Shown in pieces: positions 1 through 60,498 of a DNA stretch of 60,498 nucleotides. The notes beneath the pieces were generated by a model, which was not told the origin of the DNA, did not search any database, and was given only the letters and a program-made list of their open reading frames with translations. The stretch spans positions 1 to 60,498 of the forward strand of contig NZ_JAQTQR010000003.1 of NCBI RefSeq assembly GCF_028712165.1. Reading direction: 5' to 3'. Within the stretch, counting starts at the first letter, position 1. Every line of letters begins with the position of its first letter. Both the position numbers and the translations under genes were made by a program. The stretch comes from Sulfuricurvum sp. (GTDB lineage Bacteria > Campylobacterota > Campylobacteria > Campylobacterales > Sulfurimonadaceae).

Positions 1-56
1 AGATGGATAGAACTGATTTTCATGGCGCAATTATACCGATGTTAATGTCTTTTGAG

Positions 57-62
57 TATAAT
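57..62 (+). promoter_or_regulatory. -10 box of the yajC-secDF operon promoter
   Basis: TATAAT preceded by TTTTGAG lies about 30 bases before the yajC start. No good -35 box is visible, which is usual for promoters in this group. A start about 7 bases downstream would leave a 5' leader of roughly 23 bases containing the AAGGAT ribosome-binding site. Confidence 0.5.
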
Positions 63-92
63 GCGACAATTTTCTTCATGTTAAGGATATCT

Positions 93-359
93 ATGGAAAT
101 TCTCACTCAAATACTCCCTTTCGTCTTTTTGATCGCTATTATGTACTTCGTGATCATTCGTCCTCAGAACCAACAGGCTAAAAAACACAAAGAGATGGTG
201 GAAGCACTGACAAAAGGGGATAAAGTAGTCACCAGTGGCGGCTTAATCGTCGAGATCAAAAAAGTCGAAGAGCAATTTTTTGCTGTGAAATTTAACAATG
301 ACACCGAAGGGCAGCTCGTCAAAGATGCAGTAGCCAGAAAGTATGGGGATGAAGCTTAA
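93..359 (+). CDS. yajC: Preprotein translocase accessory subunit YajC
   Basis: Small inner-membrane protein of 88 residues that joins SecD and SecF in the accessory complex of the SecYEG translocon. One membrane segment lies at about residues 4-22 and ends in the family signature IIRPQ, followed by a basic stretch (QQAKKHKEMVEAL) and the GDKVVTSGG motif of YajC. The frame opens further upstream (from base 3), but the ATG at 93 is preceded by AAGGAT and gives the normal family length. The stop overlaps the secD start, so translation is probably coupled. Confidence 0.93.
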   Translation: MEILTQILPFVFLIAIMYFVIIRPQNQQAKKHKEMVEALTKGDKVVTSGGLIVEIKKVEEQFFAVKFNNDTEGQLVKDAVARKYGDEA

Positions 360-1926
360 TTATCGCGTCGTTTTACTGATCATTGCGACGATCATCGGTC
401 TCGTTTTCTCGATTCCTTCGTTCACGCAAAGCAGTGAAGGGAAAAAAATCACATTGGGGCTTGATCTTCAAGGCGGGCTTCATATGCTGTTGGGTGTCAA
501 AACCGATGAAGCTGTAAACTCTCAGATGAAATCGATTGCATCAGCGCTCAAACATTACGGTGAGCATAATGATATTTTACTTGATGCAATCAGTGCTCAA
601 GAAAATCAAGTAACATTTGATCTGATAGATGCGGATGATGCGACTGCGATTGATACGTACCTGAAAACACTTGAGGGGACAATTGTTCATTCAAGTGCGG
701 GGAAATACACAATTGCGATGACTCCGGAAGCGATCGAAAAACTCAAAGTGCGAGCAGTCGATCAGGCAATTGAAACGATCCGCAACCGTTTGGACCAATT
801 TGGTCTTGCAGAGCCGACGGTCGCACGACAAGGGGTTGATAAAATCCTTGTAGAGCTTCCGGGGATCAAGACTCCTCAGGAAGAACAACGTGCTCGTGAA
901 TTGATTTCCCGTGCAGCAAAGCTTGAGCTGATGGCGGTTGATGAAGACCGCTCGATGCGGGTGAATGAGATGGATGAAGCCGAAGCGGCAAGTTACGGGG
1001 ACAAAATCCTCGAGGATGCGCTTCAGCCGCAGCTTAAACATCTGGTCAATGAAATTCCTATTTTAGACGGAACGATGTTGACGGATGCGCATGTCGGATA
1101 CGATCAAAACAACCGTCCGGTAATCAATTTTTCACTCAACTCTGCCGGTGCACAGATTTTCGGTGATTTCACCGGTAAAAGTGTTGGCAAGCGTCTTGCG
1201 ATCGTTTTGGACGGTAAAGTCTATTCGGCTCCGGTGATTAATGAACGTATCGGCGGGGGAAGCGGACAAATCAGCGGCAATTATACCGTTGCGGAAGCGA
1301 ATGATCTCGCTATCGCATTGCGTTCCGGGGCATTATTAGCCCCTATCTACATGATGGAAAAACGTTCCGTCGGACCAAGCCTCGGAGCAGACAGTATTAA
1401 AGCCAGCCTTATTGCATTCGCGACGGGTGCGGCATTAGTTGTCTTGTTCATGGTCGTATACTATGGATATGCTGGTGTTATTGCAACAACCGCTATGGTG
1501 ATCAATATCCTTTTAATCATCGCTGTTATGGCGATGTTCGGAGCGACTTTGACGCTGCCAGGTATGGCGGGGATCGTTCTTACCGTCGGTATGGCGGTAG
1601 ATGGAAACGTCATTATCAACGAACGGATACGCGAGCTTCTTCGTGAAGGTGCCAAGGTACGTAAAGCGATTGAAGGGGGATATGACAATGCGTTCAGTAC
1701 CCTTGTCGATGCCAACTTGACGACTTTAATTGCGGCCGTTGCACTGTATATGTACGGAACCGGTCCGATTAAAGGATTTGCGGTCACACTTGCAGTTGGT
1801 ATTTTGGTATCGATGTTTACGGCTATTTTGGGAACACACGGAATTTTCAGTGCGCTCATAGAACACATCGAAAAAAGCGGCAATATGAATCGATGGTTCG
1901 GTATCCGTCTTGAGCGCAAGGAGTAG
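343..1926 (+). CDS. secD: Protein translocase subunit SecD
   Basis: Polytopic inner-membrane protein that, with SecF, uses the proton gradient to help preproteins complete Sec export. Residues about 8-27 form the first membrane segment. The large periplasmic domain starts with the DLQGG motif (about residue 40) and contains the ELPGI P1-type segment. Membrane segments 2-6 follow from about residue 340 (RSVGPSLGADS). At 527 residues it has the usual length for the group. An ATG at 349 is an equally good start; neither has a strong ribosome-binding site, consistent with coupling to yajC, whose stop is overlapped. Confidence 0.95.
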   Translation: MGMKLNYRVVLLIIATIIGLVFSIPSFTQSSEGKKITLGLDLQGGLHMLLGVKTDEAVNSQMKSIASALKHYGEHNDILLDAISAQENQVTFDLIDADDATAIDTYLKTLEGTIVHSSAGKYTIAMTPEAIEKLKVRAVDQAIETIRNRLDQFGLAEPTVARQGVDKILVELPGIKTPQEEQRARELISRAAKLELMAVDEDRSMRVNEMDEAEAASYGDKILEDALQPQLKHLVNEIPILDGTMLTDAHVGYDQNNRPVINFSLNSAGAQIFGDFTGKSVGKRLAIVLDGKVYSAPVINERIGGGSGQISGNYTVAEANDLAIALRSGALLAPIYMMEKRSVGPSLGADSIKASLIAFATGAALVVLFMVVYYGYAGVIATTAMVINILLIIAVMAMFGATLTLPGMAGIVLTVGMAVDGNVIINERIRELLREGAKVRKAIEGGYDNAFSTLVDANLTTLIAAVALYMYGTGPIKGFAVTLAVGILVSMFTAILGTHGIFSALIEHIEKSGNMNRWFGIRLERKE

Positions 1927-1928
1927 TC

Positions 1929-2906
1929 ATGGAATTTTTTAGAGCTAAAAAAGCGTTCAATTTGATGGGATGGGTCAAACCCATCTTTACTTTTTCACTG
2001 CTTGTCACGATTATCTCGTTTTACCTCGTTTTTCATAAAGGGTTTATTTACGGGATCGATTTTGCCGGAGGAACGGTTGTCCAGGTAAAATACGACAAAC
2101 CGGTACAAATTGACGTTTTACGCGAAAAATTGAAAAACACGCAGTTTGCTTCAGCCGGTATCCAGGAGTTTGGTTCACCTGAGGAGATTATCTTACGCCT
2201 TCAAAATACGACGGCGGATGTCACTAAAGATACGGCACAACAAGTTACAGCAGCCCTTCAAGGGACGGGGAACTTTGAGATTCGACGGGTCGATATGGTC
2301 GGACCGAAAGTCGGTAAAGAACTCCAAACCCAAGGGATTCTCGCCCTTTCGCTCTCAGTACTTGGAATTTTGATTTATGTTGCGTTTCGATTTGAGTGGC
2401 GTTACGGGATTGCGGCGATCATTGCTTTGGTGCATGACGTTGTGATTACGGCAGGGATGGTCAGTTTGTTCAATGTTGAATTCGATTTGACGGTATTGGC
2501 CGCATTGCTGACAATTTTAGGATTCTCGATCAACGATACGATCGTTATTTTTGACCGTATCCGTGAAACCATTCGCGAATCGAAAGATGCGGCGCGTTAC
2601 AGTATGGCTGATATTATCAATGAGAGTGTTACCAATACCCTTTCACGAACAATCTTGACCGTTGCAACCGTCTTTTTCGTTATCTTGACCCTCTTTTTAT
2701 TCGGCGGAGAGATTATCCACGGATTCAGCTTTGCGATGTTAATCGGGGTTATCTTCGGAGCGTACAGCTCTATTTTCGTAGCATCTCCATTCTTGATCTG
2801 GCTTGGGTACGATGTTGCTAAAGCAAAAGCAGGATATGCTGAGAAAGCACGTAACCGTGCAGAAAAAGAGCGTCTAAGAGCGCAGTTTGAACAAGGTATT
2901 GTTTAA
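1929..2906 (+). CDS. secF: Protein translocase subunit SecF
   Basis: Partner of SecD in the Sec accessory complex, with six predicted membrane segments and one periplasmic domain. The SecF signature FAGGTVVQV is near residue 46, GPKVGKEL is near residue 126 before the second membrane segment, and the conserved NDTIVIFDRIRE stretch lies between later segments. The gene starts two bases after the secD stop, and the order yajC-secD-secF is the classical one. Length (325 residues) is normal, with a charged Arg/Lys-rich cytoplasmic tail. Confidence 0.95.
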   Translation: MEFFRAKKAFNLMGWVKPIFTFSLLVTIISFYLVFHKGFIYGIDFAGGTVVQVKYDKPVQIDVLREKLKNTQFASAGIQEFGSPEEIILRLQNTTADVTKDTAQQVTAALQGTGNFEIRRVDMVGPKVGKELQTQGILALSLSVLGILIYVAFRFEWRYGIAAIIALVHDVVITAGMVSLFNVEFDLTVLAALLTILGFSINDTIVIFDRIRETIRESKDAARYSMADIINESVTNTLSRTILTVATVFFVILTLFLFGGEIIHGFSFAMLIGVIFGAYSSIFVASPFLIWLGYDVAKAKAGYAEKARNRAEKERLRAQFEQGIV

Positions 2907-2938
2907 TTTTTTGATATAAAAGTATTTAGGAGTATTGT

Positions 2939-5386
2939 TTGAATTACACCCCAGCATCGATTGAGGCCAAATGGCAAAAAACGTGGAGTGCTACGAAGGC
3001 GTATGAGCCTTCGGATGATTTTAGCAAACCCAAAAAATACGTCCTCAGTATGTTCCCTTACCCTTCAGGACGCATCCACATGGGGCACGTTCGCAACTAC
3101 ACCATCGGTGACACTTTCGCCCGTTACTACCGTCAACAAGGTTTTAATGTCCTTCACCCGATCGGCTGGGACAGTTTTGGTATGCCGGCGGAAAATGCGG
3201 CGATCAAACACGGTGTTCACCCTAAAAAATGGACGTATGAGAACATCGCTACGATGCGCGGCGAGCTTGCCGGTCTGGGACTCTCTTTCTCCGAAGAGCG
3301 TGAGTTTGCAACGTCGAATCCGGAATATACTGCGTTCGAGCAGGGCTTTATCATCGATATGTTTAATAAAGGGCTCTTGTATCGTAAACAAGGGTTCCTC
3401 AACTGGTGTCCGCACGATTTGACCGTTTTAGCAAACGAACAGGTCGTTGATGGCGGATGTTGGAGATGCGGTACTCCGATCGTCCAAAAAGAGATGTATC
3501 AGTACTATCTCAAAATCAGTGATTACTCCGAAGAGCTTCTCGAATCGCTCAAAACCCTTGAGGGGAAATGGCCGAAACAGGTTTTGACGATGCAGGAAAA
3601 CTGGATCGGGAAATCGTACGGTTTGGAATTTCCGTTTAAACTAGATTCAGAGAGTGAATCGAAACTCGGTGCTGTGTATCAAAGTTTCGATGTCTTTACT
3701 ACCCGTCCCGATACGATTTACGGTGTCAGCTATGCGGCATTGGCTCCCGAACATGAGATTGTCCGTCATATGCTCTCGTTCGGTCTCCTCGATGATGCAA
3801 CGGCGGATGCGATCAAAGCAATGCAGCGTGTCAGTGCGCGTGATCGTGCGACCAGTCCGAAAGAGGGGGTCTCACTCGGTATTAATGTTCTCCATCCGTT
3901 AACCGGTGCAAAAGTCCCGGTATGGGTGGCGAACTTCGTCCTTACCGATTACGGCTCCGGTGCGGTTATGGCCGTTCCGGCGCACGATGATCGCGACTAT
4001 GAGTTTGCGACCAAATATAATCTTCCGATCAAAGCGGTCATCTTCCCAACTGAGGGTGAATTGCCGAGCGGGTGTGCGTATACTGAAATTGGGACTCTTC
4101 GTGAGAGCGGAGAGTTCAGCGGATTGGATAACGTCACTGCAAAAGCTTCGATTATGGATTATTTCGAAGCAAATAAACTTGGGAAGAAAGCGATCAACTT
4201 CCGTCTCAAAGACTGGGGTATCAGCCGTCAGCGCTATTGGGGTGCTCCGATCCCGTTGATCCATTGTGACAGCTGCGGCATTGTCCCTGAGGATAAAGCC
4301 AAACTTCCGGTCGCGTTGCCTGAAGACGTTGTGATCAACGGTGAGGGGAATCCTCTCGAGCATCATCCGACATGGAAACACTGCATGTGTCCGAAATGCG
4401 GTAAACCCGCAACGCGTGAGACCGATACGATGGATACGTTTATCCAGTCATCATGGTATTTCCTCCGCTATACGGTCAAAAATGATTTTAAAGAGGCGTT
4501 TGACAAAGAAGCACTGAATTATTGGATGAATGTTGACCACTACATCGGCGGGATCGAGCATGCGATTTTGCATCTGCTGTACGCCCGTTTCTTTACCAAA
4601 ATGCTCCGCGATTTGGGATACGTCAACAGCGATGAGCCGTTTGAACATTTGCTGACACAGGGAATGGTTCTCAAAGACGGTGCGAAGATGTCAAAATCCA
4701 AAGGCAACACGGTTGACCCGGGCGCATTGGTCGAAAAATACGGTGCCGACACCGCGCGTCTCTTTATCCTGTTTGCTGCTCCTCCAACCCAGGAACTGGA
4801 GTGGAATGACAGTGCGGTAGAGGGGGCTTTTAGATTTTTGAAACGGTTTGCCGATCGCAGCCAGTACGTCAATGTTACCGATAGCTTACCGAATATCGAT
4901 CATAGCAGCCTCTCCAAAGAAGAAAAAGCTGCACGTAAAAAAGTGTATGAAGCACTCAAACGGGCGCAAGAAGTCTACGGTGAGCGTCATACGTTTAACA
5001 CAATGATTGCCGGCGTGATGGAAGCAATGAACGCTTTGAATGAGCAAAATAATACCGATGTATGGACGGAAGGATATTGGATACTTACTTCGATTATGGA
5101 ACCGATCATTCCTCATTTATGCTGGGAACTCTCTACGAATCTGTTTAACGGAAAAAATTTCGGAGTCCAAACCGTGCGTGAAGAGGTTTTCGAAGTTGAA
5201 GCATTGAGTCTCGGTGTCTCTATCAACGGTAAAAATCGTGCTACAATCGAGGTTGGAGTTAACGAGAGCCAAGAAGCGATCATTGAGATTGCCAAAGCTT
5301 CCGTTGAAAAGTGGATAGAAGGCAAAGAGATCGTCAAATCGATTGTTATTCCGGGTAAACTGGTGAATCTGGTTATAAAAGGGTAG
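2939..5386 (+). CDS. leuS: Leucyl-tRNA synthetase
   Basis: Class I aminoacyl-tRNA synthetase that charges tRNA-Leu. The HIGH-type motif reads HMGH at about residue 47 within [15 protein letters not shown], and KMSKS with the following KGN is at about residue 583. The connective editing domain ([21 protein letters not shown]) is intact. The length of 815 residues is typical. The start is TTG, supported by AGGAG six bases upstream. leuS followed by an LptE-like lipoprotein gene is also the order in enterobacteria. Confidence 0.97.
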
Positions 5387-5388
5387 TA

Positions 5389-5889
5389 ATGCGTTTAGTA
5401 ATATTTTTGGTATGGGTCGTGTTATTCAGCGGATGCGGGTATGCTCCGGCATCCTACTATGCCAAAAATGTTCTCGGTGACAGCGTTAGTACTGAAGTGG
5501 TTATCTCCATGGAAGACCCGCAAAACACGGTTATCATTAAAGATGCAGTGGATCTGGCCGTCATCACAAAGTTCCGAACGGCACTCGTTTCGAAAAAACT
5601 CTCCAAAACACACCTGAAAATATCGATTGCTTCGGTATTATTCACACCGTTGCGTTATGATACGAATGGGTATGTTGTTACGTATCGTACAACGGTCGTG
5701 ATGCACATCGATCGTATTGTAGGAGAAACAACCTCTCCTTATACGACACATGGAAACTATGATTTCTCGATTGAACCGAATGCGATTATTTCGGATCAGG
5801 CACGCTTTGAGGCGATACGCCAGGGGGCACAAAAAGGGATCGATTCATTTATCGCACAGGTAGCGGCACAAGGTGCAAGCTCGAAATAA
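5389..5889 (+). CDS. lptE: LPS-assembly lipoprotein LptE-like
   Basis: Predicted outer-membrane lipoprotein of 166 residues. The N-terminal hydrophobic segment ends in the lipobox FSGC (Cys16) followed by GYAP. LptE plugs the LptD barrel that inserts lipopolysaccharide into the outer membrane. Sequence similarity in this family is low, so the call rests on the lipobox, the size, the beta-rich body and the position directly after leuS (two bases between stop and start), where lptE is found in many proteobacteria. Confidence 0.7.
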   Translation: MRLVIFLVWVVLFSGCGYAPASYYAKNVLGDSVSTEVVISMEDPQNTVIIKDAVDLAVITKFRTALVSKKLSKTHLKISIASVLFTPLRYDTNGYVVTYRTTVVMHIDRIVGETTSPYTTHGNYDFSIEPNAIISDQARFEAIRQGAQKGIDSFIAQVAAQGASSK

Positions 5890-5901
5890 GGGGTAGGTTA
5901 T

Positions 5902-7443
5902 ATGACCATCAATCAAATTGTTCGCAACACCGTAGATCGGCTCAAAGCCGAAGGTAAAGTATGGACCCCCGATGTGTATACCGAGACGTTTTGCGCTGAG
6001 GCCAAAAAAGCGGGATTTGCGGTAGAAGATTGCAGCGGGATCGATCGCTATGTATCATTGTTTGATAAAAAAACTGCCGAAGAGATAAAGCAGTATCGTG
6101 TCCGAACTACGGCAGAACTCATCCGTTTTTTAATCTCAAAACTCAGCCGCCTCAATCCCAGCGAAGCCTCAGTCCTTGTAGAATTACTAAGTTCACTAGC
6201 GAAAAAAATGGCGCAGAGTATCGATGCACTGCACAACCCTGACGCATCCGCACTCGCTAAAAAAACCATTGCTATTTTGGAAACCCAAGGCGGTGCTACA
6301 CAGATTGATCTGCTTAAACAGGCATGGAGCAATTTTCTCACTATTTATGATGATACTTTTTTGATGAAATTGGCACCCTTTGGTCCCGTCGATACCGCGA
6401 ATCTGCGTAAAACCATCGAAGGGTTAAATCTTCAAGAGGGGGGAAGTCCAACAAGCAAGATCGATCATGCTAAAACAGTGCGTTTACTGGTCTCTTCGCT
6501 GGTCCCTTCTATTGCACCGTCAATGGATACCGCGACGATTCAGCTTTCCCAAAAGTTACGTGACAATCCTGCTTATATTGCAACAGATGAGTGTGAGAAA
6601 GAGCTTAAAACAGCTATCTCGATGCGGATTGCATTGGACAAACAAAGTGTTGAAGAGATGGTCAGTACACTCGATACACTGTTGGAAAAACTCTCTGCAC
6701 AGCTGATCGAACTGATCGAACGGAGTGAAAATTCGACGTCTGAAATCCGCGAGGTCAAACGGGATCTTGAATCGCTTGAGAGCAACAAACCCAGCGATTT
6801 TAAAACCGCACATAAGCGTCTTTATGCGATTGCAAGTACCCTCGAAGAGAAAGTAGAAATTTTGAGCAAAGATCTCAAAGTTCACAATGACAAAGTAACC
6901 GAAATGGGCAAAAAGATTGCGACATTGGAAGTGGAACTCTCTCAGGCGACACAGGCTTCTCGTGAGGATTTCCTGACCAAATTGTACAACAAGCGGGCTA
7001 TTGAAGAGTATCTAACCATCAAAGAAGCGGAGTATGAGCGACACGGCCGAACTTTTAGTGTGGCTATGCTCGATTTGGATCATTTTAAAAAGGTCAATGA
7101 TACCTATGGACACGAAGCCGGAGATGCGGTGCTCCTTGCTTTTGCCAAAATCCTCAAAGAAGAGGTGAGAACAAGCGATATCGTCGGACGATACGGCGGA
7201 GAAGAGTTTCTGGCCATTTTGGGAGATACGGATATCGCAGGAGCAAAAGTGTTTTGTGAAAAAGTGCGTGCACATGTCGAACAGGCTCATTTCATGTATC
7301 AGGGAGAGCGAATCAGTGTCAGCGTCAGTATCGGTGTTGCCGAGCGTAAAAACTTCCCTTCCTTGAAAGCACTCATCGGGGGTGCGGATGAGCGACTCTA
7401 CAGTGCCAAACGCAAAGGGCGAAACCGCGTAGAGCCTGCATGA
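5902..7443 (+). CDS. GGDEF domain protein, probable diguanylate cyclase
   Basis: Cytoplasmic protein of 513 residues with no membrane segment. The N-terminal 340 residues are helical and contain a coiled-coil stretch (about 240-350) of unknown sensory role. The C-terminal GGDEF domain carries RYGGEEF at about residue 431, an intact active-site loop, and an RTSD product-inhibition I-site five residues before it, so synthesis of cyclic di-GMP with feedback control is expected. The gene lies between lptE and folC, with a GGGGTAGG ribosome-binding site, and its stop overlaps the folC start. Confidence 0.88.
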   Translation: MTINQIVRNTVDRLKAEGKVWTPDVYTETFCAEAKKAGFAVEDCSGIDRYVSLFDKKTAEEIKQYRVRTTAELIRFLISKLSRLNPSEASVLVELLSSLAKKMAQSIDALHNPDASALAKKTIAILETQGGATQIDLLKQAWSNFLTIYDDTFLMKLAPFGPVDTANLRKTIEGLNLQEGGSPTSKIDHAKTVRLLVSSLVPSIAPSMDTATIQLSQKLRDNPAYIATDECEKELKTAISMRIALDKQSVEEMVSTLDTLLEKLSAQLIELIERSENSTSEIREVKRDLESLESNKPSDFKTAHKRLYAIASTLEEKVEILSKDLKVHNDKVTEMGKKIATLEVELSQATQASREDFLTKLYNKRAIEEYLTIKEAEYERHGRTFSVAMLDLDHFKKVNDTYGHEAGDAVLLAFAKILKEEVRTSDIVGRYGGEEFLAILGDTDIAGAKVFCEKVRAHVEQAHFMYQGERISVSVSIGVAERKNFPSLKALIGGADERLYSAKRKGRNRVEPA

Positions 7444-8603
7444 CGTTAGACGATTTTTTAGCCCAAAAACCTCTCTTTTATGATGCGATCGATTATGAGC
7501 GTTTCCCAAAAGCGTATCGGGAGATCGTACATCTGCTGCCGGAACTCAAGATTATCCATCTCGTCGGTACCAACGGCAAAGGCTCAACCGGACGTTTTTT
7601 AGCCACAGCATTACATCGCTCCGGTAAAAAGGTAGGGCATTATACATCGCCGCATATTCTTCGCTTTAATGAGCGGATATGGATGGATGGGTCGGATATA
7701 AGCGATGAAGCTCTGGAAGCGGCACATCAAAAACTTCTGGGATGGATACCCTTGCAAATGGCCGAGGCACTCAGTTATTTTGAATATACAACGCTCCTCG
7801 CTATGGTCGTGTATGAGGAGTGCGAATACGTCGTATGTGAAGCGGGACTCGGAGGGGAGTTTGACGCGACGGCAGCTTTTGACAAAGTACTGAGTATTTT
7901 TACTCCGATTGATTTTGATCATGCGGCTTTTTTGGGAGGGTCGATAGAGTCTATTGCTACTACTAAATTACGCAGTATGCAAAGCGTTGCTCTTTTGGGA
8001 AAACAAAAACATCCTGAGGTCGAAACGATTGCACGAAGCATTGCAGAAGAAAAAGGGTGTAAGCTTTTGAGGGTATCGGACATTCTCACTCCGAATATCG
8101 AAGAACAAGCATTGCATCTTGCCACTAAAAATGGTCTCAGCAATTATTTACGCGATAATCTCACTTTGGCAATGGTGGCGTATACCCTTCTGGGGTATGA
8201 AGCTACTGAAAATCTTTTCGATCAAAATGCATTATTCGGGCGGTTGAGCCGCATTGCACCCAATATTACGTTGGATGTCGGGCACAACGCATTGGCGGCT
8301 AATTCGATAGCACAAGCGTATTTTGGGAAAAAGGTGACATTGGTCTACAACACCTACGGCGATAAAGAGTATCGTGAAATATTGACTCTGTTAAAACCGA
8401 TCGTTGATTCGGTTGAGATTATCGACGTCGATGAAGCTCGGATCGTTGAACGAAGTCTCCTCGAATCTGTTTTACAAGAATTGGATATCCCCTATCGATC
8501 ATTTGAAGAGATTAATACTAATCAAGAATATTTGGTTTTCGGCTCCTTTAGCGTAGCCGAGACGTTTTTAAAGAGGATGAATGTCACAAGCACGATGGTA
8601 TGA
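7440..8603 (+). CDS. folC: Bifunctional folylpolyglutamate/dihydrofolate synthase
   Basis: Mur-ligase-type ATP-dependent enzyme that joins glutamate to dihydropteroate and extends the glutamate tail of folates. The P-loop is in VGTNGKGSTGRFLA (about residues 40-53), followed by YTSPHI and RFNERI, all typical of FolC. At 387 residues it is slightly shorter than the enterobacterial form but normal for this group. The ATG overlaps the stop of the cyclase gene (ATGA), and its own 3' end overlaps the mfd start by 23 bases. Confidence 0.92.
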   Translation: MTLDDFLAQKPLFYDAIDYERFPKAYREIVHLLPELKIIHLVGTNGKGSTGRFLATALHRSGKKVGHYTSPHILRFNERIWMDGSDISDEALEAAHQKLLGWIPLQMAEALSYFEYTTLLAMVVYEECEYVVCEAGLGGEFDATAAFDKVLSIFTPIDFDHAAFLGGSIESIATTKLRSMQSVALLGKQKHPEVETIARSIAEEKGCKLLRVSDILTPNIEEQALHLATKNGLSNYLRDNLTLAMVAYTLLGYEATENLFDQNALFGRLSRIAPNITLDVGHNALAANSIAQAYFGKKVTLVYNTYGDKEYREILTLLKPIVDSVEIIDVDEARIVERSLLESVLQELDIPYRSFEEINTNQEYLVFGSFSVAETFLKRMNVTSTMV

Positions 8604-11568
8604 GTACCTAAAAAATAACCCGAAAAATCGTCCGGATATTCTCCTATGCGAGGATGCAAAAGAGGCGTCTGAACTGAGCGACGTATCGACATTTTTGGAA
8701 ATCCCTCATATCGTATTACCCGATTTTCGTGCCGCCTATATGGACGATCTTCGTCCTTTCAGCGAAGAGCTTTTTGCCCTTTTTGCCGCATTGCGTATCT
8801 ATTACACCGCTTCGAAAAAACCGCTGATTATTTCACCGCTTAAAACACTCCTTTTTCCTCTGCCCAACCCATCCTTACTCCAAAGCGAAACGATCGAGTT
8901 TGCTTCGCGGATTGATTTGAACCGTTTCAAAGAGAAGCTTCTGCATTGGGGATACACGTTTGTCGATATGGTCGAAATGGAAGGGGAAGTCTCCCATCGA
9001 GGGGATATTCTCGATATTTATGTTCCGAATACGAGCAATCCGTACCGTATCAGCCTTTTTGACGATGAGGTCGAAGAGATCAAAGCATTTGATGTCGAAA
9101 CACAGCGTACGGACAAAGAGGAATTGGCCTCTATCGAAGTGACAAGTGCTTTTTTCTCTCTTGATGAGCAGCAGCATAAAGCATTTGAAAAAGCGATTGC
9201 TCAGGCGCATAGCGACAGCTTCGTCAAAGATATTGCCTCTCTCGGATTCTGGGTCTTGGGTGAACATGGAGTCGATCTGTGCGAGGGGAAAAAAGTCTCG
9301 CGTATCCGTGAGATGAAAAGCATACTCGATGAAGCGTACGGACTCAATCAACCCGTCTTGTCGCGAGCGAGACTCGAAGCAGACATCCTCCCCGAATCCG
9401 AACGTTACACCCCGCTGGGAGGGGGGAATTTCGAGACTCTCCGAAGTGTCCACAAGAATAAAAAGTTCACCCTCATCGCCGCCAGCGATACACAGCTCAA
9501 AGCGGCAGGGATTTTCGAACTTAAAGGGATACATGTTAAAACCTCGGGGATCGTTCTCAATCTGATCGGACCGGATGAGGTTATATTTTCTCTTAACCGC
9601 CATGAGAAAAAGCGTCGTCGCCGCCGTACCTCGATCCTCCTCGATGATCTGAAAGTGGGGGACTATGTCGTTCACGAAGAGTATGGGGTCGGGATATTTG
9701 TCGGGATCGAGCAGGCGGAGATCCTCGGCGGGGTGAAAGATCTCGTTGTGATCAAATACATGGGGGATGACAAGCTTCTCCTCCCCGTCGAAAACCTCGA
9801 TACGATTGACCGCTATATCGCCTCAGGGAGCCTCCCCGTCCTTGACCGTCTGGGCAAGGGAAGTTTCGGCAAGCTCAAAGAATCGGTCAAAGCGCGGCTG
9901 TTTGAGATCGCTTCGGAAATTGTCGGGATCGCGGCGAGCCGTGCCCTCATCAAAGCGTCGGTGATCAATGTCGATGCAGGAGAACTTCGCCGTTTCCAAG
10001 CAGAGTCAGGATTTGACTATACCCCTGACCAAGCGAGTGCGATCAGCTCCATCGTTCGAGATCTCTCTTCGGGGCAGATTATGGATCGGCTCCTCAGCGG
10101 AGACGTCGGGTTCGGTAAAACCGAAGTGGCGATGAATGCTATCTTTGCCGCTGCAAAAGGGGGTTATCAATCGCTCCTCGTTGTTCCGACGACTTTGCTC
10201 AGTTCGCAGCACTTTCAGTCGCTTAAAGCGAGGTTGGCACCGTTTGGTCTTCGGGTTGCGAAGCTGGATCGTTTTGTCAGCACCAAAGAGAAAAATGCAA
10301 CCCTTCGTGCACTGGAAGCGGGAGAACTCGATTGCGTTGTCGGAACCCATGCTTTGTTTGGGGTGAGCTGCAAAAAGCTCGGGATCGTCATCATCGACGA
10401 AGAACACAAATTCGGGGTGAAACAAAAAGAGAAACTCAAATCGCTCTATGAAAATGTCCATCTGCTCAGCATGAGTGCGACTCCGATCCCGAGAAGCCTC
10501 AACCAAGCCCTCAGCTCAATCAAAACGATGTCCGAGCTTCTCACCCCTCCGAGCGAACGCTTAGGGGTACGGACATTTGTGAAAAATTACGATGAAAAAC
10601 TGATCAAAGAGGTGATATTGCGCGAGCTACGCCGCGGCGGACAGGTGTTTTATGTCCACAACTCGATTGACTCGATGGTGATTAAATCGGGAGAACTCAA
10701 AGCAATCCTTCCTGAGCTTCGGATTCTGATTCTCCATTCCCAGATCAATGCGACCCAAACGGAAGATGAACTGGCTAAATTTGCCGATCGGCAGTACGAT
10801 GTACTCCTTGCAACTTCGATCATCGAATCGGGTATCCATATGCCGACGGTCAATACGATGATTATCGACGGGGCGGACCGTTTCGGGATGGCCGATCTGC
10901 ATCAGCTGCGCGGACGGGTCGGACGGGGCCATACTGAAGGGTATGCCTATTTCATCGTGGATGACAAAGATCACCTCACCGAAGAGGCGAAAAAGCGCCT
11001 CGTGGCTCTCGAATCGAATTCATTCCTAGGCAGCGGATCGATGCTGGCCTATCACGATCTCGAAATCCGCGGCGGGGGGAACCTCGTAGGTGATGCCCAA
11101 AGCGGCCATATCAAAAATATCGGGTATGCATTGTACTTACGAATGTTGGAGGACGCGATTAAAATCCTCACGAACCAAACAACTGCAGTAAGGGCGAAAG
11201 TGGATATCAAACTCACTGTCAGCGCCTTTATCAGTGATGATCTTGTCAGCGAAGACCGCCTCCGTCTCGAACTCTACCGCCGTCTCAGCCAGTGTGAGAG
11301 CCCGAATGAGATTTATGAGATCGAAGAGGAAGTCGGGGATCGTTTCGGCAAGCCTGATACTCCGACCAAACAGTTCTTTGAGATTATGGTGATAAAATTG
11401 ATGTCTATCGAGAAAAAGATCAAAATGGTGAGCAATTACAACCAAAACATCACCATCGAATACACGAACGGCGTCAAAGAGACACTACAGAGTAAAAGCA
11501 AAGACGATGATGATCTGATCGGCGCTGTTTTACACTATCTCCGTACCGCAAAACCGAAAGTGTTATAG
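8581..11568 (+). CDS. mfd: Transcription-repair coupling factor Mfd
   Basis: Superfamily 2 DNA translocase that removes stalled RNA polymerase at DNA lesions and recruits UvrA. The N-terminal UvrB-like region is followed by the RNA-polymerase-interacting CarD-like domain near residue 360 (GDYVVHEEYGVGIFVG), then the helicase core with Walker A GDVGFGKTE (about residue 506), DEEH (about 606) and the SATPIPRSL motif. At 995 residues it is shorter than the roughly 1150 of E. coli and close to the size in epsilonproteobacteria. GAGGA upstream supports the ATG inside the folC end. Confidence 0.96.
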   Translation: MSQARWYEYLKNNPKNRPDILLCEDAKEASELSDVSTFLEIPHIVLPDFRAAYMDDLRPFSEELFALFAALRIYYTASKKPLIISPLKTLLFPLPNPSLLQSETIEFASRIDLNRFKEKLLHWGYTFVDMVEMEGEVSHRGDILDIYVPNTSNPYRISLFDDEVEEIKAFDVETQRTDKEELASIEVTSAFFSLDEQQHKAFEKAIAQAHSDSFVKDIASLGFWVLGEHGVDLCEGKKVSRIREMKSILDEAYGLNQPVLSRARLEADILPESERYTPLGGGNFETLRSVHKNKKFTLIAASDTQLKAAGIFELKGIHVKTSGIVLNLIGPDEVIFSLNRHEKKRRRRRTSILLDDLKVGDYVVHEEYGVGIFVGIEQAEILGGVKDLVVIKYMGDDKLLLPVENLDTIDRYIASGSLPVLDRLGKGSFGKLKESVKARLFEIASEIVGIAASRALIKASVINVDAGELRRFQAESGFDYTPDQASAISSIVRDLSSGQIMDRLLSGDVGFGKTEVAMNAIFAAAKGGYQSLLVVPTTLLSSQHFQSLKARLAPFGLRVAKLDRFVSTKEKNATLRALEAGELDCVVGTHALFGVSCKKLGIVIIDEEHKFGVKQKEKLKSLYENVHLLSMSATPIPRSLNQALSSIKTMSELLTPPSERLGVRTFVKNYDEKLIKEVILRELRRGGQVFYVHNSIDSMVIKSGELKAILPELRILILHSQINATQTEDELAKFADRQYDVLLATSIIESGIHMPTVNTMIIDGADRFGMADLHQLRGRVGRGHTEGYAYFIVDDKDHLTEEAKKRLVALESNSFLGSGSMLAYHDLEIRGGGNLVGDAQSGHIKNIGYALYLRMLEDAIKILTNQTTAVRAKVDIKLTVSAFISDDLVSEDRLRLELYRRLSQCESPNEIYEIEEEVGDRFGKPDTPTKQFFEIMVIKLMSIEKKIKMVSNYNQNITIEYTNGVKETLQSKSKDDDDLIGAVLHYLRTAKPKVL

Positions 11569-11619
11569 AATAAAGTGAACATTTGTGTAAATTTATTCTC
11601 TTTTGCACCATTGGGTCGT

Positions 11620-11625
11620 TATAAT
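11620..11625 (+). promoter_or_regulatory. -10 box for the CZB protein/rlmC unit
   Basis: TATAAT in the 86-base gap after mfd, followed by an AT-rich leader and AAGGAG. No convincing -35 box is seen. Confidence 0.45.
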
Positions 11626-11654
11626 AGAAGCTTTATTTTAATAAGGAGACTACC

Positions 11655-12134
11655 TTGGATAAAGCAATCACATTGCAGTTGCTAAGTGATGCAAAGAAGG
11701 CACACATTAATTGGGTACAACGTGCACAGCTGTTGATTGACGGGCTGCCGATCGATAAAGATGCGATACCGTTAAGCTGTAGTGATTGTGTATTTGGACA
11801 ATGGCTCTATCAAGAGGGGAAAAAGCTTACGACTCTTGGAAATATCCCCCATTTAGAAGATATTGAGAAAGTACACTTTGATTTACACGATCAATACATG
11901 AAAATATTCAAGATATATTTTGCCGATGACGATCGTTCCTTTTTCTCCAAACTGTTGAACTCCAAACAAAAGATCAGTGATCAGGGAAAAGAGATGGCGA
12001 AAGAGTATTTTAAAAAGATGCAAGCTGCTTCCGAACAACTCCTTAACCTTATAGGCAAACTGGAACGCCGTTTGTCTGCAATTCCCGAAACCACTTTCAA
12101 TAAAACTACAAACGGATCGGAAACAGAGGGTTAA
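11655..12134 (+). CDS. Stand-alone CZB (chemoreceptor zinc-binding) domain protein
   Basis: Cytoplasmic protein of 159 residues. The N-terminal 110 residues match the CZB domain: a first His followed by W (AHINWVQRAQ), Cys in the hallmark CxFGxWL (DCVFGQWL), and two later His (HFDLHDQY). These four residues bind zinc in known CZB proteins, which sense zinc or hypochlorous acid and usually sit on chemoreceptors or diguanylate cyclases. No output domain is present; the C-terminal 50 residues are helical. The start is TTG with AAGGAG seven bases before it. It overlaps rlmC by one base. Confidence 0.8.
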   Translation: MDKAITLQLLSDAKKAHINWVQRAQLLIDGLPIDKDAIPLSCSDCVFGQWLYQEGKKLTTLGNIPHLEDIEKVHFDLHDQYMKIFKIYFADDDRSFFSKLLNSKQKISDQGKEMAKEYFKKMQAASEQLLNLIGKLERRLSAIPETTFNKTTNGSETEG

Positions 12135-13252
12135 TGAGTTTTTGCAGTTACTATGATACCTATCAATGCCGCTCATGCAGTTGGATCGATTACCATTATG
12201 CCGAACAGCTCAAGCTCAAGAGTGAGCATTTACACGCACTTTTGAATCCTTATAATCCGAACGAATGGCTCAAGCCTGCCACGTCTCAGATTAAAGGATT
12301 TCGAAACAAGGCCAAAATGGTAGCGACTCCGACACCGGAGGGGGTAGTTCTTGGCCTCTCCGAAGAGGTGAGTCTGATCGAGTGTCCGTTGTACGATATG
12401 AGTATGCAAAAGGTGTTGCACACGGTAGAAACATGGCTGCGGGAGTTGGGTGTCAAAGGGTATGATGTCAAAAAGAAAAAAGGGGAGTTGAAATACGTCC
12501 TCCTAAGCCGCAGCAAATCCAACGGAACAATGATGCTCCGTTTCGTCCTCCGCTCACACGGGATTATCGGACGGCTGGAAAAAGGGCTGGACGATTTGCT
12601 CAAACGTGCTCCCGAGCTTAAAGTGATTACGGCCAATATACAGCCCGTACACATGGCGATTTTGGAAGGGGATGAGGAGATTTTCTTTACCGAACAACGC
12701 CGTCTCGAAGAGCGTTTAAATGGTATCCCTCTTTATGTCCGTCCTAAAAGCTTTTTCCAAACCAATCCCGAAGTAGCCGAAAAACTCTACCGTACCGCGA
12801 GCGAATGGGCGGATGAGAGTAAGCCTAAAATTCTGTGGGATCTGTTTTGCGGAGTAGGGGGATTTGCACTCCATTGTGCCGCACCGGATCGAAACATCGT
12901 AGGGATCGAGATCGAACCCGAAGCGATCGAGTGTGCCCGTGATTCGGCAGCACAGCTGGAGATACAAAACATCCGGTTCGAATCGCTCGATGCGGCGAGT
13001 TTCGGAGCGAGTTCAGGGGAAAAACCGGATGTGGTGATCGTCAATCCGCCGCGTCGCGGGCTGGGAGAACAGCTGTGCAAATGGCTGACGCGTGTGGGAG
13101 CGCAGCGGATACTCTACTCGAGCTGCAATGCGATGAGTTTAGCCAAAGACCTTGAAAACTTGAGCAGCTACAGCGTGAATCGGGTTCAGCTTTTTGATAT
13201 GTTCCCCCACACCGCCCATTATGAAGTTTTGGTAGAATTAAGCAGAGTGTAA
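12134..13252 (+). CDS. rlmC: 23S rRNA (uracil-747-C5)-methyltransferase RlmC
   Basis: SAM-dependent RNA m5U methyltransferase of the TrmA/RlmC/RlmD family. The N-terminal Cys cluster (C4, C12, C15 in CSYYDTYQCRSC, and a later ECPLYD) is the iron-sulfur site typical of RlmC. GFRNKAKMV, KVITANIQPVHMAI and SFFQTNPEVA are characteristic of RlmC rather than TrmA. The SAM motif DLFCGVGGF is at about residue 235, the NPPRRG motif follows, and the catalytic SSCN Cys is at about 326. Length (372) matches the family. The start overlaps the preceding stop as TAATG. Confidence 0.92.
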   Translation: MSFCSYYDTYQCRSCSWIDYHYAEQLKLKSEHLHALLNPYNPNEWLKPATSQIKGFRNKAKMVATPTPEGVVLGLSEEVSLIECPLYDMSMQKVLHTVETWLRELGVKGYDVKKKKGELKYVLLSRSKSNGTMMLRFVLRSHGIIGRLEKGLDDLLKRAPELKVITANIQPVHMAILEGDEEIFFTEQRRLEERLNGIPLYVRPKSFFQTNPEVAEKLYRTASEWADESKPKILWDLFCGVGGFALHCAAPDRNIVGIEIEPEAIECARDSAAQLEIQNIRFESLDAASFGASSGEKPDVVIVNPPRRGLGEQLCKWLTRVGAQRILYSSCNAMSLAKDLENLSSYSVNRVQLFDMFPHTAHYEVLVELSRV

Positions 13253-13269
13253 TTTTTTAAAGGTGTTTT

Positions 13270-13662
13270 ATGCCAAGAATTTTGAAAATATTTTTTGTTA
13301 CTTTGTTACTTATCGCCATGTCATCACTATATGCGCAATGTACTGCAACTACTTATCCGGAAGTAGCAGAGAAAATTGCTTATGGCCATTCATGGGAAAA
13401 ACACAGGAATGAATTTACTGCCGGTATTGTAATGGCCGGATTGGCAATGCCATCCAGTGTGCAAGTGACAAATGTGAAAGAATTTGAGTCTCATATCTTA
13501 TCAATCATCTCTTCATCTACGAATAAGAGTCTTTCAAACGGTCGTAGAGCATTTTGGGATTATGCAACCGGAACAATAGTCTTTTATGACCCATACAGCA
13601 ATGATTGTGGAACTGCATTTCGTCCAACAGCAGGAAAACAATATTTTGATCGTCAAAGATAA
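13270..13662 (+). CDS. Exported protein with toxin-like nuclease module (putative)
   Basis: Protein of 130 residues with a clear signal peptide (about residues 1-22, cleavage near YAQC). The mature part carries GHSWEKHRNEF (His40, His45), GRRAFWDYATG (Arg92, Arg93), VFYDP (Asp108) and a C-terminal CGTAFRP, an arrangement that resembles small RNase modules at the C termini of polymorphic and contact-dependent toxins as I remember them; this is family recall, not a search. The gene follows rlmC by 17 bases with AAAGG before the ATG and is AT-richer than its neighbours. The next gene encodes a small acidic protein, as expected for an immunity partner. A housekeeping secreted protein cannot be excluded. 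Confidence 0.5.
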   Translation: MPRILKIFFVTLLLIAMSSLYAQCTATTYPEVAEKIAYGHSWEKHRNEFTAGIVMAGLAMPSSVQVTNVKEFESHILSIISSSTNKSLSNGRRAFWDYATGTIVFYDPYSNDCGTAFRPTAGKQYFDRQR

Positions 13663-13678
13663 AAATGGAGACAAAAAC

Positions 13679-13873
13679 ATGAAAGTTTCAAAAAAAAATA
13701 GGGATAGTTTCGTGCTTGAATGCAGCAGAGAAGAACTAATTTTATTGTCTAATGCCCTTAATAATATTCCTCAAGCTGTTGATGAAGAGGAGTATACGGC
13801 ACTGATTGGAGCGACTAAGATCGATACGGACAAAATACTGGATATTTTACTCGAAGTATTAGATGAAGAGTAA
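13679..13873 (+). CDS. Small acidic protein, putative immunity partner
   Basis: Protein of 64 residues, strongly acidic in its C-terminal half (DEEEY, LEVLDEE), with no signal peptide, so it should stay in the cytoplasm. The ATG at 13679 has GGAG about nine bases upstream; the reading frame is open from 13586, but that part overlaps the upstream gene and has no ribosome-binding site. The SREELILLSNALNNI segment followed by a GATKIDTDKI helix resembles, from memory, small immunity proteins found beside toxin modules of the type encoded upstream. The 16-base gap suggests co-transcription. Function is inferred from position. Confidence 0.5.
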   Translation: MKVSKKNRDSFVLECSREELILLSNALNNIPQAVDEEEYTALIGATKIDTDKILDILLEVLDEE

Positions 13874-13893
13874 AAATTAGCTAGGAATTTCCG

Positions 13894-14406
13894 TTAGTAT
13901 AATTTTTTTACAGATGCATCCAAATACGTTAAATACAGCCTCACTTCAAATTCGAGCTGATGGTACTGCGGTTCGATGTGGGTGCAGAGCTTGTAAAACG
14001 CTTTGTTGTGCTCTTTCTCTTTCAGATGTGCCAACTCGTGGGTGACGATCATCCGAAGAAACGGCTCGGGTACTTTTTTAAAAAGATGGGAAATCCGAAT
14101 CTCGTTTTTGGCTTTGAGTTTTCCCCCCTGAACCCGTGAAACGAAGGTATGGGTTCCCAGCGCAGAGTGCAGATCACGGATTTTTGTATCGAAGAGCACT
14201 TTGGAGATGGAAGAAGAGCCTCGAAAATGGGTGTTTTTGAGATCCATCACGTAGTCATAGAGACTTTTATCGGTCGCATAGGGATGGATATCGGGATATT
14301 TGAGTAAAAGCCGCTCTCCGAGGGTATCGGTATCGATCAGATGACGTACCTGCGTTTGTATCTCATGAGGGTAATGGGCCAGATATTTAAGGGTGTGCAT
14401 ACGCAA
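13894..14406 (-). CDS. YgjP-like zinc metallopeptidase (DUF45/WLM type)
   Basis: Protein of 170 residues with the zinc site HELAH (residues 123-127) and a third His at 133 (HLKEKEH), followed by a helix ending in HQLEFEVR. This is the gluzincin-like arrangement of the YgjP/DUF45 family, whose substrates are mostly unknown. There is no signal peptide or membrane segment. It is divergent from the following plus-strand gene and convergent with the toxin-like pair. An N-terminal part longer than the minimal domain is present and not recognised. Confidence 0.75.
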   Translation of the reverse strand: MRMHTLKYLAHYPHEIQTQVRHLIDTDTLGERLLLKYPDIHPYATDKSLYDYVMDLKNTHFRGSSSISKVLFDTKIRDLHSALGTHTFVSRVQGGKLKAKNEIRISHLFKKVPEPFLRMIVTHELAHLKEKEHNKAFYKLCTHIEPQYHQLEFEVRLYLTYLDASVKKLY

Positions 14407-14444
14407 TTGTAGTATAGTTTCACAATAGAAAGCAAAGGTTCGGG

Positions 14445-15026
14445 ATGGAACACCAAAAGATCGACGAACTCGTCGCCAAAATCAAAGCACTCGAATCGGA
14501 ACTGGAAGCAGAACTGCATCAGGAATATGAGAAGTTTACCTGTGAAATAACGAAAAAACGAGAAGAGATCCTTGCCTCTTATCGTAAAGAGCGTTTGGGA
14601 ACCCTGCGGTATCTGATTACGGCTCCTATTTTGAATCTTTTGAGTGCTCCCGTGATTTGGTCGGTATTGATCCCTGCACTGATATTGGACGGGTTCGTCA
14701 GTGTTTATCAGTGGATCTGTTTTCCGATATACAAGATCACCAAAGTCAAACGGAGCGACTACATCATCGTTGACCGTCACAGACTTGGGTATCTCAACAG
14801 TATCGAGAAGCTTAACTGTCTCTATTGCAGTTATTTTAACGGATTGATGGGATACATCACCGAGATTGCCGGACGAACGGAACAATATTGGTGCCCGATA
14901 CGCCATGCCTCGAGAGTTAAATCGATGCACAGCAATTATAAAAAATTCTTTGATTATGGAGACAGTGAAAACTTTCGTCAGAGAATCGCAGAGCTGAGAG
15001 AGGATCTCAGAGAGGAGAAAGAGTGA
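14445..15026 (+). CDS. Conserved membrane protein of unknown function
   Basis: Protein of 193 residues. It begins with a charged coiled-coil helix (about residues 3-50), then a hydrophobic region of one or two membrane segments (about 55-97, LITAPILNLLSAPVIWSVLIP), then a cytoplasmic part with a CLYC pair (LNCLYCSYFNG) and a later EQYWCPIRHA, giving three Cys and a His that could bind a metal. I do not recognise a named family. The 3' end overlaps the ymdB start, implying one operon. Confidence 0.6.
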   Translation: MEHQKIDELVAKIKALESELEAELHQEYEKFTCEITKKREEILASYRKERLGTLRYLITAPILNLLSAPVIWSVLIPALILDGFVSVYQWICFPIYKITKVKRSDYIIVDRHRLGYLNSIEKLNCLYCSYFNGLMGYITEIAGRTEQYWCPIRHASRVKSMHSNYKKFFDYGDSENFRQRIAELREDLREEKE

Positions 15027-15832
15027 AAATAGCATTTATCGGAGATGTCGTCGGCCGTCCGGGACGGGTTATGATTAAAGAGCATCTGATGAGACTTCGA
15101 CGGGAACACGGAATTGATTTTGTCATCGCCAACTATGAAAACGCCTCCCACGGCTTCGGTCTTACGGTCAAAAACGCCCATGAGCTGTTTGAATGCGGTA
15201 TCGACGTCATGACCGGAGGCAATCATACATGGGACAAAAAAGACATTATCCTGTTGATGGAGACGTTCCCCCTTTTGCGCCCCCACAACTATCCTGCGGG
15301 CGTACCGGGGAGCGGATGCCGTATCTTTGAAGTGGCGGGGGAAAAGCTCGCTGTTTTGAACATCATGGGGCATTACGGGATGCCGTATGTCGATAATGCT
15401 TTCCGTTGTGCCCGCGACAGCGTCGCTCAGCTGAAAAATGAGGGGATAGAACATATCTTCCTCGATTTCCATGCCGAAGCCTCCAGTGAGAAACGGGCGA
15501 TGATGATGTTGTTGCAGGGGCAGGTGAGCGGCATCATCGGAACCCACACCCATGTCGGCAGCGACGATCTTCAGATTGCTCAGGGGACGGCGTATCTCAC
15601 CGATATCGGCCTTAGCGGCTGCCGTGACAATGTGATCGGTATGGATGCCAATGTCCCGCTGGAGCGGTTTTTGACCGGTGTTTCAGGACGGTTCGAAGTG
15701 CCAGAGAAATGCCGAAAAATTCTCCAAATCGCTATCATGAACCTCGAAGAGGGGAACTGCACCGAAGCATTCAAACTCAAAATCTTCGATGACGGCAGAG
15801 TGATCCGCACGGATGCGTGGATAGAGGAATAA
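15023..15832 (+). CDS. ymdB: YmdB-family metallophosphoesterase
   Basis: Calcineurin-like phosphoesterase of the TIGR00282/YmdB family, which hydrolyses 2',3'-cyclic nucleotides in characterised members. Metal-ligand motifs are intact: GDVVGRPG (residues 7-14), ENASHG, GGNHTWDKK (about 65-73), MGHYGM and GTHTHVGSDD near residue 175. Length (269) is normal. The start is GTG, overlapping the previous stop as GTGA, with GAGGAG upstream. It is followed without a gap by magIII. Confidence 0.88.
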   Translation: MKIAFIGDVVGRPGRVMIKEHLMRLRREHGIDFVIANYENASHGFGLTVKNAHELFECGIDVMTGGNHTWDKKDIILLMETFPLLRPHNYPAGVPGSGCRIFEVAGEKLAVLNIMGHYGMPYVDNAFRCARDSVAQLKNEGIEHIFLDFHAEASSEKRAMMMLLQGQVSGIIGTHTHVGSDDLQIAQGTAYLTDIGLSGCRDNVIGMDANVPLERFLTGVSGRFEVPEKCRKILQIAIMNLEEGNCTEAFKLKIFDDGRVIRTDAWIEE

Positions 15833-16480
15833 ATGGAATTAAGCGATTCTTGGGAGCTTTTCAGCGCTTTAGAGCGCCTCAAACTTCTCGAAAATTCTCC
15901 GCCGCTTTGGTGGCCTGCATATGGAACCTTTGAAGTCGTCATCGGCGCCATCCTCACCCAAAATACCCAGTGGGAACGCGTCCAAATTTCCCTCGAAAAT
16001 CTCCGCGTGCGTGAGCTGATAGACCCCGAAGTCCTTTCAAAATGCCATCATGAAATCCTCATGGAGCTTATCCGTCCGAGCGGTCTGTTCAAAGCCAAAG
16101 CGACGAATCTAATCCGTCTTTCACGCAATATGATCGAGGAATACGGCGATTTCGAGACCTTTTCCCTCTCCGTGGATCGCGACTGGCTCTTAGGTCAAAA
16201 AGGGATCGGCCCCGAGACGGCAGACTCTATCCTCTGTTATGCCTGCGCCCGACCTGCGATGGTTGTCGATGCCTACACGGCACGGCTGTTAAATGCATTC
16301 GGGTATGAGTTCGAGAGTTATGATGAGCTGCAGGAGTGGTGCGAAGCGGGGGTAAGGGGATATTTCGATGCCGTTCAGCTCCCTGCCGCGTTTGCGCGGT
16401 TTCATGGGATGATAGTGGAGTATGTGAAGAGGAATAGTAAGGGGAAAATAATTAGTATTTTGAAGTTAACAGAAATTTAA
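15833..16480 (+). CDS. 3-methyladenine DNA glycosylase, MagIII type
   Basis: HhH-GPD base-excision glycosylase of 215 residues. The helix-hairpin-helix is LLGQKGIGPETADSIL (about residues 118-133) and the catalytic Asp is in VVDAYT (about 145). WWPAYGTFEVVIGAILTQNTQWE, RPSGLFKAKA and the C-terminal ARFHGMIVEY closely follow Helicobacter MagIII, which removes 3-methyladenine. The four-Cys iron-sulfur loop of endonuclease III is absent, as in MagIII. The ATG is one base after the ymdB stop. Confidence 0.85.
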   Translation: MELSDSWELFSALERLKLLENSPPLWWPAYGTFEVVIGAILTQNTQWERVQISLENLRVRELIDPEVLSKCHHEILMELIRPSGLFKAKATNLIRLSRNMIEEYGDFETFSLSVDRDWLLGQKGIGPETADSILCYACARPAMVVDAYTARLLNAFGYEFESYDELQEWCEAGVRGYFDAVQLPAAFARFHGMIVEYVKRNSKGKIISILKLTEI

Positions 16481-16493
16481 AAAGGAATATATA

Positions 16494-16790
16494 ATGATAG
16501 ACTTATTGAAAAGTATTTTTGGTTGGATGTTTTCTTTGTTATGTCCTAAAGAAGGACAAACTATTACACAAGAAGAAATAATGTGTGAAATCTCTCATTT
16601 TAATATGCCCACATGGCCAAAAAAGATTTTTGTAGATGGAAAATTTACTGAAGTTTCTTGTAAATATTATGATAAAAAGAAAAAAAGATGTGTTCAGGAA
16701 AATATACCTTGTATTTTAATAACACCCATTGCGAAAGAAGAAGCAGATAAATTTGCGGAAAAATATAGATTAAAGTATGATGATAATTGA
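16494..16790 (+). CDS. AT-rich hypothetical protein
   Basis: Protein of 98 residues with an N-terminal hydrophobic stretch (about 5-20, containing a Cys at 17), then a lysine-rich region with Cys at about 31, 56, 66 and 73 (VSCKYYDKKKKRCVQENIPC). Codons are strikingly AT-rich compared with magIII upstream and the MNT gene downstream, suggesting recent transfer. AAAAAGGA precedes the ATG. I do not recognise a family; the Cys pattern could bind a metal. Confidence 0.55.
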   Translation: MIDLLKSIFGWMFSLLCPKEGQTITQEEIMCEISHFNMPTWPKKIFVDGKFTEVSCKYYDKKKKRCVQENIPCILITPIAKEEADKFAEKYRLKYDDN

Positions 16791-16804
16791 GAAAATAATG
16801 GTTG

Positions 16805-16813
16805 TGCTATAAT
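16805..16813 (+). promoter_or_regulatory. Extended -10 promoter of the MNT-HEPN pair
   Basis: TGCTATAAT is an extended -10 element about 30 bases before the MNT start, with GGGAGGA as ribosome-binding site just before the ATG at 16844. Confidence 0.5.
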
Positions 16814-16843
16814 TTACCAAAATGAACAAAAGAGGGAGGACAT

Positions 16844-17149
16844 ATGAGTGAAAACGATATTATGAAAATCAGCGATACGATCATTCGCATCGCGCAACCC
16901 CAAAAACTCCTTTTGTTCGGCAGCGGTGCGACGGGGAGGATGAATAGCGAGAGCGATCTCGATTTTCTCGTCGTAACGGAGCATTGCAGTGATGAAGATG
17001 TGCAGGTTCGCCGTGAACTGTATCGCCAAAATGTTCGTATTCCCCTTGATATTATCTACGTCACCCCCGAAGCGTTATCGGCGAAACTCTCGACCAATGA
17101 TCCCGCCTTCAATGACCTCTACTATAACGCCAAGGTGATGTATGGGTAA
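16844..17149 (+). CDS. Minimal nucleotidyltransferase (MNT) domain protein
   Basis: Protein of 101 residues with the polymerase-beta-type core: LLFGSGATG (Gly26-Ser27) followed by SDLDFLV (Asp38, Asp40) and a third acidic residue in PLDIIYV (Asp69). In known MNT/HEPN modules the MNT enzyme adds AMP groups to the HEPN toxin and so neutralises it. All three metal-binding acids are present, so it should be active. It overlaps the HEPN gene by eight bases. Confidence 0.85.
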   Translation: MSENDIMKISDTIIRIAQPQKLLLFGSGATGRMNSESDLDFLVVTEHCSDEDVQVRRELYRQNVRIPLDIIYVTPEALSAKLSTNDPAFNDLYYNAKVMYG

Positions 17150-17525
17150 TGCAACGGCGGCGAAAGAGTGGCTCTCTTTCGCTCACAAAGATTTAGAAGA
17201 AGCGATCCTTTTAGACAGAAACGATTTTTATACCGATAAGATCGGATTTTCATTACAGCAAGCGTCTGAAAAATGTCTCAAAGCATTATTGGCTTATGAG
17301 AATAAAAAGATTACCAAGGTACATGATTTAGTAGAGCTGTTGGCTGAGGTCGATAGTGTGTTGAAGTTTGATGATTATGTCGAAACGATGACACGACTCA
17401 ACGGATTTTATATCGCATCACGTTATCCGATGCCGATTCTCTTTTCACCTTCAAAAGAACAAACCAAAGTGTATATTGTCAAAACGCAGGAACTTTACGA
17501 GACGATTAAAAATATTTGCTCGTAA
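17142..17525 (+). CDS. HEPN domain protein (partner of MNT)
   Basis: All-helical protein of 127 residues matching the HEPN family: SFAHKDLEEA at the start, QQASEKCLKALLAY in the second helix and KVHDLVELL in the third. The RNase motif Rx4-6H of toxic HEPN proteins is not visible; there is only KVHDL and YIASRYP. This may be a non-catalytic HEPN of the substrate-binding type, so a toxin role is uncertain. Overlap with the MNT gene shows a two-gene operon. Confidence 0.82.
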   Translation: MGNATAAKEWLSFAHKDLEEAILLDRNDFYTDKIGFSLQQASEKCLKALLAYENKKITKVHDLVELLAEVDSVLKFDDYVETMTRLNGFYIASRYPMPILFSPSKEQTKVYIVKTQELYETIKNICS

Positions 17526-17549
17526 AAAATACTTCTTTAACTCGTTCTA

Positions 17550-17936
17550 TTAACGAGGATCACTATCCCGTTCTTTGATATACGCATACTCTTCATCGCT
17601 AAAGATTCTCGACCTCGTGATAAACTGATACCCTAGATCGATCTCCAACGAAAACGAGTTTCCAAACGCACTTTTTTCCTCTTTGACATCGATAATGATC
17701 TGAGAATGGCGAAAATATTCGAACTGGTCTTTGTCGATGTAGAATTCGCATCCGCATATCTCCCCGAGTTTTACATTTCTGCTGGGGACATAAAAATCGC
17801 TTTTTTCATAACACATGGGAGCCGTTCCGTCACAGCATCCGCCGCTTTGGTTAAAGACTAATTCGCCGTTTTGTTTTTTGAGTATTTCGATGATTTCTGC
17901 AGCTTTTGGGGTGAGGGATAATCGTTCTATGTTCAT
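17550..17936 (-). CDS. DUF779 family protein (aldehyde dehydrogenase partner)
   Basis: Protein of 128 residues with the DUF779 pattern: QSGGCCDGTAPMCY (Cys pair plus a third Cys) and GCEFYID, then a beta-rich C-terminus ending in SLEIDLGYQFITRSR. Genes of this family are very often found just downstream of ExaC/AldB-type aldehyde dehydrogenases, as here. The biochemical role is not established; the conserved Cys could bind metal or take part in redox chemistry. The start has AGGA upstream. A strong hairpin separates it from the dehydrogenase gene. Confidence 0.8.
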   Translation of the reverse strand: MNIERLSLTPKAAEIIEILKKQNGELVFNQSGGCCDGTAPMCYEKSDFYVPSRNVKLGEICGCEFYIDKDQFEYFRHSQIIIDVKEEKSAFGNSFSLEIDLGYQFITRSRIFSDEEYAYIKERDSDPR

Positions 17937-17961
17937 TTGAAATTCCTAAAATACTCTGTGT

Positions 17962-17988
17962 GCGGGATCAAAACAGGTTTGATCCCGC
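17962..17988 (-). terminator. Intercistronic hairpin between aldehyde dehydrogenase and DUF779 genes
   Basis: An 11-base perfect inverted repeat (GCGGGATCAAA) with a five-base loop lies about 20 bases after the dehydrogenase stop. It is not followed by a T-run on the minus strand, so it is more likely to lower read-through or protect the upstream mRNA than to terminate fully. Confidence 0.6.
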
Positions 17989-18008
17989 CCGAACTTTTCA
18001 ACTACCGA

Positions 18009-19505
18009 TTAAAAAAATCCCATAGCACTTTTGTTGTACGACGTTAAGATATTTTTGGTGTGACGGTATGAGTTTAGCATCATCATGTGCGTCTCACGGC
18101 CGAGACCTGATTTCTTGTATCCTCCGAACGATGCGTGTGACGGGTACATATGGTAGCAGTTCACCCATACGCGGCCCGCTTCGATTCCTCGGCTGATTTT
18201 GTGCAATTGGTGGGCATCGCGTGACCATACCCCTGAACCCAATCCGTAGATAGTGTCGTTGGCGATTGCTAATGCTTCTTCTTCGTCTTTGAAAGTGGTA
18301 ACGGCAAGAACCGGTCCGAAAATCTCTTCTTGGAAGATGCGCATTTTGTTGTGGCCTTTAAAGACGGTCGGTTGGATATAAAATCCGTTCGGGTAGGTTG
18401 TTGATTCATAGACTTCTCCGCCGATGAGACACTCCGCCCCTTCTTCTTTACCGATGTTGATGTATTCGAGAATTTTCTCTTTTTGGTTGAGTGAACATTG
18501 TGCACCCATCATGTTCTCGACATCGAGCGGATTGCCGAGTTTGATCGCTTTCATCCGTTCCAAAACGCGTTTCATAAACGGCTCATAGATCGATTCTTGG
18601 ATGAGGGCACGGGACGGACACGTGCATACTTCACCGGAGTTAAAGGCAAAGAGGATCAATCCTTCGATCGCTTTGTCAAAGAACTCATCATCGGCATCCA
18701 TAATCGATTCAAAAAAGATATTCGGAGATTTGCCGCCCAATTCCAATGTAGTCGGGATGATATTTTCCGTCGCGTATTGCATGATCAACTGACCCGTTGT
18801 TGTTTCACCGGTAAAGCCGACTTTTTTAACGTCCGGATGGGTTGAGATGTATTTACCGATTTTTCCGCCGGCACCGTTGATAATATTGATAACCCCTTTT
18901 GGAAGAACATCCTGGATCGCTTCCATCAAGAGCAAAATCGACATAGGGGTGGCAGACGCCGGTTTCATGACGATACAGTTACCCGCTGCCAATGCCGGAG
19001 CCAGTTTCCATGCCGCCATTAATAACGGGAAATTCCACGGAATGATTTGGGCAACAACACCGTACGGCTCAAAAATCTCTTGGGAGATTGTATTTTCATC
19101 GATGTCCGCAACGGTACCGGACTCGGCTCGGATGACAGATGCGAAATATCGGAAATGGTCTACGACTAACGGAACATCCGCATAGAGGGTTTCACGGATC
19201 GTTTTACCGTTATCCAGAGTCTCTGCAATCGCGAGGGCTTCCAGATTTGCTTCAATCGCGTCTGCGACTTTGTTAAGCATAATACTGCGTTCAACGACGG
19301 AAGTATGTTTGTACGATTGGAATGCTTTGTTTGCTGCTTGGATTGCCAGTTCGACATCGGCTTCATTTGATCTTGGAATTTTGGTTAAAACTTCACCATC
19401 GACAGGAGAAATATTCTCAAAATACTCGCCGCTTATAGGAGCTACCCACTCTCCACCAATGAAATTCTCATATTGAGCTTTGTAAGTCGGTTTTGTGTAT
19501 GCCAC
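18009..19505 (-). CDS. Aldehyde dehydrogenase, ExaC/AldB type
   Basis: NAD-dependent aldehyde dehydrogenase of 498 residues. LELGGKSPN carries the general-base Glu (about residue 254) and FNSGEVCTCPSR carries the catalytic Cys (about 293); the CTCPSR variant is typical of ExaC/AldB-type acetaldehyde dehydrogenases. PWNFPLLMAAWKLAPALAAGN and FGGYKKSGLGRE are also typical. The start is GTG with AAGGA upstream. A DUF779 gene follows. A 213-base upstream region holds a likely promoter (TATAAA-like box near 19580). Confidence 0.92.
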   Translation of the reverse strand: MAYTKPTYKAQYENFIGGEWVAPISGEYFENISPVDGEVLTKIPRSNEADVELAIQAANKAFQSYKHTSVVERSIMLNKVADAIEANLEALAIAETLDNGKTIRETLYADVPLVVDHFRYFASVIRAESGTVADIDENTISQEIFEPYGVVAQIIPWNFPLLMAAWKLAPALAAGNCIVMKPASATPMSILLLMEAIQDVLPKGVINIINGAGGKIGKYISTHPDVKKVGFTGETTTGQLIMQYATENIIPTTLELGGKSPNIFFESIMDADDEFFDKAIEGLILFAFNSGEVCTCPSRALIQESIYEPFMKRVLERMKAIKLGNPLDVENMMGAQCSLNQKEKILEYINIGKEEGAECLIGGEVYESTTYPNGFYIQPTVFKGHNKMRIFQEEIFGPVLAVTTFKDEEEALAIANDTIYGLGSGVWSRDAHQLHKISRGIEAGRVWVNCYHMYPSHASFGGYKKSGLGRETHMMMLNSYRHTKNILTSYNKSAMGFF

Positions 19506-19718
19506 TTTTTTTCCTTTGATTCAATATCGTGAAGAAACTTGACGGAATTTGTCCAACAATTTTTTCTCGGTCAATACTTTATACTACTTCTATAGCTTGA
19601 AAATAGCGGTCATAAAAACGTCCTATTTTCTGCGATATCGCTGCGGTTTTGTGAAAGGATTGGAGAATATTTGGAAGAAAATCGGAAGAAAAAAGAAAAA
19701 AACAGCGTTCAAAGAGGG

Positions 19719-19910
19719 TTAAAACACCTCTTTGACCCGTCCCACTTCCCCGCTCATGAGTCGTACTTTAATCCCGTGCGGATGGCTCGGTGATTTGGTG
19801 AGGATATCACGGACGATTCCCTCTGTAAGTCTTCCCGTGCCTTGATCCTCTTTGAGGACGATGCTCACCCGTTTGCCTGACATGATATTTTTGCGTTCTT
19901 TGCCGTCCAT
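19719..19910 (-). CDS. YwbE family protein (DUF2196)
   Basis: Basic protein of 63 residues matching the YwbE family over its whole length: SGKRVSIVLKEDQGTG, GIVRDILTKSPSHPHGIKVRL and GEVGRVKEV. The role is unknown; the small beta-rich fold and basic character hint at RNA binding, which is inference. AAAGGA precedes the ATG, which is 11 bases after the stop of the HAD gene, so the two are one operon. Confidence 0.85.
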   Translation of the reverse strand: MDGKERKNIMSGKRVSIVLKEDQGTGRLTEGIVRDILTKSPSHPHGIKVRLMSGEVGRVKEVF

Positions 19911-19921
19911 CTGTTTTCCTT

Positions 19922-20554
19922 TTATTTGAGTAGTGTTATGAGCTCATCGAGTGTTTGTATCCGATGGGTCGCTTTGCTAAAATCGTGGTTTTCGGTGAAG
20001 CGGTTGTGGACGATGACGCATTCGATCCCCGCATCCACGGCGGAGCGCAGCCCCCGTTCCGAATCCTCGACGATAATCGTCTCACTTTTCTCCCCTCCTA
20101 AGCGTTCCAATCCCAAGAGATACGGATCGGGGTAGGGCTTGGCACGGGGATATTCGCCGCTGCAAAGGACGAAATCCATGTAGTCGGTTATTCCGCGCGC
20201 GGCATGGATAAGTTCGAAATCGCATCGCAGCGCCGAGGTGACGATCCCCATACGGTATTTTACAGAGAGCTCGGCGAGCACTTCACGCACCCCGGGGATG
20301 GCGATCTCTTCGGTGCGAAGGTAGTGCTGATAGAGCTCGTTACGGCGTTCACGCCATTTATCGGTTTCACTGATCGGTACACCTGCTTCTTCCGCGATCA
20401 AAAAGGCGCTCTCTCCTGCGATCATAATGTCGCGGTAGCGTTCGGGAGTGAGGGTGAATCCCATCGTATTAAGGACTTCGGCACTGGCGGTGTAGTACCA
20501 GTGTTCGGTATCGACGAGGACGCCGTCGTTGTCAAAAAGGATCTGTGTTTTCAT
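19922..20554 (-). CDS. HAD-superfamily hydrolase (beta-phosphoglucomutase-like)
   Basis: Protein of 210 residues. Motif I is LFDNDGVLVDTE (nucleophile Asp8, acid/base Asp10), motif II VTSAL, the Lys motif is in RAKPYPDPY and motif IV is VEDSERGL. A helical cap follows motif I, as in the phosphoglucomutase/phosphatase subgroup (YieH/GPH type). Substrate cannot be read from the sequence. It is divergent from the PAP2 gene, and ywbE follows in the same operon. Confidence 0.85.
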   Translation of the reverse strand: MKTQILFDNDGVLVDTEHWYYTASAEVLNTMGFTLTPERYRDIMIAGESAFLIAEEAGVPISETDKWRERRNELYQHYLRTEEIAIPGVREVLAELSVKYRMGIVTSALRCDFELIHAARGITDYMDFVLCSGEYPRAKPYPDPYLLGLERLGGEKSETIIVEDSERGLRSAVDAGIECVIVHNRFTENHDFSKATHRIQTLDELITLLK

Positions 20555-20634
20555 GGGTGAATTGTACCAACGTTACCTTATCGTTATCATCACTCTGTAC
20601 ACTTTTGCAATTTTTTAACCTAGGATGCGTCAGC

Positions 20635-21288
20635 ATGAACAGAGCACTGATCTCAAATTATATGTTTTTGCTTTTCGCATCGGCATTTTTATCCTATTGG
20701 TATGTGGATCAGGCACTTGCCCTTTATATCCATACTTTGGGTATCAATGTCTCCAACACTTTTTTCCATGCCGTCACCCAGTTTGGAGATTCCAAATATC
20801 CCCTTCTCGGAACGTTTTTGTTTTATCTTATCTATCGCAAAAGCGATAAACACTTTGCCCGAAAGAATCTCTATATTTTCAGTACGGTTGCCATCAGCGG
20901 TTTGATCGTCGATATCGTCAAAGTGATTGCGGGGCGGATGCGTCCGGAACTGTTTTTTGAAAATCAGCAGTACGGTTTTAGCGGGTTTAAGTTTGAAAGT
21001 GCATTTTACTCGTTTCCATCAGGGCACAGCGCTACGGCATTCTCTTTTTTTATCGCTCTCGCCCTTTTAAACCCGAAATACAAGCCGCTCTTTATCGCTT
21101 TGGCATTACTGATCGTTCTGAGCCGAATCATCCTTTTGCAGCATTATCTCAGTGATGTCGCGATCGGCAGTGCCATCGGAGCGTTTTGTTCGTATTGGAT
21201 CTATCATCGCTATTATCTCCACGCAAAGAGCGTTAGAAGATTCTCGCTGGTTTCGTATAAACGGTCTCTGAGCAAAAGTTTCGCATAG
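20635..21288 (+). CDS. PAP2-family membrane phosphatase
   Basis: Inner-membrane protein of 217 residues with about six membrane segments. The three catalytic motifs are present: KVIAGRMRP, PSGHSATAF and SRIILLQHYLSDVAIG. Such enzymes remove phosphate from lipids such as phosphatidate, undecaprenyl pyrophosphate or lipid A. The frame is open from 20545, but the ATG at 20635 has AGGA upstream and begins just before the first membrane segment. The C-terminal tail is basic. Confidence 0.85.
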   Translation: MNRALISNYMFLLFASAFLSYWYVDQALALYIHTLGINVSNTFFHAVTQFGDSKYPLLGTFLFYLIYRKSDKHFARKNLYIFSTVAISGLIVDIVKVIAGRMRPELFFENQQYGFSGFKFESAFYSFPSGHSATAFSFFIALALLNPKYKPLFIALALLIVLSRIILLQHYLSDVAIGSAIGAFCSYWIYHRYYLHAKSVRRFSLVSYKRSLSKSFA

Positions 21289-21333
21289 AATCGGATTTGC
21301 ATACCTTTGGCAACATTATTCCAAAGGGGAACC

Positions 21334-21933
21334 ATGACGATCGACGTCAATCTGCATCACGCCGACGAGGATTTTTTTGATAATCTGGATGAGATTATGG
21401 AAGATACAATGGTGCAGATGTTTATTCTTCATCCCTCTAACACGGCTGAAATTACATCTGCAAAAGAGATTGCCGGCGAATACGGGAGTATCTTTTACTC
21501 TGTACCGTTACACTTGCAGCACGAAGCCGACGAAAACTGCGTCGCATTTTCGATCCTGTGCGATGAAGACAGTGCACTGCTTCCGTCTTCGGGCAAACCG
21601 GTCGTGATCGATGAATCCCGTCTCAATGATGCGATTGTCTATGCATTGGGTGAGGGCAAAGGGATTATTCTCAACGCTACACGCGAGCATAACGCATTGG
21701 CAAATTTTTATCTTGCACTCGGCGCTGAGAATATAAGAGCGTTTGATAGTGATGCCTTAAGCAGTTTGAGTATGGATCGGATCGTCCTCCAAAGCAGTTA
21801 CCCGAATCATGATTTCGAAGGCATCACCACAGCGGTAAAAGTGATTTCGGATGCAATGTTTCGACCGGAGCAGAGTATTATCGCCCGTGCGACCAAAAGT
21901 TCGCTGGAACTGTTCGGATTCCGCAAAAGCTGA
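21334..21933 (+). CDS. Uncharacterised protein, possibly degenerate TatD-like
   Basis: Protein of 199 residues, acidic at the N-terminus (HHADEDFFDNLDE). Segments such as VLQSSYPNHDFEG and the C-terminal ARATKSSLELFG vaguely recall the end of TatD-family metal-dependent DNases, but the metal-binding His and Asp motifs are not recognisable. The ATG at 21334 is chosen because AAGGGGA lies just upstream; a TTG at 21307 is possible. It appears to be monocistronic. Function unknown. Confidence 0.5.
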   Translation: MTIDVNLHHADEDFFDNLDEIMEDTMVQMFILHPSNTAEITSAKEIAGEYGSIFYSVPLHLQHEADENCVAFSILCDEDSALLPSSGKPVVIDESRLNDAIVYALGEGKGIILNATREHNALANFYLALGAENIRAFDSDALSSLSMDRIVLQSSYPNHDFEGITTAVKVISDAMFRPEQSIIARATKSSLELFGFRKS

Positions 21934-21965
21934 GGTTTTAAACAGAGTGTGAATGCTAAACGCGA

Positions 21966-21971
21966 TATAAT
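21966..21971 (+). promoter_or_regulatory. -10 box of the small lipoprotein gene
   Basis: TATAAT (in GCGATATAAT) 33 bases before the ATG at 22004, with TAGGAGAG as ribosome-binding site. Confidence 0.5.
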
Positions 21972-22003
21972 TTCATAATTAAATATAAATTGTAGGAGAG
22001 TTT

Positions 22004-22135
22004 ATGACGCGTATAGTAGTATTATCGGTATTGGCTATTTTAATGTTGGGCGGATGTACCGCTAAAGAATTTAACAGCGGTGTGGATGACGGTGTTAATG
22101 ATGTAAAACGTGTTATTCGCGGTACAAACAACTAA
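22004..22135 (+). CDS. Small (43-residue) lipoprotein, entericidin-like in layout
   Basis: Short gene encoding a signal peptide MTRIVVLSVLAILMLGGC with a good lipobox (LGGC, Cys18) and a mature part of only 26 residues (TAKEFNSGVDDG, then VNDVKRVIRGTNN). It has its own -10 box and a strong TAGGAG ribosome-binding site. Size and layout recall entericidins and other small envelope lipoproteins; no sequence match is claimed. Confidence 0.75.
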   Translation: MTRIVVLSVLAILMLGGCTAKEFNSGVDDGVNDVKRVIRGTNN

Positions 22136-22178
22136 ATAGCATTGTTACACAGTATCAGACCTTGAAAAAGGAGTGCAA

Positions 22179-22931
22179 ATGGTACCTTTTCCTATCAAAG
22201 CCGTATTATGCGATATCGGCGGTGTCCTCTATGAAGGGGAGACACCGATAGCCGGAGCGATTGAAGCAATATCCCGAATCAAACAGCGCTATCCCATCCG
22301 CTTTCTGACCAATGCAACCCAAAAAACAGGTGCACAGGTGGTGGAAACACTCCGGAATATGGGATTTGACATCTCCTCCGATGAGGTGATGACGGCTCTG
22401 GATGTGACACGCCTGCTCCTCGAACAAGAAGAGTGCGGTGCATGTTATCTCCTCACCGACAATGCGACTCGTTTTTTTGAGGACTTACCGACGGAACCTT
22501 GCCGTTATGTCGTGGTAGGGGATGCGCAGGAGAACTTTACCTATGAGCATCTCAACCGTGCGTTCAGAGTATTGAAAAACGGAGGGGAACTGCTTGCTGC
22601 GGCTAAAAATCGCTATTTCAAAGACAGTGACGGTGAACTCAGTATGGATGCGGGGGGATTTGTGGCGGCACTTGAATATGCCAGCGGCAAAGAGGCCCGT
22701 ATCGTCGGAAAGCCGAGCCGTGATTTTTATCGTCTCGCATGTTCGGCAATGGGGGTGGAACCTCATGAAACACTGATGATCGGGGATGATATTGAAAGCG
22801 ATGTTTTAGGGGCTCAGGAAGCGGGGTTGAGGGCAATTTTGGTTCAAACGGGAAAATTCAGCCCCGAAGATATGCATCGGGGAATTACCCCGGATGGGGT
22901 GTTTGAATCGATTGCTGCGATCGATCTTTAA
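22179..22931 (+). CDS. HAD-superfamily IIA hydrolase, LHPP-like
   Basis: Protein of 250 residues. Motif I is CDIGGVLYEG: the nucleophile Asp is present but the usual second Asp (DxD) is replaced, as in the LHPP subgroup, which reads DISGVLY. RFLTNATQKT is motif II, VGKPSRDFY holds the Lys, and GDDIESDVLGA is motif III/IV. LHPP acts on phosphohistidine or phospholysine in animals; the bacterial role is open. The ATG at 22179 has AAAAGGAG six bases upstream. Confidence 0.82.
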   Translation: MVPFPIKAVLCDIGGVLYEGETPIAGAIEAISRIKQRYPIRFLTNATQKTGAQVVETLRNMGFDISSDEVMTALDVTRLLLEQEECGACYLLTDNATRFFEDLPTEPCRYVVVGDAQENFTYEHLNRAFRVLKNGGELLAAAKNRYFKDSDGELSMDAGGFVAALEYASGKEARIVGKPSRDFYRLACSAMGVEPHETLMIGDDIESDVLGAQEAGLRAILVQTGKFSPEDMHRGITPDGVFESIAAIDL

Positions 22932-22938
22932 TTCTTTT

Positions 22939-23298
22939 TTAACACGCCAATACTTCAATAACATCCGTTCCCTTGGGTACGAGACATAAAAAGCTATAGG
23001 TTTCATCTCCCAAAGTCTCATAGCTATGGGGTACTCCAGCAGGGATCAGCAACACATCTCCCGCACCCGCTTCAATCGTTTGATCTCCAATAATGACTTT
23101 TGCACGTCCGCTGAGGACATATTGCTCATGTTCGACCGTATTGGTATGCAGCGGCATATGACCGCCGGCTTCGATCGTAAAATTGCGCATTGCAAAGTTG
23201 GGTGACTCCTCGGGTGAGAGAAGCATTTTCATCGCTACCCCTTTACCCGCTTTTTGGGCAGTTGATTCGATGGTATCGATTTGTTTGTGCAAGAACAT
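22939..23298 (-). CDS. Cupin-domain protein
   Basis: Single-domain cupin of 119 residues. Cupin motif 1 is GGHMPLHTNTVEHEQYVLSG (two His and a Glu as metal ligands) and motif 2 is GDVLLIPAGVPHSYE (final His). Metal binding is expected, but the reaction cannot be read. GAGGT precedes the ATG. It is convergent with the LHPP-like gene, eight bases away. Confidence 0.85.
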   Translation of the reverse strand: MFLHKQIDTIESTAQKAGKGVAMKMLLSPEESPNFAMRNFTIEAGGHMPLHTNTVEHEQYVLSGRAKVIIGDQTIEAGAGDVLLIPAGVPHSYETLGDETYSFLCLVPKGTDVIEVLAC

Positions 23299-23367
23299 AA
23301 TGACCTCGTAAATAAAAAGTACACAAGGGTAACATAGAATCGTTTTATGGGTGTTAAAAAAATATTT

Positions 23368-24018
23368 TTAGCGGGTGTAACGCAAGAGCTGCCCTTTAAA
23401 GGGGAGGGTGAGATAGTCGGTATGGATTGGTTTGCTTTGTGTGTGTGCAAAGTCGAGACTCACCATTTTTTTACTGAAATTAGAATGATTTCCACGACCG
23501 GGATCGACAATGATAACTTCACACGTATGTTTGGAGTGACGATTAATAAATCCAGCCAAAAGATCAACATGATCTCTCTCATACAGCAGATCGCTTCCGA
23601 TTATGAGATCGAATTCGCCCAAAGTACTTTCGAGATCTTCCCATCCTGCGCGGGTAAAGGGAATAAGTCTGTCTTTGTTGATTCGGACGTTTTCATCCAT
23701 AAAACGTTCTGCTTCAGGATGATAATCGGTTGCTGAGATATTGGCAGATCGGTGATTGAGGACGAGACTTGCAAGCCCTATACCGCATCCGACTTCTAAT
23801 ATCCGTTTGCCTGCGATATCAAAATCGCTCATGAGATGGGCGAGAATTTTACTCGAATCCCAGATTACGCCAAACATCGGCCATGATGCGGAGGATATCC
23901 CTAGTTTTTCAGCCATATTGTCGGTATCAAAATATTGTTGGGTGTCTCGTAGCGTTCGAACATGTATTTCGGAGTTTGGAAATTCGATGGTTTGGTAGCG
24001 GAATCGTATGGGGGACAT
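23368..24018 (-). CDS. SAM-dependent methyltransferase (family 16-like)
   Basis: Class I methyltransferase of 216 residues with motif I LEVGCGIGLASL, DYHPEAERFMDENV as motif II and LIIGSDLLYERDH, which resembles the Asn/Asp-x-x-Tyr region of lysine methyltransferases of family 16. WDSSKILAH and SWPMFGVIWD also fit. The substrate is unknown. Its ribosome-binding site (GAAGG) lies in the 3' arm of a 10-base-pair hairpin whose loop contains the stop of the upstream small gene, suggesting translational coupling. Confidence 0.78.
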   Translation of the reverse strand: MSPIRFRYQTIEFPNSEIHVRTLRDTQQYFDTDNMAEKLGISSASWPMFGVIWDSSKILAHLMSDFDIAGKRILEVGCGIGLASLVLNHRSANISATDYHPEAERFMDENVRINKDRLIPFTRAGWEDLESTLGEFDLIIGSDLLYERDHVDLLAGFINRHSKHTCEVIIVDPGRGNHSNFSKKMVSLDFAHTQSKPIHTDYLTLPFKGQLLRYTR

Positions 24019-24021
24019 AGC

Positions 24022-24047
24022 AAACCTTCGCTTAAGCGCGAAGGTTT
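24022..24047 (-). promoter_or_regulatory. RBS-sequestering hairpin coupling the 61-residue gene to the methyltransferase
   Basis: A perfect 10-base inverted repeat (AAACCTTCGC / GCGAAGGTTT) with a six-base loop. On the minus strand the TAA stop of the upstream gene is in the loop, and the GAAGG ribosome-binding site of the methyltransferase is in the 3' arm, three bases before its ATG. A terminating ribosome would open the stem. There is no T-run after it, so a terminator is less likely. Confidence 0.6.
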
Positions 24048-24217
24048 AGCCATGAGGGAGGATTGTCGAAACTAAGTTCACTTTCGTGCCAGTCAGTTTT
24101 TTCACTGTTACGGGCATGCAATTGTCCACCGATAAGGGTATATTGTAACCCGGTGACATTGCTGGTTAGCTTTTTGCCTTCTTTTAATGCTTCTAAAACG
24201 GCTTCTCTGCTTTCCAT
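24032..24217 (-). CDS. Small hypothetical protein (61 residues)
   Basis: Protein with N-terminal SREAVLEALKEGKKLTSN and a C-terminal FDNPPSWLN. AAAGGA lies seven bases before the ATG, so it is probably translated. It ends inside the hairpin that covers the ribosome-binding site of the methyltransferase gene, so it may act as a leader gene or simply as a coupled partner. No family is recognised. Confidence 0.6.
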   Translation of the reverse strand: MESREAVLEALKEGKKLTSNVTGLQYTLIGGQLHARNSEKTDWHESELSFDNPPSWLNLRA

Positions 24218-24282
24218 AGGGGTTCCTTTAGATCGGTTCGGAAAAACACCTGATGGTGCCTTTGTAGAACGATAGGAGAGGT

Positions 24283-24305
24283 GACGGGCAAAAAAATCGC
24301 CCGTC
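24283..24305 (-). terminator. Terminator-like hairpin after the cold-shock gene
   Basis: A seven-base inverted repeat (GACGGGC / GCCCGTC) with a T-rich loop, eight bases after the csp stop. A second small stem (CACC-ATCA-GGTG followed by TTTTT) lies at 24242-24258 on the same strand and would complete termination. Confidence 0.55.
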
Positions 24306-24312
24306 AGTGAAA

Positions 24313-24673
<361 letters not shown>

Positions 24674-24679
24674 GGAGAA

Positions 24680-24708
24680 ATTATACCTGAAAAAAAACTT
24701 AATAGCAA
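24680..24708 (-). promoter_or_regulatory. Promoter of the cold-shock gene
   Basis: On the minus strand, TTGCTA (24703-24708) and TATAAT (24680-24685) are separated by exactly 17 bases, with a T-run inside the spacer. The start of transcription should be near 24673. Confidence 0.65.
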
Positions 24709-24863
24709 GGAAACCATCATGTTTGCACCCATAGTACGTCAAATAGGGGGCGCATTCCCATCATTTTAGCCTTAAAGAAGTCAAAGAAGAAAAATAGACA
24801 CAAAATATCTAGGCAAAATTAAAATTTTGGTGGCTACAATCAATCAAAAATTAGGCTGCAATC
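24709..24863 (+). other. Rest of the 332-base csp/ADP-ribosylglycohydrolase intergenic region
   Basis: The gap 24532-24863 is the only one above 300 bases. After the csp promoter it holds an AT-rich palindrome (AAAATT-AA-AATTTT at about 24816) and a TGGCTACAAT -10-like box at 24831-24840, which probably serves the plus-strand gene starting at 24864. No gene was seen on either strand. Confidence 0.4.
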
Positions 24864-25928
24864 ATGAATACCCGATCCAAAAAAGAAGCAATAAAAGGGG
24901 CATTTTTCGGTGCCATTGTCGGAGACGCATTGTGTCTCGGAAGTCATTATGAGTATGATGCACACAAAATATATGAAGCCTACGGGAGAAAGCCGATCGA
25001 AAAGTACATGTCGCCCGGTGAGATGATGGGGGGACAGACACACGGTATCGGTTGGGGTGAGCGTAACTACCATCCGGGAAAAAGCGCCGGAGGAACCACC
25101 GATTACGGTGATTATAATATTTTGGTACTGGAACATCTGGCGGCGATATCCGAACCCCCAAGAGCGTTTGACGTAGCGGCGATGATTCCCCATTGGATGA
25201 ATCGGCTCGAAAACGGATGGGGTTCATGGATATGCACCATGACCAAAGAGACGTATGGACAAGTAAAACGGGGGATAAGCGTCGGAGCGCTCGGCGGTAT
25301 TTCCAATGCGATGGCGATTCGTCATATTGCGGCTCATGGCTATTATGAGAGCGAAGAGGAACTCGCCGACGTTGCACGCAAAACGATGTTTACCCATAAA
25401 GACCTCCATGCTCTCGGAGGTGGGGAATTTTTTGCCCGTGTTACCCATCGGGTGATCCAAGGGGAAAAGCCTACCGATGCTATCGAAGCGGTTGCGGTAC
25501 AGATGGGGGGATTTTTTGAGACCAAAGTCGCACAGGCCATTGCAAAATTCCGTGAAGCGACGAATCCGGAAGCAGCACTTTCGAAAGAGCAGTTCGCCGA
25601 TGATCTGGCATTGACGAGCATGGCGCGGTTGTGGGATATCGGACGTTCCGAACCGATCAAAGTGGGTAAAGCCAGCCCAACGGAGGGGACACTTCCGGGC
25701 GCAGTCTATTTTATTTTAAAATATGCCGATCAGGAGGATGGACTGAAAAAAGCGCTACAGGCAAATGCAATGGTCGGCGGCGATAACGCTTCGCGGAGCA
25801 TTGCGATCGGAATGGTGCTCGGTGCGTATAAAGGGGTGGATGCGATTCCATATGAGTGGAAAGAGATACTCGAACAATGGGAATATTGCGAAAACCTGTT
25901 GAACAAACTCCCGTTGCTTAAAAGCTAA
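24864..25928 (+). CDS. ADP-ribosylglycohydrolase-fold protein, divergent active site
   Basis: All-helical protein of 354 residues of the ADP-ribosylglycohydrolase/DraG family: AIKGAFFGAIVGDALCLGSHYE at the start, GGTTDYGDYN in place of the usual TDDT metal site, and GGDNASRSIAIGMVLGAYKG in place of GGDTDT. Loss of several Asp ligands suggests altered metal binding or a different substrate from ADP-ribosyl protein. It is followed after 22 bases by a mercaptohistidine-type methyltransferase, so a joint role is likely. Confidence 0.75.
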   Translation: MNTRSKKEAIKGAFFGAIVGDALCLGSHYEYDAHKIYEAYGRKPIEKYMSPGEMMGGQTHGIGWGERNYHPGKSAGGTTDYGDYNILVLEHLAAISEPPRAFDVAAMIPHWMNRLENGWGSWICTMTKETYGQVKRGISVGALGGISNAMAIRHIAAHGYYESEEELADVARKTMFTHKDLHALGGGEFFARVTHRVIQGEKPTDAIEAVAVQMGGFFETKVAQAIAKFREATNPEAALSKEQFADDLALTSMARLWDIGRSEPIKVGKASPTEGTLPGAVYFILKYADQEDGLKKALQANAMVGGDNASRSIAIGMVLGAYKGVDAIPYEWKEILEQWEYCENLLNKLPLLKS

Positions 25929-25950
25929 AGAAAACAAACAAGGAGCATAT

Positions 25951-26712
25951 ATGGAAAACAAAAAAGAAAATATCTATGAAACGGATGCATTGGTGTCTCA
26001 ATATTGTGAGTTTCAATATGGAGACGAATATTTAGATATCGACAATTTCGCAAAAGTGTGTGCCCAAAAAGCGATTTCTTACTCCGCTGCGATCCCTCAA
26101 AGACGCGCTCTCGATTTAGGATGTGCTACGGGACGTGCTTCGTTTGAACTGGCAAAAGTATTTGAATATGTCAACGGCGTTGATTACTCGCAAGCGTTTA
26201 TAAACATTGCCAAAGATATTCAAAGTGACGGATGTATTTCTTATGCTCTGTACAGTGAAGGTGCCATAAAGCAATGCAAAGAGGTTTGTCTAAAGTCTCT
26301 TGGCCTCGATGATGTAAGAGAAAAAGTGGAGTTTTTTCAAGGAGACGCGTGTGATCTGATGCCGCTCTTAGCTGAATACGATCTGGTCATGGCTACAAAT
26401 CTTATCGATCGTTTGTATGAACCGCAGCTGTTTTTGAAAACGATCCATACCCGTATCAATGATAATGGATTTCTGGTTCTGACATCGCCCTATACCTGGT
26501 TGGAAGAGTATACGAAAAAAGAGTTTTGGATCGGGGGTTATTACGATCCCGAAGGAAACGAAGTGAGCACGTTGGAAGGACTCAAAGAAACTTTAAATGA
26601 GAATTTTGATTTAGTGAATGTGGAAGATGTTCCATTTGTTATTCGGGAGACTCCGCGAAAGTATCAATATACCCTGTCACAGATGTCCGTCTGGAAACGG
26701 AAGGAGAGATAA
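25951..26712 (+). CDS. Putative 4-mercaptohistidine N1-methyltransferase (OvoA C-terminal type)
   Basis: SAM-dependent methyltransferase of 253 residues. The N-terminal YETDALVSQYCEFQYGDEY is the hallmark of the methyltransferase domain at the C-terminus of OvoA, the ovothiol synthase; LDLGCATGRASFELAK is SAM motif I, and PYTWLEEYTKKEFWIGGY is also typical of that subgroup. Here the domain stands alone with AAGGAG before the ATG; the sulfoxide synthase part of OvoA is not in this window. The product would be ovothiol or a related N-methylated thiol-histidine, by inference. Confidence 0.78.
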   Translation: MENKKENIYETDALVSQYCEFQYGDEYLDIDNFAKVCAQKAISYSAAIPQRRALDLGCATGRASFELAKVFEYVNGVDYSQAFINIAKDIQSDGCISYALYSEGAIKQCKEVCLKSLGLDDVREKVEFFQGDACDLMPLLAEYDLVMATNLIDRLYEPQLFLKTIHTRINDNGFLVLTSPYTWLEEYTKKEFWIGGYYDPEGNEVSTLEGLKETLNENFDLVNVEDVPFVIRETPRKYQYTLSQMSVWKRKER

Positions 26713-26715
26713 AAC

Positions 26716-28350
26716 TCAGACTTTCGATTGCACCGTGATTTTGGTCGCTTCGAAGAGTTCGGCCGCTTTTTTGATCATCGGCTCTTTCAGGACATCACTC
26801 CCGTCAAACTCTTTGACACTGCTCTCATCGCATTGGCTGACACAGCTTCCGACTCCGATCTCGCTCTCTTCAATCATAGAAGTGGGTTCATCGGGAATCT
26901 CTTCACTCAGAGGTTCATCCATCACTGTTTCTACCGTCTGCTCTAGCGTGGGAGTAGGCTCTTCTACCGTTTTGGTACACCCCTGGGATTTAATTTGGGT
27001 ATCAATCCCGTAAATTTCCCGAACAAACTGGCGAATAATGCCGAAGCTGTTTTTGAGAAGTTCTTTGTCTCCGTCTTCCGCACAGCTCTCCCATGTAAGG
27101 GTATTGTTTTCATACGAGAGAAACGTGACGTTATTTTTGAAACACTCTCCCAATTCATCACTGCGGTCACTGATTCGTTCACACAGTTGTTCAAACTGCG
27201 ATTTTGCAGCAGGGGGAGTCGGTGTGACGTGTACCGTAGGCGTTTCATTTGGTGTTACAGGTGCAGCATGGATCGGAGCGTGAGAGACACGTGATTCGAG
27301 GGACTCGATCATCTCATCGATCTCTTTGATCTTGAGCGCTTCGATCATTTTAAACAGCACGAGGCTCACGACGAAGCCGCCGTCGGCATTGATCGCAAAA
27401 AGGGTTTTGGCATCGCTGAGGATACGGAAAAAACGCTCGATCACGAGGGGGCTGAAACGGTGATCCCCTTCATAGAGGCGCTCTTTGAGGTAGGCAATCA
27501 GTTCATCGACTACCATTTCGGATTCATACGCTTCGAGTTCTTGGAGCATCGAGATAAGAGTTCCGCGATCTTTGGCAAAAATAGCATTAAAAAGGCGGCT
27601 GATATAATCAGGATCGAGAAGCCCCAGCATATCGGCAACGGTTTTAACGTCTACGAAACCTTTGGAATAGATGATTGCCTGATCCATCAATGTGAGCGTG
27701 TCACGAAGACTTCCCGATCCGCTGCGGGCCAAAATATCGAGGGCTTCAGGCTGGTAATCGATATTTTCCAGATGGAGGATATGGCTCAGGTGGTGGACGA
27801 TATTCGGATGGCTGATCCGTTTAAAACGAAAATGCTGGGTTCGGCTCAAGATCGTCGGCGGAAGTTTGAGCGGATCAGTAGTCGCAAGAATGAATTTGAC
27901 GTATTCAGGCGGCTCTTCGAGGGTTTTTAGGAGGGCATTGTGCGCCTCTTTGGTGAGCATGTGGACTTCGTCGATGATAAAAATCTTTACTTTAGCGCTG
28001 GCGGGGCGATATTTGGTATGTTCGATCAGGTCGCGGATATCGTCGATCTTACGGCTGGATGCGGCGTCCATTTCGATAATGTCGATATGACGCCCTTCGT
28101 TCGCCATAACACAATGGCTGCACACATCGCACGGAGCGGAAGTCGGTCCGTTTTCACAGATGAGCGATTTGGCAAAAATCCGTGCGGTAGAGGTTTTACC
28201 TGAGCCGCGAAGTCCTGAGAAAAGGTACGCATGAGAGAGTCTTCCTGAATCAAGGGCAAGAGATAGAGTTTGGGAAATACTTTCCTGTCCGATAAGCTCT
28301 TCGAAACGTCGAGGACGATATTTTAACGCTAAGACTTCGGATGTGCCCAA
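26716..28350 (-). CDS. dnaX: DNA polymerase III subunit gamma/tau
   Basis: Clamp-loader ATPase of 544 residues. LKYRPRRFEELIGQ is at the start, Walker A is in GLRGSGKTSTARIFAK, the four-Cys zinc module is CENGPTSAPCDVCSHC, and DEVHML and the sensor Arg region follow. The C-terminal part is acidic and Pro/Thr-rich (tau-like linker). The frame extends to 28434, but a TTG at 28350 preceded by AGAGGT gives the conserved family N-terminus; the longer version would run into murI. It is the third gene of rho-murI-dnaX. Confidence 0.93.
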   Translation of the reverse strand: MGTSEVLALKYRPRRFEELIGQESISQTLSLALDSGRLSHAYLFSGLRGSGKTSTARIFAKSLICENGPTSAPCDVCSHCVMANEGRHIDIIEMDAASSRKIDDIRDLIEHTKYRPASAKVKIFIIDEVHMLTKEAHNALLKTLEEPPEYVKFILATTDPLKLPPTILSRTQHFRFKRISHPNIVHHLSHILHLENIDYQPEALDILARSGSGSLRDTLTLMDQAIIYSKGFVDVKTVADMLGLLDPDYISRLFNAIFAKDRGTLISMLQELEAYESEMVVDELIAYLKERLYEGDHRFSPLVIERFFRILSDAKTLFAINADGGFVVSLVLFKMIEALKIKEIDEMIESLESRVSHAPIHAAPVTPNETPTVHVTPTPPAAKSQFEQLCERISDRSDELGECFKNNVTFLSYENNTLTWESCAEDGDKELLKNSFGIIRQFVREIYGIDTQIKSQGCTKTVEEPTPTLEQTVETVMDEPLSEEIPDEPTSMIEESEIGVGSCVSQCDESSVKEFDGSDVLKEPMIKKAAELFEATKITVQSKV

Positions 28351-28408
28351 TTGAGACCTCTTTGATTTTGAGTAAGGTGAGTTTACCGCGGATACGATAA
28401 ATTTTAGA

Positions 28409-29155
28409 TTACAGTGACAACCACTCTTTGGCAACGCGTCTAAGACCTTCGGGATTTTCGGAAGCGAAAAACTTTAGGGTCGTCTCCTCAAATCGCTTCG
28501 TAAAATCGTAATGGCTCTCCAAATATTCGACAATCGCTTCACCGGAGTGGATCAGGGTGCTTTTCCCGTCAAAATATCCATTAATTGCCTCTGCTACCAA
28601 GGGAAAATGGGTACATCCCAGAATGATCGCATCGGGAGTTTTTTCCAATGAACCGAAATAATGGTGCAAAGCACTTTGGAGTACTTCTCCCTCATAAAGT
28701 CCCTCTTCGACAATAGGAACCAATAATGAAGTGGCTATGGCACTGAGGTTTTGGTATCCCAAATCGCTCAATTTTTTTTCATAGGCCCCAGATTTGACGG
28801 TTGCTTTTGTACCGAGAATAAGGATATTTGCATCGGTACTGGGAATAGCATTTTTAAGTGCTAAAACTCCGGGGTCGACCACACCGATCACATCACAATC
28901 ACTTTGCTCTCTCATTTCATCGAGAGCATAGGCACTGACGGTATTACAGGCGGTGATAAGCAAATCGATTTCAAAGTTTTTGAAAAACTCAAGGGCTTCG
29001 AGGGAGTAGCGGATGATTGTATTTTGATCTTTGACCCCATACGGGACTCGGGCAGTATCGCCGAAGTAGATGATCTCTTCGAAGAGTTTATGCTCTAACA
29101 GCGACTTTACGACGCTCAGCCCTCCAACACCGCTGTCAAAGACCCCGACTCTCAT
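28409..29155 (-). CDS. murI: Glutamate racemase
   Basis: Cofactor-independent racemase of 248 residues that makes D-glutamate for peptidoglycan. FDSGVGGLSV (residues 5-14), ITACNTVSAYAL (first catalytic Cys) and LGCTHFPL (second catalytic Cys) are all present. The gene starts one base after the rho stop and is followed by dnaX, forming one minus-strand operon. Confidence 0.95.
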   Translation of the reverse strand: MRVGVFDSGVGGLSVVKSLLEHKLFEEIIYFGDTARVPYGVKDQNTIIRYSLEALEFFKNFEIDLLITACNTVSAYALDEMREQSDCDVIGVVDPGVLALKNAIPSTDANILILGTKATVKSGAYEKKLSDLGYQNLSAIATSLLVPIVEEGLYEGEVLQSALHHYFGSLEKTPDAIILGCTHFPLVAEAINGYFDGKSTLIHSGEAIVEYLESHYDFTKRFEETTLKFFASENPEGLRRVAKEWLSL

Positions 29156-29156
29156 C

Positions 29157-30482
29157 TTATTTGGTCGACTCGTTCATGCTGTCAAGAAATTCGATATTGG
29201 ACTTGCTTTTGAGCATTGTGTTGTAGAGGAAGCGTAACGCTTCGACTTCGTCTTCTTGTTTATGCAGCATAGAACGAAGAACGAATACTTTTTGCAAGAC
29301 ATCCGGCCCGAGAAGGAGTTCCTCTTTGCGGGTTCCTGATTTGAGGATATCGATCGCCGGGAAAATACGGCGATCGGAGATTTTACGGCTGAGTACGATT
29401 TCGGAGTTACCGGTTCCTTTGAACTCTTCAAAAATAACTTCATCCATACGGCTTCCTGTGTCGACAAGAGCCGTTGCAATGATGGTCAAACTTCCGCCGT
29501 TTTCGATGTTACGCGCCGCACCGAAGAAACGTTTAGGTTTATGCAATGCGTTGGCATCCACCCCACCCGAGAGGACTTTTCCTGAGCTCGGTGTAACAGT
29601 ATTGTACGCACGTGCCAGACGCGTGATCGAGTCGAGGAGGATAACGACGTCTTTACCGAGCTCAACGCGTCGTTTAGCACGTTCGATGACCATTTCGGCC
29701 ACTTTAACGTGATTTTTTGCCGGTTCGTCGAAGGTTGAACTGTACACTTCCCCTTTGACGGAGCGTTCCATGTCGGTGACCTCTTCGGGGCGTTCGTCGA
29801 CCAGGAGAACCATCAGTTCTACTTCGGGATGATTGTTGGTTACACCGTGGGCGATCTCTTTCATCAGCTCCGTTTTCCCCGAACGTGGAGGGGCGACGAT
29901 AAGACCGCGCTGTCCTTTACCGATCGGAGAGAAAAGATCCATCATCCGTCCGGTTAATTTGGTCGGCTGGTATTCGAGTTTGAGTTGCTCAAGGGCATAA
30001 AGAGGGGTGAGATTTTCGAAAAGAGGGCGCTTTTTAGACTCTTCCGGAGGGAGATAGTTGATCGCTTCGACTTTAAGAAGAGCGTAATAGCGCTCTTGGT
30101 CTTTCGGTGCACGTACCTGACCGGTAACGATATCCCCGTTACGCAGAGCAAAACGGCGGATTTGGGTACTGGAAACATACGCATCATGCAATGAATCGCT
30201 GAACCCCTGATCCACAGCACGTAAAAAGCCGTAACCGTCCTGCATAATTTCCAAAATACCGGTAAAGAGGATAAATCCCCCTTGCTGTACTTGGGTTTTG
30301 AGGATTTCAAAAATCAAATCTTGACGTTTGAGCTCATTCGGGTCTTCAATGCTTAATGAAGTAGCAATTTCAAGAAGATCTTCAAGCTTTTTAGTACGTA
30401 ATGCTTCGATCGTGAACCCATCAACAGGGATATGTGTACGGTTTTTCGAGTTGTTTCGAGGAGTTTTTGCGGTATCGCTCAT
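29157..30482 (-). CDS. rho: Transcription termination factor Rho
   Basis: Hexameric RNA-dependent ATPase of 441 residues. The N-terminal helical part and RNA-binding cold-shock-like domain ([21 protein letters not shown]) are followed by Walker A in [11 protein letters not shown], the [11 protein letters not shown] segment, the Q-loop region ([12 protein letters not shown]) and the R-loop region. The promoter upstream is close to consensus. The 5' leader of about 76 bases may serve autoregulation, as in other bacteria, though no element is proven. Confidence 0.96.
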
Positions 30483-30565
30483 GCGTGGAATGCCTTAAAG
30501 TGTGTGGATTTAATCGGCGAGAACTAGGTGAGATGTCATTGACAGGTCATAATATTTGTGCTGAC

Positions 30566-30595
30566 ATTATAAACTATAGCGAAGCAGGATGTCAA
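30566..30595 (-). promoter_or_regulatory. Strong promoter of rho-murI-dnaX
   Basis: On the minus strand, TTGACA (30590-30595) and TATAAT (30566-30571) are 18 bases apart, the best consensus match in the window. The spacer contains CCTGCTTCGCTATA, which recurs at the phosphatidyltransferase promoter (35372-35385). Confidence 0.75.
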
Positions 30596-30647
30596 GCAAG
30601 GGAAATTTTAAAATTGTGAACGGTTTTTGCTCTGTGCATTTTAACAG

Positions 30648-30653
30648 TATAAT
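30648..30653 (+). promoter_or_regulatory. -10 box of the SUMF1-fold gene
   Basis: TATAAT in ACAGTATAATAAAC, 24 bases before the TTG start; AAAAGG serves as ribosome-binding site. Confidence 0.5.
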
Positions 30654-30676
30654 AAACATATTTTAAAAGGTTCATT

Positions 30677-31483
30677 TTGTTCGATTTTTTTAAAAAGCAA
30701 ACCGAAGAGACTCCTGCAGTTGAAACGGTGATCGAGACCCCCAGAGATTTTACCAACACGATTGGGATGGAGTTTCTTTATATTGACGGTGGGGAGTTTA
30801 CGATGGGACGCAATCCGCAATACAATGAAGGGGGCGATGTGGAATCGCCTGCCCATCCTGTCAAACTCAAAGGGTTTTGGATTTCTAAATATCCTGTAAC
30901 ACAGGAGCAGTATTTTAAGCTTACACGCGTCAATCCGTCGTATTTCAAAAATGATAAAGTCGAAGAAGAGAGCTCGCGCCGCCATCCTGTTGAGCAGGTG
31001 AGCTGGTTTGACGCCAAAGCATTTGTAGAATTGCTCAACCGATATGAGGGGAAAACGCGATTTTATGCGTTACCGACTGAAGCGCAGTGGGAATATGTCG
31101 CCAAAGCGGGCGGCAATACCCGATTTACGTTCGGTGATTCGGAAGCATTGCTCGATGATTATGCGATTTATGAATACAGTTCCAATGGAAAAACAGCGGT
31201 TGTGGACAGTAAGACCCCAAACCGTTTAGGGGTTCACGGGCTTTTGGGGAATGTGTGGGAATGGTGCGAGGATGATTTCTTTGCCAACTATTCCGGCGCT
31301 CCGAGCGACGGCAGCCCCCGCATTGGAGGAGCTGAGGGTGAATCGTTTAAAGTTCGCCGCGGTGGAAGTTATAAAACAGGGTATTTGTGCCTGCGCAGTT
31401 CGTTTCGGGGTTATTCACGTCCCGATTTTGCCTCAAATGACATCGGTTTCCGTCTTGTCATTAACGGTGATCCGCTTAAATAA
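30677..31483 (+). CDS. SUMF1/formylglycine-generating-enzyme-fold protein
   Basis: Protein of 268 residues with the whole FGE-sulfatase fold: MEFLYIDGGEFTMG at the start, FWISKYPVTQEQYF, PVEQVSWFDAKAF, LPTEAQWEYVAKAG, GLLGNVWEWCED, KVRRGGSYKTG and a final GFRLVI. The two closely spaced copper-binding Cys of true formylglycine-generating enzymes are not both present (only LCLRSSFRG), so oxidase activity is doubtful; a binding or scaffold role is possible. The start is TTG with AAAAGG. No signal peptide or sulfatase gene was seen nearby. Confidence 0.82.
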   Translation: MFDFFKKQTEETPAVETVIETPRDFTNTIGMEFLYIDGGEFTMGRNPQYNEGGDVESPAHPVKLKGFWISKYPVTQEQYFKLTRVNPSYFKNDKVEEESSRRHPVEQVSWFDAKAFVELLNRYEGKTRFYALPTEAQWEYVAKAGGNTRFTFGDSEALLDDYAIYEYSSNGKTAVVDSKTPNRLGVHGLLGNVWEWCEDDFFANYSGAPSDGSPRIGGAEGESFKVRRGGSYKTGYLCLRSSFRGYSRPDFASNDIGFRLVINGDPLK

Positions 31484-31486
31484 TTA

Positions 31487-31576
31487 TGTAAAACGTTTCG
31501 GGAATAAAATCCCCAAAACTACGCTAACGCTGTGTTTCCTTCGGCAGGAAGCCCTTGCGCAGATAACTGCGCTATA
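31487..31576 (+). repeat. Three-hairpin intergenic repeat element, copy A
   Basis: Lies directly after the SUMF1-fold gene. It contains GGGA/TCCC, then CTACGCTAACGCTG, a hairpin GTTTCC-TTCGGCA-GGAAGC (31533-31551 region), and a third stem GCGCAG-ATAA-CTGCGC (31557-31572) followed by TATAAAAA. The same design with changed but paired stem bases recurs at about 52187-52274 after cheW. It may double as a terminator. Confidence 0.6.
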
Positions 31577-31970
31577 AAAACTCACCATCTACGTAGAGCC
31601 ATTTTCCCTCAACTTTTAAAAAGCGGCTTTTCTCTTTGAGAATACCGCTGTCGAGTTTCGCTTCAAAGGTTACAAACGCTTCATTTTCTCCGTCGATAAA
31701 TTCACTTATTTTCAATCCTAAAAATCGGGTAGTTTGAGAAAACTCCAAAATATGTTTGTTCCAAATCTCTTTATTCTCCGTGTAATCGGGGTTGTTTGGA
31801 TGGGTAGTCGCCATGATATAGTTGCTCAGTTCGAGGGCAAAGGCACTGTAGCGCGAGCGCATCAGCTTTTGGGCATTGGAAGGGAGTATCCCTTTGTGAT
31901 AGGGTTGGCAGCATTTTTTGTACTTTTCGCCGCTATGGCAGGGACAGGGTGCGTTCGGTGATATTTTCAT
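31572..31970 (-). CDS. YchJ family SEC-C motif protein
   Basis: Protein of 132 residues. The N-terminal PCPCHSGEKYKKCC is the zinc-binding SEC-C motif, and LMRSRYSAFAL with the NTF2-like body (FLGLKI, VTFEAKL, SRFLKVEGKWLYVDG) defines the YchJ/UPF0225 family. Function is unknown. It is convergent with the SUMF1-fold gene, from which the repeat element separates it, and its promoter region is shared with nfeD on the other strand. Confidence 0.88.
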   Translation of the reverse strand: MKISPNAPCPCHSGEKYKKCCQPYHKGILPSNAQKLMRSRYSAFALELSNYIMATTHPNNPDYTENKEIWNKHILEFSQTTRFLGLKISEFIDGENEAFVTFEAKLDSGILKEKSRFLKVEGKWLYVDGEFL

Positions 31971-32069
31971 CCTTGAATGATAATGGAATATAACTTATTT
32001 TTCTTAATCAGGTTGTAATAAGTGTGAACGAAGTACTCTATAGTTTCAAAGAAATTCAAGGTTGCGATT

Positions 32070-32504
32070 ATGTCTTATTATATATGGCTAATACTGGGTG
32101 TCCTCGCTTTTGTTGTCGAGATGATGTTGCCGACATTTTTCGCTCTGTTTGCGGGGATCGGTTTTTTGGCCGCTGCTGCCGTCGCCTTTTTTCTCCCCAT
32201 CTCCCTTTTTGGTCAGTTAGTTATTGCATCTGTGTTTATGATTATCGGTGCCGTTGTTTTTAAGAAACGGCATATCGGTGATGATGAACGCGATGCGGTA
32301 GGTACCCATAATGAGTTTGTCGGGATCAGAGGGATTGCCTTAACCTCTTTGTCCTCACATTATGAGGGGCAAGTCGAATTGTACGAACCGGTGGTAAGTG
32401 CGAGAGAGTGGCCGGCACTCTCTACGAATGAGGACATTGATGCCAACGCAGAGATCCGTATTGTTCAACTTCGCGGCAATACGCTGATTGTAGAAAAAGT
32501 TTAA
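32070..32504 (+). CDS. NfeD-like membrane protein
   Basis: Protein of 144 residues with three N-terminal membrane segments (about 4-22, 26-44, 47-65) and a C-terminal OB-fold domain (VGIRGIALTSL, GQVELY, RIVQLRGNTLIVEKV). Short NfeD proteins of this type pair with a stomatin/SPFH protein in membrane microdomains, and such a gene follows after 11 bases. Confidence 0.87.
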   Translation: MSYYIWLILGVLAFVVEMMLPTFFALFAGIGFLAAAAVAFFLPISLFGQLVIASVFMIIGAVVFKKRHIGDDERDAVGTHNEFVGIRGIALTSLSSHYEGQVELYEPVVSAREWPALSTNEDIDANAEIRIVQLRGNTLIVEKV

Positions 32505-32515
32505 AAGGAATGTAG

Positions 32516-33433
32516 ATGGATTCAAGTATCGTTTTTTCATTAGTCTTAGTTGCTGCGGTGGTGTATACCCTCTCTCAAATGGTACGGATTGTTCCGCAAG
32601 GGGAAGAATGGGTTATAGAACGGTTGGGTAAATATCATACGACACTTTTGCCGGGACTCCATCTGCTGATCCCTATTGTCGATATCGTTGCGTATCGGAT
32701 CATAACTAAAGAGCTGATACAGCAAACTCGTGAGCAGGAGGTTATTACCAAAGACAACGCAGTGGTAATTATCAGTGCGGTTGTTTTTTATCGCGTAACC
32801 GATCCGGGAAAAGCGTCGTACTCTATCAGTAATTTTGAGAGTGCCGTTGCGAATATGACCATGACGACGCTGCGTGCGGTGATCGGGGGGATGACACTTA
32901 ACGAATCGCTTTCACAGCGTGATGTGATCAAAGCGGAAGTCGCCGGCAAGATCCGTGATTCGCTCACCGGTTGGGGACTGACACTGGGTAATCTGGAAGT
33001 ACAGGATATTCGCCCTAGCCAAAATCTTCAGGAAGCGATGGAGCGTCAAGCGGCAGCAGATCGCGAGCGTGAAGCGGCAATTCTTATCGCGGACGGTCAA
33101 AGACGAGCCGCAATAGCTCAGGCCGAGGGGCAAAAACAGTCGGTTATTCTGCAGGCAGAGGGGAGACTCGAAGCGGCAAAACTCGAAGCTCAGGCTAAAG
33201 TAGAACTCGCCGAAGGGGATCGTAAATCGATGGTCGTCGTCGCACAGGGATTTGCAGGGGGAGAAGCATCTCCCCACTATCTCCTTGCTCAGCGTTATAT
33301 CGACAGCGTCAAAAATCTGAGTGAATCTGCAAACTCAAAAGTAGTATTCATGCCCGCGGATTGGCAGCAAAGCCTTGCCGGTGCCGTCGGTTCACTGGGT
33401 TATTTGGGAACGGCATTGGGAGAGAAAAAATAG
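32516..33433 (+). CDS. SPFH/Band 7 (stomatin-like, QmcA-type) protein
   Basis: Membrane-anchored protein of 305 residues. One N-terminal membrane segment (about 5-20) precedes the SPFH domain (RIVPQGEEWVIERLGKYH, DNAVVIISAVVFYRVTDP). A long Ala/Glu-rich coiled coil (AAADREREAAILIADGQRR to LEAQAKVEL) and a Gly-rich tail follow. The nfeD-stomatin pair organises protein assemblies in the inner membrane in other bacteria. AAAAGGA precedes the ATG. Confidence 0.92.
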   Translation: MDSSIVFSLVLVAAVVYTLSQMVRIVPQGEEWVIERLGKYHTTLLPGLHLLIPIVDIVAYRIITKELIQQTREQEVITKDNAVVIISAVVFYRVTDPGKASYSISNFESAVANMTMTTLRAVIGGMTLNESLSQRDVIKAEVAGKIRDSLTGWGLTLGNLEVQDIRPSQNLQEAMERQAAADREREAAILIADGQRRAAIAQAEGQKQSVILQAEGRLEAAKLEAQAKVELAEGDRKSMVVVAQGFAGGEASPHYLLAQRYIDSVKNLSESANSKVVFMPADWQQSLAGAVGSLGYLGTALGEKK

Positions 33434-33473
33434 GGCATTTTGCCAACTTTTTTTTCTCTTAGCTCCTATGGGC

Positions 33474-33479
33474 TATAAT
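33474..33479 (+). promoter_or_regulatory. -10 box adjacent to the rmuC start codon
   Basis: TATAAT (in GGGCTATAAT) ends seven bases before the rmuC ATG. Transcription starting at the usual distance would begin at or beside the ATG, which has no ribosome-binding site, suggesting a leaderless mRNA. Confidence 0.5.
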
Positions 33480-33486
33480 CGTTCTT

Positions 33487-34794
33487 ATGATATATGAAAT
33501 TACGACACTTATCGGCTTTGTAGCCGCCGGAACATTAGCTTGGCTGTGGAATCAATCCCGCCAAGAGTATGCATTGCTTGAAGCACGTGCCCTGCAACTC
33601 CAAGAGGTGTATGCTCAAGAACAGGCACTTAGATCAAAAATCCAAACTGAACTCGACACAGCCCAAAAAGAGTATCATGCACTCGAGCGCGATTACGCGG
33701 TTCTTCATACCCGTCATGAAGAATCATCCCGCTCTTTTGAGGAAAAAATCCGACTTCTTGATGAAGCAAAAGTCCAGATGAAAGTTCAGTTTGAGCAGCT
33801 GGCAGCACAGATTTTCGAACAAAAAGCCAAAACGTTTGATGAAGCCCATACCAAAGGGCTGGATCTCCTCCTTAAACCTTTCCGAGAACAGATTGCACAG
33901 TTTGCAACGCAGAGTAAAGAGCAGTTTATCCATGATGCGAAAGAGCGCCAAAGCATCAAAGACGAAATTCTCCGTCTCAAAACCCTCAACGAACGGCTCA
34001 GCCAAGATGCGATCAATCTCACCCAAGCTCTTAAGGGAGAGAATAAAACCCAGGGTAACTGGGGTGAAATTGTGCTGGAGCGGATTTTGGAAGAATCGGG
34101 GCTTCGTGAGGGGCATGAGTACGACATCCAAAGCACCCTCAGCGATGAAGAAGGGAAAAAGTTCCGTCCCGATGTTATCGTCCATCTTCCGCAAAACAAA
34201 GACATCATTATCGATTCGAAAGTCTCTCTGGTTGCCTATGATGCGTTTATCCGTGCTGAAAATGATGAAGACCGTTCCCATGCACTCAAACAGCATCTTC
34301 TCTCTATCCACAGCCATATCAAAGGGCTTAGCGGCAAACGGTACGAACAGCTCAGTGGTGTACGGACATTGGATTTTGTTCTGCTGTTTATGCCGATTGA
34401 GGGGGCATTTCTCCTCGCACTGGAACAGGATAATACCTTCTTTAAAACGGCGTATGAACAAAACATCGTTGTCGTCTCCCCTTCAACCCTTCTCGTGACG
34501 CTACGCACTATCGAGCATATTTGGCGAAGCGAATATCAGGAACGTAACGCCAAAGCGATTGCCGAATCGGCAGAAGCGTTGTACGATAAATTGGTAGGAT
34601 TTGTAGATGACATGGAAAAAATCGGTGAACAGATCGGACGAACCCAAAAAAGCTATGAGAGTGCAATGACTAAACTATCAGGCAAAGGAAGTCTTATTCG
34701 CCGCGTTGAAGCAATGCGTAAGCTGGGGCTAAAACCGAAGAAATTGCTTCCGTCCTCTCTTACGGATACAGATGAGGAAGAAACGCTCTTATAA
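33487..34794 (+). CDS. rmuC: DNA recombination protein RmuC homologue
   Basis: Protein of 435 residues. A short hydrophobic N-terminus (about 3-20) is followed by a long coiled coil (about 20-180) and the nuclease-like RmuC core: QGNWGEIVLERILEESGL, RPDVIVHLP, DSKVSLVAYDAF and FMPIEGAFLLAL. RmuC limits inversions and other rearrangements in E. coli. The ATG lacks a ribosome-binding site and lies just after a -10 box. The 3' end overlaps the convergent phosphatidyltransferase gene by six bases. Confidence 0.9.
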   Translation: MIYEITTLIGFVAAGTLAWLWNQSRQEYALLEARALQLQEVYAQEQALRSKIQTELDTAQKEYHALERDYAVLHTRHEESSRSFEEKIRLLDEAKVQMKVQFEQLAAQIFEQKAKTFDEAHTKGLDLLLKPFREQIAQFATQSKEQFIHDAKERQSIKDEILRLKTLNERLSQDAINLTQALKGENKTQGNWGEIVLERILEESGLREGHEYDIQSTLSDEEGKKFRPDVIVHLPQNKDIIIDSKVSLVAYDAFIRAENDEDRSHALKQHLLSIHSHIKGLSGKRYEQLSGVRTLDFVLLFMPIEGAFLLALEQDNTFFKTAYEQNIVVVSPSTLLVTLRTIEHIWRSEYQERNAKAIAESAEALYDKLVGFVDDMEKIGEQIGRTQKSYESAMTKLSGKGSLIRRVEAMRKLGLKPKKLLPSSLTDTDEEETLL

Positions 34795-35337
34795 ATGCGG
34801 AATTTTCACCTTTGAATTGAGCAATGCTCCGATGATGATCATCAGGGCAAGTACTCCGACCCATCCGATAAATCCCGATCCAAGCCAAACAATCCACAGT
34901 AAAATCGCTCCAAGCGGCGTCGGGACTCCCGTAAAATGTTTTGCCACTTCTCCTGCATCGGTGTTAATATTAAACTGGATCAAACGGCGCAGACCGCTGA
35001 TGACGTAATAGATCGAGGCGATAGAGGTGATGATGAGAGGCAGTCCGGTGAGATGAGAATAGACTCCCTGAAAGATAAAGAAGGTAGGGACGAGGACGAA
35101 GCTCAGAAAATCGGCGAATGAGTCTAGTTGAACGCCGAACTCATTGGATAAGCCGTATTTTCGTGCGACTTTACCGTCGAAAATATCAAATGCTCCTCCC
35201 ATCCATGCTAGAACAACAGCAACTATAAATTGATTCTGTGTAATAAAGTAGGTAGCCAGTAGTCCGCAGGTGATGTTGGCCATCGTAATGAGGTTGGCAA
35301 GGTTAAAATGACTCGTTGATCGCCATAGAAATTGCAT
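34789..35337 (-). CDS. pssA: CDP-alcohol phosphatidyltransferase, probably PssA
   Basis: Polytopic membrane enzyme of 182 residues. The family motif DGx2ARx8Gx3Dx3D is exact: DGKVARKYGLSNEF then GVQLDSFAD. NLANLITMANITCGLLATYF at the N-terminus and PTFFIFQGVY fit phosphatidylserine synthase of the Bacillus/Helicobacter type. Substrate (serine versus another alcohol) is inferred from overall similarity. TATAAT lies on the minus strand at 35370-35375 and a TAGGA ribosome-binding site precedes the ATG. Confidence 0.8.
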   Translation of the reverse strand: MQFLWRSTSHFNLANLITMANITCGLLATYFITQNQFIVAVVLAWMGGAFDIFDGKVARKYGLSNEFGVQLDSFADFLSFVLVPTFFIFQGVYSHLTGLPLIITSIASIYYVISGLRRLIQFNINTDAGEVAKHFTGVPTPLGAILLWIVWLGSGFIGWVGVLALMIIIGALLNSKVKIPHL

Positions 35338-35371
35338 AAAAGTCCTATTAGTGTATTATTTTCCTTACAAT

Positions 35372-35385
35372 TATAGCGAAGCAGG
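35372..35385 (-). promoter_or_regulatory. Promoter motif CCTGCTTCGCTATA shared with rho
   Basis: These 14 bases are identical to those in the rho promoter spacer (30575-30588), and in both cases TTGA lies just upstream. Here the motif runs into the TATAAT box of the phosphatidyltransferase gene. It may be a common regulator site or chance reuse. Confidence 0.4.
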
Positions 35386-35436
35386 GCTCAATAGAGCTAA
35401 TTGAAAAAGGTTATCATTATTAAGGAGTATATAAGT

Positions 35437-35451
35437 TGATAACTATTATCA
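35437..35451 (+). promoter_or_regulatory. Fur box upstream of the porin-feoAB unit
   Basis: TGATAACTATTATCA matches the 7-1-7 Fur consensus TGATAATnATTATCA at 13 of 14 defined positions. A weaker half-site (GTTATCATTATTAA) lies at about 35410-35423. The site abuts the likely -35 region of a TATATA -10 box near 35475, so iron-dependent repression is expected. Confidence 0.75.
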
Positions 35452-35509
35452 TTCTTTAATTGCTTGGTTTGACATATATATAGTGAGACTAAGATATTAG
35501 GGACTGTGT

Positions 35510-36703
35510 ATGAAAAAAACAATCATAATGAGTTTGGCTACTGCTGCAGCTCTAAATGCTTCAACTATTGAAGATGTATTAAATGAGGGAACACTCACCG
35601 GACAATTTCGTGCAGCGTATGCGGATCAAGATAATGCGCTGGGTGCAGATACGTACGGGACATCACTCGGCGGGATGTTGAAATACGAAACGGTATCTTG
35701 GAATGGAGTTAAAGCCGGCCTTTCAGCATATTTGAGTCAAAAGCTTCCATTTGCAACGGGCAATAACGAAAAAGCAAACGGCGACTTATTCGCCGAGGGT
35801 ACAAAATCATATCTCTATTTGGGCGAAGCGTATCTTGACTATAGTTCAGATGAATTTACTTTACGTATCGGACGTCAGCAAATCAATACTCCGTTTGCCG
35901 ATACGGATGATATCCGTATGCAGCCAAATACATTCGAAGCGGCGATAGCATCGTACAAGGTGTTCGAAGATACAACACTTGTCGGGGGGTATATCAACCG
36001 TTTTGCCGGATATGATTCGGGCAACAATATATCAAAATTCAAAAAACTTGACGGTGCAGACAGTAAGGGCGCAGCTATGGTAGGTGCCATGAATGAAAGT
36101 ATTGAAAACCTGGCACTGCAGGGTTGGTATTACAAAGTTGATCGTTTTACGAATGTATTTTATACCGATGCGGGATATAGTATTCCTCTCAATGAATCGG
36201 CGGGAATTGAGCTTGCAGGACAGTTCGGTCATTTTTCGGAAGAAAATAACAGCGGTATAGAGGGGAATGTTTATGGTATCGGAGCAACACTGAATGTCGG
36301 AATGGTTGCCATGAGTGCAACCTATAACAAAACATTTAACGATCCTGGGAAAGCAATCACTAACGGATTCGGCGGAGGACCGTATTACACTTCGATGGAA
36401 GAGACAACTATCGATGGGTTGGAAGATGCCAGAGCGTATCAGCTTAATACGGAGCTTGATATGAGCGAAATAGGGATAGATGGACTGAAATTGGCTGTAT
36501 TGTACGGTAATTTCAAAGGGAAATCCCAAGGATTAGATGCTAGAGTTTCAGAATATGATGCTGTTGTTGCGTATACCTTTAATGATGCCATAAGTGCGGA
36601 TATGAGTTATGCGATGATTAAAGATAAAAATAAAAATTTCAGCGAACTCGGAACGAACGGCGGATATAACCGCTTTTTGCTTCGTATGAACTATAGCTTT
36701 TAA
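35510..36703 (+). CDS. Outer-membrane porin (OprD-like), iron-regulated
   Basis: Protein of 397 residues with a signal peptide (about 1-17, cleavage near LNAS). The body is an amphipathic beta-barrel, with alternating segments such as GTLTGQFRAAYAD, EFTLRIGRQQINTPF and a terminal FLLRMNYSF ending in Phe as needed for outer-membrane insertion. It resembles the OprD-family porins common in Campylobacterota. The Fur box upstream and feoA-feoB only 12 bases downstream suggest that it lets ferrous iron into the periplasm; this is inference. Confidence 0.85.
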   Translation: MKKTIIMSLATAAALNASTIEDVLNEGTLTGQFRAAYADQDNALGADTYGTSLGGMLKYETVSWNGVKAGLSAYLSQKLPFATGNNEKANGDLFAEGTKSYLYLGEAYLDYSSDEFTLRIGRQQINTPFADTDDIRMQPNTFEAAIASYKVFEDTTLVGGYINRFAGYDSGNNISKFKKLDGADSKGAAMVGAMNESIENLALQGWYYKVDRFTNVFYTDAGYSIPLNESAGIELAGQFGHFSEENNSGIEGNVYGIGATLNVGMVAMSATYNKTFNDPGKAITNGFGGGPYYTSMEETTIDGLEDARAYQLNTELDMSEIGIDGLKLAVLYGNFKGKSQGLDARVSEYDAVVAYTFNDAISADMSYAMIKDKNKNFSELGTNGGYNRFLLRMNYSF

Positions 36704-36715
36704 AAAAGGATGAGT

Positions 36716-36955
36716 ATGAATACCATGACGTTACTTAGCGCATGTGCCAAAGGGGGGATTGCAACCGTTGCAAAGATTAATGCTACGGGTCCTCTCAAAC
36801 AGCGTTTGATTTCATTCGGACTGATGAAGGGTGCCGAGGTTAAAATGCTCGAATGCGCCTTAACCAATAGTACGTATGAAATTAAAGTCGGAAATATGAG
36901 TTTGGCATTACGCAAAGAAGAAGCCGAGTTGATCGAGGTCACCAATGTCCGATAA
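36716..36955 (+). CDS. feoA: Ferrous iron transport protein FeoA
   Basis: Small SH3-like protein of 79 residues that binds the cytoplasmic part of FeoB. GPLKQRLISFGLMKGAEVKML and SLALRKEEAELIEV match FeoA. The ATG at 36716 is preferred to the one at 36710, since AAGG lies six bases before it. It overlaps the feoB start by 11 bases. Confidence 0.92.
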   Translation: MNTMTLLSACAKGGIATVAKINATGPLKQRLISFGLMKGAEVKMLECALTNSTYEIKVGNMSLALRKEEAELIEVTNVR

Positions 36956-39056
36956 AAAAATCAAAGTTGCCCTCGTCGGTCAACCGAATGTGGGCAAAAG
37001 TATGCTTATCAATTCGATCAGCAATGCACGCTTGCATGTGGGAAATTTTACCGGGGTGACGGTAGAGAAAACGGAAGTGGTATTCGAATACGAGGGATAT
37101 GACTTCCGTGTTGTCGATTTACCCGGTACGTATGCGTTTACCGATTATTCGATCGAAGAGCGTGTGACACATGAATTTCTGATAAATGAGCAGTACGATT
37201 TGATCATCAATGTTGTGGACTCGACGAATCTGGAGAAAAACCTGCAGCTTACAGCCGAGTTGATGACAATGAGCAAAAAAATGGTACTAGCGCTCAATAT
37301 GAGTGACGAGGCAGATCGTGAGGGGATCGAGATAAACGCTCCCTATTTGACCCAACTGTTGGGGATTCCGTGTGTGCGTGTTTCCGCCGCCGCAAAAATC
37401 GGTCTTGATGAGCTGATGAGAGCCGTAATCGGCGTTCATGAAGTTTCGTATCAAGAACAAAAACTTGTCTTTAGCGAAGCCGTTGAAGAGGAAATAGGAT
37501 TAATCACCGAATATCTTAACCGACATAAATTCAAAGCAACCATCAGCAATCGCAATATTGCGATCAATTTACTCCAACAAGAGAAAAAAACCTACCGTGT
37601 TCTCCATGCTAATCCTATCTGGACAGAACTTCAACCGATGCTGATCGAAGCGGATCATCATATTGCGCTGCATCACGACAGCGATGATATCAAAGAGATT
37701 TTTGCCGAAGAGTATCTGGCGTTTAATCGTGGGGTGATCAAAGAATCGGTCAAAGTAAAACTGAAATCGGAAGAGAAAAAAACAACAACGGAAAAGATCG
37801 ATTCTGTTCTCATCCATCCAATCTTCGGGATACCGATTTTTCTGTTTTTTATGTGGGGATTGTTTCAGCTCACGTTTGAGATCGGAAGCATACCGATGGA
37901 TTGGATCAGCGCATTTTTTACATGGTTCGGGGTAGTTGTAGGCTCCACTATCGGTAATGATGAAGTACGCTCTCTCATTGTGGACGGAGTTATTTCCGGT
38001 GTGGGTGCGGTCGTATTGTTTGTTCCCAATATCGTTATATTGTTTGTAGGAATTGCTTTGCTCGAAGCGACAGGATATATGTCCCGTGTTGCGTTTTTAT
38101 TGGACGGTTTTTTCCATAAATTCGGGCTTCACGGTCAGTCTTTTATCCCCCTAGTATCAGGATTTGGGTGTTCTATTCCTGCCTACATGTCGGCACGGAT
38201 TCTTAAAAATGACCGAGACCGTTTATTGACCTTGTTTGTCATCGGTTTTATGAGCTGCGGTGCACGATTGCCGGTATATGTATTGTTTACGGGGGCATTT
38301 TTTTCTCCACAAATGGCAGGGAACGCCTTGTTCGGCATTTATATTCTCGGAGCCATGATCGGATTGGTTGCGGCAAAAGTGTTGAAGATAACGGCATTCA
38401 AAGGGATAGATGAACCCTTCGTAATGGAAATGCCAAAATACCGTCTCCCCTCAGTGAAACTAATCTGGCATACGGTTGTGACAAAAACGATGATGTACCT
38501 GAAAAAAGCGGGGACGTTTATTGCCGCAGCGTCAATGCTTGTATGGTTTCTCAGTGCGTATCCGAAAAATACCCTTTTGGATACCCAATATACCCAAAAA
38601 ATCGAAGCAGCAGTTTCAAAAGACGAAGTGAAAAGTCTCAAAAACCAGCTTGCCGAAGCCCAACTGGAACAAAGTTTCTTAGGACGTATCGGTCATACAA
38701 TCGAGCCGATGTTTATTCCGCTCGGATTTGACTGGAAAATGGCAGTTGCTTTGCAGACAGGATTAGCGGCAAAAGAGGTAGTGGTGTCGACATTGGGAGT
38801 ACTGTACTCGTTAGGAAGCGATGCGACGGAAGCGGATAACTCGCTTGTCGGGGCGATCCATGATCATATTCCTTTTGCATCGGCGGTAGCGTTTATCGTT
38901 GTCATCATGACCTATCTACCGTGTCTGGCAGCCTCGGTTGTCTTTACTCGTGAGGCAGGGGGGATCAAATACTTCGGCTATTTGTTCTTTTTTACAACTA
39001 TTGTGGCCTATTCTCTGGCATTTATCGCCTATCATTTGACATTGTGGTTGAGTTAG
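36945..39056 (+). CDS. feoB: Ferrous iron transporter FeoB
   Basis: Inner-membrane Fe(II) transporter of 703 residues. The N-terminal G domain has G1 VGQPNVGKSMLIN, G2 TGVTVEKT, G3 DLPGTYAF and a G4-type ALNMSDEADREG. A helical GDI region follows, then the membrane core with two Gate motifs (VSGFGCSIPAYMSARI and LTGLAAKEVVVSTLG-type). It overlaps feoA and is driven from the Fur-controlled promoter ahead of the porin. Confidence 0.96.
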   Translation: MSDKKIKVALVGQPNVGKSMLINSISNARLHVGNFTGVTVEKTEVVFEYEGYDFRVVDLPGTYAFTDYSIEERVTHEFLINEQYDLIINVVDSTNLEKNLQLTAELMTMSKKMVLALNMSDEADREGIEINAPYLTQLLGIPCVRVSAAAKIGLDELMRAVIGVHEVSYQEQKLVFSEAVEEEIGLITEYLNRHKFKATISNRNIAINLLQQEKKTYRVLHANPIWTELQPMLIEADHHIALHHDSDDIKEIFAEEYLAFNRGVIKESVKVKLKSEEKKTTTEKIDSVLIHPIFGIPIFLFFMWGLFQLTFEIGSIPMDWISAFFTWFGVVVGSTIGNDEVRSLIVDGVISGVGAVVLFVPNIVILFVGIALLEATGYMSRVAFLLDGFFHKFGLHGQSFIPLVSGFGCSIPAYMSARILKNDRDRLLTLFVIGFMSCGARLPVYVLFTGAFFSPQMAGNALFGIYILGAMIGLVAAKVLKITAFKGIDEPFVMEMPKYRLPSVKLIWHTVVTKTMMYLKKAGTFIAAASMLVWFLSAYPKNTLLDTQYTQKIEAAVSKDEVKSLKNQLAEAQLEQSFLGRIGHTIEPMFIPLGFDWKMAVALQTGLAAKEVVVSTLGVLYSLGSDATEADNSLVGAIHDHIPFASAVAFIVVIMTYLPCLAASVVFTREAGGIKYFGYLFFFTTIVAYSLAFIAYHLTLWLS

Positions 39057-39078
39057 CGCTTATTAACCGTCCCTGAGT

Positions 39079-39084
39079 TACAAT
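39079..39084 (+). promoter_or_regulatory. -10 box adjacent to the response-regulator start codon
   Basis: TACAAT in GAGTTACAAT ends six bases before the ATG at 39091, where no ribosome-binding site is visible. A leaderless transcript is likely if this box is used. Confidence 0.4.
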
Positions 39085-39090
39085 TCGTCT

Positions 39091-39753
39091 ATGAGTAAAA
39101 TATTAATGATAGAAGACGATCTCGAGCTCGCCGAGATTCTGACTGAATTTTTAGAGCAGTATGATTTTGCGGTGACCACTGAAGACGATCCGTTTAAGGC
39201 GCTCAGTATCCTTAAACTTGAACAGTTTGATGCGGTTATTTTGGACTTGACGTTGCCGGGAATGGATGGGTTGGAGGTGTGTGAAGCGATTCGTGCACGC
39301 CAAAATATTCCGATTATCATCTCTTCGGCACGTTCGGATGTGTCCGATAAGATCAATGCATTAGAATTGGGAGCCGATGATTATCTCCCGAAACCGTATG
39401 ATCCGAGAGAACTTGAAGCACGTATCCATTCCGTATTACGTCGATACGATGCGGCTTCGACTGCGGCTTCCGAGATTGCATGCGATTTCAAGCTCAATGA
39501 GTCTGCAATGCAGATCAGCTACAAAGGGCGTCCGATTGAATTGACAAATGCCGAGTACGGTATCCTCGCACATATGATTAAAAAGCAGGGGATGGTCGTC
39601 TCTCGAGAAGATTTGATTCATAACGTCAGTGCCATAAATGAAGATTCGTCGAATAAAAGCATTGACGTAATGATGGGACGTATCCGTAACAAACTTGGAG
39701 ACAAAGCGCTCATTGAATCGATTCGTGGCATCGGCTATAAGTTATTAAAGTAA
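39091..39753 (+). CDS. OmpR-family response regulator, ArsR(HP0166)-like
   Basis: Protein of 220 residues. The receiver domain has the acidic pair EDD (about 8-10), the phospho-acceptor in LDLTLPGMDG (about Asp52), ISSA and KPYDP. A C-terminal OmpR-type winged helix follows (VVSREDLIHNV, SIDVMMGRIRNKLG, IRGIGYKLL). It pairs with the kinase gene immediately after it. The pair resembles the acid-responsive ArsRS system of Helicobacter in layout; the signal here is unknown. Confidence 0.88.
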   Translation: MSKILMIEDDLELAEILTEFLEQYDFAVTTEDDPFKALSILKLEQFDAVILDLTLPGMDGLEVCEAIRARQNIPIIISSARSDVSDKINALELGADDYLPKPYDPRELEARIHSVLRRYDAASTAASEIACDFKLNESAMQISYKGRPIELTNAEYGILAHMIKKQGMVVSREDLIHNVSAINEDSSNKSIDVMMGRIRNKLGDKALIESIRGIGYKLLK

Positions 39754-41052
39754 ATGATCAAAAATAATGCCGTTATCGCTACCGTCGTGTTTGCCCTCGT
39801 GGTGACGGTGGCAAGTGTCAGCTATACGTTCTATCAGCTCTATCAGACCAACCGCGCCAAGCACATAGATAATATATTTACAAAACACTCTCTGATCAGT
39901 CAAATCTACCATACCTATCTTCTCAAACAGATATCGGAACCGATGCTTGAAGCCAATCTGGCATTGTATGATTTGGATGATATTACGGCGAAAAAAGAGT
40001 ACGATGCGATTATTCGTCAAGGGAAGATTCTTAAAAGTGACGGAACAACGGATCAGGAGATGAGTTCTCTCGAGTTTTCATACGTCCATCCGACGATACA
40101 GCCCATTCTTATTTCAATGATCGAATATCGGGGTAAGATTTATTTTTGGGCAGAATCTTCCCACCATACGGTATTGCTCGAAGACCATAGTATTCAAGCG
40201 TATAATCCGATCAATCTACTGTCGGCGTATGGGACATTGCTAACGATACTTTTGACCTCCTTTGCCCTTATTATCCACCGTCTCAGTCCGCTGCGCCGTC
40301 TTCGCCGTCAAATTGCCAGATTTGGTGAAGGGGACATGGGGGTGCGATTCCGAATTAACGGAAGTGATGAAATCGCTTTGATCGCGAATGAACTTGATAC
40401 GACCCAAAAGAAAATCCGATCGTTGATTGAATCGCGGAACCTCTTTTTGCGCAATATTATGCATGAACTTAAAACACCGATTGCCAAAGGGAGAATCGTT
40501 GCGACAATGCTCACCGATGAAAAACAGCAAAGTCGATTTGAGGGAATTTTTGAGCGTTTAGAATCGCTTATCGGTGAATTTGCCCTGATTGAAGAGATCA
40601 GTTCCGGAAATCAGCATTTAGAAAAAAAAGAGTACCGTTTGGTGGATATTATCGACGGTGCCGTCGATTTGGCAATGGTTGATTATGAATCGGTGACGTG
40701 CGATATAGATTCTGCTATCAAACTGGAAGTTGATTACCGTCTTTTTGTAACGGCAGTGAAAAATTTGATCGATAATGCGATTAAATATTCACCGGATAAA
40801 CACATGGAAATATCGGTAGCGGGTGGGGAGATTCTCTTTCTAAACGCCGGTAATCCGCTTAAAAAACCGCTTAGTTATTACATCGAACCCTTTACAAAAG
40901 ATCACCCGACCAAAGACAGCTTCGGATTGGGGCTTTATATCGTTGATGCGATTTTAAAAGAGCATGGATATGTGTTAGCATACGAGCGTCGAGGTGATTT
41001 GAACTGCTTTATCTTTGTCCCTGAAAAACCCTCAAAAAGGAATCATAAATGA
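39754..41052 (+). CDS. Sensor histidine kinase, ArsS-like
   Basis: Inner-membrane kinase of 432 residues. Two membrane segments (about 7-28 and 152-172) flank a periplasmic sensor of roughly 120 residues containing several His. A HAMP domain follows, then the H-box MHELKTPIAKGR, the N-box KNLIDNAIKYSP and the G2-box DSFGLGLYIVD. The G1 position reads LNAGNPL, as in ArsS-type kinases. It starts directly at the response-regulator stop and its TGA overlaps the surE ATG. Confidence 0.88.
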   Translation: MIKNNAVIATVVFALVVTVASVSYTFYQLYQTNRAKHIDNIFTKHSLISQIYHTYLLKQISEPMLEANLALYDLDDITAKKEYDAIIRQGKILKSDGTTDQEMSSLEFSYVHPTIQPILISMIEYRGKIYFWAESSHHTVLLEDHSIQAYNPINLLSAYGTLLTILLTSFALIIHRLSPLRRLRRQIARFGEGDMGVRFRINGSDEIALIANELDTTQKKIRSLIESRNLFLRNIMHELKTPIAKGRIVATMLTDEKQQSRFEGIFERLESLIGEFALIEEISSGNQHLEKKEYRLVDIIDGAVDLAMVDYESVTCDIDSAIKLEVDYRLFVTAVKNLIDNAIKYSPDKHMEISVAGGEILFLNAGNPLKKPLSYYIEPFTKDHPTKDSFGLGLYIVDAILKEHGYVLAYERRGDLNCFIFVPEKPSKRNHK

Positions 41053-41816
41053 AAAAAATCCTGATCAGTAATGATGACGGATACGAATCTCCCGGGCTTT
41101 TAGCCTTGATCGAAGCACTGGAGGGATTAGGACAGATTACGGTTGTTGCCCCATCAACGGAAAAATCGGCATGCGGGCATTCGCTGACTCTCACACGGCC
41201 GCTTAGTTTTATCAGTGTCGGGGATGATTTCTATAAACTCGATGACGGTACGCCGAGCGACTGTGTTTATCTCGCACTTCACTCACTTTTTGAAGACAGT
41301 AAACCCGATCTGGTCATCAGCGGAATCAACAAAGGTTCCAATATGGGCGAAGATATTACCTACTCCGGTACGGCTGCAGCGGCGATGGAGGGGGTATTGC
41401 AGGGAGTTCCTTCGATTGCAATCTCTCAAGTAATGGATTTCACCCAGCCGATGGGCGATTTTGCACTGGCTAAGAAAGCGATCCGTCATCTGGTCGAGAA
41501 GATTTTTGCGGGCGAATTTCCGTTGAACGAGCGGGAGTTTTTAAATGTCAATATCCCCCATGACATTGATGAACTTAATTTTGCCGTAACGTATGCCGGA
41601 TACCGTTATTATGCCAATGATGCTCATCTTCACCGCAATCCCAGAGGGATGGAATATTACTGGCTCGGGCTCCACCCTCTGGAGTTTAAAGCACGTGATC
41701 ACGGGATGGGCATATGCGATTTTGAAGCGATTTCGCAGGGAATGGTCTCTGTTACTCCCGTTCAGCTCGATATGAGTGCGTACGAATCGATGAAAAAATT
41801 GCAGGAGTGGCTGTGA
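41049..41816 (+). CDS. surE: 5'/3'-nucleotidase SurE
   Basis: Metal-dependent nucleoside monophosphate phosphatase of 255 residues. The N-terminal ISNDDGYESPG (metal Asp pair), DGTPSDCVYLAL and SGINKGSNMGEDITYSGT are all hallmark motifs. The ATG overlaps the kinase stop as ATGA, and the 3' end overlaps tcdA. Confidence 0.95.
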   Translation: MKKILISNDDGYESPGLLALIEALEGLGQITVVAPSTEKSACGHSLTLTRPLSFISVGDDFYKLDDGTPSDCVYLALHSLFEDSKPDLVISGINKGSNMGEDITYSGTAAAAMEGVLQGVPSIAISQVMDFTQPMGDFALAKKAIRHLVEKIFAGEFPLNEREFLNVNIPHDIDELNFAVTYAGYRYYANDAHLHRNPRGMEYYWLGLHPLEFKARDHGMGICDFEAISQGMVSVTPVQLDMSAYESMKKLQEWL

Positions 41817-42451
41817 GGCATGTCCGTACGAAACTGGTTTTCGGCGAAGATGCATTCGAAAAACTCCAAAATGCGAAAATCCTTCTGCTTGGTGTGGGCG
41901 GAGTAGGGAGTTTTTGTTTGGACTGCCTCTATCGCAGCGGTGTACACGATATCACTATCGTCGATTTTGACCGATACGATCTCAGTAACCAAAACCGCCA
42001 AATGCACTCCGAAACGCATGACGGGGAACTCAAAGTCGAAGCGCTGAAAACCCACTATCCTGAAGTTATCGCTCTTTCAGATAAGATCACCCCGGAATGG
42101 GTTGAATCGTTTGATTTTGAACCGTATGACCTGATTCTAGATGCCATCGACGATATGAGGGCAAAAATTGCCCTCATTCAAAAATGCTATCCCAAACTCA
42201 TCTCTGCCGTCGGATCGGCCAAACGGCTCGACCCGACCAAAGTTGAAGTACGTTCCCTCTGGAAAACCGAAGGGGATCCTTTTGCCTCGAAGCTCCGTAA
42301 TGAACTGCGTAAACGCAAATTCAAAGGCGATTTTAGCTGTATTTGCAGCTCTGAACTTCCGCGCATCAAAGAAAAGGGGAGTTTCGTCGGGGTAACGGGG
42401 ACATTCGGCCTTACAATGTGTTCATTGGCTTTACGCAAAATAGGGCTTTAA
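41813..42451 (+). CDS. tcdA: tRNA threonylcarbamoyladenosine dehydratase (TcdA/CsdL-like)
   Basis: ThiF/E1-like ATP-dependent enzyme of 212 residues that converts t6A37 of tRNA to the cyclic ct6A. The nucleotide site is LLGVGGVGSFCLDCLYRSG, followed by DFDRYDLSNQNRQ and DAIDDMRAK. It is shorter than E. coli TcdA (268) and lacks the C-terminal extension, as in other members of this group. The GTG at 41813 is chosen because CAGGAG lies five bases before it; GTG at 41807 is possible. Confidence 0.85.
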   Translation: MRHVRTKLVFGEDAFEKLQNAKILLLGVGGVGSFCLDCLYRSGVHDITIVDFDRYDLSNQNRQMHSETHDGELKVEALKTHYPEVIALSDKITPEWVESFDFEPYDLILDAIDDMRAKIALIQKCYPKLISAVGSAKRLDPTKVEVRSLWKTEGDPFASKLRNELRKRKFKGDFSCICSSELPRIKEKGSFVGVTGTFGLTMCSLALRKIGL

Positions 42452-42503
42452 TGGTTATAATTAATATAATTCTTACATATAATTAATTTTTTCTACGATA
42501 CAA

Positions 42504-42524
42504 TCCCCGAAATTTTTCCGGGGA
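42504..42524 (+). promoter_or_regulatory. Hairpin covering the ribosome-binding site of the next gene
   Basis: TCCCCG and CGGGGA form a six-base stem with a nine-base A/T loop; the 3' arm contains GGGGA, the only ribosome-binding site of the ATG at 42531. It could also act as terminator of tcdA (CTTTTC follows). TATAAT boxes at 42456 and 42465 would transcribe it. Confidence 0.45.
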
Positions 42525-42530
42525 CTTTTC

Positions 42531-42887
42531 ATGTTGTTTTATCTTGCGCTTTTTTTCGCCTTGTTGTATTTTAAAATTGCCCGCGTGCATAAAAAAGAGC
42601 AGCGTGTTTCCTCTTCGGTTGTGGCCCAGCATTTTGTTGTCGGTTTTGCAGTTGTGAGTTTATTGGCATATGGTTTTATGTATGAAAACCTTTATTGGTT
42701 TCTACCGCTTCTTTTTCTCTTCGCAATTATTGCATCTCTCATGATAACGGCGATTCAATTGGGAATATTTGTCAATGGCAAGCCTCTTTTAGGAATGACA
42801 CACTTTTACCGCTATTTCTCTATTTTAAGCATCGCAATTGTGTTACTTACCGTTGCTCTTTGGATGACTCATACACCAAATATATAA
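42531..42887 (+). CDS. Small membrane protein of unknown function
   Basis: Protein of 118 residues with about four membrane segments (1-15, 29-50, 53-75, 91-111) and a short basic loop RVHKKEQRV after the first. No family is recognised. Two TATAAT boxes lie upstream, and the ribosome-binding site is inside a hairpin, hinting at translational control. Confidence 0.6.
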   Translation: MLFYLALFFALLYFKIARVHKKEQRVSSSVVAQHFVVGFAVVSLLAYGFMYENLYWFLPLLFLFAIIASLMITAIQLGIFVNGKPLLGMTHFYRYFSILSIAIVLLTVALWMTHTPNI

Positions 42888-43018
42888 GATTTTACTTTCG
42901 AGTGTTTGATTATGGTATCTGGTTCAACGGTTCGTTAAAAAGATTTGAAAATTTGTAGTTTTTTTTTGCCATTTTCTTCGTTACAATGGCCGCATGCAAT
43001 TTATGAAGGAAGCGCTAT

Positions 43019-44110
43019 ATGGGTTTATTCGGAAATGATAAAACATTGGAAGCCAAAGTCTCACAAATAGAGAATGAAAACAGAGAGCTGAAATCGCAAA
43101 TTGAGATTTTACACGCTGAGTTGAACAAAGCACGTCAGGAGATTGACGCACACAAAGAAAACGCTGTAGTGTCGAAAATCAAAAATGATGTACTTGATAC
43201 GGTGCTACACTCGTATAAAAGCGGTGTCGGATTTGTTCAGGGGATTATGCAGTCCAATGTCGAAGCATTGGAACATGCAAGTACAATGAATGTGAGTTCG
43301 GCTGCAAGTATCGATGCCGTCAAATCGAAACGGGATAATGTTGTCAGCAGTGTGGACTCTATCTCGGAAGAAGCGACAAGCCTTGAGAATGGAGCCAATT
43401 CGTTAAACAACAGTGTAGGTTCAATCGGTGCCATTATCAGTCTGATCAAAGATATCAGTGATCAAACCAACCTTCTCGCGCTCAATGCCGCTATCGAAGC
43501 GGCGCGTGCCGGGGAACACGGCAGAGGCTTTGCGGTAGTCGCCGACGAAGTACGCAAACTTGCCGAGCGAACTCAAAAAGCGACGCAGGAAGTTGAGATC
43601 AATATTTCGCAACTGAAACAAAATGCAGTCGAAATTTTGGATATGACGCAAAAGTTTCGAGAAAACGGGAACACTATCTCCACTACTTTAAACCTCTTTT
43701 TTGACGAACTTGACAATGTGATCCGAAATTCGGATGCAATCTCCAATATTACCGAAAACATTACCCGAGAAATCGGTATCGGAAACGGAAAAGCCGATCA
43801 TATCCTTTTCAAGTTGACCGGATACAATTCCTTCATTAACGGAGGAATTCCGACATTACAGAATGAAAATGAGTGTCGTTTTGGGAAATGGTTCGGTGTA
43901 AATCAGGAAATTATCAAAAAAGAGACGGCATTTCTCTCTTCGTTGAATAAACATCATGCCAATGTACATCAAGGTGTGAAAGAATCAATTGATCTCTGGG
44001 TTAATAAACACGACTACAAAGCTGCTTTGGAACGGATGAAAGACGTCGAAAAATCGAGTGAAAGCGCGTTTGAAGAGCTTTATGAAGTCTTTAAACGCTA
44101 TCGTAAATAG
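43019..44110 (+). CDS. Cytoplasmic chemoreceptor with C-terminal CZB domain (TlpD-like)
   Basis: Soluble methyl-accepting protein of 363 residues without membrane segments. An N-terminal coiled coil (about 8-45) leads to a short signalling domain with the hairpin tip [20 protein letters not shown] and [19 protein letters not shown]. The C-terminal CZB domain has ADHILFK (His), ECRFGKWF (Cys) and HHANVHQGV (two His). This is the layout of Helicobacter TlpD, which senses oxidants through zinc and thiol chemistry. AAGGAAG precedes the ATG, with a TACAAT -10 box near 42983. Confidence 0.92.
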
Positions 44111-44179
44111 AGATTCAGGTAAGGTGAATCGATTACGCTTGTAATCTCTCTGTGACACAGGAGTTTTATACTCTTTGTT

Positions 44180-45937
44180 ATGGAACCATTACACCCTATT
44201 TATCATCACTTTCTCGAAATTTTAGATGTGGCTTTTCAGCCGATTGTAGACATTCATTCCGGAACACTTTTCGGAGTTGAGGCTTTGTTGCGCGGGACGG
44301 ATGTCCTCGGTTATGACTCTATTGCGTCATTTTTTGATCGATTGTACGAAGAAAATATTCTTTATACGTTCGATTTGCGTCTTCGTGAGAAGGTAATTGA
44401 AAAATTCTCATTGATCGAAGGATACGAGAATATCAAGCTTTTTTACAATATCGATAACCGTGTTTTGGAAATGACCAATTTTTCCAAAGGAAATACGGTC
44501 CATATCCTTAGACGTTACGGTATCGATACCAAAGCTATGGTATTTGAAGTTTCCGAACACAATGAGATTATCGACACGGAACATTTCACCAAACTTATGC
44601 TTCATTATCGTGATGAAGGGTTTTGCATCGCGATTGACGATTTCGGAATAGGGCACTCAGGTTACAAGCTGCTCTATCACTGCGCGCCGGATATTATTAA
44701 AATCGACCGTTTTTTCTTGACTTCAATCGATAAAGAGCCGAAAAAAAAGCTGTTGGCACGCAATATGGTTCAGCTCGCAACGTTGATGGGATGCCGAGTA
44801 ATCGCCGAAGGGGTGGAGACTGAACGGGAACTGTTGGTATGCAAAGAGATCGGATGTCAGATGGTACAGGGGTATTTTATCCAGCGCCCAACACTCGATT
44901 GCACCCAAATAATCCAAAAATATTCCCAAGTATCCAGTAGTTTTGTTCAGAACAAACGCTCAAAAAGCGACGAAAATATAATCTTAAAACGGCTCGAATT
45001 ACTACAACCGATTATGATCGAAGACAGTATGGAGACCTTGCTGAATTTGCTCAACGAAAATAAAGAGATGTTTTTGGTTCCGGTTGTCGATTCGTCAATG
45101 CATCCGATAGGTATTATTCATGAACATCAGTTAAAATCAATCGCCTGTTCCCCATACGGACGATCGCTGACCCAAAACCGTTCATCAAACCTTTCGGCAC
45201 TGGAGACCTATATCGAGCCGATCCCCGTCGTAGATTTGACGATGCCTTTGGAGACGATGATTGAGCTTTTTTCACTATCCCATAACGCTCCGGGAGTTTT
45301 GGTGATGGAGTCTGCACGTTACATAGGCTATCTCAGTGCGCGGGAGATGATCGAAGTGGTACATGAACGCAATCTTATTCGCGCACGCGATGAAAATCCT
45401 TTGACACGATTACCGGGGAACTTTAGAATCAATGAATACACCGCTTCCATCATCGAAAGCGGAGCTGAAGCGGTATTGGCCTATTTCGATTTTGACCATT
45501 TTAAACCGTATAACGATTATTATGGATTTCGCAACGGAGATCGGGTCATTTTGCTGTTTACCGATTTAATGCATAAAGTCCTTTCGCAGGAGTATTTCAA
45601 AGGGCACATCGGCGGTGATGATTTTTTTGTCGGTGCGACATTAAAGAATGAACAGACCTTTGAACGTGTATGCAGTGAAATTGAGAAACTCATCTTGACC
45701 TTCAGTGACGAAGTGAGGGAATTTTACGAGTCCAAAGACCGGGAACGCGGATGTATTGTCGCCGAAGACCGTGAGGGGAAAATGCGTGAGTTTAAACTGC
45801 TCGGGGTGAGCTCTGTCGTAGTGAGGATGGGGAGCAGATCAGACATTACTTCTTCCGAACATCTTCAACGGACGTTTGCAATGGAAAAGAAAACAGCGAA
45901 AAAATCACCCAATCATATGAGTATCATCGGGTATTGA
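44180..45937 (+). CDS. EAL-CBS-GGDEF protein (cyclic di-GMP turnover)
   Basis: Cytoplasmic protein of 585 residues. The EAL phosphodiesterase domain comes first (about 10-250) with AFQPIVDI, the EALLRG signature, EVSEHNE, IDDFGIGHSG, IKIDRFF and EGVETE, so catalytic residues look complete. A CBS pair occupies about 270-400. A C-terminal GGDEF domain carries GGDDF, with NPLTRLPGN and FDFDHFKPYND preceding it. The order EAL first and GGDEF last is less common. The ATG has AGGAG about 16 bases upstream, farther than usual. Confidence 0.87.
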   Translation: MEPLHPIYHHFLEILDVAFQPIVDIHSGTLFGVEALLRGTDVLGYDSIASFFDRLYEENILYTFDLRLREKVIEKFSLIEGYENIKLFYNIDNRVLEMTNFSKGNTVHILRRYGIDTKAMVFEVSEHNEIIDTEHFTKLMLHYRDEGFCIAIDDFGIGHSGYKLLYHCAPDIIKIDRFFLTSIDKEPKKKLLARNMVQLATLMGCRVIAEGVETERELLVCKEIGCQMVQGYFIQRPTLDCTQIIQKYSQVSSSFVQNKRSKSDENIILKRLELLQPIMIEDSMETLLNLLNENKEMFLVPVVDSSMHPIGIIHEHQLKSIACSPYGRSLTQNRSSNLSALETYIEPIPVVDLTMPLETMIELFSLSHNAPGVLVMESARYIGYLSAREMIEVVHERNLIRARDENPLTRLPGNFRINEYTASIIESGAEAVLAYFDFDHFKPYNDYYGFRNGDRVILLFTDLMHKVLSQEYFKGHIGGDDFFVGATLKNEQTFERVCSEIEKLILTFSDEVREFYESKDRERGCIVAEDREGKMREFKLLGVSSVVVRMGSRSDITSSEHLQRTFAMEKKTAKKSPNHMSIIGY

Positions 45938-45951
45938 GTCAATAGCTTTGG

Positions 45952-45957
45952 TATAAT
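45952..45957 (+). promoter_or_regulatory. -10 box of greA
   Basis: TATAAT with an upstream TTTGG (TTGGTATAAT), 29 bases before the GTG start of greA; GCGGAG is the ribosome-binding site. Confidence 0.5.
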
Positions 45958-45986
45958 GCTTCATTATTATTTCTGCGGAGCATACA

Positions 45987-46484
45987 GTGGAACAAAAAGA
46001 ACCCATGACCAAATACGGGTTTCAGCGATTAAGTGATGAGCTGAATACCCTTAAAAATGTCGATTTACCGGCAGTCAATGTTGAAATCGACCGTGCCAAA
46101 GAGTACGGAGATTTAAAAGAGAATTCGGAATACCATGCCGCACGTGAAAAACAGGCATTTATCGGTACCCGTATCGCAGAACTGGGAGAAGTCATCTCCC
46201 GTGCACAGATTGTTGATCCAAGTGAGCTCGAACATGCACGCGTAAGTTTCGGTTCTACCGTTGTATTGAACGATTTGGACAAAGACGAAGAGGTGACCTA
46301 TACGATTGTCGGCGGATGTGAGAGCAATCCGGAACGCGGTTTGATATCGTTTAACTCACCGCTTGCAAAACAGCTTTTGGGTCGAGAAGAGGGGGATGAT
46401 TTTAAAGCCCGTCTTCCGGGCGGTGAAAAATCATTCGAAGTAGTAGAGGTAAAATATCAGGAGATCGTGTTTGAAAGCCATTAA
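45987..46484 (+). CDS. greA: Transcription elongation factor GreA
   Basis: Protein of 165 residues that enters the secondary channel of RNA polymerase and triggers cleavage of backtracked RNA. The N-terminal coiled coil carries the acidic tip DRAKEYGDLKENSEYHAA, and the C-terminal FKBP-like domain ends with SFEVVEVKY. The start is GTG with GCGGAG six bases upstream. The 3' end overlaps argC by 14 bases. Confidence 0.95.
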   Translation: MEQKEPMTKYGFQRLSDELNTLKNVDLPAVNVEIDRAKEYGDLKENSEYHAAREKQAFIGTRIAELGEVISRAQIVDPSELEHARVSFGSTVVLNDLDKDEEVTYTIVGGCESNPERGLISFNSPLAKQLLGREEGDDFKARLPGGEKSFEVVEVKYQEIVFESH

Positions 46485-47484
46485 TGTCGGAATCATCGGA
46501 GTCAGCGGCTATACGGGATTAGAACTCGTAAAAATGCTTCTTAACCATCCGATTTTTACATTGACATATTGTGCCAATACGGAGGGTGAAACCACTATCG
46601 GTGTCTTGCACCCCTCTTTGGCAGGTGTGTGCGATTTGTCGGTGGATAAGGTCGATTTGGAGTCAGCGGCAGCATCGTGCGAGCTGATTTTTTTAGCCCT
46701 TCCACATAAAACAGCGATGCAGACGGCCAAAGGGCTGTTGGAACGCGGTGTTAAAGTCGTCGATCTTTCCGCAGATTACCGTCTCTCACAGGAAAATTAC
46801 GAAGCATTTTATTGTGAACACGAAGACACGGAGAACCTTTCACATGCGGTCTACTCGATTCCCGAACTCCACGGAGATCGTGCAGCAGGGGCACAGCTTA
46901 TCGCGAACCCGGGTTGTCATGTGACGGCGGCGTTGATGGCACTGGCACCGTTTTTAGATCAGATTGATCTCAATTCTCCTATTTTTATTGACTCAAAAAC
47001 CGGGGTGTCGGGTGCCGGTAAATCCCCTTCATCAGGGACGCATTACGTGAGTGTCAATGATAATATTAACTGCTACAACATTATCAAGCACCGTCATGCG
47101 GTTGAGATTGAACAACATGCGGGTGATTTATGCGGTAATGGAGTCCATGTTACCTTTGTCCCTTCGCTCGTTCCAATGACACGCGGGATGCTGGCATGTG
47201 TGTATGCGACCTTGAAAACCGAGTGCGATCCACTTGTGATGATGGAGATGTTTTATGCCGACAAACCGTTTGTCCGTGTTCGTAATACTCCGCCGCACAC
47301 TAAAATGACTTCGGGAACCAATTTCGCCGATGTGTATGCGGCGCGTCACGGCAATGCGCTTGTTGCAATGTGTGCGATTGACAATCTGATGCGCGGAGCC
47401 AGTTCACAGGCTCTTGTCAATGCTAATCTTATGATGGGACTGGATGAAACGCTCGGGATTCCTAAAATTGCGTATGTCCCCTAA
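46471..47484 (+). CDS. argC: N-acetyl-gamma-glutamyl-phosphate reductase
   Basis: NADPH-dependent enzyme of the arginine pathway, 337 residues. The nucleotide motif is IIGVSGYTGLELV, the catalytic Cys lies in ANPGCHVTAALMAL (about residue 147), and SGVSGAGKSPS (GVSGAG motif) and FVPSLVPMTRGML are typical. The start is TTG with AGGAG upstream, inside the greA end. No other arg gene is in the window. Confidence 0.95.
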   Translation: MKAINVGIIGVSGYTGLELVKMLLNHPIFTLTYCANTEGETTIGVLHPSLAGVCDLSVDKVDLESAAASCELIFLALPHKTAMQTAKGLLERGVKVVDLSADYRLSQENYEAFYCEHEDTENLSHAVYSIPELHGDRAAGAQLIANPGCHVTAALMALAPFLDQIDLNSPIFIDSKTGVSGAGKSPSSGTHYVSVNDNINCYNIIKHRHAVEIEQHAGDLCGNGVHVTFVPSLVPMTRGMLACVYATLKTECDPLVMMEMFYADKPFVRVRNTPPHTKMTSGTNFADVYAARHGNALVAMCAIDNLMRGASSQALVNANLMMGLDETLGIPKIAYVP

Positions 47485-48217
47485 ACCACTCCTCTGCGGG
47501 GCGATTTTAATCGCCGATGCCCATTGCGCTCCTTGGCGCACTCCTTTTATTGATTTTCTTCATGCGCTTGATTTGGGTGAGATCACAACACCGCAATTGA
47601 TTTTGATGGGCGATGTATTTGATATGCTTTACGGTCCCATACCGCGAACGTATAGCTATAACACGGAAGGGCTTGATCTGCTGAACCGTTTGAGTAAACG
47701 AATCGAAATTTTCTATTTGGAAGGGAATCACGATTTTTTGCTTGCGGATTTGTTGCCTCATGTAAACGTTATTTCTCGCGAACATCAACCTTTGGTTATG
47801 ACGTATGAAGGTAAAAATATTGCCCTTTCACACGGAGACAGCAACATGGGATGGGGGTATGAGCTTTATACCGCACTGATCCGAAGCCCTTTGGTTTTAG
47901 GACTCCTTCGAACGATAGATAATATGAAAAACGGCTTTATCGTGGCATGGTTGGAAGAGCAGATGAAGCGAAAAAGCCATTGCCGAAGTATTGAGAATTT
48001 TAAAAATCTGATTGAAAGACGCTTAGGGACATTGAATCTTGAATCGATCGATGTCTTGATTGAGGGGCATTTCCATCAAAATCAGACGTTCGAAATCAAT
48101 GGTCTGCATTACATTAATCTCGCTGCTTTTGCTTGCAATGAAAGATACTTTAGTGTACAATCAACCCAAAATCAGCCGTTATTACACGAAGCAGTTTTTC
48201 GTAAGGAGCCCCTATGA
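47474..48217 (+). CDS. LpxH-like metallophosphoesterase
   Basis: Calcineurin-like phosphoesterase of 247 residues with ADAHCAPW, LMGDVFDM, LEGNHDFLL, LSHGDSNMGW and EGHFHQNQ, the metal-ligand pattern of UDP-2,3-diacylglucosamine diphosphatases (lipid A synthesis). The first motif reads DAH rather than DLH or DTH. The open frame begins at 47444, but ATG 47474 is nearer the conserved core; it overlaps argC, so coupling is likely. The final bases overlap the cheV start. Confidence 0.75.
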   Translation: MSPKPLLCGAILIADAHCAPWRTPFIDFLHALDLGEITTPQLILMGDVFDMLYGPIPRTYSYNTEGLDLLNRLSKRIEIFYLEGNHDFLLADLLPHVNVISREHQPLVMTYEGKNIALSHGDSNMGWGYELYTALIRSPLVLGLLRTIDNMKNGFIVAWLEEQMKRKSHCRSIENFKNLIERRLGTLNLESIDVLIEGHFHQNQTFEINGLHYINLAAFACNERYFSVQSTQNQPLLHEAVFRKEPL

Positions 48218-49158
48218 AGGGACAAGGTGATGTTTTAAAAGTCGGCACAAACGAGATGGAGTTGGTCGATTTTCGTATATTCAAACGCGAAGGCGATGAG
48301 ATATATGAAGGGATATATGGGGTGAATGTCGCAAAGGTACGCGAAATCATTCGATTCCCGAAATTGACGGAGCTTCCGGGAACCCCCGATTTTATCGAAG
48401 GGATTTTCGATTTGCGCGGTGTGGTCATCCCTGTGGTCAATTTGGCAAAATGGATGGGGGTGGATGCACCTGAAGAGATGGTTCGAGAATCGCGGGTAAT
48501 TATTACCGAATTCAATAACATCCTCATCGGTTTTGTTGTTCACGAAGCAAAACGGATACGCCGCATTAACTGGAAAGATATTGAACCGGCCTCTTTTATG
48601 TCCTCTTCAGGGGGCTTGGACGGTTCTAAAATTACGGGAGTTACCCGTATCGAAGATGATGGTGTTTTACTGATTTTAGATTTGGAAGGTGTTGTTCAAG
48701 AGCTCGGACTCTATCAACCTTCCAGCGGCAAACTCGAAGATGGAAAACATCGCTTTAGCGGTCATGTTTTATTGCTTGATGACAGTTCTACGGCGAGACG
48801 GATTATCAAAGAGGCGTTGGAGCAGATGGGCTTTGACGTTATTGAAGCGACGGATGGACAGCAGGGACTTAAAATTCTGGAGGATTTGTATCGGGCTTAC
48901 GGCAACGATCTCTCTTCTAAACTTCGTCTCATTGCTTCGGATATTGAGATGCCGTTGATGGACGGATTCCATTTTGCCGCCAATGTAAAATCGGATGAGC
49001 GATTTAAAATGATCCCTATTGTGTTTAACTCTTCTATCAGTGATCACTTCAGTGAGATACGCGGAAAAGAAGCAGGCGGAGAGGCCTATTTGGTCAAATT
49101 TGATTCGAATTTATTTTACGATGAAGTAGCACGTGTTGTACGTGCTCATATTCTTTAG
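48214..49158 (+). CDS. cheV: Chemotaxis coupling protein CheV
   Basis: Protein of 314 residues: an N-terminal CheW-like domain (VNVAKVREIIRFP, EGIFDLRGVVIPVVNLAKW) followed by a receiver domain with LLLDDSSTARR, phospho-acceptor in IASDIEMPLMDG, FNSS and Lys in LVKFD. CheV couples receptors to CheA and may act as a phosphate sink. TAAGGAG precedes the ATG. It heads a cheV-cheA-cheW cluster. Confidence 0.95.
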   Translation: MKGQGDVLKVGTNEMELVDFRIFKREGDEIYEGIYGVNVAKVREIIRFPKLTELPGTPDFIEGIFDLRGVVIPVVNLAKWMGVDAPEEMVRESRVIITEFNNILIGFVVHEAKRIRRINWKDIEPASFMSSSGGLDGSKITGVTRIEDDGVLLILDLEGVVQELGLYQPSSGKLEDGKHRFSGHVLLLDDSSTARRIIKEALEQMGFDVIEATDGQQGLKILEDLYRAYGNDLSSKLRLIASDIEMPLMDGFHFAANVKSDERFKMIPIVFNSSISDHFSEIRGKEAGGEAYLVKFDSNLFYDEVARVVRAHIL

Positions 49159-49168
49159 GGGTTGACCA

Positions 49169-51685
49169 ATGGATGAATTTCAAGAGATATTACAAGATTT
49201 TTTGGTTGAGTCGTTTGAACTGATTGAACAACTGGATCAGGATCTTGTCGAGTTGGAATCTCGGCCTGATGATTTGGATTTGCTTAACCGTATCTTCCGG
49301 GTAGCCCATACGATTAAAGGGGCTAGTTCTTTTTTAAATTTCGATGTGTTGACCCATTTGACCCACCATATGGAAAATTTGCTCAATATGGCACGTCACG
49401 GAGACTTGGTGATCGATGCGGATGTCATGGACGTCATCCTCGAGTCGATTGATTTGATGAAAGCGCTTCTTGTCCGTATCCGTGATAAAGGGGAAGATTC
49501 GGGATTAGAGATTTCCGGATGTGTTATGCGACTTGATGCCGTGGCAAACGGAACGGCATTAGGTGAGACGGTTCCTCCTCCTGCAGCTGCTCATGCGGCC
49601 CCTGTATCTGAACCTGCACCGGCTGTGGCTGCCGCTGCAGCCGAAGAAGAACCCGATTATTCCGGAATGAGCGATGCGGAAGTAGAAGCGGAGATAGAAC
49701 GCCTCCTGGCAAAACGCCAAGCTGAAGATGCAGCCAAAAGAGCTGCTCATGCAGCCCCAGCAGCTGCCGCACCTGTTGTTGAGGAAGAAGAACCGGATTA
49801 TTCAGGGATGAGTGAAGCCGAAGTCGAAGCGGAAATTGAACGTCTTATTGCCGTTCGTCAAGCAGAAGATGCGGCAAAACGGGCACAGAAAAAAGAGGAA
49901 CAGCCAGCTCCCAAGGCTGAAGCGGCGCCTGCTCCGGTACCGGTTACCCCGGCAGCTGCGGCGCCTCAGGCGAAAGCAGAAGTAAAACCGGCACCGGTTG
50001 CACGACGAGCTGAAGCGAAAGAGGATGGAGAAGCCCGCGGCGGTTCGACGGTAGAACAGACGATTCGCGTCGATGTCAAACGGCTGGATCATTTGATGAA
50101 TTTGATCGGAGAATTGGTTTTAGGTAAAAACCGCCTTATTAAAATCAACGATGATGTTGAAGAGCGCTATGAAGGTGAAGCCTTCCTCGAAGAGCTGAAC
50201 CAAGTCGTATCGATCGTCTCTTTGGTTACGACCGATTTGCAGATTGCGGTTATGAAAACACGGATGTTGCCGATCGGAAAAGTCTTTAACAAATTCCCTC
50301 GTATGATTCGTGACCTTTCACGTGAACTGAATAAAAAAATTGAGCTTGAAATCACGGGTGAAGAGACAGAGCTTGATAAATCGATTGTGGAAGAGATCGG
50401 GGATCCGCTCGTTCATATTATCCGCAACTCGTGCGACCACGGGATTGAAACGCCGGAAGTTCGTCTTGCTGCAGGTAAGGAAGAGACAGGAACGATCCAT
50501 CTCAAAGCGTATCATGAGGGGAACCATATCGTTATTCAGATTGTCGATGACGGTAAGGGGCTCGATGCGGATATGCTCAAATCCAAATCAATCGAAAAAG
50601 GGGTTATTACCGAGAAAGAGGCCGACGGTATGTCTGAAAAAGAGGCATTCGGTCTTATTTTCCGTCCGGGATTCTCCACGGCTTCACAGGTTACGAGTGT
50701 CTCCGGACGCGGTGTCGGAATGGACGTTGTAAAAACCAATATCGAAAAGCTCAATGGTATGATCGACATTGACTCCGAAGTGGGTCAGGGGACGTCGATG
50801 AAACTCAAAATTCCTCTCACCCTTGCAATCATCCAAGCACTATTGGTCGGAGTTCAGGAAGAGTATTATGCGATCCCTCTTGCGTCGGTTCTTGAAACGG
50901 TACGTATCAGCAAAGATGAGATTTACACCGTTGAGAGCCGTTCCGTTATGCGTTTGCGTGATGAGGTTCTTTCGTTGGTTCATATCGGAGATATCTTTGA
51001 AGTTGAACGGGTCTTTGACAACAGTGAACACGCCTATGTCGTTGTTCTCGGACTTGCCGAGAGTAAAATCGGTCTCATCGTCGATTCATTGGTCGGACAG
51101 GAAGAGATCGTTATCAAATCCCTCGGTGAATACCTCAAAGGGATCGAAGGAATTGCCGGAGCGACCATTCGCGGTGACGGCGGCGTAACCTTGATCGTTG
51201 ATGTTGCAGCATTGATGCAAATGGCAAAATCGGTCAAATCTACTGTCGGCCAAGAGAGTTCGGAAGCAAAAGGACGGGGCGGAGTTAAAAATTCAGCCAG
51301 CGATTATTGCGTTATGATCGTGGATGATTCCAAAACCGACCGTACGATTATGCGTAAATCGTTAGAACCTATGGGGATTACTCTTGTTGAAGCCACGGAC
51401 GGGGTTGAGGCTCTGAATGTACTGAAACAAGGCGATCACATCTTTGACGCCATGCTGATTGACATTGAGATGCCGCGTATGGATGGCTATACCCTGGCCG
51501 CTGAGATCAAAAAATACAACAAGTACAAAAATCTTCCGCTCATTGCCGTCACTTCCCGAACCGGAAAAGCCGATCGGATGCGTGGGGTAGAATCGGGAAT
51601 GATCGAGTATATCACGAAACCGTATTCACCGGAATATCTGATGAATGTCGTCAAACGCAATATCAAGTTTAACGAGGGACTATAA
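49169..51685 (+). CDS. cheA: Chemotaxis histidine kinase CheA fused to a receiver domain
   Basis: Protein of 838 residues. The HPt domain has the phospho-acceptor His in VAHTIKGASSF (about 48). A long Ala/Pro/Glu-rich linker (about 130-290) replaces a recognisable P2 CheY-binding domain and contains a tandem 47-residue repeat. Dimerisation (P3) and ATP-binding (P4) domains follow with HIIRNSCDHGIE, VDDGKGLD and GRGVGMDVVK, then the CheW-like P5. A C-terminal receiver (IVDDSKTDR, DIEMPRMDG, ITKPYSP) makes this a CheAY hybrid as in Helicobacter and Campylobacter. Confidence 0.96.
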   Translation: MDEFQEILQDFLVESFELIEQLDQDLVELESRPDDLDLLNRIFRVAHTIKGASSFLNFDVLTHLTHHMENLLNMARHGDLVIDADVMDVILESIDLMKALLVRIRDKGEDSGLEISGCVMRLDAVANGTALGETVPPPAAAHAAPVSEPAPAVAAAAAEEEPDYSGMSDAEVEAEIERLLAKRQAEDAAKRAAHAAPAAAAPVVEEEEPDYSGMSEAEVEAEIERLIAVRQAEDAAKRAQKKEEQPAPKAEAAPAPVPVTPAAAAPQAKAEVKPAPVARRAEAKEDGEARGGSTVEQTIRVDVKRLDHLMNLIGELVLGKNRLIKINDDVEERYEGEAFLEELNQVVSIVSLVTTDLQIAVMKTRMLPIGKVFNKFPRMIRDLSRELNKKIELEITGEETELDKSIVEEIGDPLVHIIRNSCDHGIETPEVRLAAGKEETGTIHLKAYHEGNHIVIQIVDDGKGLDADMLKSKSIEKGVITEKEADGMSEKEAFGLIFRPGFSTASQVTSVSGRGVGMDVVKTNIEKLNGMIDIDSEVGQGTSMKLKIPLTLAIIQALLVGVQEEYYAIPLASVLETVRISKDEIYTVESRSVMRLRDEVLSLVHIGDIFEVERVFDNSEHAYVVVLGLAESKIGLIVDSLVGQEEIVIKSLGEYLKGIEGIAGATIRGDGGVTLIVDVAALMQMAKSVKSTVGQESSEAKGRGGVKNSASDYCVMIVDDSKTDRTIMRKSLEPMGITLVEATDGVEALNVLKQGDHIFDAMLIDIEMPRMDGYTLAAEIKKYNKYKNLPLIAVTSRTGKADRMRGVESGMIEYITKPYSPEYLMNVVKRNIKFNEGL
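49643..49886 (+). repeat. Tandem 141-bp coding repeat in cheA linker
   Basis: The segment EEEPDYSGMSxAEVEAEIER followed by LxAxRQAEDAAKRA occurs twice, with starts 141 bases (47 codons) apart at 49643 and 49784. The copies differ at several third-codon positions, so the duplication is not very recent. It lies between the HPt and dimerisation domains. Confidence 0.8.
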
Positions 51686-51687
51686 TT

Positions 51688-52182
51688 ATGAGTGAAAAAC
51701 TTCAACAAATCATCAATAAACAGCATAAAGCCCTCTCCGGAGACGATACGAAAATCGATGAAGTCATTCAGCTGGTCGGTTTCATCGTCGGTGATGAAGA
51801 ATTTTCGGTACCCATTTTGAGTATTCAGGAGATCATCAAGCCGATTTCCTGGACACGTGTTCCGCAAACACCCGCCTATATTTTAGGAGTTTTCAATCTT
51901 CGCGGTTCCGTTATTCCGTTGATTGATTTACGTTCCCGTTTTGGTTTGGAGACGATGAAGCATACGGAAGAGACCCGCTTTATCGTTATGAAAAACGGTG
52001 ATGATGTCGCCGGGTTTGTCATTGATCGTCTCACTGAAGCGATACGATTACCGAAACGTGACGTCGGTCCTGCACCGGATACGATTTCCGAAGAAGAGAG
52101 TATGATTGACGGTGTCGGCAAACAAGCCGACCGGATTATTACGATCCTTAAAGTTGGAAAACTTTTAGAACGGAATTTTTAG
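51688..52182 (+). CDS. cheW: Chemotaxis coupling protein CheW
   Basis: Adaptor of 164 residues linking chemoreceptors to CheA. FIVGDEEFSVPILSIQEII and GVFNLRGSVIPLIDLRSRFG are the CheW signatures. A short N-terminal extension precedes the domain. It starts two bases after cheA and is followed by the three-hairpin repeat element, which probably ends the operon. Confidence 0.95.
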   Translation: MSEKLQQIINKQHKALSGDDTKIDEVIQLVGFIVGDEEFSVPILSIQEIIKPISWTRVPQTPAYILGVFNLRGSVIPLIDLRSRFGLETMKHTEETRFIVMKNGDDVAGFVIDRLTEAIRLPKRDVGPAPDTISEEESMIDGVGKQADRIITILKVGKLLERNF

Positions 52183-52186
52183 TTTC

Positions 52187-52274
52187 TTAAAACGCTAATC
52201 GGAACTCGTCCCGATTAGCTACGTTAACACTGGGCTCTCTTCAGCAGAGTGCTCAAAATCACTTGTGATTTTTA
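52187..52274 (+). repeat. Three-hairpin intergenic repeat element, copy B
   Basis: Follows cheW. Stem 1 is CTAATCGG / CCGATTAG; then CTACGTTAACACTG; stem 2 is GCTCTC-TTCAGCA-GAGTGC; stem 3 is AAAATCAC-TT-GTGATTTT followed by T-rich sequence. The 36-base core (52219-52254) matches copy A at 25 positions, and many differences in stem 2 keep pairing. Orientation relative to the upstream gene is the same in both copies. Confidence 0.6.
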
Positions 52275-52307
52275 TATATCAACTTAAAATTATGGCACAA
52301 TATCGCC

Positions 52308-53615
52308 ATGAATGAAACACACTTTTTAAACCGCCGCCAAAAACTTCTGGATATGATGGAAGAAGGGGTGGCGATCATCACCTCTGCCCCTACCCAAATC
52401 CGTTCCAACGATACCGAATACTCATACCGCCAAAGCAGTGATTTTTATTATCTCTGCGGGTTTAATGAAGATAACTCTGTTCTTGTAATGATCAAAACTC
52501 CCGAATCGACGAAAACGATCCTCTTTGTGGAAGCATACAATGCCGAACATGCACTATGGAACGGCGCACGTTTGGGTGTGGATGGTGCACGCGAGTGTTT
52601 CAAAGTGGACGAAGTACATGATGTTGCTGAATATGCGGAATTGATCAAAGAGCTTTTGCGTGAGCATATCAATCTCTATATTGATCTCTACAGCGATTCT
52701 GCCAGACTTGATGAAGCGAAAAAAGCCGCACAATCACTTCATTCGACACGGGGCATTAAACGTCATATCCGCGCCATCCGTGATGTTACCTTTTTGATCC
52801 GCACGTTACGCCTTATTAAATCCGATGATGAGTTAGAGATGATTCGGCATGCTGTCTTGATCACTGCGGAAGCACATCATACCGCAATGCGCGAATGCCG
52901 TGCGGGAATGATGGAGTATCAGCTACAGGCCGACATGAGTTATGTCTTTTTAAACAGCGGTGCGATGAATGAAGCCTACGGGGCGATTGTAGCCGGTGGT
53001 AATAATGCCAATACACTCCATTACGTCGATAACCGCGATACATTGCGAGACGGTGATTTGGTACTGATCGATGCGGCGTGCGAGTGGGAACTCTATGCCA
53101 GCGATATCACCCGCACATTTCCGGTTAACGGCAGATTCAGCGATGCGCAGCGTGAAGTATACGAAAAGGTCCTCGATGTTCAGCTCCGCGTGATCGAAGC
53201 GATCAAACCGGGTGTAAAACGCGACTGGCTTCAAAAATACAGCGAAGAACTTCTCTGTGATGCATTAATAGAACTGGGCATTTTAAGCGGTGAACGTGAT
53301 GCCCTGATAGAAGCGAAAGAACACAAAAAATACGCTCCGCACGGGATAGGACACTGGATGGGACTGGATGTCCACGATCCGTGTCCTTATGTGGACGAAG
53401 AAGGGGAAAGTTTGGTATTCGTTCCGGGGATGGTGATGACGATTGAGCCGGGGATCTATATCCGAAGTGACGATGAATCGGTTGATGAAAAATATCGAGG
53501 AATCGGTATTCGTATCGAGGACAATATTCTCGTCACGGAAAGCGGATATGAGAACCTTTCCTCGATGATTGCAAAAACAGTCGAGGAGATTGAAAAGCGT
53601 TGTATTATGATATAA
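52308..53615 (+). CDS. pepP: Xaa-Pro aminopeptidase (PepP-like)
   Basis: Dimetal peptidase of 435 residues that removes the first residue before proline. The N-terminal aminopeptidase-P domain (FLNRRQKLLDMMEEG, SDFYYLCGF) is followed by the pita-bread domain with metal ligands in LIDAACEWELYASDITRTFP, GIGHWMGLDVHD, TIEPGIYI and GIRIEDNILVT. The length is as in E. coli PepP. There is no ribosome-binding site; CACAAT at 52297-52302 is five bases before the ATG and may be the -10 box of a leaderless mRNA. Confidence 0.93.
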   Translation: MNETHFLNRRQKLLDMMEEGVAIITSAPTQIRSNDTEYSYRQSSDFYYLCGFNEDNSVLVMIKTPESTKTILFVEAYNAEHALWNGARLGVDGARECFKVDEVHDVAEYAELIKELLREHINLYIDLYSDSARLDEAKKAAQSLHSTRGIKRHIRAIRDVTFLIRTLRLIKSDDELEMIRHAVLITAEAHHTAMRECRAGMMEYQLQADMSYVFLNSGAMNEAYGAIVAGGNNANTLHYVDNRDTLRDGDLVLIDAACEWELYASDITRTFPVNGRFSDAQREVYEKVLDVQLRVIEAIKPGVKRDWLQKYSEELLCDALIELGILSGERDALIEAKEHKKYAPHGIGHWMGLDVHDPCPYVDEEGESLVFVPGMVMTIEPGIYIRSDDESVDEKYRGIGIRIEDNILVTESGYENLSSMIAKTVEEIEKRCIMI

Positions 53616-53648
53616 TATTTGTATCAAATGATATAATATCTATATCAT
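53607..53648 (+). promoter_or_regulatory. Operator-like repeats and promoter of the wHTH-NTase module
   Basis: ATGATATAATAT occurs twice, 21 bases apart (53607 and 53628), and TATATCAT (53641-53648) is the inverted half-site, so ATGATATA-N5-TATATCAT-type palindromes form. Each copy contains a TATAAT -10 box. The winged-helix protein encoded just downstream is the obvious candidate regulator. The first copy overlaps the pepP stop. Confidence 0.6.
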
Positions 53649-53663
53649 AAAAGGGGATGCTAG

Positions 53664-53993
53664 ATGCTCGAAGTACTTTTCGGAACTAAAAATCGTGAAT
53701 TAGTCTTGCAATACATTCTCGTATTCGAAGAGGGATATGCGAGAGAAATCGCCCGTTTTTTTGACGTTACTCTCCCCTCTATCCAAAATCAGCTCGAAAA
53801 GCTCGAACAAGGGGGCGTACTGCTTAGTAAAATGTCGGGTAGAACACGACGCTATTTTATCAATCCCCGATATGCTTTTTTAAACGAACTTACAGCTTTA
53901 TTGGAAAAAGCGAGAGAGTATTACGATCCAAAAACCAAAGAGCTGTTAACTCTACAACGCAAACGCCCGCGCAGACCTGAGAAACCGTTATGA
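53664..53993 (+). CDS. Winged-helix DNA-binding protein (ArsR-like), module partner
   Basis: Protein of 109 residues. It has a helix-turn-helix with wing at about 20-70 (EEGYAREIARFFDVTLPSIQ then NQLEKLEQGGVLLSKMSGRTRRYFINP) and a basic, Pro-rich C-terminus (RKRPRRPEKP). It probably binds the repeats directly upstream. AAAGGGG precedes the ATG. The stop overlaps the start of the nucleotidyltransferase gene by four bases. Such wHTH-NTase pairs resemble reduced AbiE-type toxin-antitoxin operons. Confidence 0.75.
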   Translation: MLEVLFGTKNRELVLQYILVFEEGYAREIARFFDVTLPSIQNQLEKLEQGGVLLSKMSGRTRRYFINPRYAFLNELTALLEKAREYYDPKTKELLTLQRKRPRRPEKPL

Positions 53994-54538
53994 AACCTAT
54001 CAAAGAGATGAGCATGATGGAACTCGGCGGGTTTTTATGCGACAGGCTCAAAGCTAACGATATCCCTGTCGTCCTTTCAGGTGGTTCGTGTGTTGAAATA
54101 TACAGTCGAGGGGAATATACCTCGTACGATATAGATCTCATCAATCAATACAATACTCAATTCAAAAAGATTAAAAAAGTGATGGATGAGTTGGGATTTA
54201 GAGAGAAAGATCGCTATTTTATCCACGAAGATACACACTTGTTTGTCGAATTTCCATCCGGTCCGTTGGGTGTCGGAGATGCTCCGGTGACTGAGATCGC
54301 GGAAATCGATACCGAAGCAGGAGTGCTTCGGCTGTTAACGCCGACTGACTGTATCAAAGACCGCTTGGCGGCGTACTATCACTGGAAAGATGAGCAGAGT
54401 CTCCATCAAGCAGTCTGGGTTGCTCAACAGAATCCTTTTGATCTTAAAAATATTGAAACATGGTCGAAAAAAGAGAGAGCAGAAGATAAATTTAAAAATT
54501 TTGTACAAATGCTAAATGAGTCTAAAGACAATAGTTGA
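53990..54538 (+). CDS. Nucleotidyltransferase-fold protein (AbiEii/DUF6036-like)
   Basis: Protein of 182 residues. VVLSGGSCVEIYSRG followed by TSYDIDLI gives the Gly-Gly-Ser and Asp-x-Asp pattern of polymerase-beta-like nucleotidyltransferases, and LLTPTDCIKDRLAAYYHWKD is common in AbiEii-like and DUF6036 proteins. It is shorter than AbiEii (about 300 residues). It overlaps the winged-helix gene (ATGA), so they form one operon. A toxin or RNA-modifying role is inferred from the family. Confidence 0.7.
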   Translation: MKPIKEMSMMELGGFLCDRLKANDIPVVLSGGSCVEIYSRGEYTSYDIDLINQYNTQFKKIKKVMDELGFREKDRYFIHEDTHLFVEFPSGPLGVGDAPVTEIAEIDTEAGVLRLLTPTDCIKDRLAAYYHWKDEQSLHQAVWVAQQNPFDLKNIETWSKKERAEDKFKNFVQMLNESKDNS

Positions 54539-54606
54539 ATACGAAGGGAAACTATAAAATTTATTTCCCTTTTCTATAATAGATTTGTAAAATTCCCACT
54601 TACACA

Positions 54607-55032
54607 TTAATTGTAGCTATAACTCCATCCGCTAAGCCCATCTTTCGCCTCTTTAAATCCTTCTGAATCTCCTAGAAAATCGATTATATGCAACAGAGTC
54701 CACGGAATCGTGTTGGCTTCGGCGTCATCGATGATATGTTTGGGCATTGGGGTTTCTTGGGTTGTCATGGCAAATGCGATACGCTCTCGGTTGCTTAGAA
54801 CATGGCTGGTTGCGGTAATTCCAAGCTCGCGACAGAATTTTTCCAAGATGAGAGGTTTTACCTCTTCTGGGATCACATCGGCAGTGTTGAGGATAATGGT
54901 GAAATGGATCGGGAGCTCATCCACCATCATCGATGGGGATGCCATCAATATGTACTCGACATTTTCGAGCAGTTTAGTGATCTCTCCTGATGAGAGATAG
55001 CTGTTGATTTTGAGGGCTTTCATCTCTTGCAT
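54607..55032 (-). CDS. Hypothetical protein, second gene of a minus-strand pair
   Basis: Protein of 141 residues with no signal peptide or membrane segment. It has an ELPIHFTIILNTADVIPEE segment and the C-terminal SGWSYSYN. The ATG at 55032 overlaps the upstream stop as TAATG and has AAGGA nine bases before it, which fits coupling better than the in-frame ATG at 55038. No family is recognised. Confidence 0.6.
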   Translation of the reverse strand: MQEMKALKINSYLSSGEITKLLENVEYILMASPSMMVDELPIHFTIILNTADVIPEEVKPLILEKFCRELGITATSHVLSNRERIAFAMTTQETPMPKHIIDDAEANTIPWTLLHIIDFLGDSEGFKEAKDGLSGWSYSYN

Positions 55033-55511
55033 TAACATTTTCCTTCTAATATTTTAGTGAGCAGGGATGTCATCCCGATATGGAGATTGTAGTTTGTGAT
55101 CGGGAAATCGACCCATTCATCGGAGAGATTGACACTGTAACCGCTGAGGTATTTTCCCAAAATCTCCAAATCGACGGGCTGATAGGAATCAGAATCGATT
55201 TTAGTCCGAAGAAGTTTACCTGCATCGTTGCTTTTTGCGAGAGTAAAAGCGAGGGTTTTAAGACTTAACAGATCGCACCAGCGGATAAAGAGTACGGGAG
55301 TCAGCTCCGTATGCGGATTTCCCTCAGGATCAAACAACAGATTCTGCTCTCGAAGAGGAATTAGCACACTTAAAACAGCCTCACAAAACGGCAGACTCTT
55401 TTGTCGCCAAAAAGGGGCTTCATCGCTACGAGCGAGTGCTGAGGAGACGGCACCAAGGATAGCAGCGGATTCACCCGATTTAAGCAGGGTATCTAGAGTG
55501 TGTAGAATCAT
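55032..55511 (-). CDS. Hypothetical protein, first gene of a minus-strand pair
   Basis: Protein of 159 residues, mostly helical, with FWRQKSLPFCEAVLSVLIPL, RWCDLLSLKTLAFTLAKS and a beta-rich end (VDFPITNYNLHIG). The arrangement vaguely recalls a helical region of type IV coupling proteins (TraD/IcmO type), but I cannot confirm this and no ATPase motif is present. AAAGGAGAGG precedes the ATG, so it is expressed. It is coupled to the next gene. Confidence 0.6.
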   Translation of the reverse strand: MILHTLDTLLKSGESAAILGAVSSALARSDEAPFWRQKSLPFCEAVLSVLIPLREQNLLFDPEGNPHTELTPVLFIRWCDLLSLKTLAFTLAKSNDAGKLLRTKIDSDSYQPVDLEILGKYLSGYSVNLSDEWVDFPITNYNLHIGMTSLLTKILEGKC

Positions 55512-55550
55512 TTACCTCTCCTTTTTTGGGTGTAACTTTAACCTTTTTTG

Positions 55551-55556
55551 TATAAT
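55551..55556 (+). promoter_or_regulatory. -10 box of the DUF445 gene
   Basis: TATAAT after a T-run (TTTTTTGTATAATAC), 28 bases before the ATG at 55585; AAAAGGAG is the ribosome-binding site. Confidence 0.5.
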
Positions 55557-55584
55557 ACCCGTATTAACAAAAGGAGATGTCTAT

Positions 55585-56283
55585 ATGGATAAAGGATGGA
55601 TAACGAATGCCGTTGCTGTTACAGTGATCGGGGCATCGTATATGGCTGAAGGCTCTGCTGCAACAGCATTGCGCAGTGCCGGACTGTTTGCCCTCTCCGG
55701 AGCAGTGACGAATCAACTCGCGATACATATGTTATTTGAGAAAGTTCCGTTTCTCTATGGCTCGGGAATTATTTTGGATCGTTTCGAATCGATCCGTATA
55801 GCCCTAAAAACACTCATCATGGAGCAGTTCTTTACCCCAGAGAAAATTGAATCGTTTGTAAAATCACAGGAACGTACCATCGATTTGACTCCGATTATCG
55901 AACAAACCGATTTTACTCCGGCGTACAATGCATTGGTACGGAGTGTCATGGATTCATCTTTAGGTGGTATGATAGGGATGTTCGGAGGTGAAGCGATGAT
56001 CGCAAAACTCAAAGAGCCGTTTTTAGAAAAGATCAAGACCTCTACGATCGAGATTTCGCAAAGCGAGTCGTTTATAAATGCACTAAATGAGCATTTGCAT
56101 CAGGGCAGCGGTCATTTGACGGATACGATCGGTGAGATCGTTGAGTTACGATTGGCTGAATTAACCCCTGGGATGGTTAAAGAGATGCTCCATGCCCTGA
56201 TGAAAGAGCATTTAGGGTGGCTTGTCGTATGGGGAGGAGTCTTTGGAGGAGTGATTGGCATAGCGTCATCTTTACTACTCTAA
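55585..56283 (+). CDS. DUF445 family membrane-associated protein
   Basis: Protein of 232 residues. The N-terminal hydrophobic region (about 5-60) contains GAVTNQLAIHMLFEKVPF, the DUF445 signature, followed by helical repeats (FFTPEKIESFVKSQ) and a C-terminal membrane segment (about 210-230, GWLVVWGGVFGGVIG). Function is unknown; members are inner-membrane proteins. The ATG at 55585 is chosen for its AAAAGGAG; the frame is open further upstream over a region antisense to the 55032-55511 gene. Confidence 0.8.
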   Translation: MDKGWITNAVAVTVIGASYMAEGSAATALRSAGLFALSGAVTNQLAIHMLFEKVPFLYGSGIILDRFESIRIALKTLIMEQFFTPEKIESFVKSQERTIDLTPIIEQTDFTPAYNALVRSVMDSSLGGMIGMFGGEAMIAKLKEPFLEKIKTSTIEISQSESFINALNEHLHQGSGHLTDTIGEIVELRLAELTPGMVKEMLHALMKEHLGWLVVWGGVFGGVIGIASSLLL

Positions 56284-56301
56284 AAGATTTTACTAAAAAG
56301 A

Positions 56302-56332
56302 CTTGACAACAAGTGACTCAAAGTACTATAAT
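56302..56332 (+). promoter_or_regulatory. clpB promoter with HAIR-like (HspR) inverted repeat
   Basis: TTGACA (56303-56308) and TATAAT (56327-56332) are 18 bases apart. CTTGACA-N7-ACTCAAA (56302-56322) covers the -35 box and matches the HspR consensus CTTGAGT-N7-ACTCAAG at 11 of 14 positions. A further ACTCAA is at 56340-56345. Confidence 0.6.
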
Positions 56333-56358
56333 TCTTGTAACTCAATTAGGAGAATTTT

Positions 56359-58938
56359 ATGGCAAACAATATTTTTGAAAATCTTACTCATCAAATGACC
56401 GAGATGATCGAATCCTCGATCTCTCTGGCTTTACACAATAAAAACAGCGAAGTAGAACCGATCCATTTTTTATGGGCATTGTTGGCTAACAGCAATTCGC
56501 CGCTCAATCAAATGCTCAACAAAATGAGCATCGATAAAACGGCAATCGAGCTCGATGTTAAAAGTACGGCATCCAAACTCCCGAGTGCTTCTCACGTTAC
56601 CAAAGAGAGCATTCGTTTATCACGTAACTTTGCCCATTCGCTCGAAGTGAGCAGCGGAGAGATGGCAAAAAACGGTGACAGCTTTTTGGCGATTGACACC
56701 TATATTATTGCGAATCTTCAAAATGATCCGTTTAAAGCAATTTTAGGTAAATATGTCGATTTACGCGAATTGGCTAAAACGTTCGAAGCGTCTCGCGCAG
56801 GACAAAAGATCGAAAGTCAAACAGCAGATGAAAATCTCGAATCTCTTGCTAAATACGGGATTGATTTGACAAAAGAAGCGGCAGAAGGGAAACTTTCCCC
56901 TGTTATCGGACGGGATGAAGAGATCGGTCGTATGATGCAGATTTTGATCCGTAAAACGAAAAACAATCCGATTCTCCTCGGAGAACCCGGAGTCGGTAAA
57001 ACGGCACTTGTAGAAGGATTGGCACAGCGTATCTATAATAAAGAGGTACCTCTCAGCCTCCAAAACAAGCGGGTAATTACCCTGGATATGAGCGCATTGA
57101 TCGCCGGGGCAAAATACCGTGGAGAATTCGAGGATCGTCTCAAAGCGGTAATCGATGAGGTAAAAAAATCGGCGAATATTATCCTCTTTATCGATGAGAT
57201 TCATACCATTGTCGGTGCAGGAGCATCAGAGGGGTCGATGGATGCCGCCAACATCCTCAAACCGGCCTTGGCTCGGGGTGAATTGCACACAATCGGAGCA
57301 ACAACCCTCAAAGAGTATCGCAAATATTTTGAAAAAGATGCCGCGTTGCAACGACGTTTTCAGCCGGTTAATGTCGATGAACCAAGCGTAAATCAGACAT
57401 TGCAGATTTTACGCGGACTTAAAGAGCGTTTGGAAGCGCATCACAGTATCAATATCGCCGATTCGGCATTGGTAGCGGCAGCAAAACTTTCCGACCGTTA
57501 TATTAATGATCGATTTTTACCGGACAAAGCGATCGATTTGATTGACGAAGCTGCAGCAGAATTACGTATGCAAATTGAATCAGAGCCGAATGCATTGGCG
57601 AGTGTAAAGCGTACATTAACCAATTTAGAGGTCGAAAAAGAGGCTCTTAAAATGGAAGAATCGGTGTCAAATACCAAACGCCTCGAAGAGATTGAGCGTG
57701 AGCTTGCCGATGCGGGTGAAGAGCGACGCAGTCTGGAATCACAGTTCGCCCATGAAAAAGAGGTGTTCGAGCGGGTCGCTAAAATAAAAGCTGAAATCGA
57801 ATCCAAACGCCGTGAAGCCGAGAGTGCAAAACAAGCGGCTGATTTTAATAAAGCTGCCGAGATCGAATACGGGCAAATTCCTAAACTCTTCGAGGAAGAG
57901 AAAGCCCTCCAAGAGAAATGGAAAGAGATGGTCGCCGGGGGGACATTGCTCAAAAACAGTGTCGATGAAGCTTCTATTGCCGGAATCGTGAGCCGCTGGA
58001 CAAAAATTCCGGTCAACAAAATGCTCCAAAGCGAAAAAGAGAAAATCCTTCATATCGAAGATGAACTCAACCATGATGTTGTCGGTCAAGAAAAAGCGAC
58101 TCATGCGGTAGCGCGAGCGATCAAGCGCAATAAAGCAGGACTCTCTGATAAAAGCCGTCCTATCGGATCGTTCCTGTTCCTCGGACCTACAGGGGTTGGT
58201 AAAACGCAGACGGCGAAAACGTTGGCAAAATTCCTCTTCGACAGCAGTGAATCGATGATCCGTATCGATATGTCGGAGTATATGGAGAAACATGCGGTGT
58301 CACGTCTCGTCGGAGCACCTCCAGGGTACGTCGGATTTGATGAAGGGGGACAGCTTACCGAAGCGGTACGCCGTAAACCGTACAGCGTTATTTTGTTCGA
58401 TGAGGTAGAAAAAGCCCATCCCGATGTTTTCAACGTACTCCTTCAGGTGCTCGATGACGGACGTCTGACCGATAACAAAGGGGTAGTGGTTGATTTTACC
58501 AATACGATCATTATCTTGACCTCTAATATCGCCAGTGACAAGATCATGGCGCATCACGGTGACCCACACTTAGAAGAGATGGTCCTAGGCGAGCTTAAAC
58601 AACATTTCAAACCGGAGTTCTTAAACCGTTTGGATGATGTAGTGGTCTTTAATCCTTTGGGAGAAGCACAAATTCTCAGTATTGTTGATCTGTTCTTTAA
58701 AGATATTGCGGCAAAAGTAGAAGAGAGAAATATTACTCTTACACTCACCGATGCGGCAAAACGCTATGTTGCAGCTGCAGGATTCGATCCGGTATACGGT
58801 GCTCGACCGTTGAAACGGGCATTGTATGAGATAGTCGAAGACCGGCTTGCCGATTTGATCCTCGGCGGAGAGGTAGAAGAGGGCTCATTCGTTACATTTG
58901 ATGCGGTAGGGGACGAGATTAACGTTACTGTGGCATAA
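56359..58938 (+). CDS. clpB: ATP-dependent chaperone ClpB
   Basis: Hsp100 disaggregase of 859 residues that works with DnaK. The N-terminal Clp domain is followed by AAA1 ([15 protein letters not shown]), the long middle coiled coil (about 400-525), and AAA2 ([45 protein letters not shown]). The Tyr pore loop ([12 protein letters not shown]) is present. [10 protein letters not shown] and the C-terminal sensor-2 GARPLKRA are intact. A HAIR-like repeat in its promoter suggests heat-shock control by HspR. Confidence 0.97.
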
Positions 58939-58946
58939 TCGCATTT

Positions 58947-59300
58947 ATGAAAACGATTGCGCTTCTCTTTATACTATTGTTACCGCTTTGGGGATGTACA
59001 GGAGATTGTATGACCTGTCATCCTGCATTGCTTAAAAATATCGATACCGACAAACGGCACAAACCGATGACGACGTGTATCAAATGCCACAGTGCCGATC
59101 CCGCTAAAATGGGTGATTGCGGAAGCGATTGTTTTGCCTGTCATCCGATTGCAAAAATTGAGGGAGCGAGGGTAGCGGAGCATGCGGTGATACGCGAATG
59201 CCGTGATTGTCATATGAAACTTAAACCCTCGGTAAAGATTGATTTGGAACCTAAAGGGCAATCGAATCAGCCTATGCTCAGGGATTTTTTGAAGCCCTAA
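58947..59300 (+). CDS. Tetraheme c-type cytochrome lipoprotein
   Basis: Protein of 117 residues. The signal peptide ends in LPLWGC, a lipobox with Cys17, and four CxxCH heme sites follow: CMTCH, CIKCH, CFACH and CRDCH. Additional His (HKPMTT, EHAVIR) could be distal heme ligands. It should sit in the periplasm attached to a membrane. The ATG has no ribosome-binding site; CATAAT is seven bases upstream, at the end of clpB, so it may be leaderless or rely on read-through. No partner oxidoreductase is nearby. Confidence 0.85.
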   Translation: MKTIALLFILLLPLWGCTGDCMTCHPALLKNIDTDKRHKPMTTCIKCHSADPAKMGDCGSDCFACHPIAKIEGARVAEHAVIRECRDCHMKLKPSVKIDLEPKGQSNQPMLRDFLKP

Positions 59301-59821
59301 GCGTAGATAGTTTTCATCGTTTTATCAAACCCGTCAATAATTTTTTGAAGAAGCTTTTGGGCTTCATTGATCATTTTTTCATCTGATTTGACATTTTTTA
59401 AACTGTGATCAAAGAGGTCAACGACCCCTTTTTTAGCATAGTTTTTCGTATTTTGATCACTGTTATTTAGATTTCCGATGAGTTTGGTAACATCGGATGC
59501 GATTTTATTGATCGGTGAGGTTTGGTTCTGATCTTCGAGTTCTTTCATGAATTTATCGATATACGGCTGTGCTTTTTTCATAAAAGCGTTGATCTCTTTT
59601 TGATCCTGAGCCGTAATACCGTTGCTATCGATATTAAATGAAAACGCCTGCATAGATGAAAACGAGAATGATTGTTCTTTAGAACTGTCCGAGGTTTTTT
59701 CACTCAAAGAGAGCGACTGCGTATTTTGAAAATTTAGAGAGAGGGTATCACCTGAACTTGTTTTCATTTGAATGCTGAGTTCATGGGAACGATATGCATC
59801 AAGAGAAGTGGCTGTTGTCAT
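59297..59821 (-). CDS. Hypothetical protein, Ser/Gln-rich N-terminus
   Basis: Protein of 174 residues. The N-terminal 75 residues are rich in Ser, Gln and Phe (NTQSLSLSEKTSD, EQSFSFSSMQAFSFN), and the rest is helical (DQKEINAFMKKAQPYIDKFM, LQKIIDGFDKTMKTIYA). No signal peptide or known domain is seen; such proteins occur in Sulfurimonas-like genomes without a known role. It overlaps the cytochrome gene tail to tail by four bases. Confidence 0.6.
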   Translation of the reverse strand: MTTATSLDAYRSHELSIQMKTSSGDTLSLNFQNTQSLSLSEKTSDSSKEQSFSFSSMQAFSFNIDSNGITAQDQKEINAFMKKAQPYIDKFMKELEDQNQTSPINKIASDVTKLIGNLNNSDQNTKNYAKKGVVDLFDHSLKNVKSDEKMINEAQKLLQKIIDGFDKTMKTIYA

Positions 59822-59967
59822 GATCTTACCTTATAGTGAGTATTGAATCTTTGTGACAATATCGGCCATATCTCAGATTGTTTTAACAAGCTTTTACGAA
59901 GCTTAACCGACCTTTAAGTAAAAATTGTCTATTATTGCGTGCTAAAAATTTCTAAAGGGAATGGCTT

Positions 59968-60102
59968 ATGAAAAGAACATACCAACCGCATAATACGCCA
60001 CGTAAACGTACCCACGGATTCCGTGCACGTATGGCGACAAAAAACGGCCGTCGAGTATTGAACGCTCGTCGTGCTAAGGGTAGAAAACGATTGGCTGTCT
60101 AA
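59968..60102 (+). CDS. rpmH: 50S ribosomal protein L34
   Basis: Basic protein of 44 residues: [18 protein letters not shown], then [20 protein letters not shown] and RKRLAV, which is the complete L34 sequence pattern. AAAGGGA precedes the ATG. It is followed after 11 bases by rnpA, the universal bacterial arrangement. A TATTATTG -10-like box lies near 59930. Confidence 0.96.
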
Positions 60103-60113
60103 ATAGCTTTTCG

Positions 60114-60458
60114 ATGCTAAAACTCCATAGTGAGTTTCAGCGTGTTTATCAGCGTGGGAAGAATGCGCACAGCACTTCGATCGCGTTGTTTTATCTCCCT
60201 TTAACGGGAGAAAAAAGAGTTGGATTTACGGCCAGTAAAAAAGTCGGTAATGCAGTAGTGAGAAATCGGTGTAAAAGACGCTTACGGGCTCTTTTTGACG
60301 AGTTTTCACCCAATGCGCAAGACGGATGGTACGTTTTTGTCGCCAAGAGAGGGTTATTTGACAACCCTTTTGATACGGTGCGACGCGACTGCAAATATGT
60401 TTTAAAACGGACGGGTGGCATGAGCGGAACAGGTGATGATAAGAATCTTCTTTCTTAA
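60114..60458 (+). CDS. rnpA: Ribonuclease P protein component
   Basis: Basic protein of 114 residues that assists the RNase P RNA in 5' maturation of tRNAs. The start HSEFQRVYQRGKNAHS and the signature FTASKKVGNAVVRNRCKRRLR-type RNR motif (about residues 38-58) are diagnostic. It follows rpmH and overlaps the yidD start by 23 bases. Confidence 0.95.
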   Translation: MLKLHSEFQRVYQRGKNAHSTSIALFYLPLTGEKRVGFTASKKVGNAVVRNRCKRRLRALFDEFSPNAQDGWYVFVAKRGLFDNPFDTVRRDCKYVLKRTGGMSGTGDDKNLLS

Positions 60459-60498
60459 GCTCCTTTGGCTCTATCGGCACTCTTTCTCATTGGTGACA
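60436..60498 (+). CDS. yidD: Membrane protein insertion efficiency factor YidD (start only)
   Basis: Only the first 21 codons are in the window: MIRIFFLKLLWLYRH then SFSLVT. The amphipathic N-terminus, the overlap with rnpA and the conserved order rpmH-rnpA-yidD support the call. The rest lies beyond the window end. Confidence 0.75.
   Translation, partial: MIRIFFLKLLWLYRHSFSLVT

Follow-up and report, generated by a model that had tools for sequence, protein, structure and literature searches.

Two copies of a structured repeat in the window

The window, by which we mean the whole stretch of DNA analysed here (60,498 nucleotides from Sulfuricurvum sp.), contains two copies of a repeat unit of ~95 bases, which is dispersed between genes in free-living Campylobacterota at up to about 50 copies per genome. 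Copy A lies downstream of a plus-strand gene for an FGE-sulfatase-domain protein and copy B downstream of a plus-strand CheW gene. Each copy is composed of a hairpin (H1), an invariant core, a putative pseudoknot and a further hairpin (H3). The features of the two copies are given below with the strand that is probably the functional one.

31492..31572, minus (probable): copy A, complete structured element comprising H1, the core, the region of the pseudoknot and H3, from the R1 match and the sequence
31495..31519, minus: H1 hairpin of copy A, GTTTCGGGAATAAAATCCCCAAAAC on the plus strand, just 3' of GTAG on the minus strand, from sequence, folding and wobble asymmetry
31519..31532, minus: invariant core of copy A, CTACGCTAACGCTG (minus strand CAGCGTTAGCGTAG), with the GTAG tag and the covarying pair C31524-G31529 inside it
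31537..31554, minus: putative pseudoknot of copy A, from sequence and covariation
31537-31540/31546-31549, minus: 4-bp stem of this pseudoknot
31543-31545/31551-31553, minus: 3-bp stem of this pseudoknot
31557..31572, minus: H3 hairpin of copy A, GCGCAG ATAA CTGCGC
52191..52272, minus: copy B, whole structured element, from the R1 match and the sequence
52194..52219, minus: H1 hairpin of copy B, GCTAATCGG...CCGATTAGC
52219..52232, minus: invariant core of copy B, CTACGTTAACACTG (minus strand CAGTGTTAACGTAG)
52237..52254, minus: putative pseudoknot of copy B, from sequence and covariation
52237-52240/52246-52249, minus: 4-bp stem of this pseudoknot
52243-52245/52251-52253, minus: 3-bp stem of this pseudoknot, AGC/GCT
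52255..52272, minus: H3 hairpin of copy B, AAAATCAC TT GTGATTTT

The covariance model R1, which was built from seven copies, finds exactly two matches in the window, at 31492-31557 for copy A (65.7 bits, E 5e-15) and at 52191-52257 for copy B (64.0 bits, E 1.5e-14), and H3 of both copies was read off the sequence. The first-pass annotation had located both copies correctly, together with the shared core and the CTTCrGCAG loop that lies downstream of it in each. Within the window alone the 14-base core is weak evidence of a repeat, as two occurrences with up to two mismatches are equalled by 10 of 100 shuffles. Compared with shuffled sequence, folding is strong for copy B (z -4.6) and weaker for copy A (z -2.0).

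Copy number and distribution

The core CTACGYTAACRCTG occurs exactly 11 times in the 2.72-Mb genome and its backwards reading 0 times, and R1 identifies 20 full-length copies of 65-67 nt with E values of about 1e-8 or better. The repeat that had been proposed from two copies is therefore real. The covariance-model search of this genome and its relatives, suggested in the first-pass annotation as a check, returned many further copies, and these covary. Twenty-eight of 41 relatives searched with R1 carry copies, with a range in the same genus from 0 (G003, 99% complete) to 49 (E<=0.01). Within the class, 49 of 298 genomes carry the element and are concentrated in four families; carriers include Sulfuricurvum, Sulfurimonas, Sulfurovum, Sulfurospirillum, Hydrogenimonas and one Arcobacter MAG, and the complete, Sulfurospirillum-like genome G238 holds 37 copies. 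One IMG/VR viral contig bears a copy, and the plasmid and phage records searched gave no match. The family is absent from Rfam 15: nothing credible was returned for both window copies and an array (gathering cut-off and E<=10) or for length variants (E<=1). The core sequence was not found in the literature searched.

Copies are intergenic, often at most 25 bp from a gene end, and occur in both orientations. Relative to its neighbouring genes the element is oriented almost at random (++ 43, -- 38, convergent 26, divergent 17). The earlier statement that each copy follows a plus-strand gene thus describes A and B correctly and fails as a general rule, and the suggestion of a specialised 3'-end element is left unsupported because of this near-random orientation. 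Both filled and empty orthologous sites were found. Between the loci L172 and L125 the difference amounts to the element and some 15 further bp, and the element in L141 parts two genes whose counterparts in L213 overlap. Flanking direct repeats (score >=14) are present in 7 of 159 copies against 0.1% in the control; they lie on both sides, are 14-34 bp long with variable length, and concern a minority of copies. The mean flank match is 6.03 against 5.27 (sd 0.10) for shuffled pairings, part of this being due to arrays, and inverted flank matches are at control level (5.20 against 5.13). The arrays are head-to-tail, with units of 86-107 bp differing in the 4-bp stem. Ten length variants from two genomes have extra hairpins, mainly in the H1 apical loop or between the 4-bp stem and its loop, which is the site of the predicted 2-nt loop of the pseudoknot. 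No leading or lagging strand bias was seen by eye in the one complete genome inspected (G238), with the position of the origin assumed.

Several individual loci have features of their own. Two species share one insertion (L013 and L052), on both sides of which the 3' end of the neighbouring gene stands as a perfect direct repeat of 34 bp; in place of H3 there is GCAAAGATGGG, which matches this gene end in inverted orientation. Identical small hairpins, CAAGGGTACCG...TTTCCTTG and CACCCAAAGGGCACGTG, are located within the H1 loop of different copies (L290, L293, L296 and L298), as though hairpin loops were the insertion sites of a third, very small repeat. Copies at Sulfurospirillum-like loci, L108, L115, L121 and L131 among them, regularly have two more hairpins at their flanks, AGAGTTCTTGCAGAACTCT to the left and ACTTCTTGCAAAATGAGTTTTGCAAGAAGT to the right. 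Several copies in Sulfurovum-like genomes are situated between tandem tRNA genes (L091, L101, L109 and L140). One of the element's reading frames is open (YANAEFSSAE...) in L058, L073 and L090, where small ORFs are extended or overlapped, so predicted proteins may come to include element sequence.

Covariation and a putative pseudoknot

Analysis of 115 distinct sequences reveals 380 double-change cells in the H1 and middle-stem structure, where shuffles have 108; the covariation score is 0.575, against 0.186 after shuffling. The pair-conserving variation noticed between the two window copies therefore holds across the family, although the middle stem, read earlier as a hairpin, probably belongs to a pseudoknot formed by the opposite strand. 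The pair 53-63, third by mutual information, lies outside the nested middle stem; it is GC in 70 and AT in 58 of 131 copies, with 3 exceptions, and extends through 54-62 and 55-61 to a 3-bp stem, RGC/GCY, which interleaves with the 4-bp stem 47-50/56-59. The outer pairs of the nested stem are unsupported, because position 60 is free to vary while T46 is almost invariant. Counted on the minus strand, the pseudoknot together with pair 34-39 leaves 97.8% of cells paired, compared with 77.3% for the nested stem. Judged from these alignments, the middle region is probably better explained by a compact H-type pseudoknot, 5'-RGC-N-ssss-GCY-GA-ssss-AAC. Pairs 34-39 and 53-63 switch independently of one another.

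At orthologous sites, where some of the compared pairs lie inside arrays and may not be true orthologues, changes at paired positions comprise 54 double changes that are still paired, 8 single changes that are paired and 8 broken ones. The prevalence of double paired changes indicates that structure is retained after insertion, by selection or by gene conversion, and its retention at old orthologous sites suggests a function beyond mobility. The proposal of selection on structure made from two copies is in this way borne out by hundreds of relatives with strong covariation, orthologous sites included.

The minus strand is probably the functional strand

An A.C mismatch on the plus strand is a G.U or G.T wobble on the minus strand. 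Read on the plus strand, H1 has 159 A.C pairs versus 20 G.U pairs, and H1 of the sister family described below has 39 versus 1. The wobbles of H3 also favour the minus strand (55 versus 28), and the exceptions in the 3-bp stem and at pair 34-39 are mostly G.U on that strand. From general pseudoknot geometry, the connecting loops would be too short on the plus strand. On the minus strand a 1-nt loop would cross the deep groove of the 4-bp stem and a 2-nt loop (GA) the 3-bp stem, as is normal for the H-type. Because the predicted loop geometry and all of these wobbles favour the same strand, the functional strand is probably minus, and the plus strand implied in the first-pass annotation is probably wrong.

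A sister family

A second dispersed family, ACGCC-H1-CTACGCTAGCCGCTATGGCACTAAAGCTTGCCTCnnnnGAGGCAGAATTTT, emerged from weak R1 matches. It has 20 matches in this genome, all outside the window (L032-L041 except L035, and L309-L338). The H1+CTACGCTA end is common to both families, and the body of the second family differs and ends in a GCCTC/GAGGC hairpin. The second family is present in 24 of 25 same-genus genomes and missing from G003, which also lacks the first. The copy numbers of the two families are correlated (Spearman rho 0.89; Pearson 0.86 after genome size), although part of this may stem from cross-hits between the two models.

Search for a mobilising partner

No Y1_Tnp/RAYT gene is present in this genome. 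Six of the eight genomes with at least 20 copies lack Y1/RAYT, copy number is uncorrelated with Y1 (rho 0.10), and no element lies inside the ~3-kb Y1 loci examined; RAYT/Y1 was rejected as a present-day partner on these grounds. Clustering of 754 neighbouring ORFs yielded no recurring partner gene, as the clusters corresponded to ordinary genes, to orthologous loci or to translation of the element itself. RVT_1 was not detected in the copy-rich G012 and G015 (about 30 copies each), nor the TnpB C-terminal domain in any of the 16 same-genus genomes searched. Solo GTAG-H1' hairpins (GGRYTTTRYTC signature) were not found either, as all 12 genome matches belong to the first or second family.

Possible nature of the family

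We lean towards the view that the family is a non-autonomous mobile intergenic repeat, REP-like but larger. The suggestion of a REP-like family made earlier gains from the intergenic placement, the insertion polymorphism and the GTAG tag that immediately precedes a hairpin on one strand. In the minus-strand direction the layout would be 5'-[variable hairpin H3']-[H-type pseudoknot RGC N ssss GCY GA ssss AAC]-HCAGYGTTARC-GTAG-[hairpin H1', 2-3 nt loop]-3'. The single-stranded minus strand, as DNA or RNA, would fold into this H3'-pseudoknot-GTAG-H1' shape, and a trans-acting enzyme would read the GTAG tag and H1', as TnpA-REP reads a REP. Copying would then carry the element to further intergenic positions and there give rise to head-to-tail arrays and diverging copies. 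Mobilisation in trans, the enzyme, and DNA over RNA as the acting molecule are steps that we propose. The indifference to gene orientation, the flanking direct repeats above control and the sister family that shares the GTAG-H1' end also favour this reading. Against it stand the lack of Y1/RAYT in this genome and in most copy-rich ones, the missing partner gene and solo hairpins, a length and an array arrangement unusual for REPs, and the structure kept at old orthologous sites.

It is somewhat unlikely, yet deserves weight, that the dispersed copies instead encode structured non-coding RNAs of a new class, transcribed from the minus strand and possibly catalytic or protein-binding, with the pseudoknot and GTAG-H1' as the RNA core and the extra hairpins as peripheral domains. 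The compact H-type pseudoknot with its 1-nt and 2-nt loops fits the minus strand, where the G.U wobbles are also found; among changes at orthologous sites the compensatory ones prevail, with 54 double changes against 16 that are single or broken, and in the length variants examined hairpins have been added mainly at the H1 apical loop and the 2-nt pseudoknot loop, as structured RNAs grow. However, gene orientation is inconsistent, 92-bp array units leave scant room for a promoter, an Rfam relative is absent and copy number runs from 0 to 49 inside one genus. The same excess of double changes (54 versus 15 single ones) is what gene conversion would give if the copies were passive repeats, with covariation produced by conversion or templated palindrome correction in place of a selected structure. 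We consider this improbable: the pairs 34-39 and 53-63, at 2-3 bp, are too short for palindrome correction and yet switch independently, and the pseudoknot pair occurs in both states with broken forms almost absent.

A cis-acting 3'-end element on the plus strand, with H3 and a T-rich tail as an intrinsic terminator, is at least as improbable. T follows H3 at the first four positions in 120, 96, 79 and 75 of 138 copies and both window copies lie downstream of a plus-strand gene, but many H3 hairpins have no T run, orientation to the upstream gene is near random and the H1 and H3 wobbles point to the minus strand. Being structured, multicopy and mobile-looking, the element could also derive from a known RNA-guided or reverse-transcribing system, such as TnpB omega RNA, a group II intron or a retron remnant. 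This is very improbable given the missing TnpB C-terminal domain and RVT_1 in the genomes named above and the lack of an Rfam match; TnpB and reverse transcriptase are already largely refuted by absence, and an undescribed enzyme is possible. Two further candidates were set aside. A 5' leader or riboswitch in minus orientation was rejected, as start codons are not in excess on that side. UAACRCUG presumably recalls the twister ribozyme, a likeness that cmscan did not support.

For a non-autonomous mobile repeat, it is conceivable, though we rate it as rather doubtful, that the two GTAG-H1' families are substrates of one undescribed mobilisation system, other than RAYT, TnpB or reverse transcriptase, which would recognise the folded minus strand through hairpin and pseudoknot. 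If true, this would amount to mobile elements of a new, structure-guided class, or to a pseudoknotted RNA that is mobile. Little has been described of the intergenic repeats in this group of bacteria, for which the present family supplies a well-defined example that has hundreds of copies, a probable functional strand and a putative pseudoknot. Should the element move without RAYT, the spread of transposase-less REP-like repeats becomes directly testable; should it be an RNA, it would represent a structured class without previous record.

Comparison with known repeat systems

ERIC and Correia elements are MITE-like intergenic repeats, non-autonomous, structured and around 100 bp, with long terminal inverted repeats. 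The present family is likewise non-autonomous, structured, intergenic and around 100 bp, but has neither terminal inverted repeats nor a short fixed target duplication. ToxI, the antitoxin RNA of type III toxin-antitoxin systems, consists of short pseudoknotted repeats in head-to-tail arrays. This resembles the arrays seen here, although the present family is dispersed genome-wide and no neighbour gene recurs.

According to PMC3733652, CGTC-tagged REPs, along with Rickettsia and Neisseria palindromic repeats, are repeat families without a dedicated transposase and are reported also from Sulfurovum sp. NBC37-1. They share with the present family the lack of a dedicated transposase, and differ in their CGTC tag, single 8-9 bp stem and mostly head-to-head dimers.

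The closest likeness is to GTAG REPs. The definition of a REP requires a GTAG or GTGG tag that precedes a stem by 0-2 nt (PMC6006769), and recognition by TnpA-REP is strand-specific, for the GTAG strand (PMC8266576), which gives two independent reasons pointing to the minus strand. In the present family the last G of the minus-strand GTAG is position 29, which pairs at or adjoins the foot of H1. The corresponding plus-strand CTAC has three invariant positions in 131 copies and a fourth that is A in 128 and G in 3. The H1 stem reaches 10-11 bp, with loops of 3 nt (96), 2 nt (25) or 4 nt (10), compared with 6-13 bp and mostly 2-3 nt in REPs. Both kinds of repeat are intergenic and dispersed, have on one strand a GTAG that abuts the 5' side of a hairpin with a loop of 2-3 nt, show G.T pairs in their stems and form subfamilies with complementary stem changes. 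However, REPs are 20-40 bp long, head-to-tail arrays of them are rare and their dimers are mostly head-to-head or tail-to-tail, as stated in PMC3733652. The present unit of about 95 bp is two to three times longer, with two added structured modules including the pseudoknot; its arrays are head-to-tail, its GTAG-H1' was not found alone as a small single unit, and a Y1 transposase gene flanked by the repeat was not found for it. GTAG repeats have been reported in epsilon-proteobacteria including Sulfurovum sp. NBC37-1 (Di Nocera et al. 2013; PMC3733652, accessible part), so the H1' part may already be listed there under a short consensus. The family is REP-like in outline and is not filed as a REP.
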